From the IMG/VR virus record IMGVR_UViG_3300047178_000060, positions 1 to 37,339 of that record: a stretch of 37,339 nt of DNA; one strand, written 5' to 3'. Below, in pieces: positions 1 to 37,339 of the stretch (the stretch's first letter is position 1; each line of letters begins with the position of its first letter). Below the pieces are notes generated by a model, which saw only the letters and a list, made by a program, of their open reading frames with translations, ran no database searches and was not told the origin of the DNA. The translations under genes and the position numbers were made by a program. This stretch comes from a virus.

Positions 1-127
1 CAGCAAACCGCCGATCACCACCCACGGCCCGATCTTCCAAGCCAGCCTCAGTCCAGCCAACGCACCCATATCAGCCTCCCAGTTTCGCCTTAATCCCCAT
101 GCCGAACGACGCGGCGAGCAGCACTTT
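1..127. repeat. Terminal direct repeat, left copy (circularity overlap)
   Basis: These 127 bases are identical to the last 127 bases of the window. The length of exactly 127 is a common assembler k-mer size, so this is best read as a contig-closing overlap showing a circular or circularly permuted molecule, not a biological terminal repeat. It contains the start codon of the Rz-like gene, which is complete only at the right end of the window. Confidence 0.95.
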
Positions 128-286
128 GCCGAGGCCATCCGCGAACGCGCGCGGATCCCACGCCTGCCCGCGCCACAACGCGACAGACGCGAGGGCCAGA
201 TAGGTCAGCACGCCGAGGATCGAGAGCATCGATATCTCGTCGAGCTTGCCATCCGGCCCGTTCAGAAATTCAACCAGCCGCCGCAT
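71..286 (-). CDS. Holin-like small membrane protein
   Basis: This 71-residue protein has two hydrophobic segments (about residues 20-38 and 48-64) separated by a short polar turn and a short basic C-terminus (KAKLGG). That is the size and layout of a small phage holin, which would form lesions in the inner membrane at lysis. I chose the ATG at 286 because it lies four bases after the stop of the upstream gene with an AAGG in between; an in-frame ATG at 337 would overlap that gene. Downstream, almost touching, is the Rz-like gene (start at 69, equivalent to 37281), so it heads the lysis cassette. The holin call rests on topology and neighbours, not on a recognised family motif. Confidence 0.6.
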   Translation of the reverse strand: MRRLVEFLNGPDGKLDEISMLSILGVLTYLALASVALWRGQAWDPRAFADGLGKVLLAASFGMGIKAKLGG

Positions 287-290
287 CGCC

Positions 291-689
291 TTAGAGCTTG
301 CGCGCGCTGATCTCGGCCGCCAGCGAGTGCCAGCCATGCTGGATGCCAGCCGGAATGCCGTGGATCAGATGCATCAGCACCTTCGCCTGCTCCTCGATCG
401 CGTGCAGCAGTTCCACCGGAGCGCTGTTCGCGATGAACGCCTCCAGCGCAGCCTTGCGCGATTCCGCAACGTTTACGGCAGCGTGCACATCTTTTTGCAC
501 GTCACCCTCGATATCACCCGCGTCGGCGTCGGCTGCTTTCGCGGCGTTCTCGGCCGCCTCTTTGACATCGGCCGCGATCGTATCGGCGATATTCGCCTCC
601 GGCTCACCGGAGGCTTTCAGCGATTCCACCTCAGCGTCAGCCGCATTCGCCGGCGCGCCAGTGGCGCCCGGTTGGGTATCTGTATCCAT
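291..689 (-). CDS. Hypothetical Ala-rich helical protein upstream of the lysis genes
   Basis: The 132-residue protein is acidic and alanine-rich in its first two thirds (many Ala, Asp and Glu, predicted helical and possibly disordered). It ends in a more hydrophobic helix with a cluster of His residues (residues about 105-125). A very good ribosome binding site (AAGGAGAG) stands just before the ATG, so it is probably well expressed as part of the late operon. It lies between the tail-fibre genes and the holin-like gene. I do not recognise a family; a virion-associated or lysis-timing role would be a guess from position. Confidence 0.6.
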   Translation of the reverse strand: MDTDTQPGATGAPANAADAEVESLKASGEPEANIADTIAADVKEAAENAAKAADADAGDIEGDVQKDVHAAVNVAESRKAALEAFIANSAPVELLHAIEEQAKVLMHLIHGIPAGIQHGWHSLAAEISARKL

Positions 690-708
690 TGCTCTCTCCT
701 TTGGTCAT

Positions 709-726
709 GCGGCCAACGCGGGCCGC
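709..726. other. Small GC-rich inverted repeat in an intergenic gap
   Basis: GCGGCC, a six-base loop, then GGCCGC form a hairpin in the gap between two late genes. No T-run follows on the minus strand, so it is more likely an RNA-stability or pause element than an intrinsic terminator, or it may be chance in GC-rich DNA. Confidence 0.3.
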
Positions 727-735
727 GCGCTTGGT

Positions 736-948
736 CTAGTCCCCCGTCGGCGTCGGCAGCACCCAGGCTGGGTCCCACGGCACAGCGGTGGCATCCTGAT
801 AGGCTGGCACCACGAACGAGCCGTCCGCGAGCTCCTGCGGCACCGCCCAGGTGGTGGTCACGTCGCCATCCGGCAGACGCATCAGCGCCGTCTGCGCATC
901 GCAGTAATTTTGCGCATCGAGCAGCGTGGTAAACCGGCGATAATTCAT
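736..948 (-). CDS. Small hypothetical protein after the tail adhesin
   Basis: A 70-residue protein (MNYRRFTTLLDAQNYCDAQT...) starting four bases after the stop of the repeated tail adhesin gene, so it is translationally linked to it. It is proline- and tryptophan-rich at the C-terminus (VPWDPAWVLPTP). Small genes in this position often encode tail-fibre accessory or assembly proteins, but no motif supports that here. Function unknown. Confidence 0.6.
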   Translation of the reverse strand: MNYRRFTTLLDAQNYCDAQTALMRLPDGDVTTTWAVPQELADGSFVVPAYQDATAVPWDPAWVLPTPTGD

Positions 949-952
949 TTTC

Positions 953-2632
953 CTAAAGCCCCGTCACTGAGAAATAATATTCTTGGTTATGCTCCAGCGT
1001 CTGGCGGTCGGCGGTTGATAGGGTGACCGGGAACACCATCGCCTCACTGAGCTGGCCAGTGAGGTAGATCGGTCCATGCACAATGTCCGCGCCCAGCAGC
1101 ACTGGTGCCGTGCCACTTCCGAGCGTGCCAGAGATCGTAGCCGAGGCTGCACTCCGGCCGTTGCTGAACAACGCGATGGTGGTGCTGCTCACCGTGGCAG
1201 TGAGCACGTTCTCATTCGGCGGGACCGCCTCGCTGGAATTATTACCTTCGCCCGTCCCGGCGGTGCTGTAGGCAAACAGATAGGCAGCCAGATGAGCGCC
1301 ATTTGCATAGCACAAGCTGAACACGCGGTTCGCGTCATCTTGCGTAACCATCGCATGCTGAGTTGCGGTGGATGAGGCGTTTGCAACTGCGTTCACGCTG
1401 TAAAGCGCACTCGCACCCACAGCCTGCACGCTACCGGCGGTCTGCAGAGACTGCGCTCCGGAGAATAGAAGCGCGGGCCGCGAGTTAAACGTCTGCAGCA
1501 CGCCCGAAACGACGATTTGTGGCTGGGCGGCGGCGGTGCTCTGCAGTGCGTCGCCAGATGATCGCAACGTACCCTGATTGTATATTTTGGTAACGAAGCC
1601 GTTCCCCGAGCCGACAAAATTGAGCAGGGTCGCGATGTCAAGTTGTCCGCTCGCGAAGCCGATGTCCAGCGCCGTGTTGTCAGACGATCGGCGCACGTTG
1701 ATGCAAGCGCCTGGGTAGCTCTTCGTGAGCTGCCGCAGACCATATGCAACTGTGGGAAGGGCAGCGGACAATGCATCGAGCGGTGTAGACAGGTAGTAGG
1801 TCTGCTGGTTTCCAGACAGCGTTGAGATATCCTGTGATGAGAGGGCAGAACCCCACGCCATCGCCTCAGATATAGTGCCCGAGACGTACTGTCCCCCTAA
1901 TCCCTCACCGATAGAGACCGGGCAGGTGCTAGTCTGTGCTGTTCCTGAGAAGGAGCCTGTTCCGCCCGCGACCCCATTGCTGAGAGCGGTTACCGTCGTT
2001 CCGTCAAAAGTTCCTCCGAACAGACTTGTTGGGTAGAGGGAACTGCCTGCCCCGACAAGCGTAACCCCTGTGTTGACGACGTAGAACGCCGGTTTACTGG
2101 CGATCGCGCCTCCATTGCGCAGACCCCAGACACGGGTGGACCCATCCTGGACAATCAAGTCCTGTTGAGCACTACTGCTGCTGCTAGCCACCGCGAAAGC
2201 GGAGACCGCGCCGGTACTCGCGTTGACGACTTGGACGCTCGCCGATGTCACGAGATACTGAGAACCTGAGAAGAGTACAGCAGGAATGCCGTTCGAGGTC
2301 TGGAGCACCCCGCTCGTAACAATCTGCGGCTGGCTGGCAGCAGTTGCCTGCGAGACATTTCCAGCGCTGCCCAGGGTGCCCTGATTGTACCACGTCGCGA
2401 CATAGCCGCTGCCAGAGCCAACAAACGCTAAAAGCGTAGCAGTATCCAGGCGATTATTGACGAAGCCAATATCCAGCGCCGTGTTGTCGCTGGAGCGACG
2501 CACATTGATCGCTTTACCCGTATACGCCGCCGAGAGCCGCCGCAGCGAGTAAGCCACCGCCGGCCGGACCGACATCACATCTAGGATGCAGGACGTGCGC
2601 CCGAACCCCATCACAGCATCACCCACCATCAT
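953..2632 (-). CDS. Tail adhesin with two tandem arabinofuranosidase-B-like modules
   Basis: The 559-residue protein consists of a short leader (about 25 residues) and two homologous modules of about 265 residues. Each module begins with a YSLR/YGLR segment and contains the identical 16-residue stretch INVRRSSDNTALDIGF, followed by LD-ATLL-FVGSG, YNQGTL and Q-QIV-SGVLQ. This start resembles the N-terminal part of fungal alpha-L-arabinofuranosidase B catalytic domains, and each module ends as a LamG-like jelly roll. Such modules in phage tail proteins are expected to bind or cleave surface sugars. The gene lies three bases after the Mtd-N-type fibre gene in the receptor-binding part of the late operon. 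The internal duplication is clear; glycan specificity and enzyme activity cannot be judged. Confidence 0.75.
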   Translation of the reverse strand: MMVGDAVMGFGRTSCILDVMSVRPAVAYSLRRLSAAYTGKAINVRRSSDNTALDIGFVNNRLDTATLLAFVGSGSGYVATWYNQGTLGSAGNVSQATAASQPQIVTSGVLQTSNGIPAVLFSGSQYLVTSASVQVVNASTGAVSAFAVASSSSSAQQDLIVQDGSTRVWGLRNGGAIASKPAFYVVNTGVTLVGAGSSLYPTSLFGGTFDGTTVTALSNGVAGGTGSFSGTAQTSTCPVSIGEGLGGQYVSGTISEAMAWGSALSSQDISTLSGNQQTYYLSTPLDALSAALPTVAYGLRQLTKSYPGACINVRRSSDNTALDIGFASGQLDIATLLNFVGSGNGFVTKIYNQGTLRSSGDALQSTAAAQPQIVVSGVLQTFNSRPALLFSGAQSLQTAGSVQAVGASALYSVNAVANASSTATQHAMVTQDDANRVFSLCYANGAHLAAYLFAYSTAGTGEGNNSSEAVPPNENVLTATVSSTTIALFSNGRSAASATISGTLGSGTAPVLLGADIVHGPIYLTGQLSEAMVFPVTLSTADRQTLEHNQEYYFSVTGL

Positions 2633-2634
2633 GA

Positions 2635-3783
2635 TCAGGTGATCCCGGTGACGAGGGCCGCGACGAGACGGCCGGACGCCGTGATGTGGTAGGTCAGCAG
2701 ATCCACAGCGCCCGCCGCGGTGCTAAGTGCCGGCGTGCCGCCCGAGCCGAATTTCCAACTCGATCCGAAGCTCGCCGTTCGACCGCCGGTGCTGTCCTGG
2801 GTGATCTCTATCGCACCGGAAGCGCCGGCTGGCAGCGTGGCCGGATTGGCAAAGGTCACGTTGCCGGTGAGCGTGATCGCGGCGTCATTACCCTGCGTAA
2901 AATCGATGGTGACCGTGCTCGCATAAACCAACGGCTGAACAGTCGCGCACTGCGTTTTTGTATAGGTCTGATACGCATTCAGCGCCGCGCCGTTAGCAAT
3001 ATCCGTGATGGAAAGCACAACATTGCCTACCCGCCCCGCAACGCTCAGCACCTCGTTGCTGTTGCCGTCGATCTTATTCCAGGTATTCGTGATCCCATTG
3101 AAAACAGCTTTGTCGCCCACGTTCCACTGGCTGATGCCATCCAGCGTGGTGCTGCCTGCAACCGAAACATTATACACCACGCCTGCCGCGCCGGTGCCTG
3201 AGGCAAACGTCGGCGTATTCGTCGAGGCATTCCACGTCCCGCCGAACGTCAGCGCCTCAGCAAGCCCCAGGTTGGCCACCGCACCCGCTGCCGTGCTCGC
3301 ACCCGTCCCGCCCTGGCTGATCGGCACCGGTGCTGCAAACTGCGCAGCCCCGCCATCACGCGCCAGCAGCAGATAAGCCCCGAGCGCCGCGCGGTAGATC
3401 ACCAGAATCGCCGCCGCCGCCTGCAGCGCACCCGGCACCAGCGCCGCCCCGGCACCGCTCACCAGCGGCAGCGCCCCGGCCGAGTTATAATTAATGGTGC
3501 ATGCCGTCGTGCTGGTGGCTGCAATTTTGATCGACAGGATCATGCCGTCCACTGGCGCGGTCGGCCCGATGTTGCTTGCCACCACAATCGTATTCGCGGC
3601 GCCCGTATCAACAACGTTGACCACCAGCTCAGCCTGTAGCGCATGCGGGTGACCACCTGCCGTCACACCATCATTGAGCACCAGCCGGTTAGTATCCGTC
3701 GTCGCCACAAGCTCGCTCTGCGCGCCGGTAAACGCCGCCACCTGCGCCGCCGTGCCGCGGCGCAGTTGCACCTGATCTGCCAT
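2635..3783 (-). CDS. Tail fibre with Mtd-N-like N-terminus
   Basis: The N-terminus (QLRRGTAAQVAAFT..ELV-TTDTNRLVLNDGVTAGG, residues 5-43) is the characteristic major-tropism-determinant N-terminal motif that attaches phage fibres to the tail tip. A central PISQGGTGASTAAGAVANLGL segment (residues about 153-173) is the repeat typical of tail-fibre shafts. The C-terminal half is Gly/Ala/Thr-rich and probably beta-structured. It follows the tail hub gene by ten bases and is followed by the duplicated adhesin, so two distinct candidate receptor-binding proteins are made in a row. No reverse transcriptase or variable repeat of a diversity-generating system was seen near it. Confidence 0.8.
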   Translation of the reverse strand: MADQVQLRRGTAAQVAAFTGAQSELVATTDTNRLVLNDGVTAGGHPHALQAELVVNVVDTGAANTIVVASNIGPTAPVDGMILSIKIAATSTTACTINYNSAGALPLVSGAGAALVPGALQAAAAILVIYRAALGAYLLLARDGGAAQFAAPVPISQGGTGASTAAGAVANLGLAEALTFGGTWNASTNTPTFASGTGAAGVVYNVSVAGSTTLDGISQWNVGDKAVFNGITNTWNKIDGNSNEVLSVAGRVGNVVLSITDIANGAALNAYQTYTKTQCATVQPLVYASTVTIDFTQGNDAAITLTGNVTFANPATLPAGASGAIEITQDSTGGRTASFGSSWKFGSGGTPALSTAAGAVDLLTYHITASGRLVAALVTGIT

Positions 3784-3793
3784 TCAAAAATCC

Positions 3794-5932
3794 TTAGGCT
3801 ACGCCGAGATCAACCGGCAGGTTTACCGGGTCTGTCACAGACCCAAAAATATCGGCCAGCGTCACCACGCCGGTGACCTGACCGTAATCGAGCGACTGGC
3901 CGAGCTGCAGCGCATTGGCGATCGGCCCGAACAGCCCCGCCCCCGTCGGCGTGTAAGTGTAAGCCGTGCAATCAGTGAGGCTCTGCAACCCGCCGCCCTG
4001 GCCGTTGAAGCTGGCGAGCTTGATATAGATCGTCTGCCCAACATATTCCGTCGGCAGGTCGTAAACAAACACCGCGCCGTCCAGGCGCGCGAACGCCGCA
4101 CCCTGCGCATGCGCGCCCGGCACCGTGCCATATTGCCCGCGATAGAGCGTGGTGAGCGCATATTGCTCAGTGCCGGTGAGCGTGGCGGTGACGTAGGAAA
4201 TAATCTCGCCATCCACGTAGCACATCGTATTGCCCGCAGCGGCCGAGGCGGCCGACGACGCATTCACCAGCACGCCGCCGGACATCGTGAGATCGACAGC
4301 GAGCGTCTCCCCGTCTGGCCCCACGCCGTTGTAGGCTGCCAGCGCCGCCATCAGCGCCCCTTGCCGCGCCGGCGCGGTGATGGACCCGACATATTCATAG
4401 GTCGCGTTATCCAGCGAAATATACACCTGCGCGCCGCCCCAGAGCGGATCCGCCACCCCGCCAACGCTGCCGGATGCCGCGACCCACACCTGCGCCTGAT
4501 TGCCAGTGAGTGCCGGCGGCGGCTCGAAGATGACCGGCGGGTTCACCGGGTTGGCGGTGGCGAACAGCGTGTTGCCGCCGGAGCCGTTGCTCTGCTTGGT
4601 ATAGAGCGCCGCCGTGCCAACACCCGCAGGCAGCTCCTCCACCGTGCAGGTGAGGATGCCGTTGTCATCCTCCTCAATCTGCATAATCCGCACGGACGCG
4701 TTGTTCATCCCCATAGCGGGATCGGTGAGCGTCACGATATCCATAGGGTCCAGCCCGCAATAGCGCGGGTCGAGCTTGATGATGTGGGTGTTGCGCACGT
4801 AGAGCTGCCGCTGAAGCACCAGCTGCGCGCAAACCGCCGCCACATTCGGATCACAGATTTCCGTTGCCGCCACGCTCGTATCCACGCGCAGGCCGTATTG
4901 GTTCACCATCGCCTCGTCGCGCGCCTCATAGGGCGTCGCGTTGTACGCGTTCGTCCGATCGTTGATCGTCAGCCGCTCGACATTATACGCTTCGGACGGA
5001 TCAGTGATCTGCCCCTGCACCGGATCAGCCGAGGAATCGCCTTGAAAGTCGCCATCGCCCAAGTTGAAAATCGGCGTCATGTTCGGCAGGTACGTAAAGC
5101 CATTGGCGGTAATCGGCTGGTCACCGAACGGGATAAACTGCAGCACGCCGCCGCTATCCACTACCGCGCAATTGAGCAGCTTAATCCACCGCTGAACCAC
5201 ACTCTGCGCGGTCTCCACATTGATCAGCAGCGGGCTGAACGCGATGCCCTGCGCCTTGCAATAGGTCTGCAGGGAGGCATCACCCGTCGTCGTCGCGTTG
5301 GCCGAGGAAAAAATGGTGGCGAGATTTACCGACCCCGCCGGATACCGAAAACCATATTGCTGATTGAAGAACGCATCGTCCATCACCAGAGCGGGATCCG
5401 CATCAACACCATTGATGCCGGTGCCCGCCAGCGGGGTGCTCACCTCATAATTGTGGTTGGGCAGGCTGGCCGAGCTGCCCAGCGAATAGGAGGCCGCACA
5501 CACATAGGCCGTGCCCGGATAGGTGAGCGCCTGAGCTGGATATTTCGAAAACAGATAGCTCCAGCCTGCCTGCGGTGTATTGCCTACGAACAAGCTCAGC
5601 CCGAGCGACGAGAGGCCGTTATAGATCGTGCTATCAACCCAGATCTGGCCGATCGACGATATCGGCCCCTCGCACAGCCCCATGATAATGTCGGCCGTGT
5701 ACGTGTAACTGGTGGAGCTGCCGCCCCCAAGCCCTTTACCACCGCCCTTCTGTTTCACCGCGTGCTGCTGGAAATTATTGTACCAGAGCAAGTTCGGCGC
5801 GATTCGGAACCTACCCCACCCCACAGGAATCGGCAGCGTGTTGATCGCCGTCTGGATCTGCACGCCCGTATAATTCGGCTTTGTGCCTGCAGATTTTGCA
5901 CCGCCCGAAAGAAAGCTCACCGCTTCGCCCAC
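3794..5932 (-). CDS. Tail tip / central fibre hub protein (GTA gp15 / lambda J-like)
   Basis: A 712-residue tail-tip protein. The N-terminus (VQIQTAINTLPIPVGWGRFRIAPNLLWYNNF) and the ADIIMGLCEGPISSIGQIWVD block (residues about 82-102) are typical of the phage hub proteins that cap the tail and carry the host-contact region. The middle contains the phage-tail-protein-type segment with ITDPSEAYNVERLTINDR, and the C-terminus has beta-rich and fibronectin-like stretches. It overlaps the end of the NlpC/P60 gene by 16 bases, as in gene-transfer-agent and lambda-type tail-tip operons. It likely organises the baseplate and connects the fibre proteins encoded next. Confidence 0.85.
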   Translation of the reverse strand: MGEAVSFLSGGAKSAGTKPNYTGVQIQTAINTLPIPVGWGRFRIAPNLLWYNNFQQHAVKQKGGGKGLGGGSSTSYTYTADIIMGLCEGPISSIGQIWVDSTIYNGLSSLGLSLFVGNTPQAGWSYLFSKYPAQALTYPGTAYVCAASYSLGSSASLPNHNYEVSTPLAGTGINGVDADPALVMDDAFFNQQYGFRYPAGSVNLATIFSSANATTTGDASLQTYCKAQGIAFSPLLINVETAQSVVQRWIKLLNCAVVDSGGVLQFIPFGDQPITANGFTYLPNMTPIFNLGDGDFQGDSSADPVQGQITDPSEAYNVERLTINDRTNAYNATPYEARDEAMVNQYGLRVDTSVAATEICDPNVAAVCAQLVLQRQLYVRNTHIIKLDPRYCGLDPMDIVTLTDPAMGMNNASVRIMQIEEDDNGILTCTVEELPAGVGTAALYTKQSNGSGGNTLFATANPVNPPVIFEPPPALTGNQAQVWVAASGSVGGVADPLWGGAQVYISLDNATYEYVGSITAPARQGALMAALAAYNGVGPDGETLAVDLTMSGGVLVNASSAASAAAGNTMCYVDGEIISYVTATLTGTEQYALTTLYRGQYGTVPGAHAQGAAFARLDGAVFVYDLPTEYVGQTIYIKLASFNGQGGGLQSLTDCTAYTYTPTGAGLFGPIANALQLGQSLDYGQVTGVVTLADIFGSVTDPVNLPVDLGVA

Positions 5933-6369
5933 ACGCTGAAGGATCGCCGTTTTTTGTCCGCGAACGGGCTTTTTACGATATCCTCCATCAACACCTCACC
6001 GGCCGGTGCTGATGCGTGAATCACCACCGGCCAACTCACCACAATCGCGCCATGCGAAAATGTCCGGCCGTGCAGGAACACCACGATATCGCCAAACAGC
6101 GGCGTCTCCACCGGTGCCGCATATTGCTGCACAAAAGCCAAATAGCGCTCTTCGTCGCGGTGCATATACCAATCATCGGTATAGCCAGCACCCGCGCGCG
6201 GATCGAACGCAGGCACCACGCCGGCATCCACATACACCTTGGCCAGCAGCATCCCGCAATCGGCCCCCGCGCCCTTCACCGCCGCCTGGTGGCGATACGG
6301 CGTGCCAATCCACGACATCGCCTCTTTGATCACCAGGGCGCGCGCATCGATCTCCTGCGGCGTCATCAA
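5917..6369 (-). CDS. NlpC/P60-type tail-tip peptidase
   Basis: A 150-residue NlpC/P60-family cysteine peptidase, the counterpart of GTA gp14 and the lambda K protein. It is carried in the tail tip and probably cuts peptidoglycan peptides during DNA entry. Visible catalytic elements are C38 in GADCGML and a following histidine in FSHGAIV (H106) with VIHA (H118) as the likely polar third residue. The length fits the family. It overlaps the DUF2163 gene by four bases and the hub gene by 16 bases, placing it in a translationally coupled tail-tip cassette. Confidence 0.88.
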   Translation of the reverse strand: MMTPQEIDARALVIKEAMSWIGTPYRHQAAVKGAGADCGMLLAKVYVDAGVVPAFDPRAGAGYTDDWYMHRDEERYLAFVQQYAAPVETPLFGDIVVFLHGRTFSHGAIVVSWPVVIHASAPAGEVLMEDIVKSPFADKKRRSFSVWAKR

Positions 6370-7754
6370 TAAGCCTCCTCAGGCGGCGGCACATAGGGAT
6401 ACCCACGAAAATTCCCGATGTTGTTAAATTTCGCGCAGCCACCTGCACCCGTCGAATGGTCACAGCCAGGCCAGATGTTGAACACATCCCCCGCCTGCGG
6501 CACGTATTCCAGCGGATAGGCCAGCGTGATCGCCGTGCTGGAGGCGCTTTTAATCTGCGCAAGCACGCCGGCATTCTGCCCACCCTGAAACATCAGCGTG
6601 CCCTGCGCAAAATTGACCATGGCGGAATCCACCACGCTTGCCGTCGGCGCAGTGTAATAGCCCTTGCCCGCCGACGTGAGCCGCGCGCCAGTGATCACCC
6701 CGCCGGACATCGTGAGCGTGCCCGCCATGCCCGTGCCACCACCGCCGGAGAACACCAGCTGCGCGGACGCGCTGTAGCCCGCACCGCCCGCACTTACGGT
6801 GAGGCTGGCGCCGGACTGACTGCCGGCCGCCAGCACGGCCTGCGCCGTCGCCCCCGCGCTGCCGCCACCGGTGATCACCACCGTCGGGTTGGTGTAGCCC
6901 GAGCCGCCGGCAATCACCATGAAGCCGAACAGCGCGTAGGTACCGCCGAAGATCGCCCGGGGCGACATCAGCGCCACCACATGCGCGCCGCTGCCCGTGG
7001 GGTCGGTAATCGTCACCGTCGGCGGCGTCACGTAGGTATTGTTGATCGCCGCCACGCTGGTGAGCACCACGCGCGAGATCGGCGCGCCGGCAGCGCCCGA
7101 CATCGCCACGCCAATCGCCGCACCAGAGCCGCTCGTGGCATACGGGATCACCGTATTCGTCGCCCCCGCACCGGCAGCGCCGAGCCCCTGGTAATTACCC
7201 CGGTTCAGCCCGCATCCGGAATCATACAGCGTATGCAAGCAACTCTGCTGCCAGAGGTTTCGTGGAAAATCGATATCCAGCAGCACCAGGTCGCTCTTGA
7301 GGTTGATCTGCGCCATGGTGCGCCCATAAGCGGTGATCGTCGCCACACGCCCGCGGAACAGCGTGACACCGCCCTTCGCCGTCGCGCCGGTGGCAGGCGC
7401 ATACCAGGTGGTGGAAGGGTCAAAGAACGCGCGGTCCCGCTGCACATAGCAATTATCGAGCACATGGTTGCGGATCGATGCCGCCCAGGGCACGCCGAGA
7501 ATCGTATCGGTGGCGCTGTAGATCAGATCGATCTCCTGCTCATCGATATCCACGCCGGTGGTCTGTTTGAATTTCAGCCCCTGGATGCGAACGGCGTTCG
7601 CGGCAAAATAATTGCCATTGAGCCAGACCGGCACATCGAAATTCGTATAGCGCAGCACCGTGCCATTCTGCAGCGTGAGTGTGAAGCAGTCCGCGAAGGG
7701 CAGTTCCGTGGCACTCTGCACCAGCGGGATCAGCGCCTGATAGCCCGGCTTCAC
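6366..7754 (-). CDS. DUF2163 / phage BR0599-type tail-tip protein with Gly-rich insertion
   Basis: The first 190 residues match the DUF2163 pattern (TLQNGTVLRYTNFDVPV..., Y-ATDTILGVPW, INLKSDLVLLDIDFPRNLWQQSCLHTL). The last 60 residues match the BR0599 pattern (PGCDHSTGAGGCAKFNNIGNFRGYP) with conserved cysteines. GTA gp13 equivalents run directly from one to the other. Here about 200 residues of Gly/Ala/Thr-rich repeats (for example PTVVITGGGSAGATAQAVLA, VSAGGAGYSASAQLVFSGGG) are inserted between the two parts. The protein belongs to the tail tip. A copy of the recurring GAACG-S-CGTTC palindrome lies in the codons for ANAVR near residue 54. Confidence 0.85.
   Translation of the reverse strand: MKPGYQALIPLVQSATELPFADCFTLTLQNGTVLRYTNFDVPVWLNGNYFAANAVRIQGLKFKQTTGVDIDEQEIDLIYSATDTILGVPWAASIRNHVLDNCYVQRDRAFFDPSTTWYAPATGATAKGGVTLFRGRVATITAYGRTMAQINLKSDLVLLDIDFPRNLWQQSCLHTLYDSGCGLNRGNYQGLGAAGAGATNTVIPYATSGSGAAIGVAMSGAAGAPISRVVLTSVAAINNTYVTPPTVTITDPTGSGAHVVALMSPRAIFGGTYALFGFMVIAGGSGYTNPTVVITGGGSAGATAQAVLAAGSQSGASLTVSAGGAGYSASAQLVFSGGGGTGMAGTLTMSGGVITGARLTSAGKGYYTAPTASVVDSAMVNFAQGTLMFQGGQNAGVLAQIKSASSTAITLAYPLEYVPQAGDVFNIWPGCDHSTGAGGCAKFNNIGNFRGYPYVPPPEEAY
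7587..7601. repeat. GAACG-S-CGTTC palindrome, copy 1 (coding)
   Basis: GCGAACG-G-CGTTCGC, a perfect 15-bp palindrome with a central G, lies in the coding sequence of the DUF2163 tail protein. It is one of ten copies of the 11-bp core in the genome. Confidence 0.7.
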
Positions 7755-8542
7755 GAGGTCCGCACCGTCTGAAACTTGCAGCTTTTCAGCGTATGCATCT
7801 GGTTCATAAATTCCTCGTAGTCGTGCACATCATCCTCAAACGCGCAGACGAAATAATAGGTAAAATCAGCCGAGATGCTCACACCCGCCGCCGGCGCCGT
7901 GGCAAACTGGATCTCGTTGCCGTTCACCACCGCCCAGCTCCCGCCCGCTTGCGCCACGCCGTTCTGATACACGCCGGTGACCACATTCGCCGCCTGGATC
8001 GCCTCGCTATACGCCCCAACGGTGCGGAGCAGCGTGAAAGTGGTGGTCACCCCATCCCCGGTGCCAATCGCCCCTCCGGTGATCTGATTGAAATCCGGAT
8101 CGGTGAACAAAAACCCGGAATACTGCCCCTGCATCTGCAAAAAGAACCCCATGAGCAGCTGCAGCGTGCCCGCCGGCACCTGGCCGTTCGCCAGGCCCGA
8201 CAGAAGCACGTCGAACGTCAGCTCAAACTCATAGAGCGGCGTGACAAAAAACGGGCTACGCACACTGCGCCCGCTCACCGCCTTCGCGACACGCGTAGAG
8301 AACGTCGGCCGGCGATGCACAGAATAGCCCATGCCAACCAGCGCGCTCGAGCTCGGAAATGCGACGGTAGGAATCATCGGTGCGTTCGCCAGTTTGATTG
8401 AATATTCCAACAGCGCCTGAAAAATCCTGGCCTTCGGCGTGCCAACCGTCGAGGACTCCAACTCGCTCTGAAAAATGCGGACCTTCGGCGTGCCAACCGT
8501 CGAGGATTCCCGGTTACTTTGATAAATGCGCGCATTCGTCAC
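7751..8542 (-). CDS. DUF2460 tail-tip protein (GTA gp12-like) with tandem N-terminal repeats
   Basis: Residues from about 60 onward match the DUF2460 family (FPSSSALVGMGYSVHRRPTFSTRVAK..., then LY-FEL-FDVL, GFLF-DPDFNQ, and a C-terminal FEDDVHDYEEFMNQMHTLKSCKFQTVR), a conserved tail-tip component of alphaproteobacterial phages and gene transfer agents. The first 54 residues are unusual: three 17-residue repeats (ARIYQSNRESSTVGTPK and two variants). The GTG start at 8542 overlaps the stop of the upstream gene as GTGA, which supports translating the repeats as part of this protein. An internal ATG before IPTVAFPSS could give a repeat-free form. Confidence 0.85.
   Translation of the reverse strand: MTNARIYQSNRESSTVGTPKVRIFQSELESSTVGTPKARIFQALLEYSIKLANAPMIPTVAFPSSSALVGMGYSVHRRPTFSTRVAKAVSGRSVRSPFFVTPLYEFELTFDVLLSGLANGQVPAGTLQLLMGFFLQMQGQYSGFLFTDPDFNQITGGAIGTGDGVTTTFTLLRTVGAYSEAIQAANVVTGVYQNGVAQAGGSWAVVNGNEIQFATAPAAGVSISADFTYYFVCAFEDDVHDYEEFMNQMHTLKSCKFQTVRTS
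8381..8533 (-). repeat. Three 51-bp tandem repeats
   Basis: Three units of 51 bp (17 codons) at the start of the DUF2460 gene. Units one and two share a 25-bp identical block (8431-8455 and 8482-8506) and encode variants of (A/V)RI(Y/F)QS-x-x-ESSTVGTPK. The third unit has diverged after ARIFQ. The near-identity of two units suggests recent slippage or duplication. Confidence 0.85.
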
Positions 8543-9591
8543 GCGCTAACCTTGCCGCCGTATTGCAAATTCGGCAGCGCCCCTGGAATAAACGGCACGC
8601 CGGTCGAAGGATCGGTTTCAAAAATATCGGCGTTGTTGAGATAGATCGAGCTCGTCATCGCCAGGCTCAGTCCACTTGCCAGCGTGCCGCCGGATTTAAT
8701 CTCGGTGCAAAAACTGCGCGTCCCGCTATCGTCTTTTTCGGTGATCGCGGAGGCCATCACCGCGTGCACAGCCGTCACATTGGCGGGGTAGGGGCCTTTA
8801 TACAGGTCGATATTCCCCACCGTGCCGGAAACATTATAATCCGATCCATTTGGCGGCGCGTTTGCGGCGTTGAGATAATTGCTGGAAAGCCCGGTCGGCG
8901 TGAACTGGTCCGTATCGCCATTGCTGGTCGGCAGCGCGCCAAACACGCGGCTATCGCCAATCCAATTATTATTATAACTCCCAGTCGTATCCCACCAATG
9001 CTGGTGCTGCACATTCATGTTCATGGCGCCGGAGCCAGGTCCATACACATTCCACGAGGTCGTATCGACATAACCGCGGCTGCCATTTTGCGTATTCACG
9101 CCGGTCAAGCTGATCGAGGTATTCGGCAACTGCACATACACAGCCCCAGACGTACCACTGCCGACGACGAATTTAACCTCCGCCCAGAATCGCGCCCCAA
9201 TCGGGAACTGGCCTGGCGCGCTGGTGAAAATCGTGCCACTGGCGTTGCTGATCGAAACAGTACCGGTATATCCGTTAAATGAAACTGAGCAATGCGTCAC
9301 GCCATTTACGAGGTCCAGCGCCGAGAGATACGCTCCCCCACCGGAAATATTATTAACAAACAGCCGGAAGGACGTTCCCAGCGTGGTAAACGGTCCGCCA
9401 GGTAAGCTCCTTGTGGTGGCCGAAATCAGATTGCCCTGCGTCCCAGAAATCGACAAAAAATTATCGCCATACGCGCCGCCCGAGGAAATATAGCAGTTGG
9501 AATAAGGACCGCCAACCTGCAACAGCCGGCCATAGGTTACGTAGTCGTTATAGTTCCCAGACATGGTCCAGGACTCCATCCACCGCATCAT
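8539..9591 (-). CDS. Minor tail protein with lectin-like fold
   Basis: A 350-residue protein of a type often found beside tape-measure genes in alphaproteobacterial phages. Features are a Gly/Ser/Thr-rich beta-sandwich N-terminal half (residues about 20-170), a conserved middle WWDTTGSYNNNWIGDSRVFGALPT and a C-terminal VTAVHAVMASAITEKDDSGTRSF...LNNADIFETDPSTG-PF block. It probably decorates or caps the tail and may contact the host envelope. It starts just after the tape-measure stop and is coupled to the DUF2460 gene by a GTGA overlap. The family has no established biochemical function. Confidence 0.75.
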   Translation of the reverse strand: MMRWMESWTMSGNYNDYVTYGRLLQVGGPYSNCYISSGGAYGDNFLSISGTQGNLISATTRSLPGGPFTTLGTSFRLFVNNISGGGAYLSALDLVNGVTHCSVSFNGYTGTVSISNASGTIFTSAPGQFPIGARFWAEVKFVVGSGTSGAVYVQLPNTSISLTGVNTQNGSRGYVDTTSWNVYGPGSGAMNMNVQHQHWWDTTGSYNNNWIGDSRVFGALPTSNGDTDQFTPTGLSSNYLNAANAPPNGSDYNVSGTVGNIDLYKGPYPANVTAVHAVMASAITEKDDSGTRSFCTEIKSGGTLASGLSLAMTSSIYLNNADIFETDPSTGVPFIPGALPNLQYGGKVSA

Positions 9592-9593
9592 CG

Positions 9594-12353
9594 CTAATTC
9601 CCCCTTCGCATCGCGCGCGCCAGTGCGGGATACCCCTGCAGAGAACCGCTGCGCACCGCCGTGTTCAGCATGCTCAGCAGGTCGGAAGGCTGCAGGCCGT
9701 TCGACCCGCCATTCGCCGTCATGTTAAAATGGTTGTTCACCGTGGTATCACCCACCGAATTGTCGGTTGCCATATTGCCACCGCCGGCCAGCATCGCGGT
9801 AAGCGGCTGGGCGATGTAGGCTGGCAAAACGGTCTCATTCTCATGCAGCTGTACCAACGGGTTTTCGCCAGCGCCGATCGCAAGGCCGCCCGAGGCGGAG
9901 AGCACATCCATCGCCATCACCGCCGCATACGCCGCAGCACCCGCCGCTGGCGCCAGCACCGGTCCCACGAACGGCACGCCCGCCACCGCCGCATATGCGC
10001 CGGCGAATGCCGTATGGGCGGAATTCGCGATGCTGGCGCTGTTCGATGCCGCATCAACCGCGCTGCCGGTCGCATCCGCAGATGCCTTGAGTGACACGCG
10101 CGTGGCGTTCCCAGCCGCCGCCGCCGCCGTCATGCCGAGCTCGCTTCGCACCACGCCGGCCAAAATCTCCAGCTCGCCGACCGCAAAAGCTTCGACCTTC
10201 TTCGCTTCGGCATCGATGAACGCCAGCGTGATCGACTGCGCGGCCTTCATTTCCGCCTGCTGCAGCGTTTGCGTGCCCTGAATTACACCGTTCAGCGAAC
10301 TGTCAAACGCCTGGGTAATTGGCGCAAATGCCTTCTGCCAGGCGGCGGACGTGGCGTCCGCAGCTTCCTTCTGCTTTTGCGCCAAGGTGTTCGCGGCATC
10401 CACGTTCGCGCTGACCAGCTCTTCATTCAGCTGCGCCATGGTGGCCACGTGCGCGGCCTGCATCACCTCGATGTCGTCCAGCGCTTTGGCCTTCGCCGCC
10501 GTCCCCGCCTGCAGTAGCGCTGCCTCCTGCTGCGCTTCGGCAAGTGCTGCCTCATACATCTGATTCTGCGCGGCGATCTCGTCCTGGACCTCCTGCGATT
10601 TGGTGATCTTTTTCTCGTCGACCTCAGCGCCCCATTGCGACACCTGCGCATCGTATTCGCTGGTGGCGATGGCCTTGCGTGCCGCTGCGGCATCGGCGGC
10701 AATCTGAGTCTTCGTGGTCTCGGCGCTCTTATAATCGCCGCTCTCGGTCGAAAGCTGGTTCGCACGCAGTGCAGTCTCGGCTTTGGTCAGCGCGTTCTGA
10801 GCCTGCAGCTCTTGCGCCGCACTCAGATTACCCGCACTCAAAACACCCTGCCAAAACTGCACGGTGTTCTGCAGTTTCTCGCTATTCGCCTCTTTGGTGG
10901 AATCGGCACTTTGCTCAATTTTTTCGTTCTGCTGATCAAGCGCAGCATTCTGCTCGGCCATGAAATCGCCGCCACTCGACTTCGCCTGCAATTCCGGCGC
11001 TTGCTGCGGTGTTGCCGGCGGTGGCGCGGGCTGGACCTGTAAATTGCCCCAAAGCGCGTTATGCGTGGCGAGGAACGTTTTCTCGTGATCCTCCATCTTG
11101 GCGATGTCATCATTATAGGACTGCGCCATCTGCGCGCCGGAGCTTTCCACCACCTCCGCCGCTTGCCGGAAATCCCCGACCATCGCCAGCGAAAGCGCGC
11201 GACTCATATTAATGAGAGACCCGAATTCCTGGCCGACCAGCAACGCCTGATCGAAGACGATCTCTGCGCTCGACGCGACGAGCTCGAACGCCTCCACCAG
11301 CACCTTCAACCCGTCCTCGAGCACAACCGCCGTGGCCTGCAGCGCACTCATCCCGCCATCGGCGGTGGTAAAAGATCCGCCGAGTATGCCAAGCGCCGGG
11401 ATCAGGCCGTTCGCGATCGTGTCGCGAAACCCCTCGACCTCCAGACCGGCATTTTTCATGGATTCCGAAAACTCGGTATCAGCATCAACGGCAGCCTGGT
11501 TGAATGACACGCCCAGCTCAGCCGCCTTCTGCGTAAGCCCGGGGATGGTCTCCTGGCCGATCTTGTCCAACACCGGGATGAGAGACGATCCGACCTTTAC
11601 ACCGAACTGATCGCTCGCCAGGTCCGCTTTCGCCGCACCATCCGAATAGGTCGAGTATTTGGCGGCGAGTTGGCCCAGAATGTCGTCAAGCGGCAACATG
11701 GCGCCGCTGGCATCCGTCACGCTCACGCCCATCGCACGAAACGACTGCGCGGCGTTCGATGTCGGCGTCACGATCGCGGTCTGGACGTTGCGGGCGAGGT
11801 TTCTCAGGCCCGTCGAAAGCGTATCCATGTCGGTGTTTGTTTCGACGGCCGCAACCCGTAGGCCGGACAGAGCAACAGTCGAAATGCCGGTCTTCTCGGA
11901 CAGTTGCCCCAGCTGCTCGCCGGTCTCCGCCGTCTCCTTGATCGCATCGGCTACCTGCTCGACGGCCAGACCCGCCGCGACGAACTCAGTGACTGCCGCC
12001 GTCAACTTGCTGAAGCCGCCAAGCTTGTCGGTAAGACCTTCGATTTTTTCGGTGGTCTCATCCATCGCCGCGGTGAACTGGCCGAAGAATCCCACCACTT
12101 CCTCGTGCGGGACCACCTTCAACTGAGCATTGAGATCAGCCACTTCCGCCTTCATAAGACCGGCTTTTTTGGCGGCATCTTCCAATTGAGGCGCGAGCGA
12201 CGCCTTCATTTCATCACTGGCTGCGACAAACTGGGTGGCCAAAGATTTGACCGTCGCGTTCAAGCCGGAGAGCTCGACCTTACCAACAGCAATCTGCGCC
12301 TGGAGCGAAGTCACGTCCGCCGAGATTTTGACTTCAAGCGACTTATCGGCCAT
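9594..12353 (-). CDS. Tail tape measure protein
   Basis: At 919 residues this is the longest gene of the genome, as expected for a tape measure. The N-terminal 130 residues are coiled-coil (ISADVTSLQAQIAVGKVELSGLN...). A PhageMin-tail-type region follows (VEQVADAIKETAETGEQLGQLSEKTGIS..LSGLRVAA, residues about 150-190), then long helical Gln/Ala/Glu-rich segments, hydrophobic Ala-rich helices near residues 775-850, and a C-terminal LVQLHENETVLPAYIAQPL motif seen in many tape measures. It sets tail length and is ejected ahead of DNA. The gene is unusually separated from the chaperone genes by an oppositely oriented DUF4236 gene, so late transcripts must cross that gene antisense. Confidence 0.93.
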   Translation of the reverse strand: MADKSLEVKISADVTSLQAQIAVGKVELSGLNATVKSLATQFVAASDEMKASLAPQLEDAAKKAGLMKAEVADLNAQLKVVPHEEVVGFFGQFTAAMDETTEKIEGLTDKLGGFSKLTAAVTEFVAAGLAVEQVADAIKETAETGEQLGQLSEKTGISTVALSGLRVAAVETNTDMDTLSTGLRNLARNVQTAIVTPTSNAAQSFRAMGVSVTDASGAMLPLDDILGQLAAKYSTYSDGAAKADLASDQFGVKVGSSLIPVLDKIGQETIPGLTQKAAELGVSFNQAAVDADTEFSESMKNAGLEVEGFRDTIANGLIPALGILGGSFTTADGGMSALQATAVVLEDGLKVLVEAFELVASSAEIVFDQALLVGQEFGSLINMSRALSLAMVGDFRQAAEVVESSGAQMAQSYNDDIAKMEDHEKTFLATHNALWGNLQVQPAPPPATPQQAPELQAKSSGGDFMAEQNAALDQQNEKIEQSADSTKEANSEKLQNTVQFWQGVLSAGNLSAAQELQAQNALTKAETALRANQLSTESGDYKSAETTKTQIAADAAAARKAIATSEYDAQVSQWGAEVDEKKITKSQEVQDEIAAQNQMYEAALAEAQQEAALLQAGTAAKAKALDDIEVMQAAHVATMAQLNEELVSANVDAANTLAQKQKEAADATSAAWQKAFAPITQAFDSSLNGVIQGTQTLQQAEMKAAQSITLAFIDAEAKKVEAFAVGELEILAGVVRSELGMTAAAAAGNATRVSLKASADATGSAVDAASNSASIANSAHTAFAGAYAAVAGVPFVGPVLAPAAGAAAYAAVMAMDVLSASGGLAIGAGENPLVQLHENETVLPAYIAQPLTAMLAGGGNMATDNSVGDTTVNNHFNMTANGGSNGLQPSDLLSMLNTAVRSGSLQGYPALARAMRRGN

Positions 12354-12384
12354 CTTCGTTCCGTTTCAAAAACAGGTGGTCATC

Positions 12385-12690
12385 ATGGGGTTTCGGTTTC
12401 GCAGGTCGGTGCGTTTGTTTCCCGGCGTCCGCATCAATCTGAGCAAGTCGGGTGCCAGCCTCACGGCCGGCGTGCGCGGTGCCCATATCAACCTGAGCAA
12501 GACCGGCGTGCATGAGACGATCGGCCTGCCAGGCACCGGCCTGTCCTACCGGACAGGTAATCTCGCCCACAAAACCGGCGTACCGCAGGCAACCAGCGCG
12601 CCAAAAAACGCATCCAGGTTGACCAAAGCGTTTTTCGTCGTGGCATTTATCGTGCTGGTATCAATTATCGGCAGCGTCATCCATCATTAG
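12385..12690 (+). CDS. DUF4236 protein with C-terminal membrane segment (moron)
   Basis: This 101-residue protein begins MGFRFRRSVRLFPGVRINLS, followed by KSGASLTAGVRGAHINLSKTG and GLPGTGLSYRT, the hallmark of DUF4236, a small domain of unknown function found in bacteria and mobile elements. The C-terminus (residues about 78-98, FFVVAFIVLVSIIGSVI) is a single membrane helix. It is the only plus-strand gene in the whole late block and lies between the chaperone and tape-measure genes, a typical place for a later-inserted moron. The start at 12385 was chosen because the domain begins there; upstream in-frame codons lie antisense to the tape measure. A TTGACT at 12328-12333 could be part of a weak promoter. 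It ends three bases before a palindrome copy. Confidence 0.85.
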   Translation: MGFRFRRSVRLFPGVRINLSKSGASLTAGVRGAHINLSKTGVHETIGLPGTGLSYRTGNLAHKTGVPQATSAPKNASRLTKAFFVVAFIVLVSIIGSVIHH

Positions 12691-12692
12691 AC

Positions 12693-12711
12693 GAGTGAAC
12701 GCCGTTCACTC
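12693..12711. repeat. GAACG-S-CGTTC palindrome, copy 2 (between convergent genes)
   Basis: GAGTGAACGCCGTTCACTC is a perfect 19-bp palindrome with a central C. It lies between the DUF4236 stop (12688-12690) and the stop of the -1 frame chaperone product (12712-12710), so it could work as a bidirectional stem, but no T-run follows on either strand. The identical 19-mer occurs at 30084-30102. Confidence 0.85.
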
Positions 12712-12889
12712 ACTTGCCCTTCGCGAAGCCCAGATAGACCGCGCCCTGCACATGCACCGGCGGGAAATGCCGCCAGTGCTTTACCAAGGCGCGGTAATGA
12801 TCCCACGTCATGGCGTCGATCTGGGTTTCCGTCATATGCAGCGCCGTCGCCAGCATCGCATAGATTTCCGGCCAGTTTATTTCGCTTAG
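12710..12889 (-). CDS. Tail chaperone frameshift extension (-1 frame)
   Basis: In the -1 frame relative to the upstream chaperone gene there is an open stretch encoding L S E I N W P E I Y A M L A T A L H M T E, then TQIDAMTWDHYRALVKHW, ending PPVHVQGAVYLGFAKGK and a TGA at 12712-12710. This fits the small second tail-assembly-chaperone product that follows the first chaperone in tailed phages. There is no good independent start or ribosome site. The frame is open well upstream of the first gene's stop, and a run CCCCC sits directly before that stop (codons TCC-CCC-TAA). A -1 slip of the CCC codon at the stop would give a fusion of about 164 residues. The exact slip site is inferred. Confidence 0.72.
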   Translation of the reverse strand, partial: LSEINWPEIYAMLATALHMTETQIDAMTWDHYRALVKHWRHFPPVHVQGAVYLGFAKGK

Positions 12890-13203
12890 GGGGACTCCTC
12901 CCCCTTCGCTTCCCCCGGCGCGGCATCTTTCGGGACATACACCCCAACTTTTAGGCCAATCGCCAGAACCGCGGCGTTCATTTCCTGCAGCACCACGCCC
13001 CGGATATTCTGCACATCAACTGGCGAAAGGTGCGGACTGCCGGACCGAACGCCGATCGAAATAATCGTCATGGTCGCGGCCGCACCTTCAACCGTGCCGG
13101 TCTCCTGCTTTTTGAACTGCGGCAGGAGCTGCTGAACATCGCCCAGCGTGAACGGGCCAATCGGATACGGCTGCCCGCCCAGCGTAATCGAATCGGTATT
13201 CAC
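12886..13203 (-). CDS. Tail assembly chaperone (lambda G / GTA-like)
   Basis: A 105-residue protein encoded between the tail tube and the tape measure, the fixed position of lambda G-type tail assembly chaperones. The sequence (ITLGGQPYPIGPFTLGDVQQLLPQF..., then GVYVPKDA) has the small N-terminal beta-hairpin and helical body seen in GTA-type chaperones. It overlaps the tail tube gene by four bases. It probably coats the tape measure during tail assembly, and a minority of ribosomes should shift to the -1 frame near its end to make the longer form. Confidence 0.78.
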   Translation of the reverse strand: MNTDSITLGGQPYPIGPFTLGDVQQLLPQFKKQETGTVEGAAATMTIISIGVRSGSPHLSPVDVQNIRGVVLQEMNAAVLAIGLKVGVYVPKDAAPGEAKGEESP

Positions 13204-14165
13204 AGCGAGCTACCCCAGTCGAAGAACTGGCCGAGCGCGTTGGCCTGCGGCATGAAACCCGTCTCCTGGATCGTGAAATCCTCGTTTTTAAAATCGAGGC
13301 TGATATCGGTTGACACGCACTTGTAGAAAATCAGGTTTAGCCCGTTGCCGCCGTACTGGTTGGTGAGCATGAGCTGGAAATACGTCGCCGACCCCATAAG
13401 CTGGTTGTAGACGGTGATCCGCTGGCCCGTGGTGGTCTGGTTATACCGGTAGCTCAGCTGCACGGCGACGCCGGCGGCAGCATCCGCCGCGCTGAACACA
13501 TAGGTGCCGCTGCCCGCATACACCGTGTACTGACCGGCCGCCGGGGCGGACGCCACATAGGTCATCTGCGCACCGGTGAGCGCGTTGAACACGCCCAGGT
13601 CCTGCGTGAACCCCGTGCCGTTCACGGCGGTGACGGACGGCCCAAACGTGATCGCCGTGGCGTTTGGCACCGTCCCGGTGATCGGCGCGCTCAGCGTCAC
13701 GCTGGTATTGGGCACCAGCGACAAAACATAAGAGCCGACCGCGATGTTGGTGCCGGTGACGGCAGCGCCCACCACCACGCCCGTGGTGCTGGTGAACGGC
13801 AGCGTGGCGCCGGAGGCCGTGCTGGCGCTGGTGGACAACACCACCGCAGCCGGAATCACCGTGCCGCTGGGGCCGCCTTCGCCGATCACCTGCTGGCTCT
13901 GGCCGATATTCACCGTGCCGCCGAAGAAAAGGTCATTCAGCGCGGCCGCCTGCAGCTTGCCGGACTTCGCCTTAATGTCGGTCTTACGCGCACCGCGGCC
14001 AATGGCCACCGGGTCCTGATACTGCCCGGTGAGCGCCTTGCTGGAAAAGGTGAATTTCACGCTGATGTCCTGCAGCGTGCCGAGAATGCGCGGCGTCGGC
14101 ACGGCGATGTCGTTACGAACCGCCGTCAGCGTCCCCGCGCCAAAGTTATATTGCTCCAAAGCCAT
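13200..14165 (-). CDS. Major tail (tube) protein
   Basis: A 321-residue protein placed directly upstream of the tail chaperone, as expected for the tail tube. The outer parts (TPRILGTLQDISVKFTFSSKALTGQYQ..., KAKSGKLQAAALNDLFFGG; C-terminal YFQLMLTNQYGGNGLNLIFYKC, LDFKNEDFTIQETGFMPQAN) resemble the tube family of alphaproteobacterial siphophages. Between residues about 110 and 175 there is a Gly/Thr/Val-rich insertion (ASGATLPFTSTTGVVVGAAV..., PNTSVTLSAPITG) which probably protrudes from the tube as a decoration. A closely similar module is present in the head-tail connector protein of this phage. Confidence 0.82.
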   Translation of the reverse strand: MALEQYNFGAGTLTAVRNDIAVPTPRILGTLQDISVKFTFSSKALTGQYQDPVAIGRGARKTDIKAKSGKLQAAALNDLFFGGTVNIGQSQQVIGEGGPSGTVIPAAVVLSTSASTASGATLPFTSTTGVVVGAAVTGTNIAVGSYVLSLVPNTSVTLSAPITGTVPNATAITFGPSVTAVNGTGFTQDLGVFNALTGAQMTYVASAPAAGQYTVYAGSGTYVFSAADAAAGVAVQLSYRYNQTTTGQRITVYNQLMGSATYFQLMLTNQYGGNGLNLIFYKCVSTDISLDFKNEDFTIQETGFMPQANALGQFFDWGSSL

Positions 14166-14180
14166 CGAATTGTCCCCCTG

Positions 14181-14420
14181 TTAAAGTGCAGCCGCGATCG
14201 CGGAAATCAGATCACCCGAGGCCGCTTCGACCTGGTGGAAGCTCTCGACCGGCAGGCCGGCGAGGTTGGCGTTGCGCCAGGCCAAATAAATGCCCTGCGC
14301 CGTCACCAGTTTTTGCGCCGCCGTCACCGCCGGCGTGGCGGCGGCCTGGGCTTCCAGCGCTTTTTCGACAGCATCGGTTATCGCCTCGGCTTGCGCCGAA
14401 GTCGTCTCGGGGATGTCCAT
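14181..14420 (-). CDS. Small hypothetical protein next to the tail tube gene
   Basis: A 79-residue Ala-rich, mostly helical protein (MDIPETTSAQAEAITDAVEKALE...). It lies between the tail-terminator-like gene and the tail tube gene in the same direction. I do not recognise a family. The near-palindrome GTGAACTCCGTTCA lies across its start (14421-14434), differing from the recurring element at the centre. Real coding is supported by tight packing and operon orientation only. Confidence 0.55.
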   Translation of the reverse strand: MDIPETTSAQAEAITDAVEKALEAQAAATPAVTAAQKLVTAQGIYLAWRNANLAGLPVESFHQVEAASGDLISAIAAAL

Positions 14421-14431
14421 GTGAACTCCGT

Positions 14432-14860
14432 TCAGGAAGTGGTGAGAATTTTAACCGGAATGATCGCCCCGGCCTGGCCGTAGAGCGCGCCATCATCTTT
14501 TTTAATCGTGCCTTCGATCCATAGCCGCTGCACAAGGCCGCCCAACGTCTGCACCTCGGCCGTGCCGACCGGCGCCAGCTGCGCCTCCGCATTGCCGATG
14601 AGCACATCGAGCTCGATGCCCGGCGGCTCATTCACGTCGGTGGTGCGGTAATAGATGATCAGCTCACAATTCAGGATCACCTTCGCCGGCCCCCAACGGC
14701 CCTCGCGCGGCAGATACTCATCGTCGCACCGTCGCAAATAGAGCGCCGGCTGCTCAGAATCGCTCGACGGAAATTCCAGCCGCTGGCTTGTTTTGGTGAA
14801 ACCCGGCGTGGTCTCGATGAGCGCAAACAGCGCCGCATAAATCGATGCGCGGTCAATCAT
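14432..14860 (-). CDS. Tail terminator / completion protein
   Basis: A 142-residue protein with the order and layout of tail terminator (tail-completion) proteins: an N-terminal helix (RASIYAALFALIETTPGF), a beta-strand core (PALYLRRCDDEYLPREGRWGPAKVILNCELIIYYRTTD) and a C-terminal strand. It overlaps the gp10-like gene by four bases and precedes the tail tube gene, the usual place of this protein, which stops tail polymerisation and joins the tail to the head. Confidence 0.72.
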   Translation of the reverse strand: MIDRASIYAALFALIETTPGFTKTSQRLEFPSSDSEQPALYLRRCDDEYLPREGRWGPAKVILNCELIIYYRTTDVNEPPGIELDVLIGNAEAQLAPVGTAEVQTLGGLVQRLWIEGTIKKDDGALYGQAGAIIPVKILTTS

Positions 14861-15303
14861 TCTTGCATCGCCTGTTCAACTGCCTGTTCCATCCGGTCAA
14901 ACGCCGATTCAGCAATGGCATTCTCAGGCCCGCGCAAGAAATTATGCGGCTGGATATTCAACCCGCGCTGGATCTCCAGCGGCGGGCTGAGAATGTAGCT
15001 GAACAGGTGCGTCAGCTTCATGTTGATCTCGCGCCGCGTGCCATACTCCAGCGCGCCTGCCTTGCCGAAATCCGCCGTCACCGCGACGATGCCGGTGATT
15101 TTATTCTGCCCCTCGCTCACCCGAGACTGGATGGAAGCTTCCAGCTTGCCCGAGCGTTTCGGTGCGGCATTGCGCACCGCGGCCAGCAATTCATCGGTGG
15201 ATTGCGTAATTGCCTCGCGCAAATTGATCCGCGCCGTTTCCGGAAATTTGTCGAACCGCAGCGCAAGTTCGCGTTCGCCAATAATCTCCAGACCGATTTC
15301 CAT
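14857..15303 (-). CDS. HK97 gp10-like head-tail joining / minor tail protein
   Basis: The 148-residue sequence shows the HK97-gp10 pattern: an N-terminal region with LALRFDKFPE, then NAAPKRSGKLEASI (residues about 45-58), the ALEYGTR motif and the C-terminal PHNFLRGPENAI motif. Proteins of this family act at the head-tail interface. It overlaps the connector gene by one base and the next gene by four. Confidence 0.88.
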   Translation of the reverse strand: MEIGLEIIGERELALRFDKFPETARINLREAITQSTDELLAAVRNAAPKRSGKLEASIQSRVSEGQNKITGIVAVTADFGKAGALEYGTRREINMKLTHLFSYILSPPLEIQRGLNIQPHNFLRGPENAIAESAFDRMEQAVEQAMQE

Positions 15304-16184
15304 TATGCGAACACCGGAAAACGGTAATTATCGAGCAGGTCCGCAATCTCCGCCGGCAGGTTACCGTCCGGGCTAGGATTAACCCAGAACTTCGTGCTGC
15401 CCATCTGCCCGGTGGCCTGCTCCATAACCGACGGATCACGCCCCCGCGCCCACCAGTCGCGCTTGACCATCCGCGAGCAAGCGTCGTCAACATCGCTCGG
15501 AATGGTCGCAAACCCGGCCTGATACACCACCGTGGTCTGGAACGGCAGCCAGGGGATCGGCAGGCCGGTGCTCTCGCTCAGCCGGATCAACTGGCTGTTG
15601 GCGAGGTCCACCATGAAATCCACACCTTGGACATAGGTGGTGGCGATTTCATTTTGCGTCACCACCACCGAGCTCACGCTCACCAGCGGCAGCTTGCTGA
15701 GCTGCAGCACCTGCAACCCCTGTCGGATCTGCCACGGATACGGCCCGCGCAGAAAATTGAACTGATCCTGAATCGTCTCAATCGGAAATTGCCGGTTGCA
15801 ATATTTCTGGATGGCAGCACTGGAGAGCGTAATCCGCCGCGCCAGAAACGCATCCGCCGTCGCATCAACATTGAACAGGATCGAGGACCCGGCAGGCACG
15901 TCACCCAGCACGGCGGCACTCATGGTCACGGTATTGGGCCCCACCAGCTGCACGGTGGCGCCGGGCGGGATATTCAGCCCCACCACATTCTGCCCCTTGG
16001 CAATGCCATAGGTCGAGGCGAACGGCAGCACGGTGCCGGACGCCGCATCCTGGCTGGTGGTGAACGCCGTACCCGCGTTGATGTTCAGATCCGTCTTGAT
16101 GTCCGCAAGCGAGGCAAGATCATACGCCGCACCCGTAGCGCCCGCCTGGGCGGGCGTGACGACGGTGGTGATAATGTCGAGCAT
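15303..16184 (-). CDS. Head-tail connector (gp6-like) with inserted beta module
   Basis: A 293-residue head-tail connector. The C-terminal two thirds look like the gp6-type adaptor (AFLARRITLSSAAIQKYCNRQFPIETIQDQF..., a GVDFMVDLANSQLIRLSESTG strand region, and DVDDACSRMVKRDWWARGRDPSVMEQATG helices). The N-terminal region is interrupted by residues about 43-110, a Gly/Val-rich segment (GTVLPFASTYGIAKGQNVVG..., GPNTVTMSAAVLGDVPAGSSILF) that resembles the insertion in the major tail protein. It likely binds under the portal; the insert may sit on the outside of the neck. Confidence 0.8.
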   Translation of the reverse strand: MLDIITTVVTPAQAGATGAAYDLASLADIKTDLNINAGTAFTTSQDAASGTVLPFASTYGIAKGQNVVGLNIPPGATVQLVGPNTVTMSAAVLGDVPAGSSILFNVDATADAFLARRITLSSAAIQKYCNRQFPIETIQDQFNFLRGPYPWQIRQGLQVLQLSKLPLVSVSSVVVTQNEIATTYVQGVDFMVDLANSQLIRLSESTGLPIPWLPFQTTVVYQAGFATIPSDVDDACSRMVKRDWWARGRDPSVMEQATGQMGSTKFWVNPSPDGNLPAEIADLLDNYRFPVFA

Positions 16185-16188
16185 GGGC

Positions 16189-16551
16189 TCAGAACAGCGT
16201 CGTCAGCGCAAGCTGGAGCGTTGCCAGGGCGGCCTGATTCACCGGCGAGGACAAAGTACCCGAACGGATTTTGAAGCAGTTCACAGCCCGCCACAGCGTC
16301 GGATCGAGCGTCAAATAATGACCTGCCTGCACCGGATACACGAGCGAACCCGAGATAGAGTCCATCTCGTAAAAATTGCCACTGACGCCGCCATCAATCG
16401 CCACCTGAAACGATAACGATGCAGCGGTCCAGCTCGCCGGAAGCAAGATGCCATGCAGAGTCAACGCACCGGTCACGATCGCACCGCTCAGCGACTGCCC
16501 CGCGGCGATCGTCGCCGGCGTAAAACCAGAACCCGATGCATTAACTGGCAC
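16189..16551 (-). CDS. Hypothetical structural protein of the head-neck cluster
   Basis: A 120-residue Ala/Ser/Thr/Gly-rich protein (MPVNASGSGFTPATIAAGQS...) with predicted beta content (LSFQVAIDGGVSGNFYEM, GHYLTLDPTLWRAVNCFKIRSG) and no signal peptide. It sits directly before the connector gene (four-base gap) and after the 162-residue structural protein. A capsid decoration or neck role is plausible from position; no family was recognised. Confidence 0.62.
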   Translation of the reverse strand: MPVNASGSGFTPATIAAGQSLSGAIVTGALTLHGILLPASWTAASLSFQVAIDGGVSGNFYEMDSISGSLVYPVQAGHYLTLDPTLWRAVNCFKIRSGTLSSPVNQAALATLQLALTTLF

Positions 16552-16579
16552 TGCACATCTCCATCATCAACATTCAGGC

Positions 16580-16603
16580 GGCCAGGCGCGGTTGCACCTG
16601 GCC
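16580..16603. other. Inverted repeat between two structural genes
   Basis: GGCCAGG and CCTGGCC form a perfect 7-bp stem around a 10-base loop in the 70-bp gap between two structural genes. No T-run follows on the minus strand. It may be an RNA-stability stem that adjusts expression of the genes after the capsid block. Confidence 0.45.
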
Positions 16604-16621
16604 GTAGTCATCAGCAGCCTA

Positions 16622-17110
16622 TCAGTTGCTGTAGGTCGTCGGCGGCGTGGTGCCGGGGTAATCGGTGAGCAGATAGAGTGTGGCTTCCGTGATGTTCGCC
16701 GCATTGGACGCGCTGGTGGTGATCGCGATGCTGCGAAACCCATTCTGAATATCCATGCACGCTTCGGGCAGGATCTCAAAAATCACCATCTTGTCGGCAA
16801 TCGTGGCGTCGGTGGTGAAGCTGTTGGCCGCCGTCTGAACCACCAGCGCATCGCTGGCGGCGGTGGCATCGTTCAGCCAGATCGGCGTCGAAGCGAGAAG
16901 CCCTTTCGCGCCGGTGCCGGACACGTCCTGGCCCTGCGTGATCGTCAGCGTCACCGGCGCGGCGTTGCCCTGATTGATCCGGCAAACCACATACGCCTTA
17001 TCCACCGAACGGATATTGCGGAACGCGGAGGTGCGCCCGGCCGCGTCGGCCGCCGGCGGCAGCAGGGAGACCGGCGGGAGCATGGAGGGGAGAGAAAACT
17101 GCTTACCCAT
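16622..17110 (-). CDS. Hypothetical virion protein downstream of the capsid gene
   Basis: A 162-residue protein with regular beta-strand alternation (SVDKAYVVCRINQGNAAPVTLTITQGQDVSGTGAKG..., TDATIADKMVIFEILPEACMDIQNGFRSIAITTS). It lies immediately after the major capsid gene and before the connector genes, a position of capsid decoration (stabilising) proteins in HK97-like phages. No sequence family is recognised with confidence. Its gene is separated from the capsid gene by a 29-bp perfect palindrome, so it may be expressed at a lower level. Confidence 0.68.
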   Translation of the reverse strand: MGKQFSLPSMLPPVSLLPPAADAAGRTSAFRNIRSVDKAYVVCRINQGNAAPVTLTITQGQDVSGTGAKGLLASTPIWLNDATAASDALVVQTAANSFTTDATIADKMVIFEILPEACMDIQNGFRSIAITTSASNAANITEATLYLLTDYPGTTPPTTYSN

Positions 17111-17145
17111 GTCGAAAATTTCCTTATTGATGAAACCCAGAAAGC

Positions 17146-17174
17146 CGCCTGAGCGAACGCCGTTCGCTCAGGCG
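17146..17174 (-). terminator. 29-bp palindrome after the capsid gene; palindrome copy 3
   Basis: A perfect odd palindrome with two 14-bp arms (CGCCTGAGCGAACG, then its complement) around a central C, eight bases after the capsid stop. The minus-strand RNA would form a very stable stem followed by GGCTTTCTGGG, only a weak U-rich tail, so partial termination or 3'-end protection of the capsid mRNA is more likely than full stop. Its core is one of the ten GAACG-S-CGTTC copies. Confidence 0.65.
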
Positions 17175-17181
17175 CAGCGGA

Positions 17182-18570
17182 TTAGCGATTCTGCAGGGTG
17201 ACGAACGGGCTCTTGAGCGTGGAACCCTTGAACGGGGTGAGCGGCGCGTACCACATCGGCCGGCCATCGACGCGATAGGTAATGCGGAACACCATCTCGT
17301 CGGTGAGGAAGGCGACGTGCATGCTGGTCTGGGCGTTGATGCCGCCCTTATCGACGAGCTGGTACTGGCTCAGGTCGGCAAGGATGATATCGCCCTCGCT
17401 GCTCAGCGCCGAGTTATATTCGGTCGGGATGATCGGCCGGCCGAACAGGGTGGCGTAGGGCGAGCCGGACACGCCGCCGGGCGGCATGAACACCAGCGCA
17501 CCGCCGGCGGTGGACACCGGCTGGTTGAGGGCGAACAGCTGCGGCTCGATTTCCTGGTTGATGAACCAGACCGAATTCTTCCGGCTGCGGATCCAGCACT
17601 GGCTCCACATCTGCTCGATGTTGGCGAGCAGGATCGTGCCGCTCGCCTGGCCGGCTGTTTTGGCAACGGTGACCCGGCCCGGCGATTTCAGAATGCCGAG
17701 CGGCTGGCCCACGCCAGTGCCTTCGACGATCGCATCCTCGGTCATGAACATGACTTCTTCCGAGAAGGCAGTCGCGGCGATGGAGGTCAGCGCCGTGGAA
17801 TCCTGCAGCAGCTCGTCCGTCATATACATTACGGACATCAGCTTTTTCAGGCTGAAATCTACCTCGCGGAATTTCGGCTTGGTGCCACCGGGGTTCTGGC
17901 CTTCACCGACCCAGTAGGACTGCACACCACCCCACCGGCTACCGGTCGCGCGGCTGGTTTCATCGATCGCTTTGATCTTCACGCCGTTGGAATTCTCGCC
18001 GATTGGCAGACGGTTCACGCGGCCCAGCACGTCGCCCATATTGTGTGCCAGCATGAAAATCGCCTGCGCAAAATCGGTCTGTACCAGGAAGCCGCCGCCA
18101 GTCGGATCGACTTCACCCGCGCCCGTCGGCGCGCGCACCAGGCGGCGATCAGAGTTTGCGCCGCGGGAGATCGCGTGGTTCGCAATCGCCTGCAGCTGCT
18201 CGCCCAGCCCGCGGAAATGATCCGAGGCGGTCGGCTGAAAGCCCAGGTTGGAGCGAGCAACGCTCAGGTAATCGTCGAAGCCGGCCGGGCGGCCGAGTGC
18301 CCGCATTAGCGAAAAATCCTGCGAAATAACACGGGAGGAATCGAAACGCGTCATGCCAGTCTGTTCGGCCCGCTCCAGCGGGTCCGCACCGGCAGGCCCA
18401 CCCAAAGCGGCGAGCTGCTGTTCAGCCTCTTCGGTGCGCGAAAGCTCGCCGCGCATATCCTCAACTTCGCGCTTTGCCGCGTTATATTTGTCGGCATCAG
18501 CAACGAGAGTCATCAGGTTTTCAGTCGCCCGAGCAATTGCCTGGCGCAGTTCAAGTGTCCGCTTGCTCAT
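17182..18570 (-). CDS. Major capsid protein (HK97 fold)
   Basis: A 462-residue HK97-family capsid protein. The first ~110 residues are helical and charged (LRQAIARATENLMTLVADADKYNAAKREVEDMRGELSRTEEAEQQL), the scaffold-like delta domain removed by the protease. The rest shows the family signature: FLVQTDFAQAIFMLAHNMGDVL..., GWxxV-type ASGTILLANIEQMW..., a long C-terminal segment FGRPIIPTEYNSAL..GDIILADLSQYQLVDKGG and final FRITYRVDGRPMWYAPLTPFKG. The ATG at 18570 was chosen because AAGGAAA lies just upstream; an in-frame ATG at 18609 would sit inside the terminator. Flanking RNA hairpins suggest separate control of its mRNA level. Confidence 0.95.
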   Translation of the reverse strand: MSKRTLELRQAIARATENLMTLVADADKYNAAKREVEDMRGELSRTEEAEQQLAALGGPAGADPLERAEQTGMTRFDSSRVISQDFSLMRALGRPAGFDDYLSVARSNLGFQPTASDHFRGLGEQLQAIANHAISRGANSDRRLVRAPTGAGEVDPTGGGFLVQTDFAQAIFMLAHNMGDVLGRVNRLPIGENSNGVKIKAIDETSRATGSRWGGVQSYWVGEGQNPGGTKPKFREVDFSLKKLMSVMYMTDELLQDSTALTSIAATAFSEEVMFMTEDAIVEGTGVGQPLGILKSPGRVTVAKTAGQASGTILLANIEQMWSQCWIRSRKNSVWFINQEIEPQLFALNQPVSTAGGALVFMPPGGVSGSPYATLFGRPIIPTEYNSALSSEGDIILADLSQYQLVDKGGINAQTSMHVAFLTDEMVFRITYRVDGRPMWYAPLTPFKGSTLKSPFVTLQNR

Positions 18571-18591
18571 TTCAATTTCCTTTTGAGAGCA

Positions 18592-18616
18592 TAAAAAAAG
18601 GCACCTCACGGTGCCT
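18592..18616 (-). terminator. Intrinsic terminator directly before the capsid gene
   Basis: On the minus strand AGGCACC, loop GTGA, GGTGCCT is followed directly by seven T. This is a textbook rho-independent terminator between the protease and the capsid gene, with only 22 bases left before the capsid start codon, too little for a separate promoter. Late transcription therefore needs antitermination or partial read-through here. Confidence 0.85.
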
Positions 18617-18650
18617 CAAGATCCACGCCAGTGACGGGGAATTTCGTTGG

Positions 18651-19853
18651 TTAAACCTGGGGTAAAGTCGTCGCCCAAAGATGCAGCGCCTGCGCTTCGC
18701 GCAGCCTGCGCGCATTCGCTTCTGCCTCATCATCGTCCTTGCTCGCCGCTGGTTCGTTGCCCGCCGCATCACAGAGATCAGAGATGGCGCCGCAAGCCTC
18801 GGTGATCTGCTCGACCGCGCTACGCAGCGCAGACTCATTGTCGGCAGAAAGCACCTTGCCAGCCCGTAAAAACCGCTCGACAATTTTAATATTGCTGGCC
18901 GGCGAAGCAGAGCGCTTCCGGCTGATCACTTCCAGGCTGCGCAGCAAACGCTGCGCGGGCGTTGCAGCCGCGGCGATATACGCATCCTGCGCAGCATCGT
19001 CGGCCAGCAGAACCACATCGTCCTGGACCAAGCCGGCGAGCAGCTCGCCAACCTCCTCCTGCGTCATCGCGATCAGTGCGGCACCAAGCAGTTTCAACGC
19101 GGCGAGCAGCTGCTCGGGCACCTCGCTGTCATCGCCCTCATAGTTCTCTTCCCATTGCGATTCCGCGACGAGATAGCCGAGCTCGTTGACCAGATAGGCC
19201 AGACCACAAACGTCATACAGCCCGCGCTTCTTCGCGCCGGCCACGGCGCGCGTTTTCGGTTTACCAATACTCGGCATCTTCGCAGATCTCCGCAATGCTT
19301 GCAGTTCAGCGCGCGACACCATCTCCAGGCCGCCGGTATCGAGCGCGCGCTCCAGCCATTCATGCATTGGCTGGGTATCAATGCCGGCTGCCCGCGCCGT
19401 AACCAATGCCGACGGCATCGCTGGCACCGGCACCTGGCTGACCTCGAGGAGCTCCTGCTTGAGGAAATCGATGCCGCCCGCACGCCCCTTGTCCTGGCTG
19501 AACCGATACTCGATCGGCATCCACGACACGGACGTGGCGTTCAAAAATCCGCCCCGCACCATCTGGTAGACGGTATCGGCGAACGGATAGGCATCGCGCT
19601 CCAAATACTCGACATCGCCCATCAGCTTGCCGCCGCGCACGCCAACATCCACCACCTTGCCGATTGGCAGTTGGCTCGCATCATGTGCCCACAAAAACAC
19701 AGGATTGCGCAGGTAGTTATCCAACTGCCAGCCCGCCGTGGCGATGGTGTGATTATCCCGCGCCACTGAATCGTCGCTGAACATATAACGGATGATCCGC
19801 CCGTTATCGTTCGGCTCCGGCGTCGCTGTGCTTGCCCTCAGAAATTTTTGCAT
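18651..19853 (-). CDS. Prohead protease with long C-terminal extension
   Basis: A 400-residue protein with an HK97-family (S78-like) prohead protease domain in the first ~155 residues: H57 in FLWAHD, the serine in NATSVSW (S108/S110), and the EVSQVPVPAMP motif after it. It cuts the capsid delta domain during maturation. The C-terminal 245 residues form an Ala/Glu/Asp-rich helical extension that could serve as scaffold or be self-removed. The ATG at 19853 follows a GAGGGGCAG ribosome site, while an in-frame ATG at 19919 would overlap the portal gene by 59 bases without such a site. Confidence 0.9.
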   Translation of the reverse strand: MQKFLRASTATPEPNDNGRIIRYMFSDDSVARDNHTIATAGWQLDNYLRNPVFLWAHDASQLPIGKVVDVGVRGGKLMGDVEYLERDAYPFADTVYQMVRGGFLNATSVSWMPIEYRFSQDKGRAGGIDFLKQELLEVSQVPVPAMPSALVTARAAGIDTQPMHEWLERALDTGGLEMVSRAELQALRRSAKMPSIGKPKTRAVAGAKKRGLYDVCGLAYLVNELGYLVAESQWEENYEGDDSEVPEQLLAALKLLGAALIAMTQEEVGELLAGLVQDDVVLLADDAAQDAYIAAAATPAQRLLRSLEVISRKRSASPASNIKIVERFLRAGKVLSADNESALRSAVEQITEACGAISDLCDAAGNEPAASKDDDEAEANARRLREAQALHLWATTLPQV

Positions 19854-19860
19854 CTGCCCC

Positions 19861-21270
19861 TCAATCGCTCGGCGCTGGATCGCTGCCATCATCCGGCGGG
19901 TTGCCGCCGCCTGCGCCACCCGTGCCTGTCACATCGCTGCCCGGCCCCGCCGGCGGCGCGTTCGGATCAACCGGCGCGTTTGGATCCTGAATGTCCGGTG
20001 TCGGCGTACCGAGGAACACATCGCTGTTCAGCGGCGCCACATTGACCTGCCGCATGATTTCATCGCCGCCCTCGACTGGGTTCATGCCCTCCGAAATCCG
20101 GATCTCGTTTGTCGTCAGCCAGCCGGTCTGGCCGATACGCCACGCCGCGTACCGCGTCATGATGTCCGCGCGTAGAATCTTGTCGAGGTCGAGCTCGACA
20201 AACAGATCATCGCCGAGGTCGAACGTGAACGAAAAGCGCTGCTGAATAATGTCAACATATGACATCAACGTGTTGTTCAGATATTCTTGGCTCTGCTGCA
20301 CGATGTTCGCGCGGCTCACCTTCGAATCCTCGCCGATCATATAGTTTGGAATGCGAAAAATCTTCGCAATATCCGCATTCTGATAATGCCGCGACGCGAT
20401 GAACTGCATGTCCGCGAAGCTCAGCGCCAGGGGCTGCCACTTCAAACCCTCTTCCAGCACCAGCAGTTTGCCGCCATTGGCAAGCCCGGCCTGGTTCTGC
20501 TGCCATGCTTCCTTAATCTGCTTGGCGACTTCCGGCGTGACCTTTTTATCGGTGGTCATGATGCCCGACGGCCGCGCGCCATTGCCGATGGTGCGGCTGG
20601 CGAGCTGCTCCATCGCCGCAGCAAGACCGATCGCTTCCCGCGCCAGAGATATCTTCGACACGCCGAGCAGCCCGTTGCCGGACAGGCCCTTCCAGTGCAA
20701 CACGTCGGCATACGGCACAAACGCCGGCACACTGCGCAGCACCGCGAGCTCGTGCAGCCCGGTACGCGTCACGACGAAGAACAGGTCCCCGCTCGGCGCT
20801 TCCCAGAGCGTTACCTTGTCCGGATTGATCGGCACCAGCATCGTCGGGTCGCCGCGACCATTCCGCAAAATTACCGTGAAGGCATTGCCCCGCAGCATCA
20901 GCGCCGCGACCTGCTGCTGGCAAAACTCATACCATGTCTGCCAATCGTTCGGCCGGCTCAGCAGCGGCACGAGCGGATGATTTTTCACCTTGTCCCGCCC
21001 GCCATCGGAGCGCTTTCGCCACAGCGCCGGCGCCAGCTTGGCGACATCCTCCGACACGATCGACACGCAACCCATCACCGCCGAAACCTGCAGCGCCGTC
21101 TGCTGGTTGATCTGCACGCCGGTCATCGACGGTGAGGAAACCCAATTATCGGTCCACACCCCGGCGTTATCAGACCCTACCGACCCCGACCGGGTGAGCG
21201 TCGGCTCACGGCGCGCAGTGAACGCCATTCGCTCCGGCGCACCCCCGAACACGCGAGAAACCAGCCCCAT
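19861..21270 (-). CDS. Portal protein (HK97 family)
   Basis: A 469-residue HK97-type portal, the dodecameric ring at the capsid vertex through which DNA is packaged. Visible signatures are TALQVSAVMGCVSIVSEDVAKLAPALWRK, HPLVPLLSRPNDWQTWYEF, LRGNAFTVILRNGRG-P-MLVPINPDKV, VLHWKGLSGNGLLGVSKI and the DADIAKIFRIP-like NADIAKIFRIPNYMIGE motif followed by LEQQ-type QSQEYLNNTLMSYV. The C-terminal ~70 residues are Pro/Asp/Gly-rich and probably flexible. It starts eleven bases after the large terminase stop. Confidence 0.95.
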   Translation of the reverse strand: MGLVSRVFGGAPERMAFTARREPTLTRSGSVGSDNAGVWTDNWVSSPSMTGVQINQQTALQVSAVMGCVSIVSEDVAKLAPALWRKRSDGGRDKVKNHPLVPLLSRPNDWQTWYEFCQQQVAALMLRGNAFTVILRNGRGDPTMLVPINPDKVTLWEAPSGDLFFVVTRTGLHELAVLRSVPAFVPYADVLHWKGLSGNGLLGVSKISLAREAIGLAAAMEQLASRTIGNGARPSGIMTTDKKVTPEVAKQIKEAWQQNQAGLANGGKLLVLEEGLKWQPLALSFADMQFIASRHYQNADIAKIFRIPNYMIGEDSKVSRANIVQQSQEYLNNTLMSYVDIIQQRFSFTFDLGDDLFVELDLDKILRADIMTRYAAWRIGQTGWLTTNEIRISEGMNPVEGGDEIMRQVNVAPLNSDVFLGTPTPDIQDPNAPVDPNAPPAGPGSDVTGTGGAGGGNPPDDGSDPAPSD

Positions 21271-21280
21271 GAATGACCCT

Positions 21281-22849
21281 TCAAATTACCAGAATGCCGC
21301 GCGAGATGAAATTATCGCCGTCGTGATTTTGGGTGGCTCGGCCGATCGCCATGATGGCCCCGACCACACCGTCAATTTTATCGCCAGACCGTTCTTTATC
21401 CGGCTTCATGTTCCCGGCCGGATCGGTCCGCATAGCGACGTTCGAAACCATCCAGCGCAGCACTGGCTGACCGCCATGTGCCAGCTGCTGGCCGGCGATC
21501 AATCGCATAAACTCCCGTGTTGGTCCGGCCATCGAAGCCATACCCTGGCGAAACTCAAACATCGGAAATCCTTCGTCCTGCAACTCGATCGCGGTCTGCG
21601 TCGCATTGTAAGGATCATATCCAATGCTCACGATGTCGAATTTCTTACGGTCCTCTTCGAGCACCTCCGTGATCGCGCGATAATCGATCACGTTTCCCTC
21701 GGTGGCGATCAGCGCCTCTTCTTTTCGCCACAGCGGATAAGAGACACCGTCGCGCTTTGCGCGCTTCGCGATATTGTCCTCTGGTACAAAGAAGCGACAC
21801 AGTAGATACCACGGCTGTTCTTCCGTTTCGGGCTCGAAGGCATAGACCAGCGCGGCAACATCGGAGACCGTCGCTAAGTCGAGACCGGCATGGCAGCGTC
21901 GGCCAAGCAGATGCGCCTCAAGCTCCTTCCAACCGATCTCGCCCTCGCAAGCCTTCCACTCCTCGGCACTGATAGCGCGGCTCGCTTGCTCAACCCATTG
22001 GTTGAGATGTAGCTGACGAAAGGTGTTTTCATACGCCTTCATCTCGACAGCTTTCTTCGCCTCTTCGGCGAGATAAGATGCCTTCACGCTCACTCCGTAG
22101 CCGGGATTGGCCTTGCGCCAGCTCTGCTCGAGCTGCCAATCGTCGGCGTTGCCCGCGCCGTAAATGCAAACGAGCAGCGTCGGATCGTCGATAATCCCGG
22201 CCCGCACCTTCAGCGCATATTCATGCATCTGCCAACCGAACGACTTTCGATCATTACCCGCCGTCGTCGCCATGAACTCGATCGGCTGCTGCCGCGCGCC
22301 CTGGCTGGTGTGCAGCACGTCGTACAGGTCGCGGTTTCGGTAGGCGTGAACCTCGTCCATAATCAAGCAAGAGGCGTTGAGACCGTCCTTGGTTTTTGCG
22401 TCGGCCGAGAGAGGCCGAAGCGAAGCGCGCAGCGCACCGCAATAGATTGATTGCTTGAACAGCTCACAATGCTTAGCCAGCTCCGGGCTCGACATGATCA
22501 TGTTGTAGGACTCGTTGAACACGATCCGAGCCTGATTCTTGTCTGTACCAGCAGTGTAGACCTCGCCGCCCTGCTCGCCGTCCCCCAGCAGCGCCAAGAT
22601 GCTGATGCCCGCGCAGAGCGTACTCTTGCCATTCTTACGCGGCAATTCCAGCCAGCAGGTGCGGTAGCGACGTAGCCCGTTGCTGCGCTGTCTGGTTCCG
22701 AAGAACGGTGCGATAATCTCCTTCGCCTGCCAGTCCGCCAGCTTGAAAGGCTGACCAGCGAATTCGCCCTTTGAATGGCGAAGGTAGCGGGGAAAATATT
22801 CAACCGCCTCCTCTGCCACCGCATGATCGAAATAATATGGGTCAGGCAT
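21281..22849 (-). CDS. Terminase large subunit
   Basis: A 522-residue packaging ATPase-nuclease. Visible motifs are the Walker A LPRKNGKST (residues 69-77), Walker B CLIMDEVHAY (161-170, D165/E166), the coupling motif FMATTAG (about 193-199), and the RNase H-like nuclease acidic residues in AGLDLATVSDVAALV, VSIGYDPYNA and GDKIDGVVGAIMA. It translocates DNA into the prohead and cuts the concatemer. Its start overlaps the small terminase by eight bases. The sequence is of the HK97-type / Terminase-1 group; whether packaging is cos or pac type cannot be told from it. Confidence 0.95.
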   Translation of the reverse strand: MPDPYYFDHAVAEEAVEYFPRYLRHSKGEFAGQPFKLADWQAKEIIAPFFGTRQRSNGLRRYRTCWLELPRKNGKSTLCAGISILALLGDGEQGGEVYTAGTDKNQARIVFNESYNMIMSSPELAKHCELFKQSIYCGALRASLRPLSADAKTKDGLNASCLIMDEVHAYRNRDLYDVLHTSQGARQQPIEFMATTAGNDRKSFGWQMHEYALKVRAGIIDDPTLLVCIYGAGNADDWQLEQSWRKANPGYGVSVKASYLAEEAKKAVEMKAYENTFRQLHLNQWVEQASRAISAEEWKACEGEIGWKELEAHLLGRRCHAGLDLATVSDVAALVYAFEPETEEQPWYLLCRFFVPEDNIAKRAKRDGVSYPLWRKEEALIATEGNVIDYRAITEVLEEDRKKFDIVSIGYDPYNATQTAIELQDEGFPMFEFRQGMASMAGPTREFMRLIAGQQLAHGGQPVLRWMVSNVAMRTDPAGNMKPDKERSGDKIDGVVGAIMAIGRATQNHDGDNFISRGILVI

Positions 22850-23396
22850 TCCCGGCGGCCCGCAACGAACCGAGCGGCGAGTCAGATCGAGCTACCGGAA
22901 CGGAAGCGCCATTGCCGCCGCCCTGCAGCGGCAATGGTTGCTGTTCAGGCTGCCTGGTTGCGGCGACAACCGAATGCGCTCGAATCCGGCTGATGGACGT
23001 CATGCCGAACTCTTTCTGCATGTCGCGCATCATCCGCCGGCAATCACGCTCTATGTCCAGCTCCGGCCGCTTGCGCGTATAAGAGCCGTGCTTCGATTCG
23101 ACTGTGTAGGTCAGGCCCTCTTTATCGATGATTGCTTTCGCCGCCTGATAGCGTTTGATCGTCATCACATACATTTCGAAGGCGCTCATATCACTCTGGC
23201 GGAGTAGATTCAGGTTGCCGACCCTGCTGATTTCACGCTTCCAAATCTCACGCTCACCGGCGCTAAGATGCGCGGGCGCCGGAAATTCCTCGACCTCTTG
23301 AGGTGCAGGCGTCGCCGCAGCCTTCGTCAGCTTGCGCTTGCCGGGGTTGCCCTGCGCAATCTTCAGCTCCGTTGATTTCGACTTGCGGCCTCGCAT
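22842..23396 (-). CDS. Terminase small subunit (P27 family)
   Basis: A 184-residue P27-type small terminase. It starts with a basic segment (MRGRKSKSTELKIAQGNPGKRKL), then the helical body HLSAGEREIWKREISRVG..LLRQSDMSAFEMYVMTIKRYQAAK, and the YTRKRPELDIERDCRRMMRDMQKEFGMT block typical of this family. The C-terminal 40 residues are Gly/Gln/Ala-rich. It binds the packaging site and delivers DNA to the large subunit. A GGAAGTGAGAG ribosome site precedes the ATG, and an AT-rich intergenic stretch lies upstream. Confidence 0.92.
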   Translation of the reverse strand: MRGRKSKSTELKIAQGNPGKRKLTKAAATPAPQEVEEFPAPAHLSAGEREIWKREISRVGNLNLLRQSDMSAFEMYVMTIKRYQAAKAIIDKEGLTYTVESKHGSYTRKRPELDIERDCRRMMRDMQKEFGMTSISRIRAHSVVAATRQPEQQPLPLQGGGNGASVPVARSDSPLGSLRAAGNA

Positions 23397-23519
23397 CTCT
23401 CACTTCCAAAAAAAATTAATTCTCCAATTTCGCGGTCATGCACGTGAAATTAAAATGCGGTTGCGAGCGGGTTCAGGCGGTGAAATTTAAACCCCCATCC
23501 CCCACCCCAGGATGGTGTC
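23397..23519. other. Intergenic gap between HNH and terminase genes (possible packaging site)
   Basis: This 123-bp gap holds an A/T-rich stretch (an A8 run and TTAATT), a CACGTG core, and a C-rich tract ending in CCCAGGATGG. Neither a clear sigma-70 promoter nor a terminator was found. Cos sites and terminase-binding sites often lie between HNH and small-terminase genes, so this is the first place to look for the packaging site. Confidence 0.35.
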
Positions 23520-23852
23520 CTACCCCCTGATCCTGCCGCTCGCATTCCACGAATGATCTCGCGAGGTGCGCGCCGAGTGGTGCGGATGACAGAACGGACG
23601 CAGGTTAGACCAACGCAGTCTCAACTCCGGCCTGTCCCGCACAGACTCGATATGATCCACATCCGTCGCCTGCTTGTCGCAGCCCGCTTCGCAGCACATC
23701 GGATGCGCTGCCAAGAACTGCTTGCGCACCGCGCGCCATGCTGCATCATATCCACGCTGTGCCGACGTGCCGCGCTCCCGATCATGCTGCGCCCGCTTGA
23801 CGTCTGATGGCTTCCACCCTGCCGGGCGGTGCGACGGCGGCTTACTCGGCAT
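23520..23852 (-). CDS. HNH endonuclease
   Basis: A 110-residue HNH nuclease. Its core has CCEAGCDKQATDVDHIESVRD (the DH pair), then NLRPFCHPHHSART with the paired Cys/His residues that bind zinc in the beta-beta-alpha metal fold. HNH proteins beside terminase genes in HK97-like phages cooperate with the large terminase in cos cleavage and head morphogenesis. It is the first late gene, directly after a strong terminator that closes the early operon. Confidence 0.92.
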   Translation of the reverse strand: MPSKPPSHRPAGWKPSDVKRAQHDRERGTSAQRGYDAAWRAVRKQFLAAHPMCCEAGCDKQATDVDHIESVRDRPELRLRWSNLRPFCHPHHSARTSRDHSWNASGRIRG

Positions 23853-23865
23853 GGATGATGCACCA

Positions 23866-23902
23866 ATAAAAAGCGCCCGCCAGGATCATCCTGCGGGCGC
23901 TT
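23866..23902 (-). terminator. Strong intrinsic terminator ending the early minus-strand operon
   Basis: On the minus strand AAGCGCCCGC and its complement form a 10-bp stem over an inner AGGAT/ATCCT stem with one unpaired base, followed by five T and ATTG. It separates the early operon (last gene ends at 23947) from the HNH-terminase late operon. Late transcription probably begins or is antiterminated here; the 44 bases between the gene end and the stem show no clear promoter. Confidence 0.88.
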
Positions 23903-23946
23903 GTGTAACTATTCTAGGCCGATCTATCCAATAACGTGGTGAAGCG

Positions 23947-24510
23947 TCAAGCATACAATCGCGAGCGACCACACACATCAACCCAACCGCCAATTTCCGC
24001 ATATCTGAGCAGGCTGACACGGATCAAATTCAGCACTGTTCTTTGATCCATTTTGTACGAGTCGGCGATCTGCCTGTGGCCGCAGTTGCCGACCGCCAGC
24101 TTGAACACCAGATCGGCAACGGTCATCGAACCTTGCCCTTTCACCGCCTGGGCACCGGCCTCATCGCGCCATGGGACGTATCGATCATGATACGCATTGA
24201 TCGTGGATGGCCGCCAATCATCGAACATCGCACCACGAATCTGCGGCTGATAATTCTGCACCTTCATGCGCAGCTCGCAGTTAATCGCTTCCCACACCAC
24301 GTAGATCTCGCGCGCAGCGCGCCGCTGCTCAGCCGTCAGCGCGCCCTTGTCCATCAGCTCATTCACCACACACACACGCCGCTGGCGCAGCGTCTCCGGC
24401 GTGGCGTTTATCTCGAGCTCGACCTGCGCCGCAGCACGATCGGCCATTTCACGCTGTTTGCGAACGGCGTTCGCATCTTTTGCCCGCTGCCACTCCGACG
24501 AAGCGCTCAT
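23947..24510 (-). CDS. HTH protein at the end of the early operon (possible late regulator)
   Basis: A 187-residue protein. The first 90 residues are helical and charged (WQRAKDANAVRKQREMADRAAAQVELEIN...), and the C-terminal part contains a helix-turn-helix-like segment (DLVFKLAVGNCGHRQIADSYKMDQRTVLNLIRVSLLRYAEIGG, about residues 132-174). It is the last gene before the terminator that precedes the late genes, the location of Q-type or other late activators in lambdoid phages. That function is an inference from position plus HTH. Its start overlaps the initiator-like gene as ATGA. Codons for NAVR carry a palindrome copy. Confidence 0.65.
   Translation of the reverse strand: MSASSEWQRAKDANAVRKQREMADRAAAQVELEINATPETLRQRRVCVVNELMDKGALTAEQRRAAREIYVVWEAINCELRMKVQNYQPQIRGAMFDDWRPSTINAYHDRYVPWRDEAGAQAVKGQGSMTVADLVFKLAVGNCGHRQIADSYKMDQRTVLNLIRVSLLRYAEIGGWVDVCGRSRLYA
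24459..24475. repeat. GAACG-S-CGTTC palindrome, copy 4 (coding)
   Basis: TGCGAACG-G-CGTTCGCA, a 17-bp perfect palindrome inside the early HTH gene, encoding part of ANAVRK. The same codon string is used at 7587-7601. Confidence 0.7.
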
Positions 24511-25355
24511 GCCGCGTACCTTTCCTTAAAATCGCTCAGTTTCGGCATCGGTTGAAACCCAACGCCCAAAAGCTCCCATTTTTCGTAGGCACGCTCCCAA
24601 GCCACCTCATACGCCGGTTTCGCCTTCGGCTTTTTGGCAATTTCCTCGCGAATTGCAGCGGTGAAGTAATTCAGCGTCGTGACTTTCCGGTGCGTTTTCC
24701 GCGTCACGACATCGAGGATCATCTCACGATCCGCGCCATCGGCCAGCCATTGCTTCACAATGCCAAAATTCGCCATCGACCGCGCCGGATCGAGCCCAGC
24801 CGCATCGAACGCCGCCTGCCCGATCGATGCAAAATCATCCGAACCAGACTTACTTACTTCTAACTCTTTAACTGACTCAGTAAGTAAGTAAGTAGGGGTT
24901 TCCGCCGGTTCGGTTACCTGTTTGGTTTCAGTTTCGGTTATTTTGGTTATCTCCGAACCGCCGTTTATGGGCAGCATCAGCGCGCGCTGGCCGGGCGGCG
25001 CACCATCCTTCCGTGGTCTGCCGCCTTTAGAACCGTTGATTTTGTTGATCTCGGCGCGCGTCGCGGCGCTCACAAGCATCGGGCAACTCACCGCGCCATC
25101 CGCATCGCGCGCCAGCAAGTTGCGATCGATGATGGTTTGCAAATGGGTTTCGATTTCGGTTTCAGCAATTTGGATAAACAACGCGATACCGGTTTGGTTC
25201 ATAATATCAGAACCAAACTTCAAAACCGAAATTCCGCTGTTTTGCATCGCCGTCAAAATCCGTATCCACACGGTCTGGGCGGCAGGTGCCATCGTCACCA
25301 CACGCGGGTCGCGCAACGTCTCCAAAATCGCCGCACTGGCGCATCGCTTAGCCAT
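24507..25355 (-). CDS. Replication initiator-like protein (lambda O / DnaT-like position)
   Basis: A 282-residue protein encoded next to the DnaB-type helicase. The N-terminal ~95 residues look like a winged-helix DNA-binding domain (SAAILETLRDPRVVTMAPAAQTVWIRILTAMQNSG...). A linker follows with the charged NGSKGGRPRKDG and a low-complexity, Thr/Glu/Val-rich stretch encoded by A/T-rich DNA. The C-terminal ~100 residues (KQWLADGADREMILDVVTRKTHRKVTTLNYFTAAIREEIAK) resemble helicase-loader or primosomal proteins. It probably opens the origin and loads the helicase. The origin may lie inside its own linker sequence. Confidence 0.75.
   Translation of the reverse strand: MAKRCASAAILETLRDPRVVTMAPAAQTVWIRILTAMQNSGISVLKFGSDIMNQTGIALFIQIAETEIETHLQTIIDRNLLARDADGAVSCPMLVSAATRAEINKINGSKGGRPRKDGAPPGQRALMLPINGGSEITKITETETKQVTEPAETPTYLLTESVKELEVSKSGSDDFASIGQAAFDAAGLDPARSMANFGIVKQWLADGADREMILDVVTRKTHRKVTTLNYFTAAIREEIAKKPKAKPAYEVAWERAYEKWELLGVGFQPMPKLSDFKERYAA
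24848..24893. repeat. AT-rich inverted repeat in the initiator gene; candidate origin
   Basis: ACTTACTTACTT (24848-24859) and AAGTAAGTAAGT (24882-24893) form a perfect 12-bp inverted repeat built from a 4-bp unit, spaced by 22 A/T-rich bases. Directly beyond lie GGTT-containing near-repeats (24900-24955), with similar TTTCGGTTT strings near 25150. The surroundings are far more A/T-rich than the rest of the genome. The location, inside the initiator gene, is that of the lambda origin. Confidence 0.5.
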
Positions 25356-26869
25356 CAGTACCCTCCCAGAAAATCACGGCCCCATGCGGGCGATCGATCA
25401 GCCTCAGACTCATCACGAAACCAGATGCTCGGCGCATCAAAGCGCAGCTTGCATGGCCCAGTCGGCCCGTTACGGTTTTTGGCGACCATCACGATAGCCT
25501 GGTTGCGCGTGAGCGCTTCCTGCTCAGCCCAAGCCTGCGCGCGGTCCTGAAAATCGTCATTCTTCTCTTTGCCGCGCAACGGCGGCCCGGCCTGCATCAG
25601 ATAATAATGCGGCCGGTGCAAAAACATCACGCAATACGCATCCTGCTCCAGCGCGCCGGTATCACGCAGATCACTGAGCTGGGGCATTTTATTCTCGCGG
25701 CTTTCATTGGCGCGGTTGAGCTGCGCCAGCACCAGCAGCGGCACATGCATCTCGACGGCGAGCATCTGCAGGTCGCGGCTGATCTCGGTGAGCCGCTCAT
25801 ACTGCTTCTGCTTCTCGGCCTGCGGGCTGGCGCGCATCAGGCCGACATAATCGACCACGATCAAATCAAGCCCCTTGCCGCGCTTCATGCGCCGCGCGCG
25901 GGAGCGCAAACCAGCCACGGTCACACCCTGCCGATCATCAAACGTCAAAGGCAACGCCTGCGCATCCGTCTGCGCTCGCACGAGATTGTCCCACGCATCA
26001 GGAGAGAGCTTGGTGTAAACCCGCCCATGCCCATCTGCATCGAGCTTGGACGTGTCCAAGCCTTTACCACGGAAAACCGAAAGCACTTCCAGCCCCGCAT
26101 GCGCGGCTGCAAGCCGCGTGCCCATCTGCGCGCCGGACATTTCACCGGACCAAAACAGCACCTTCAAACCGGTGCTCGCCGCGCGCGCCGCAACGCCCAG
26201 GCCAAGGCCAGTTTTGCCCATCGCGGGCCGCGCGCCCAGCACCGTCATCGTGCCCGGCATCAACCCGCCGGTCACGCGGTCGATCGCCGCATAACCGGTG
26301 GTGATTCCCGCCAGCGCGCCGTCGCGCTCACCGGCGGCATGCGAGAGCGCGAGCGCCTGCGTCACCGCATCGCCCGCCGAAACCGCCGGCCGAACCTCAC
26401 CCGCGCCGTCAGAAATCCGCGTCAGCGCGCCATCGAGCTCTTCCATCACCTCCTGGCCGGTCACGCCGGTTGGCGTGAACGCCATGTTGACGGCAACCTC
26501 GCACGCATCGATCAGCTCGCGCCGCAGCCACGCATCATGCACCGCGCGGCCATAATCCGCCGCGTTGATGATGCCGACCATGGAGCCGAGCAGCTGCGCC
26601 AGATACGCAACACCGCCCAGCGGCTCCATGACGTTGGAATTTTCGAGCTCGCCGCGCAGCGTCACCGGGTCCGCAACCTGCCCGGCATTCACCCGCCGGC
26701 TGATCGCAGCGAAAATGAACGAATGCACCGGGTCCGCAAAATGGTGCGGCTGCAGAAACTCTGACACCCGGTCAAACGCCTTGTTATTCGCCAGCAACGC
26801 GCCCAGGAGCGCCTGTTCTGCCTGCGCGTTCTGCGGCGGCAGCCTCAAACTGCTAAAAGTCCCGTTCAT
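25355..26869 (-). CDS. Replicative DNA helicase (DnaB family)
   Basis: A 504-residue DnaB-type helicase. Residues 10-130 form the N-terminal DnaB domain (PPQNAQAEQALLGALLANN..., FADPVHSFIFAAISRRVNAG). The RecA-like domain has Walker A GARPAMGKTG (212-221), Walker B LDLIVVDYVGLM (334-345), the AQLNRANESRENKMPQLSDLRDTGALEQDAY block (the Q-loop and the SGxxEQDAD-like motif) and the AKNRNGPTG arginine finger. It unwinds the fork during phage replication. It touches the initiator gene (one shared base) and overlaps the upstream gene by four bases. Confidence 0.95.
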   Translation of the reverse strand: MNGTFSSLRLPPQNAQAEQALLGALLANNKAFDRVSEFLQPHHFADPVHSFIFAAISRRVNAGQVADPVTLRGELENSNVMEPLGGVAYLAQLLGSMVGIINAADYGRAVHDAWLRRELIDACEVAVNMAFTPTGVTGQEVMEELDGALTRISDGAGEVRPAVSAGDAVTQALALSHAAGERDGALAGITTGYAAIDRVTGGLMPGTMTVLGARPAMGKTGLGLGVAARAASTGLKVLFWSGEMSGAQMGTRLAAAHAGLEVLSVFRGKGLDTSKLDADGHGRVYTKLSPDAWDNLVRAQTDAQALPLTFDDRQGVTVAGLRSRARRMKRGKGLDLIVVDYVGLMRASPQAEKQKQYERLTEISRDLQMLAVEMHVPLLVLAQLNRANESRENKMPQLSDLRDTGALEQDAYCVMFLHRPHYYLMQAGPPLRGKEKNDDFQDRAQAWAEQEALTRNQAIVMVAKNRNGPTGPCKLRFDAPSIWFRDESEADRSPAWGRDFLGGY

Positions 26870-27150
26870 CCCTGCCCCTTGCAGCTTTCTTTTTCGCGTT
26901 GTAGTCGGGCCTGCACGCCAACACGGCAGCCTGCCGTGAATAACTTGCCAACATCAGCGCAATCATCGGGCGTTGGAAAACGCGGAAAAACCGCGTTCGC
27001 GAGCAATACGCCAGCCGCTACGATAAGCGCGCGGCACAGGTCACCGTCGGAAGCGCCGGGCGAACAGCGCCTAACCACCTCCACGGTGCGCAATGCGGCA
27101 GCTTCTAAAGATTGTGCAGGCGTCGGCCCGCCACTGGCCCCGTCCATCAC
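26866..27150 (-). CDS. Hypothetical early protein
   Basis: A 94-residue protein with a hydrophobic helix in the middle (ALIVAAGVLLANAVF) and several Cys residues (C29, C38, C64, C75, C90 approximately). It is coupled by four-base overlaps to both the helicase gene and the upstream gene, so it belongs to the early replication operon. No family recognised. Confidence 0.62.
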   Translation of the reverse strand: MMDGASGGPTPAQSLEAAALRTVEVVRRCSPGASDGDLCRALIVAAGVLLANAVFPRFPTPDDCADVGKLFTAGCRVGVQARLQREKESCKGQG

Positions 27151-27644
27151 AACGCCCCCTTAATCTGAAATTTCGCCTTGCCATCCGCCACGCGCGCCGC
27201 GTTCACCGCGTTCAGGTCCAGCCCGTAGTTGCGGTGGCACAAACCATTGCGCACTGCCCAGCGCCGCGCCTGCTCGTATGTCACCAGCAACGCCCCCCCA
27301 TAACCAAAAAGCGCCTCCGGCTCTTTTGGAACCGGAGGCGAGTTTAGGGAGGAAACGTCCAAGGCTCGCGTGCCCGCCGCTGGGGATGTGCCAGCCGCCG
27401 CGGGTCGCGTATTCGCGGGCACATCGCCACGCGAATTCTGATTGGCCGATGCAATCAACTTCGAGTATTTGCAGATGGTGCTATGCACCGTGGCAATCGG
27501 CGCGCCCGGCAGCTTGTTAATCGCCGCCTTTATCTCCCGCCATTCCACCTGCTCGGCGCGCAGCGCCAGCAGCAGATTCACCCGCTCATCGCTCCACTCC
27601 CCGGGCTTGGCACGCTGCCGGAACATGATAACGCCCGTCATCAC
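27147..27644 (-). CDS. Early protein with GcrA/Myb-like N-terminus
   Basis: A 165-residue protein. Residues about 12-62 (KPGEWSDERVNLLLALRAEQVEWREIKAAINKLPGAPIATVHSTICKYSKLIASANQ) look like the GcrA/SANT-like helix-turn-helix start seen in alphaproteobacteria (W-DERV-LL plus a second HTH helix). A Pro/Ala-rich linker follows, then a C-terminal segment (LVTYEQARRWAVRNGLCHRNYGLDLNAVNAARV) that may be a small second domain. It probably binds DNA in early regulation. Its coding sequence contains a terminator-like hairpin. Confidence 0.65.
   Translation of the reverse strand: MMTGVIMFRQRAKPGEWSDERVNLLLALRAEQVEWREIKAAINKLPGAPIATVHSTICKYSKLIASANQNSRGDVPANTRPAAAGTSPAAGTRALDVSSLNSPPVPKEPEALFGYGGALLVTYEQARRWAVRNGLCHRNYGLDLNAVNAARVADGKAKFQIKGAL
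27306..27340 (-). terminator. Intragenic terminator-like hairpin in the early operon
   Basis: On the minus strand a perfect 9-bp stem (CGCCTCCGG, its complement) with an 11-base loop is followed by CTTTTTGG. It lies inside the GcrA-like gene, about 300 bases past its start. If active it would attenuate transcription into the helicase and initiator genes unless antiterminated or protected by translation. Confidence 0.55.
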
Positions 27645-28153
27645 GCCACCTGGCGTGACAGAAACGCAATCGCCTCGCCGGTCACCCGTCGCAGATTGTC
27701 CAGCTCCCGCACCAGGTCGAGCCGCTCCTGTTCGGTGAGCTTGTCATGCGAGAGCGCGGTGGCGGCGGTGGCGAACAGCTCGCCGAAATCCCGCCCAATC
27801 TCCGCCATCAGCGCCGAGAGCTCGCTGCGGTCCCGCGCAATCTCAATCGGCATGAGCATATAGCCCTGCGCGCGCGCCAGTGCTGCGGTAATATGCGGCG
27901 TCCCGCCCACGCGCTCCAGGTCGAGCACAACGTCAATCGGCGTGAATTTATCCACCGCCACATTGCCGTAATCATACAGCTGGCTGCGCTGCACCCGCGT
28001 GCAGGTCACCGCCGCATCAGCACCGCCCAGATCCGCCAACACCTGCTTAGTGCCGGTCTTCAGCGCGTTATACGCGGCGGGCGAAAACTGCCGGTTCACG
28101 GCGACACAATCCCGGTGGCGCAACAATTTGGCAGCACTAACGGTTTCATGCAC
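27641..28153 (-). CDS. CII-like phage regulator
   Basis: A 170-residue protein that fits the pattern of alphaproteobacterial CII-like regulators. An N-terminal HTH-type part (HETVSAAKLLRHRDCVAVNRQFSPAAYNALKTGTKQVLADLGGADAAVTCTRVQRSQLYDYG) is followed by FTPIDVVLDLERVGGTPHITAALARAQGYMLMPIE and a C-terminal helical tail. The GTG start at 28153 has a G-rich site just upstream and leaves 31 bases to the divergent gene; an ATG at 28291 would overlap that gene. By order (cro-like, cII-like, replication) it takes the place of lambda cII, probably acting in the lysogeny decision. The function is inferred. Confidence 0.65.
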   Translation of the reverse strand: MHETVSAAKLLRHRDCVAVNRQFSPAAYNALKTGTKQVLADLGGADAAVTCTRVQRSQLYDYGNVAVDKFTPIDVVLDLERVGGTPHITAALARAQGYMLMPIEIARDRSELSALMAEIGRDFGELFATAATALSHDKLTEQERLDLVRELDNLRRVTGEAIAFLSRQVA

Positions 28154-28184
28154 ATATCCCCCCGCCAATGGAGACAACGCCCCA

Positions 28185-28760
28185 ATGATTTTTCTCGCGA
28201 TTCTCGCCGCCGCCGCCCTTTCGATCGGGCTTTTCAAAAACGGCAACCCGTTCCGCGCGCACAAAGCGCCGGACATGCCAGACCCGATCACGCCTTCGAA
28301 CGTAGACCTCGCTCTGCGCCACCTGGCCGAAACCTACGGACACCACGACGCTCACGATGAGGCGGACGGCCCGGCACCTGTTCTGGTGCCGCTTCCCCGC
28401 AAACGCGGCAGGCCGCGCAAAACACCAGTGCCAAAACCCGCCGCCGTTCCCAAAACCGCCAAACCGAAACGCGTGCCCGTCGCGGTGCTGGCCGGCAACC
28501 TGCGCATTCCCGCGCAGATCAGATACGATCGCGGCCACCATATCGGTGAGGCGCGGGATGTGGTGATTCTCGGCGTGCTGGGCCAGCACGGCCCCGAGGG
28601 AGAATTCAAGGTGCAAACCATCCGCTGCATCTGCGACAAGGCCAAGGGCCTTCGTGCCTTCCAGCTGGACCACATCACCGACCTGGCCGATGGCTACACC
28701 GGCGAAATCGTCTCGAACGTCCCCGCATGGCTGGATGAGAAGCTGGCCGCGCTCGTTTAA
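28185..28760 (+). CDS. AT-hook and WYL-like protein, antisense in the early operon
   Basis: A 191-residue protein with an N-terminal hydrophobic stretch (MIFLAILAAAALSIGLF), an AT-hook-like basic motif (KRGRPRKTP, about residues 72-80) in a Lys/Pro linker, and a C-terminal domain (IRYDRGHHIGEARDVVILGVLGQ..., TIRCICDKAKGLRAFQLDHITDLADGYTGEIV). The C-terminal part has the strand pattern and the (R)xF(x)LDxI signature of WYL-type sensor domains. A GGAGA site precedes the ATG; an internal ATG at 28275 would remove the hydrophobic stretch. It lies antisense between the cro-like and cII-like genes, so its transcript overlaps the cII-side leader. The WYL reading is my pattern match and needs a profile search. 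Confidence 0.6.
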   Translation: MIFLAILAAAALSIGLFKNGNPFRAHKAPDMPDPITPSNVDLALRHLAETYGHHDAHDEADGPAPVLVPLPRKRGRPRKTPVPKPAAVPKTAKPKRVPVAVLAGNLRIPAQIRYDRGHHIGEARDVVILGVLGQHGPEGEFKVQTIRCICDKAKGLRAFQLDHITDLADGYTGEIVSNVPAWLDEKLAALV

Positions 28761-28799
28761 CCTAACGGACTCAATCCGCATTACGAACGACTTCAACCC

Positions 28800-28821
28800 C
28801 GCCATATAACTTTTCATGGCG
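28800..28821. other. Small hairpin between convergent genes
   Basis: CGCCAT and ATGGCG form a 6-bp stem with a 10-base loop between the convergent 28185-28760 and 28814-29029 genes, and it overlaps the stop of the latter. It could weakly terminate either transcript. There is no strong T-run. Confidence 0.3.
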
Positions 28822-29029
28822 AAGTCACCTCAGCAGACACGGCGGGATAAAGGTCTGGGCGCCAGATCGACCGGTCTATGCCGGTTATGCGCTCAGCATC
28901 CGCAACCCTCTCGGCCGGCATTCTGATGCGGTCACTCAGCCAGTGAGACACCGTGGGTTCCGAGACCCCCATCAACTCCGCGAGAGCGGACTGTTTAATG
29001 CCCTTGGATTTGAGAAGTTCTTTCTTCAT
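28814..29029 (-). CDS. Cro/YdaS-like HTH repressor
   Basis: A 71-residue HTH protein: MKKELLKSKGIKQSALAELMGVSEPTVSHWLSDRIRMPAERVADAERITGIDRSIWRPDLYP. The XRE/YdaS helix-turn-helix and the final RxxLRPDLYP-like segment are typical of Cro-type regulators in phage switches. The start at 29029 was chosen because the -10 box lies only 7 bases upstream, so the message is probably leaderless and no ribosome site is present. It is the first gene of the minus-strand early operon and likely controls the opposing lysogeny genes by binding the ACGAAA-type operators. Confidence 0.85.
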   Translation of the reverse strand: MKKELLKSKGIKQSALAELMGVSEPTVSHWLSDRIRMPAERVADAERITGIDRSIWRPDLYPAVSAEVTSP

Positions 29030-29036
29030 GGATAAG

Positions 29037-29065
29037 AATTTAGTGGGACGAAACTTTCGTGTCAA
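29037..29065 (-). promoter_or_regulatory. Early promoter with operator in its spacer
   Basis: On the minus strand a perfect TTGACA (-35, 29065-29060), a 17-base spacer and TAAATT (-10, 29042-29037). The spacer contains the palindrome ACGAAACTTTCGT (29048-29060), and a second related site (GAAATCTTTCG, 29066-29076) lies just upstream. Transcription would start close to 29030, next to the ATG at 29029, predicting a leaderless cro-like mRNA. Confidence 0.82.
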
Positions 29066-29133
29066 GAAATCTTTCGTAGCACTGGATGGTCAGATTTCCC
29101 AAATTTAGCCATTCCTGTAGGATGCCAGATAGA

Positions 29134-29478
29134 ATGCTTTCCCCGACCGAAATTGCCAAAAACCGAGTGCTGATGAAGCACGCGCGAGCGTGGATTAAAC
29201 ATTTGTCATTGACACAATCCAAGATAGCTGAACGAATGGGCGTGTCGGAACCCACGGTAAGTAAATGGCTAGACGGAAAGCAACCAATGACCACCGCCCA
29301 ACTGACCGATCTGCTTAAGATACTTGACATTCCGATCGAAGCTTTCCTTTCCCCCCCAGGCGACAATGAACGGGCGTTAATCGTTAAGAGGCTGCTGAAC
29401 CTCGCCCGAGACATTACGGCGGAAGAACTGACCGCTATAGAGTCGCTTATCTCCCGGAGACCAAAAGACCCGAAATAA
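29134..29478 (+). CDS. XRE-family regulator of the lysogeny switch (CI-like position)
   Basis: The protein is 114 residues from the chosen start. An HTH (LSLTQSKIAERMGVSEPTVSKWLDGKQPMTTAQLTDLLKILDI, residues about 26-68) is followed by a small charged C-terminal helix (ITAEELTAIESLISRRPKD). The fragment has no peptidase domain, so it is not a LexA-type cleavable CI. It is divergent from the Cro-like gene and flanked by the operator array at both ends, so it likely acts as the prophage repressor. Alternative in-frame starts at 29086 and 29122 exist; 29134 has AGGAT at a workable distance and starts just before the HTH. Confidence 0.8.
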   Translation: MLSPTEIAKNRVLMKHARAWIKHLSLTQSKIAERMGVSEPTVSKWLDGKQPMTTAQLTDLLKILDIPIEAFLSPPGDNERALIVKRLLNLARDITAEELTAIESLISRRPKDPK

Positions 29479-29488
29479 CTTGCGCACG

Positions 29489-29534
29489 ACGAAAGTTTCG
29501 GTTGACCTAAAGGTTTCGCAGCACTAAAGTTTCC
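29489..29534 (+). promoter_or_regulatory. Operator array and plus-strand promoter
   Basis: Three operator-like sites about 17 bases apart: CGAAAGTTTCG (29490-29500), CTAAAGGTTTCG (29507-29518) and CTAAAGTTTCC (29524-29534). Between and over them lies TTGACC (29502-29507), a 17-base spacer and TAAAGT (29525-29530), so the operators cover the -35, spacer and -10. The first gene starts at 29546, about 15 bases after the -10 box. Together with the two sites near 29048-29076 this makes a five-site switch. Confidence 0.75.
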
Positions 29535-29545
29535 TCCATCAAGCG

Positions 29546-29722
29546 ATGGAGGCTTCGTTGAATCCGAACGAGTTCACCCCGAACGAGACGCCCTGGCAGT
29601 TCATCTGCCGGAACAAGCCTAAAGCAGCCATTGGCCTATCCCTCGGGTTGGCCCTTGGTTGTGGCATCAAATACGTCGCCGCCGTCGCCTTAATCCTCGC
29701 CATGCTGGTAGGTGGCCAGTGA
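29546..29722 (+). CDS. Small membrane protein, first gene of the plus-strand operon
   Basis: A 58-residue protein (MEASLNPNEFTPNETPWQF...) with a soluble acidic N-terminus and two adjoining hydrophobic stretches (AAIGLSLGLALGCGI and YVAAVALILAMLVGG), probably one hairpin in the inner membrane. It is the first gene after the operator-covered promoter and probably has a very short leader. No family recognised. It overlaps the next small gene by GTGA. Confidence 0.62.
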   Translation: MEASLNPNEFTPNETPWQFICRNKPKAAIGLSLGLALGCGIKYVAAVALILAMLVGGQ

Positions 29723-29859
29723 GCCGCCCGTCCTACACCGTGGCGAAACCACCGAAGCCGCCCGAACCTCCCCGGCACGACTGGTTCTACATCACGCTCA
29801 TCGCCCTGGGCTCCTGGGCCGCGGCAATCGCGCTTGTCATCGTGTTCATCAACCTATGA
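29719..29859 (+). CDS. Tiny single-helix membrane protein
   Basis: A 46-residue protein from a GTG start that overlaps the upstream stop (GTGA). A Pro/Lys-rich N-terminal stretch (SRPSYTVAKPPKPPEPPRHDW) is followed by one membrane helix (FYITLIALGSWAAAIALVIVFI). It is coupled to the genes on both sides, suggesting a partner of the preceding small membrane protein. Function unknown. Confidence 0.6.
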   Translation: MSRPSYTVAKPPKPPEPPRHDWFYITLIALGSWAAAIALVIVFINL

Positions 29860-30089
29860 ACCGCGCAATGCCAGACACCCCACGCCCGGTCCCCGCGATG
29901 ATCGGCTCGATCCCCACGTGCGACCTCACCTTTCACCCTGCGCAACCTGGCGCAATGGTGATGGACCCACGCACCGGCAAACTGATGCACCTGGACGGCT
30001 ACTGGAAAACCCAGGCCGGCCGCACCATCCGCATCGCCCTCTCCCTCCCCGGCAGCGTCCTGCGCATGCCGAGCGAAGTGCCCGAGTGA
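29856..30089 (+). CDS. Hypothetical 77-residue protein of the plus-strand operon
   Basis: The ATG overlaps the upstream stop by four bases (ATGA). The sequence MNRAMPDTPRPVPAMIGSIPTCDLTFHPAQPGAMVMDPRTGKLMHLDGYW..., ending TIRIALSLPGSVLRMPSEVPE, is rich in Met and Pro and looks like a small soluble beta protein. Its stop codon lies inside the 19-bp palindrome at 30084-30102. No family recognised. Confidence 0.58.
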   Translation: MNRAMPDTPRPVPAMIGSIPTCDLTFHPAQPGAMVMDPRTGKLMHLDGYWKTQAGRTIRIALSLPGSVLRMPSEVPE

Positions 30090-30102
30090 ACGCCGTTCAC
30101 TC
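30084..30102. repeat. GAACG-S-CGTTC palindrome, copy 5 (gene end)
   Basis: GAGTGAACGCCGTTCACTC, identical to the copy at 12693-12711, overlaps the stop of the 77-residue gene and stands before the next gene's leader. A second small hairpin (GCTGG/CCAGC near 30110-30124) follows. Confidence 0.85.
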
Positions 30103-30150
30103 CCATCCGCACAAAAACGCTGGCTGACCCAGCAAACTTTTGGAGATCCT

Positions 30151-30450
30151 ATGGCCCACACCTTTTACGCGCAGCGCGGCAATCCAACGCCGACTTTGAC
30201 GGTTGGCGAATTGATTGACCGGCTAAGATTCTTTGACCCAGCCTTACCTGTTGTTTTCAAATCGCCGCTCTACGGGAGTTTCGGCTCCAATACAGCGTAC
30301 TCTCTGGAGACAGTAGCCCCGGTATCGCTTGAGCGCGTGGAAACTCACTATCCCGCCTTCAAGGATATTGACGACGAAACCGGCGAAGAGGTCGAGATCG
30401 AAGCCTACACCGACGTTCGCCACGCCTGGTCCGGCGTGATCATCGGTTAA
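30151..30450 (+). CDS. Hypothetical phage protein with TVGELID-type motif
   Basis: A 99-residue acidic protein. Its middle TVGELIDRLRFFDPALPVVFKSPLYGSFGSN resembles small phage proteins that start with a helix plus a DPxxPVVF strand; their function is not established. The C-terminal part is acidic (FKDIDDETGEEVEIEAYTDV). A GGAG site precedes the ATG. It lies in the accessory plus-strand operon before the cupin-like gene. Confidence 0.65.
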   Translation: MAHTFYAQRGNPTPTLTVGELIDRLRFFDPALPVVFKSPLYGSFGSNTAYSLETVAPVSLERVETHYPAFKDIDDETGEEVEIEAYTDVRHAWSGVIIG

Positions 30451-30462
30451 GGGCTGCACAAC

Positions 30463-30966
30463 ATGAAAATCTTTCAGCAATTCGCCGCCAAAATGCTGCA
30501 AATAGGTGAACGCCGTTCACCAGATTTCGTCATCGGCGGTGCTGAAAAGCCGTACCTGCGCCGCTGGTGGCTCATTCCGCGCAACCGGTTTTTCAACATC
30601 TATTTGCACAACATCATGCGCAGCGACGATGACCGCGCGCTGCACGATCACCCTTGGATCAACCTCAGCATTTTGCTGCGCGGCGCTTATGTCGAGCATC
30701 TCCCACGCGGCTGGAAGCTGCGCCGGGCCGGGCAGTTCGTCCTTCGCGGCCCGCGCAGCGCCCACCGGCTGGAATTGATCACGCCGGAATTCTACCCGAA
30801 CACTTCCACGCTCTGCCCATACCTTGCAGGCGAATGCTGGACACTTTTCATTACCGGGCCGCGCCTGCGCACCTGGGGTTTCCATTGCCCGCAAGGCTTC
30901 GTGCCCTGGCAGGCTTTCACTGCGCCCGGTGCGACGGGCGAAATAGGCAAAGGATGCAATCAATAA
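30463..30966 (+). CDS. Cupin-like protein
   Basis: A 167-residue protein with a probable cupin barrel. YLRRWWLIPRNRFFNIYLHNIMRSDDDRALHDHPWINLSILLRGAY (about residues 31-77) has the H-x-H pair (HDHPW) and following Gly of the first cupin motif. RAGQFVLRGPRSAHRLEL (about 89-106) gives the His of the second motif, and WTLFITGPRLRTWGFHC closes the barrel. Cupins with these His residues often bind a metal; the reaction is unknown. Homologues occur in phage accessory regions. The palindrome at 30505-30521 lies in its early codons (GERRS). The stop overlaps the next ATG. Confidence 0.75.
   Translation: MKIFQQFAAKMLQIGERRSPDFVIGGAEKPYLRRWWLIPRNRFFNIYLHNIMRSDDDRALHDHPWINLSILLRGAYVEHLPRGWKLRRAGQFVLRGPRSAHRLELITPEFYPNTSTLCPYLAGECWTLFITGPRLRTWGFHCPQGFVPWQAFTAPGATGEIGKGCNQ
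30505..30521. repeat. GAACG-S-CGTTC palindrome, copy 6 (coding)
   Basis: GGTGAACGCCGTTCACC, a 17-bp perfect palindrome in the early part of the cupin-like gene. Confidence 0.8.
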
Positions 30967-31076
30967 TGGCAAACTCTCGACCATTCCTCGATTTTTTACG
31001 CGAGCAACGCAACCGTGCCTCCCGCTCACCGGCAAAGCCAAAAACCGACCGGCTCGGCCTCAAACTGGATCAATAA
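30966..31076 (+). CDS. Very small hypothetical basic protein
   Basis: A 36-residue open frame, MANSRPFLDFLREQRNRASR, then SPAKPKTDRLGLKLDQ, whose ATG overlaps the upstream stop (TAATG). It is basic and helical at the N-terminus. The tight coupling is the main support; it has no recognised family. Confidence 0.5.
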   Translation: MANSRPFLDFLREQRNRASRSPAKPKTDRLGLKLDQ

Positions 31077-31087
31077 GGAAATCCAAC

Positions 31088-31327
31088 ATGTTTTCAAAGG
31101 AAAATACCCAGCGCCTGCATCAGGCGCTAGGCCGCGCAATCTCCGCTCAGGACCATGTTTCCATGCTGAAGGGCGAGGTTGCAGGCTACCAGAAGCAGCT
31201 CACCGAAGCCGAAGCCGAGATGACACGCCGGCAGGCGGAAGTCGATGAGTTGATCGAAGAGTTCAGCCTCGCCGAACCGGCGTCAACCGACGACGCCGGC
31301 GCGGCAACAGACAAGGAAGGTGAATAG
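31088..31327 (+). CDS. Small coiled-coil protein upstream of ParB
   Basis: A 79-residue protein with a long amphipathic coiled-coil stretch (HQALGRAISAQDHVSMLKGEVAGYQKQLTEAEAEMTRRQAEVDELIEEF, about residues 11-60) and an acidic Ala/Asp tail. A good ribosome site (AAGGAAAT) precedes the ATG. It is placed three bases before the ParB-like gene, so it may act with that protein, but no motif shows this. Confidence 0.6.
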   Translation: MFSKENTQRLHQALGRAISAQDHVSMLKGEVAGYQKQLTEAEAEMTRRQAEVDELIEEFSLAEPASTDDAGAATDKEGE

Positions 31328-31329
31328 CC

Positions 31330-32628
31330 TTGCCCCCGAGCAAACTGAACGAAGCCCAGGTGAGAGACATCCGCGACCGCATGGCCGCTGATGCCTCGCT
31401 CACCATCACCAGCGAGGCGCGCAAGGCCGGCATCGACCGCGCCAACCTCTCCCGCGCGCTGGAGAAGCTGAAAGCTGCCGAAGCCCCCGGCACGTCCGGC
31501 GCCGGCGGCGACGCCGGGCTGGCGATGCTCTCCTATGAGAGCATTTCCACCTCCTCGCTGAACCCGCGCAAAACTTTCGACCCTGGCGAGCTGGACGAGC
31601 TCGCCGACAGCATCGCCGTCAACGGCCTGCTGCAGAACCTGGTGGTGCGCGATGGCCCGGATGGCCGGTTCATCCTGGTGGCTGGCGAGCGCCGCTTCCG
31701 CGCCATCGGCCAGCTCCACGCCGAAGGCCGCTGGGACGGCCCCATCCCCTGCCTGGTCATCGAGGCAGACGACGCCTCGCACCTCGCCCTGGCTCTGCTG
31801 GAAAACCTCCACAGACAGGACGTGGCGCCGCTGGAGGAGGCCGACGCCTTCGCCCAGCTCCAGGCCCTGGACCCCGCCACCTGGACCGCCCAGGCCATCG
31901 CCACACGCATCGGCCGCACCAGCCGCTACGTGTACCAGCGCCTCTCGATGGCCAAAGACTTGTGCGAGGACGCCAAAACCCTGCTCGCCGCCGGCATGCT
32001 GCACGTGGAAGGCGCGCGCCTCCTCGCCGCCCAGCCGCTCGACGTGCAGGAGCAGATCATCGGTGAGAGGTGGCCCAACTGGCGCGATTCCGAGACCGAC
32101 CCTGATCTGCTGGATATCGTCATCGAAGAGGACGACGAACCGCTCTCCACCATCGAGATCCGACGCGAAATCGGATACCAAGAACGCCGCGCCGCCGCGG
32201 AAAAAGCGAGGCAGGAGCGCATCGCCGCCCTCGCAGCACAGCCCGCCGGCCAACCCGCACCCGACGATGAAGCGGATGAGGACGACAACAACGACGACGT
32301 CGACGAGGAGACGCCGGAAGAAAAATCCGAGCGCCTCAAAAAACAGGCCGACCGCGAGGAGGCATGGCGCAAGCAAAGTGAAGCCGCCGAGGCCAAGCGC
32401 GCCGAGACGATGGCGAAGTTCACCGCCGTCGCCTACAAACTCCCGACCGACTACGCCACGCCCGAGGCCGCAGCCACCGGCAACACCTGCAAGGACGGCT
32501 GCAAATTCCGCCTCATGCTGGTCTACACCGCGCCGCACGAATTCCACGTCTGTATGAACCCTGACTCGCCCCGCGCCGGCCTGCTCACCGGCGAGGACCA
32601 GGCCGGCCGCGACTGCTTCAAAGTCTGA
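31330..32628 (+). CDS. ParB-family DNA-binding protein
   Basis: A 432-residue ParB-like protein. The order is an N-terminal HTH-like segment (LNEAQVRDIRDRMAADASLTITSEARKAGIDRANLSRALEKL, residues 6-48), the ParB N-terminal domain (LNPRKTFDPGELDELADSIAVNGLLQNLVVR, GERRFRA 119-125, ENLHRQD 158-164), the central HTH (AQAIATRIGRTSRYVYQRL, about 187-205), an acidic/Ala linker, and a C-terminal four-Cys segment (CKDGCKFRLM, HVCMNPDSPRAGLL, RDCFKV). The GERR and ENxxR motifs are those used for CTP binding in ParB clamps. No ParA is encoded. The TTG start at 31330 is needed to keep the N-terminal HTH. The product may bind the repeated palindromes of this genome. Confidence 0.85.
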   Translation: MPPSKLNEAQVRDIRDRMAADASLTITSEARKAGIDRANLSRALEKLKAAEAPGTSGAGGDAGLAMLSYESISTSSLNPRKTFDPGELDELADSIAVNGLLQNLVVRDGPDGRFILVAGERRFRAIGQLHAEGRWDGPIPCLVIEADDASHLALALLENLHRQDVAPLEEADAFAQLQALDPATWTAQAIATRIGRTSRYVYQRLSMAKDLCEDAKTLLAAGMLHVEGARLLAAQPLDVQEQIIGERWPNWRDSETDPDLLDIVIEEDDEPLSTIEIRREIGYQERRAAAEKARQERIAALAAQPAGQPAPDDEADEDDNNDDVDEETPEEKSERLKKQADREEAWRKQSEAAEAKRAETMAKFTAVAYKLPTDYATPEAAATGNTCKDGCKFRLMLVYTAPHEFHVCMNPDSPRAGLLTGEDQAGRDCFKV

Positions 32629-32894
32629 TGCGCGTCCACGCCATCCCGCACATCAACATGCCCTACGGGGCCGCACATCTCATCAACAAGATTCTCGCGG
32701 ACCCACGGTGCACCACAGACCACATCCTCATCACCGCCGACGCGCTCGACGCCACGGCAAACGACCTGCCACCGGACTCTCACTTTTCCCCCACCATGCG
32801 CGCGAACGCCGTTCAATTACGCCAGGTGGCCCACCTCTACGCCCAGCCCCGCGGCAACAAACTGGGCGATTTCGACGGGAGCTTATCGCCATGA
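32628..32894 (+). CDS. Hypothetical protein after the ParB-like gene
   Basis: An 88-residue protein (MRVHAIPHINMPYGAAHLINKILADPRCTTDHILITADALDATANDLPPDSHFS...). The ATG overlaps the upstream stop (TGATG). It has a helical His-rich first part and no recognised domain. A copy of the GAACGCCGTTC core lies in its coding sequence (32804-32814). Confidence 0.6.
   Translation: MRVHAIPHINMPYGAAHLINKILADPRCTTDHILITADALDATANDLPPDSHFSPTMRANAVQLRQVAHLYAQPRGNKLGDFDGSLSP
32804..32814. repeat. GAACG-S-CGTTC core, copy 7 (coding)
   Basis: GAACGCCGTTC, 11 bp, codes for ANAVQ within the gene after parB. The flanks do not extend the symmetry, so it is the weakest copy type. Confidence 0.55.
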
Positions 32895-33124
32895 AATCCT
32901 TCCCCTGGACCCTCACCGGCAAGGTCAAACTTTCTCGCGGCCTATGCGGCTGGCCGATCTGGCACGTGCAGGAAATGCGCGAGATCAGCCGCCGCCAGAA
33001 CAACGGGGGCCATCAACCTCATATCGTTACCGTCAAAACCCGCTGGCGCTTGGCCACCTACGAAGACCTCATGGCCACGCCGCTCAAAACCAACCAGCCG
33101 AATGTGAGCCCCGGAAATGGCTGA
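32891..33124 (+). CDS. Hypothetical 77-residue protein
   Basis: The ATG overlaps the upstream stop by four bases. The sequence MKSFPWTLTGKVKLSRGLCGWPIWHVQEMREISRRQNNGGHQ... is Trp- and Arg-rich and probably forms a small beta/alpha fold; an N-terminal Trp-containing segment and C-terminal Lys/Pro-rich tail are visible. No family recognised. It overlaps the excisionase-like gene by eight bases. Confidence 0.58.
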   Translation: MKSFPWTLTGKVKLSRGLCGWPIWHVQEMREISRRQNNGGHQPHIVTVKTRWRLATYEDLMATPLKTNQPNVSPGNG

Positions 33125-33512
33125 AAAACTCTATACCCTCGCCGACGCGCTCGACCAGCTGCGCGGTGCGATCGGCAAGACCAAGCTTGTCGCCCACCTC
33201 AAAGCTGTGCCACGTTTTGCCGGCGGTCCTACCCACCGCAAAAACGGCGCCAAATACCTGTTTACCGAGGCCGATATCGGCCGGATCGTGGAGAGTTTAG
33301 CATGCCCGGTGCCAGAGGAATCAAGCACGTCAAGCGCCCCGGCAGCGACATGTGGTACGCTCGCGGGTCAGTCCGAGGACAGCCTGTTTTTGAAAGTACG
33401 GGCACAACTGATGAAGAATCAGCGCGCGCCTACTGCGCCAAGCGCGAGGCCGAAATCTGGCAAAGGTCGATCTTTGGCACTCGTGCCACGGTCACCTTCA
33501 CCCACGCCGTAG
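33117..33512 (+). CDS. Excisionase-like HTH protein overlapping the integrase gene
   Basis: A 131-residue protein. Residues 1-60 (MAEKLYTLADALDQLRGAIGKTKLVAHLKAVPRFAGGPTHRKNGAKYLFTEADIGRIVES) fit the winged HTH of AlpA/MerR-type excisionase proteins that occur directly before tyrosine integrases in alphaproteobacteria. The remaining residues are Ser/Pro/Arg-rich and encoded in a second frame over the first 211 bp of the integrase gene. That tail may be disordered; similar long overlaps are common in this gene pair. It probably controls recombination direction. Confidence 0.68.
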   Translation: MAEKLYTLADALDQLRGAIGKTKLVAHLKAVPRFAGGPTHRKNGAKYLFTEADIGRIVESLACPVPEESSTSSAPAATCGTLAGQSEDSLFLKVRAQLMKNQRAPTAPSARPKSGKGRSLALVPRSPSPTP

Positions 33513-34375
33513 CAGCCTACATCGCGTCGAAGAAGCTCTCACCATCGGATAGCAAGCGCGTCGACAACCTGGTGCTGCATTTCAAAGCCACGAAACTGGA
33601 CAAGATCGACCAGGAGGCGCTCGACCGCGCCTATGCGGTGCTGCTTCCGGCCGGCGCCTCGAACGCCAATAAAACACGGACCGTCCTGGCCCCACTCCGC
33701 ACAATCCTGAATTTTGCCGCCCGGCGCAAATGGTGTGATGTCCCGAAATTTGACGTACCGCCCAAATCTCCGCCCCGTGTGGCCTATTTGCTGCCGGAAC
33801 AGGTCACCAGCCTCATCCAGCATGCCGCGCCGCACCTGCGCCCGCTGATCGCGTTCTGCGTCTATACCGGCGCGCGCATGTCCGAGGCGCTCGAGCTGGA
33901 ATGGGATCACATCGACCTCTTCGCAAACCGCGTCACATTCTGGAAAACCAAAGGCAAGCGCGCCCGCCGCTACAATATGCCCCCAGCTGCTGTCGCCACG
34001 CTCAGCGCCATCTCGCACCGCGAGGGCCATGTGTTCCTTGTCCCGGCAATCATCAACAAAAATGGCGAGACCATCATTAAGGCCCATCCTTTCCATAATA
34101 ATGAGCGCCAGGCCGGTGGCCAGATCAAAACCGGCTGGGCCAGCGCATGCAAACGTGCCGGCATCACCGGCTTCCGGCCGCACGATCTGCGCCATACCTG
34201 GGCGAGCTGGCAATACTGCCTCCACAAGGATCTGATGAAGGTCCGCGATGACGGCGGCTGGCAAAGCACAGACCAGGTCGAAATCTACGCCCACCTGATC
34301 CCCGATGCCTACCGCACTCAGATTGACTCCCTGCTGAACGGCGTTCCAGCCGCAGCGACCCGAAAGGAAGCATGA
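33302..34375 (+). CDS. Tyrosine-recombinase integrase
   Basis: A 357-residue phage integrase. The N-terminal arm-binding part (KRPGSDMWYARGSVRGQPVFESTGTTDEESARAYCAKREAE, residues 12-51) is a typical integrase-like start, followed by a core-binding helical domain (about 60-155). Catalytic residues are R192 in TGARMSEALELEW, K217/K219 in WKTKGKRARR, H294 and R297 in RPHDLRHTW, W320 in GGWQS and Y329 in QVEIYAHL. The complete set suggests an active enzyme for integration at a tRNA gene. A GAGAG site precedes the ATG. The palindrome core at 34336-34346 lies in its last codons. Confidence 0.93.
   Translation: MPGARGIKHVKRPGSDMWYARGSVRGQPVFESTGTTDEESARAYCAKREAEIWQRSIFGTRATVTFTHAVAAYIASKKLSPSDSKRVDNLVLHFKATKLDKIDQEALDRAYAVLLPAGASNANKTRTVLAPLRTILNFAARRKWCDVPKFDVPPKSPPRVAYLLPEQVTSLIQHAAPHLRPLIAFCVYTGARMSEALELEWDHIDLFANRVTFWKTKGKRARRYNMPPAAVATLSAISHREGHVFLVPAIINKNGETIIKAHPFHNNERQAGGQIKTGWASACKRAGITGFRPHDLRHTWASWQYCLHKDLMKVRDDGGWQSTDQVEIYAHLIPDAYRTQIDSLLNGVPAAATRKEA
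34336..34346. repeat. GAACG-S-CGTTC core, copy 8 (coding)
   Basis: GAACGGCGTTC in the last codons of the integrase (LLNGVP). Central base is G and one flank base pair extends it imperfectly. Confidence 0.55.
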
Positions 34376-34424
34376 CGCAAAAAGCCGTCGCAATTCAATC
34401 GATGGTTTTCGATAATTCAGAGAC

Positions 34425-34481
34425 GACATGGCTAGGTTTGGCCGCCGAAAAGCCGAGATTTCGCACTCGGCCTGCCATGTC
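34425..34481. other. Nested inverted repeats downstream of the integrase
   Basis: GACATGGC and GCCATGTC enclose a 41-base segment that itself contains GCCGAG and CTCGGC around an 8-base loop. The end reads CCATGTC-C-CCA, so the outer stem looks like a tRNA acceptor with a CCA, but the inner part is far too short for a cloverleaf. It could be an integrase terminator or a decayed tRNA-like remnant. No long T-run follows. Confidence 0.4.
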
Positions 34482-34495
34482 CCCACATTCATTAG

Positions 34496-34508
34496 TGAAC
34501 GCCGTTCA
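34496..34508. repeat. GAACG-S-CGTTC palindrome, copy 9 (intergenic)
   Basis: TGAACGCCGTTCA, 13-bp palindrome with a central C, in the leader of the four-Cys gene, 17 bases before its ATG. This copy is in a promoter-like location. Confidence 0.75.
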
Positions 34509-34525
34509 TACTGGAGCCAAACGAC

Positions 34526-35053
34526 ATGACTGGAAATGAGGACGATAAGGACTACAAACATACTCGCGAAGATGCAGCACAAGAGTATGCCGGAGATGGA
34601 GATATGTGGGTCCATCAAGGCTGCGCCACGTGTGAATTCTGGAAATTTATTCAATATGACGCGCACAAAAAATATGGCGGTTTCTGCAGACGACATACAC
34701 CCAAGATCATCGTAATTGACCTCAACCAGGAAACTCGCTTCCCATACACCAAATTTGATACATGGTGCGGCGAGTATAAAATCGATCAAAGGATCATGTT
34801 CCGCTATAACGCTACACAGCTGCGAGACAGAATTTTGGATGATTTTATTAGAACATTAACCACAACAAATGAAAGAAAACCCTATTTAGAGATGATCGGT
34901 AAGCTCGGCATCTCCACGGCATTCGATCTTGAATTTATTACCGACGACCAAATTGCTGAATTCGATGATTCTGGCAGGTGCCTTGAGAAACTTCGCGCTT
35001 GGCACCCCTTTCACCCCGGAAAGCCTTATATGTATGATCCACTAGAAGACTAG
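34526..35053 (+). CDS. Four-cysteine (CxxC...C...C) protein of unknown function
   Basis: A 175-residue protein. Residues about 33-84 carry CATCEFW, GFCRRHTP and FDTWCGEY, the spacing of a small zinc-ribbon-like domain found in many hypothetical bacterial and phage proteins (often ending WCGEF/W). The C-terminal part has helices and an Asp/Glu-rich stretch (ISTAFDLEFITDDQIAEFDDS). Its DNA is clearly more A/T-rich than its neighbours, suggesting a recent acquisition. A CTGGAG ribosome site precedes the start. It lies between the integrase and the attachment region, a frequent place for lysogenic-conversion genes. Confidence 0.7.
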   Translation: MTGNEDDKDYKHTREDAAQEYAGDGDMWVHQGCATCEFWKFIQYDAHKKYGGFCRRHTPKIIVIDLNQETRFPYTKFDTWCGEYKIDQRIMFRYNATQLRDRILDDFIRTLTTTNERKPYLEMIGKLGISTAFDLEFITDDQIAEFDDSGRCLEKLRAWHPFHPGKPYMYDPLED

Positions 35054-35061
35054 GTGAGGCG

Positions 35062-35322
35062 ATGGTACATAAATCAGATGACATCAAGAGTAACCATGCG
35101 ACGGCTACGGCGGTCATATGGATTGTCAGCGAAGCGGAGGCGGCGCGGCGCCTGAATTTAGGTCAACGCACATTGCAGGAGCAACGCCTCCGTGGGACCG
35201 GTCCACGTTTTATCCGACTTGGCTCACGCCGGATCGGCTATGATTTAAGGGATTTGGACGCAGGGATTAGCGCGCGGCGAGTCACGTCGACCAGCGCTAC
35301 CTGTCAGACCGATAGTGCATGA
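35062..35322 (+). CDS. AlpA-like helix-turn-helix protein
   Basis: An 86-residue protein with a helix-turn-helix-type core (WIVSEAEAARRLNLGQRTLQEQRLRGTGPRFIRLGSRRIGYDLRDLDAGI, about residues 20-69) that matches the AlpA/excisionase MerR-like pattern (xxEAAxxLxxxxxTLxxxRxxGxGPxFxxxGxRxxYxxxDLxxxI). The last 16 residues are Ser/Thr-rich. It lies eight bases after the four-Cys gene. Beside a second excisionase-like gene, it may control excision or an early promoter. Confidence 0.75.
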   Translation: MVHKSDDIKSNHATATAVIWIVSEAEAARRLNLGQRTLQEQRLRGTGPRFIRLGSRRIGYDLRDLDAGISARRVTSTSATCQTDSA

Positions 35323-35371
35323 GATTGACCAAATCTGGCCAATCCAGGCCGCATTGTGCTATTATAATTTA

Positions 35372-35483
35372 GCGTCTGCTGTGCCGGAGCGGTTTAACGG
35401 TGAGTTCAGCAAGACATGGGTGTGCCGGCTGAACCGGCGATACACGGGTGCCGTCGGTTCGAGACCCACCAGCAGACGCGCCA
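35372..35483 (+). tRNA. tRNA-Ser-like element with 10-bp acceptor helix (atypical or pseudo-tRNA)
   Basis: GCGTCTGCTG and CAGCAGACGC (35372-35381 / 35470-35479) form a perfect 10-bp acceptor helix, followed by G35480 and an encoded CCA. T8-G9 are in place, then a class-II-type D-arm (CCG, loop GAGCGGTTTAA, CGG). The T-arm has loop TTCGAGA and a stem with one C-C mismatch. The anticodon-plus-variable part is 51 bases, longer than normal, and has two rival folds: GTTCAGC/GCTGAAC, or GCCGG-CTGAA-CCGGC with TGA in the loop (Ser anticodon but C at position 33). The G73 and the D-arm support serine type. It may be a decayed gene or a structured RNA; a canonical tRNA is unlikely. Confidence 0.6.
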
Positions 35484-35492
35484 AACCCCACT

Positions 35493-35510
35493 CGTGCACC
35501 ATCCGTGCAG
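35493..35510 (+). repeat. 18-bp direct repeat, copy A (candidate integrase arm site)
   Basis: CGTGCACCATCCGTGCAG, repeated exactly at 35713-35730 in the same direction, about 220 bp apart. Each copy contains two CGTGCA units. The copies flank the tRNA-Thr half, as P and P' arm-type integrase sites flank an attP core. Confidence 0.72.
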
Positions 35511-35566
35511 ACGTTTTTCTAATCAGGCTTAACATATTGCAATCGCTTTGCGATTTAGGAAGCTTG

Positions 35567-35610
35567 CTCTTCATTACCAATGAAGTGCTCTACCCCTGAG
35601 CTATGACAGC
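35567..35610 (-). pseudogene. 5' half of tRNA-Thr(GGU); candidate attP core
   Basis: On the minus strand the 44 bases read as tRNA-Thr from base 1 to the variable loop: acceptor strand GCTGTCA, T8-A9, D-arm GCTC...GAGC, anticodon stem CTTCA/TGAAG with loop TTGGTAA (anticodon GGT), then AG. The sequence after that does not continue as a tRNA, so it is a 5' half and cannot be charged. The natural reading is the identity block with a host tRNA-Thr gene used for integration, with crossover in the anticodon arm. Upstream (35611-35670) there is a weak promoter-like stretch. Confidence 0.78.
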
Positions 35611-35712
35611 ATAAGCGCGGATAACGGCGCGGTTCCTATACTTTCCATCCATGCGGCGCAAGTGCCAGCACGCGCGAATTTGTGGACAAAAGCGCAACTG
35701 CACGTCCTTATC

Positions 35713-35730
35713 CGTGCACCATCCGTGCAG
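35713..35730 (+). repeat. 18-bp direct repeat, copy B (candidate integrase arm site)
   Basis: Exact second copy of CGTGCACCATCCGTGCAG. An inverted half (CTGCACG) lies nearby at about 35699-35705. Confidence 0.72.
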
Positions 35731-35750
35731 TCCGTTCGCGACTTGTTCTG

Positions 35751-35765
35751 GTGAACGGCGTTCAC
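35751..35765. repeat. GAACG-S-CGTTC palindrome, copy 10 (after the endolysin gene)
   Basis: GTGAACGGCGTTCAC, a 15-bp palindrome with a central G, 12 bases after the endolysin stop on the minus strand. It lies at the end of the late operon and next to the attachment region. Confidence 0.8.
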
Positions 35766-35777
35766 AACCAGCCCATA

Positions 35778-36296
35778 TCACGAATTCGTGAGCATCGCCC
35801 GTGCCGCATCCTGCGCCCTAAAAGCCCGCTGCATCCAGCCGTTCCCGAACTGCCCATAGCCCGGCAGCTGCTGGTAATAAGCCACATGGCTATACGTCAG
35901 GGTCATGATCAGCCCGGACACATCGCCGCCGCCCAACGCGGCCAGCGTGGCTGGGCCGATGTTGCCGTCCTGCGCCACACCCAGCACGCCCTGGAGTCGC
36001 TGTACCGACCGCTCAGGCCCGGCGTTGACGCCAAAATCAAACACGATCAGGTCGAGGGCGACCGGCAGCTCGTCCCCGCGAATCGGTGCCCAGTAATCCG
36101 GCTGATAGATCGCCTCAGCCTGCGCATCCGTGAGCGCCTGCACGTCCTGTACCGTCGCAGGCCGCCCCAGCACGCGCGAGAGCGTGGCCATAGTGATGCC
36201 ATGGTTCGTGGCACCGCCAGGGTCGCCTTGCACATTGCAAAAGCCCCCCTCCGCCGCGAGCGTGAACCCGCAGCAACGGATGAAATTTCCGAGCAT
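35778..36296 (-). CDS. Endolysin (GH108-type muramidase with peptidoglycan-binding domain)
   Basis: A 172-residue endolysin. The N-terminal GH108 signature is FTLAAEGGFCNVQGDPGGATNHGIT (residues 11-35, catalytic Glu16), followed by RPATVQDVQALTDAQAEAIYQPDYWAP. The C-terminal half has FDFGVNAGPERSVQRLQGVLGVAQDGNIGPATLAAL, the PG-binding-3 pattern. It cleaves the glycan strand of peptidoglycan at lysis. No signal peptide is seen, so release depends on the holin. AAGGATATCAG precedes the ATG. It is the last gene of the late operon, next to the attP region. Confidence 0.92.
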   Translation of the reverse strand: MLGNFIRCCGFTLAAEGGFCNVQGDPGGATNHGITMATLSRVLGRPATVQDVQALTDAQAEAIYQPDYWAPIRGDELPVALDLIVFDFGVNAGPERSVQRLQGVLGVAQDGNIGPATLAALGGGDVSGLIMTLTYSHVAYYQQLPGYGQFGNGWMQRAFRAQDAARAMLTNS

Positions 36297-36336
36297 CTGA
36301 TATCCTTTAATGTGAGAGCGCCGCTCAACCGGCCCG

Positions 36337-36367
36337 GCCAGTGCTCAAGGAATCCTTGATAACTGGC
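36337..36367. other. Nested hairpin between XhlA-like and endolysin genes
   Basis: GCCAGT and ACTGGC enclose a second perfect stem, TCAAGG-AAT-CCTTGA. It lies in the 75-bp leader of the endolysin gene and could tune its expression or mark an RNA-processing point. No T-run follows on the minus strand. Confidence 0.45.
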
Positions 36368-36371
36368 GCGC

Positions 36372-36629
36372 CTAGCCGCCTCTGAACCAGGCTTTGATGC
36401 CGTTGATGTTGTAGGCCGCGTATGTGCTGGCCATAAATATACTGCCCAGCACAATCAGCACCTTCGTGCCGCCTGTAATTTTGTCGTTCAACGCTTCAAG
36501 CGCGTCGATCTTTGCCGCGTAGCGGGCGAGCAAATCGCTGTACTCTGCCAGCCTCGCATCCTTGTTGCGGTCGGCCTCTTCCAAGGCCGCCACTTTCATC
36601 CCCAGCTCGTAGACGCTCGGCGTCACCAT
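36372..36629 (-). CDS. XhlA-like membrane protein of the lysis cassette
   Basis: An 85-residue protein: an N-terminal coiled-coil (YELGMKVAALEEADRNKDARLAEYSDLLARYAAKIDALEALNDKI, residues 7-51) followed by one membrane helix (TKVLIVLGSIFMASTYAAY, residues 55-73) and a short basic tail. This order is that of XhlA-type proteins, which cooperate with holins in lysis. It touches the Rz1-like gene by one base. Confidence 0.72.
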   Translation of the reverse strand: MVTPSVYELGMKVAALEEADRNKDARLAEYSDLLARYAAKIDALEALNDKITGGTKVLIVLGSIFMASTYAAYNINGIKAWFRGG

Positions 36630-36892
36630 TACTTGCCCGCCGGCGCGGCCAAAGCTTGTTTCACGGCGGCCAGGTGCAACCGGCAGTCCTGTCCCGCGAC
36701 ATCGATCGCGACGAGCAGATCCGCCGCCTGGCTTTGCAGCGTCATCGGCGGAATCGGCGGCTCATCCATACAGGTCAGCAGCTCGGCCGGCAGCTGCGGC
36801 GTCACCACCCGAGTTTCCACCACGGTCTGCACCACCGGCTGCGGCGTTGCACAGCCGGTGAGCAGCACCAGCGCCAAAAGCATCATCCTCAT
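36629..36892 (-). CDS. Rz1-like outer-membrane spanin lipoprotein
   Basis: An 87-residue lipoprotein with the lipobox LTGC (Cys14) directly after a hydrophobic signal (MMLLALVLLTG). It continues with a Pro/Gln/Val-rich segment and a helical C-terminus. It starts inside the end of the Rz-like gene with a 4-bp ATGA overlap, the embedded/overlapping arrangement of Rz/Rz1 pairs. It is probably the o-spanin that fuses outer and inner membranes at lysis. A longer in-frame start at 37144 would run antisense-like through the Rz gene without a signal, so I reject it. Confidence 0.78.
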   Translation of the reverse strand: MRMMLLALVLLTGCATPQPVVQTVVETRVVTPQLPAELLTCMDEPPIPPMTLQSQAADLLVAIDVAGQDCRLHLAAVKQALAAPAGK

Positions 36893-37281
36893 GGCGCGTC
36901 TCCATGGTTGGCGCGCAACCCGGCGAGCGCGTTCTGCAGCACCGGCGCCAGCGGGCCATCCTGGCCCGGCTGCGCGGCCTGGGATTGCAGGCTGGCGCGC
37001 AGACTCGCACCGCTGCTGACATTCACCGTCGCCACCGGCAACAGCGCCGCCTGCGCCACACTCAGCTGCGACGCCAGCGCCGATTCGGTCACTTGCGCCT
37101 TCTGGTCCAGCGCGTTGGCATCCGCCGCGCGCTCGGCCGAGCACGTCGCGGCATCCGCGCGAATCGTCTCCTGCGCGCCGCGCAGTTCAGCGCGCAGGAA
37201 CATGCCCGCAATCAGCAAACCGCCGATCACCACCCACGGCCCGATCTTCCAAGCCAGCCTCAGTCCAGCCAACGCACCCAT
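36889..37281 (-). CDS. Rz-like inner-membrane spanin
   Basis: A 130-residue protein with an N-terminal membrane helix (WKIGPWVVIGGLLIAGMFL, about residues 11-29) and a long periplasmic helical part (RAELRGAQETIRADAATCSAERAADANALDQKAQVTES...). This is the i-spanin topology, and the Rz1-like lipoprotein follows with an overlap. The first 69 bases of the gene lie in the terminal repeat, so on the circle it starts directly after the holin-like gene (two-base gap). Confidence 0.72.
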   Translation of the reverse strand: MGALAGLRLAWKIGPWVVIGGLLIAGMFLRAELRGAQETIRADAATCSAERAADANALDQKAQVTESALASQLSVAQAALLPVATVNVSSGASLRASLQSQAAQPGQDGPLAPVLQNALAGLRANHGDAP

Positions 37282-37339
37282 ATCAGCCTCCCAGTTTCGC
37301 CTTAATCCCCATGCCGAACGACGCGGCGAGCAGCACTTT
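37213..37339. repeat. Terminal direct repeat, right copy (circularity overlap)
   Basis: Identical to bases 1-127. The Rz-like gene reads across this part in both copies of the circle, so the two ends fit a single unbroken coding sequence, supporting circular closure. Confidence 0.95.

Follow-up and report, generated by a model that had tools for sequence, protein, structure and literature searches.

Allo-tRNAs and other irregular tRNAs, taken here as a review describes them (PMC7609411), are the closest known kind of molecule to the RNA that is the subject of this work. Allo-tRNAs have acceptor and T stems of 8 and 4 or of 9 and 3 base pairs, 12 bp together (Mukai et al. 2017, reviewed in PMC7609411). 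Those of the UAU group failed in E. coli translation and have been suggested to be part of mobile elements, and allo-tRNAs are found in arrays with other irregular tRNAs (PMC7609411). A second body of work concerns tRNAs carried by phages, which counter tRNA-targeting defence according to the passages of PMC10264068 and PMC11555353 cited here.

The DNA analysed here is a viral sequence of 37,339 nucleotides (IMG/VR record IMGVR_UViG_3300047178_000060), the whole of which we call the window. Positions 35372-35483 (112 bases, all parts on the plus strand) hold what is, judged by its sequence, a phage RNA gene derived from a serine tRNA; we refer to it as the window copy. A sequence-only reading of the window had proposed a tRNA-Ser-like RNA with a 10-bp acceptor helix and G-CCA, and this description is borne out: the 5' strand GCGUCUGCUG (35372-35381) and the 3' strand CAGCAGACGC (35470-35479) form Watson-Crick pairs at 10 of 10 positions in a helix that covaries in relatives, and a discriminator G and an encoded CCA stand next to it (35480-35483). 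A UG linker (35382-35383) after the 5' strand leads into a class-II, serine-type D-arm of the form GCCG...CGGU (35383-35401; CCGGAGCGGUUUAACGG), which matches that of Acetobacterales tRNA-Ser. With this D-arm, the T-loop UUCGAGA (35458-35464), G73 and CCA, the molecule has the features of a tRNA-Ser, and the parent is recognisable on comparison with Acetobacterales tRNA-Ser(CGA) (UGCCGGAGCGGUCGAACGG...GUGGGUUCGAAUCCCAC). A pattern that joins an overlong 3' strand (more than 7) to the tRNA-Ser D-arm and T-loop finds one match in the window, against a mean of 0.00 in shuffled sequences. The molecule departs from the canonical 7-bp acceptor and 5-bp T-stem on both counts, as the acceptor has 10 bp and the T-arm GUCGG-UUCGAGA-CCCAC (35453-35469) has one C-C mismatch in the middle of its stem. 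The 10/5 acceptor/T arrangement first assigned to the RNA consequently stands for its 10 bp, whereas the T-stem of 5 bp turns out to be 4 pairs and the mismatch; as a 10/5 molecule it was rightly said not to match the 8/4 or 9/3 allo-tRNAs (PMC7609411).

Between the D-arm and the T-arm lies a middle of 52 nt, and the enlarged anticodon region noted from the sequence is indeed present: the D-arm is followed by an insert and then by a hairpin that resembles an anticodon arm, with UGA and C33. The insert (35402-35419) starts with GA after U 35401, continues with the antisense strand GUUCAGC (H5', 35404-35410) and ends with the purine-rich segment AAGACAUGG (35411-35419). The hairpin, P2 (35420-35445), pairs GUGUGCCG (35420-35427) with CGGC-gau-ACAC (35435-35445) around the loop GCUGAAC (35428-35434), which holds the 'anticodon' UGA after C33 and is at the same time the 3' strand of a second stem, H (GUUCAGC/GCUGAAC). 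P2 gives the only 5-bp/7-nt arm of the molecule, and this arm differs from a canonical anticodon arm with U33 in having C33 and in being separated from the D-arm by the insert. Of a long variable arm, which in allo-tRNAs is the serine identity element, a 4-bp version, CGGC/GCCG, is possible as well, but it competes with P2. What had been described as two rival hairpins does exist as two hairpins; the two are better read as one pseudoknot, since H and P2, which share one strand, can coexist as an H-type pseudoknot.

Standard tRNA finders pass over this locus. ARAGORN at default settings called no tRNA at 35372-35483, nor any of the seven members of the set described below (0/7, the window copy and six relatives), and at a lowered threshold it gave only poor and mutually inconsistent models of the window copy. 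In its tmRNA mode there was no tmRNA in the RNA, and an intron in the anticodon loop was considered and rejected (ARAGORN with introns allowed gave a poor tRNA-His model). An Rfam scan at standard thresholds listed no tRNA at 35372-35483, and at E up to 10 it listed the neighbouring tRNA-Thr fragment alone, with no tRNA-Sec match in the region. As such genes escape the standard finders, phage tRNA slots probably hold more unusual tRNA-like RNAs than have been counted.

When 2.9 million viral contigs were scanned with patterns, six relatives came to light in unrelated phages (L033, L041, L042, L044, L046 and L047), most of them with an acceptor helix of 8-11 pairs. The first pattern combined the tRNA-Ser D-arm and T-loop with a 3' strand of more than 7 and left the middle free. 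Its matches were for the most part ordinary tRNA-Ser genes, with L033, on a T7-like phage fragment, as the one clear relative; L033 agrees with the window copy from the D-arm through GGUGA, its acceptor and T stems are 8/5 (GGUGUGCG/CGCACACC), and its middle is enlarged. Patterns based on the D-arm added the other five, in which conservation of the D-arm and GGTGA is not independent evidence because the patterns fixed that stretch; it is partly independent in L033, and the D-arm patterns left the acceptor free. The acceptor has 10 pairs in the window copy, 8 in L033, L044 and L046 and 11 in L041, while L042 pairs at 5 of 9 positions around an internal mismatch over four positions and L047 has no helix. 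Conservation of the helix pairing in relatives, which the sequence-only reading had named as its own test, is thus found in five of the seven sequences, or in six when L042 with its partial pairing is included. CCA is encoded only in the window copy, L033 and L042, and a purine-rich AAGAnACA-type motif recurs in the insert of members.

The set appears to be small. Exact patterns for the window copy or a close form had no match in viral contigs or in 299 Gluconobacter-family genomes, and blastn against phages and plasmids gave nothing useful. A class-wide pattern, whose T-arm clause was dropped as too strict (it missed even the window copy), found no member in 385 alphaproteobacterial genomes, and in 398 Pseudomonadota genomes, with one mismatch allowed, there were three matches, all unrelated, and no member. 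L043 and L045 matched the D-arm pattern and were rejected, having no tRNA-like 3' half (L043 reads as an open frame); matches in Acidovorax phage ACP17 and Rhizobium phage RHEph12 are ordinary tRNAs. A covariance model, R1, scored its five training members at 86-99 bits against up to 49 for normal tRNA-Ser; it gave 34-41 bits to L041 and L047, which are not separated from normal tRNA-Ser, and for this reason no new members were called with it. As far as sequence comparison goes, the window copy does not stand alone as a decayed tRNA: it represents a genuine, though rare, type of phage tRNA look-alike and is one of a few phage tRNA-like RNAs that form an undescribed set, with allo-tRNAs compared by their description in the review (PMC7609411).

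Covariation was scored in five core members (the window copy, L033, L042, L044 and L046), using the inner eight pairs of the acceptor. Of the 40 acceptor cells 36 remain paired, with 15 additional pair types, as against at most 22/40 when the strands are slid by 1-3. Stems H and P2, both picked by eye in each sequence, are paired in all 25 and all 20 cells, with 10 and 6 extra types and with at most 11 and 12 paired cells after sliding. A free search for the best pseudoknot found the same layout in these five members, and its single P values, from 0.007 to 1, combine by Fisher's method over all seven sequences to P = 0.002. A definition built on the window copy fits four of the six relatives and does not fit L041 and L047 (P = 6.7e-6 against dinucleotide shuffles, an optimistic value because the windows of the definition were set after inspecting the sequences). 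P2 and its loop make a 5-bp/7-nt anticodon-like arm in the window copy (UGA, C33), L033 (UCU, U33) and L046 (UAU, C33); the loops have 6 nt in L042 and L044, and U33 occurs solely in L033. An insert strand antisense to the anticodon-like loop, forming an H-type pseudoknot that would hide the anticodon, is well supported but not proven.

In the five members the loop pairs with the upstream strand over 5-7 nt, which would also suit a role on the ribosome. By architectural analogy with the PKI of the dicistrovirus IGR IRES, which imitates the codon:anticodon interaction (as stated in the part of PMC3517527 cited here), the RNA might mimic a codon-paired tRNA on the ribosome and so block or redirect translation. 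The paired length, however, exceeds one codon and the likeness is one of architecture only, and we hold this reading to be improbable.

The energetics of the window copy are less favourable. Folding was computed by nearest-neighbour programs, which do not model pseudoknots. The minimum-energy fold reaches -48.2 against -40.2 for acceptor, D-arm and T-arm, and contains a long hairpin that destroys the T-arm; the folding z-score is only -1.64, and the pair probabilities are 0.00 for the T-arm and near zero for H and P2. A fold with H has -32.5, and adding P2 by hand brings it to an estimated -36 to -38 or so, which is less stable than the minimum-energy fold. The acceptor and T-arm are retained in L033, L041, L044 and L046 (probability 0.86-0.99), and two real tRNA-Ser genes gave a cloverleaf-type fold with acceptor plus T-arm in the same test. 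Since its minimum-energy fold breaks the T-arm and its T-stem is mismatched, the window copy may be drifting. This bears on the idea of a captured tRNA-Ser in decay, in which the window copy would be a pseudogene and its pairing a remnant: the C-C mismatch and the competing fold are consistent with it, L047 looks decayed, and the pseudo-tRNA of B. cereus, as characterised in the cited section of PMC3399842, is a precedent. Decay, however, does not add three perfect acceptor pairs; the D-arm, the insert and covarying helices are common to the relatives, and promoter-like and terminator-like sites flank the window copy. A decaying gene therefore seems to us an unlikely account, and simple decay, one of the options first listed for this RNA, is not supported because the relatives keep the architecture, though the window copy does show signs of drift.

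The promoter-like site, TGGCCA-18-TATTAT at 35336-35365 (plus strand), is a consensus match only, with TG before the -10 element and TATAAT also present at 35363-35368; one such site was found against 0.3 expected in shuffles, and from it transcription would start close to where the acceptor helix begins. The terminator-like hairpin TGCACCATCCGTGCA and the T run behind it (35495-35519, plus strand) overlap an 18-nt repeat, so that the hairpin may bind a protein near attP, whether in addition to a terminator role or in its place. Sites of both kinds were seen by eye beside L046 too. Own transcription signals, to the extent that a consensus match indicates them, and the recurrence of the AAGAnACA-type motif in the insert would also suit a regulatory or processing element, that is, a stable small RNA whose tRNA-like ends would direct its processing by RNase P and at the 3' end and whose insert would be the active part; we consider this very unlikely.

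The surrounding region encodes an integrase (33302-34375), an int-alpA RNA (34425-34497), an AlpA/excisionase-like protein (35062-35322) and an endolysin (35778-36296). The integrase shares 64% identity with its counterpart on an IMG/VR contig and about 47% with those of Gluconobacter prophages, and the Gluconobacter prophage relatives end beside tRNA-Val, about 220 nt past the integrase. The attachment site of this phage is probably a stretch of 44 nt outside the RNA (35567-35610, minus strand), identical to the 5' half of tRNA-Thr(GGT) in two Acetobacterales genomes, which we take as the attP core. With this separate, adjoining fragment as the core, the earlier suggestion that the RNA itself is a second attachment site is rejected. 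What the core matches is not the 3' half of tRNA-Thr(GGT), as is usual, but its 5' half with the anticodon arm, an arrangement which suggests that the phage copy would supply the 5' part of the rebuilt tRNA-Thr gene. An 18-nt direct repeat, CGTGCACCATCCGTGCAG, lies on either side of the core (35493-35510 and 35713-35730) and may represent arm sites of the integrase or excisionase. Two copies of a 14-nt near-palindrome, GTGAACGCCGTTCA, lie 1.2 kb from each other and inverted, one where the int-alpA RNA ends (34495-34508) and the other near the lysis genes (35752-35765); the two sites resemble an operator pair.

The positions of two relatives in other phages are informative about the company that these RNAs keep. 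L033 lies between lysis and capsid genes, where the related Rhizobium phages RHEph21 and RHEph01 have an ordinary tRNA-Asn. L044, which groups with Rhizobium phages RHEph10 and RHph_N1_15, lies in the intergenic slot after glutaredoxin, which is filled by tRNA-Cys in RHEph10 and by other structured sequence in others. Members therefore travel where phage tRNAs travel. The stretch from glutaredoxin to the next gene, as compared in L051-L054, is a variable RNA cargo slot, and in other Rhizobium phages it holds long hairpins with shared CCTTATG/CATAAGG ends. Further irregular sequences were seen nearby: a second, unannotated tRNA-like sequence with an overlong or mismatched acceptor helix stands in tandem with L046 (about 3070-3170, minus strand) and with L044 (about 345-480, minus strand), and in RHEph21 (L062) the tRNA-Asn is followed directly by an unannotated tRNA-like sequence whose anticodon loop is short (about 1383-1455, plus strand). 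On the L033 contig (2820-3353, minus strand) the capsid gene of the T7-like phage appears to be split by a probable intron that carries an HNH-endonuclease-like open frame.

Residence in tRNA slots is also what one would expect of a working but conditional tRNA, a serine-type molecule whose insert would keep the anticodon covered and which would decode a chosen codon only once the insert has been removed or opened. The tRNA-Ser determinants, with G73 and CCA in the window copy and L033, and the 5-bp/7-nt P2 arm of the window copy, L033 and L046 agree with this; the restriction of U33 to L033, the 6-nt loops of L042 and L044, acceptor and T helices of 13-16 bp together and the missing encoded CCA in L041, L044 and L046 speak against it, and its probability seems low.

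The reading that we prefer, and which we put somewhat short of probable, is that of a rare phage RNA derived from tRNA-Ser, with a masked anticodon and unable to decode, that serves as a tRNA mimic or decoy; a mimic was already among the options of the sequence-only reading. A dedicated phage RNA gene would have been made from a serine tRNA. The tRNA-Ser D-arm and T-loop, acceptors lengthened to 8-11 pairs and an insert of about 20 nt before the anticodon-like hairpin are seen directly in the compared sequences; a strand of the insert would pair with the anticodon-like loop, and the resulting pseudoknot would mask the anticodon. The RNA would be made and processed like a tRNA, yet would not decode, and as a mimic or decoy it could tie up the ribosome or a tRNA-handling protein, be it SerRS, another tRNA enzyme or a defence nuclease that targets tRNAs. 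Its job is probably not ordinary translation: the masked loop, the general absence of U33 and acceptor and T helices longer than the canonical 12 pairs argue against ordinary decoding. A decoy or uncuttable substrate that acts against tRNA-targeting defence would be the single most likely option, favoured because members replace tRNAs in phage slots and because phage tRNAs counter such defences in the cited parts of PMC10264068 and PMC11555353. More specifically, we speculate that the built-in antisense of the anticodon loop, together with the 8-11-pair acceptor, mimics a codon-paired tRNA and acts on the ribosome or on tRNA-targeting immunity, a possible but doubtful extension of the decoy reading. 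If the pseudoknot is real, this would be a tRNA with a self-paired anticodon, and it would offer a direct route to asking whether phages carry decoys besides replacement tRNAs.

Each of the known systems resembles these RNAs in some respects. The pseudo-tRNA of B. cereus, tRNA-Other, is likewise a non-decoding tRNA-like gene on a mobile region, but it lies inside a larger transcript, and the section of PMC3399842 cited here describes no family with a lengthened acceptor and a pseudoknot. In PKI of the dicistrovirus IGR IRES, too, a loop resembling an anticodon pairs in cis with a strand resembling a codon; PKI is, however, an element of a eukaryotic viral mRNA with no tRNA-Ser ancestry, and on the account in that part of PMC3517527 the likeness is architectural only. 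Defence-evading phage tRNAs have their counterpart in the ordinary phage tRNAs of the same Rhizobium phage intergenic slots, and differ in being canonical 7/5 molecules with open anticodon loops, as far as the cited portions of PMC10264068 and PMC11555353 describe them. Bacterial tRNA-Sec is serine-type and shares the 8/5 arrangement with L033, L044 and L046, whereas the window copy has neither an Rfam tRNA-Sec match nor a UCA anticodon and carries a standard serine D-arm and the insert. Allo-tRNAs are likewise class-II, serine-type molecules with lengthened acceptor stems, and occur in arrays with irregular tRNAs as L044 and L046 do. They divide their stems 8/4 or 9/3, in contrast to 8/5 to 11/5 in the phage members, and they carry the extra loop between the acceptor and the D-arm, whereas the phage insert lies between the D-arm and the anticodon stem and pairs with the loop.
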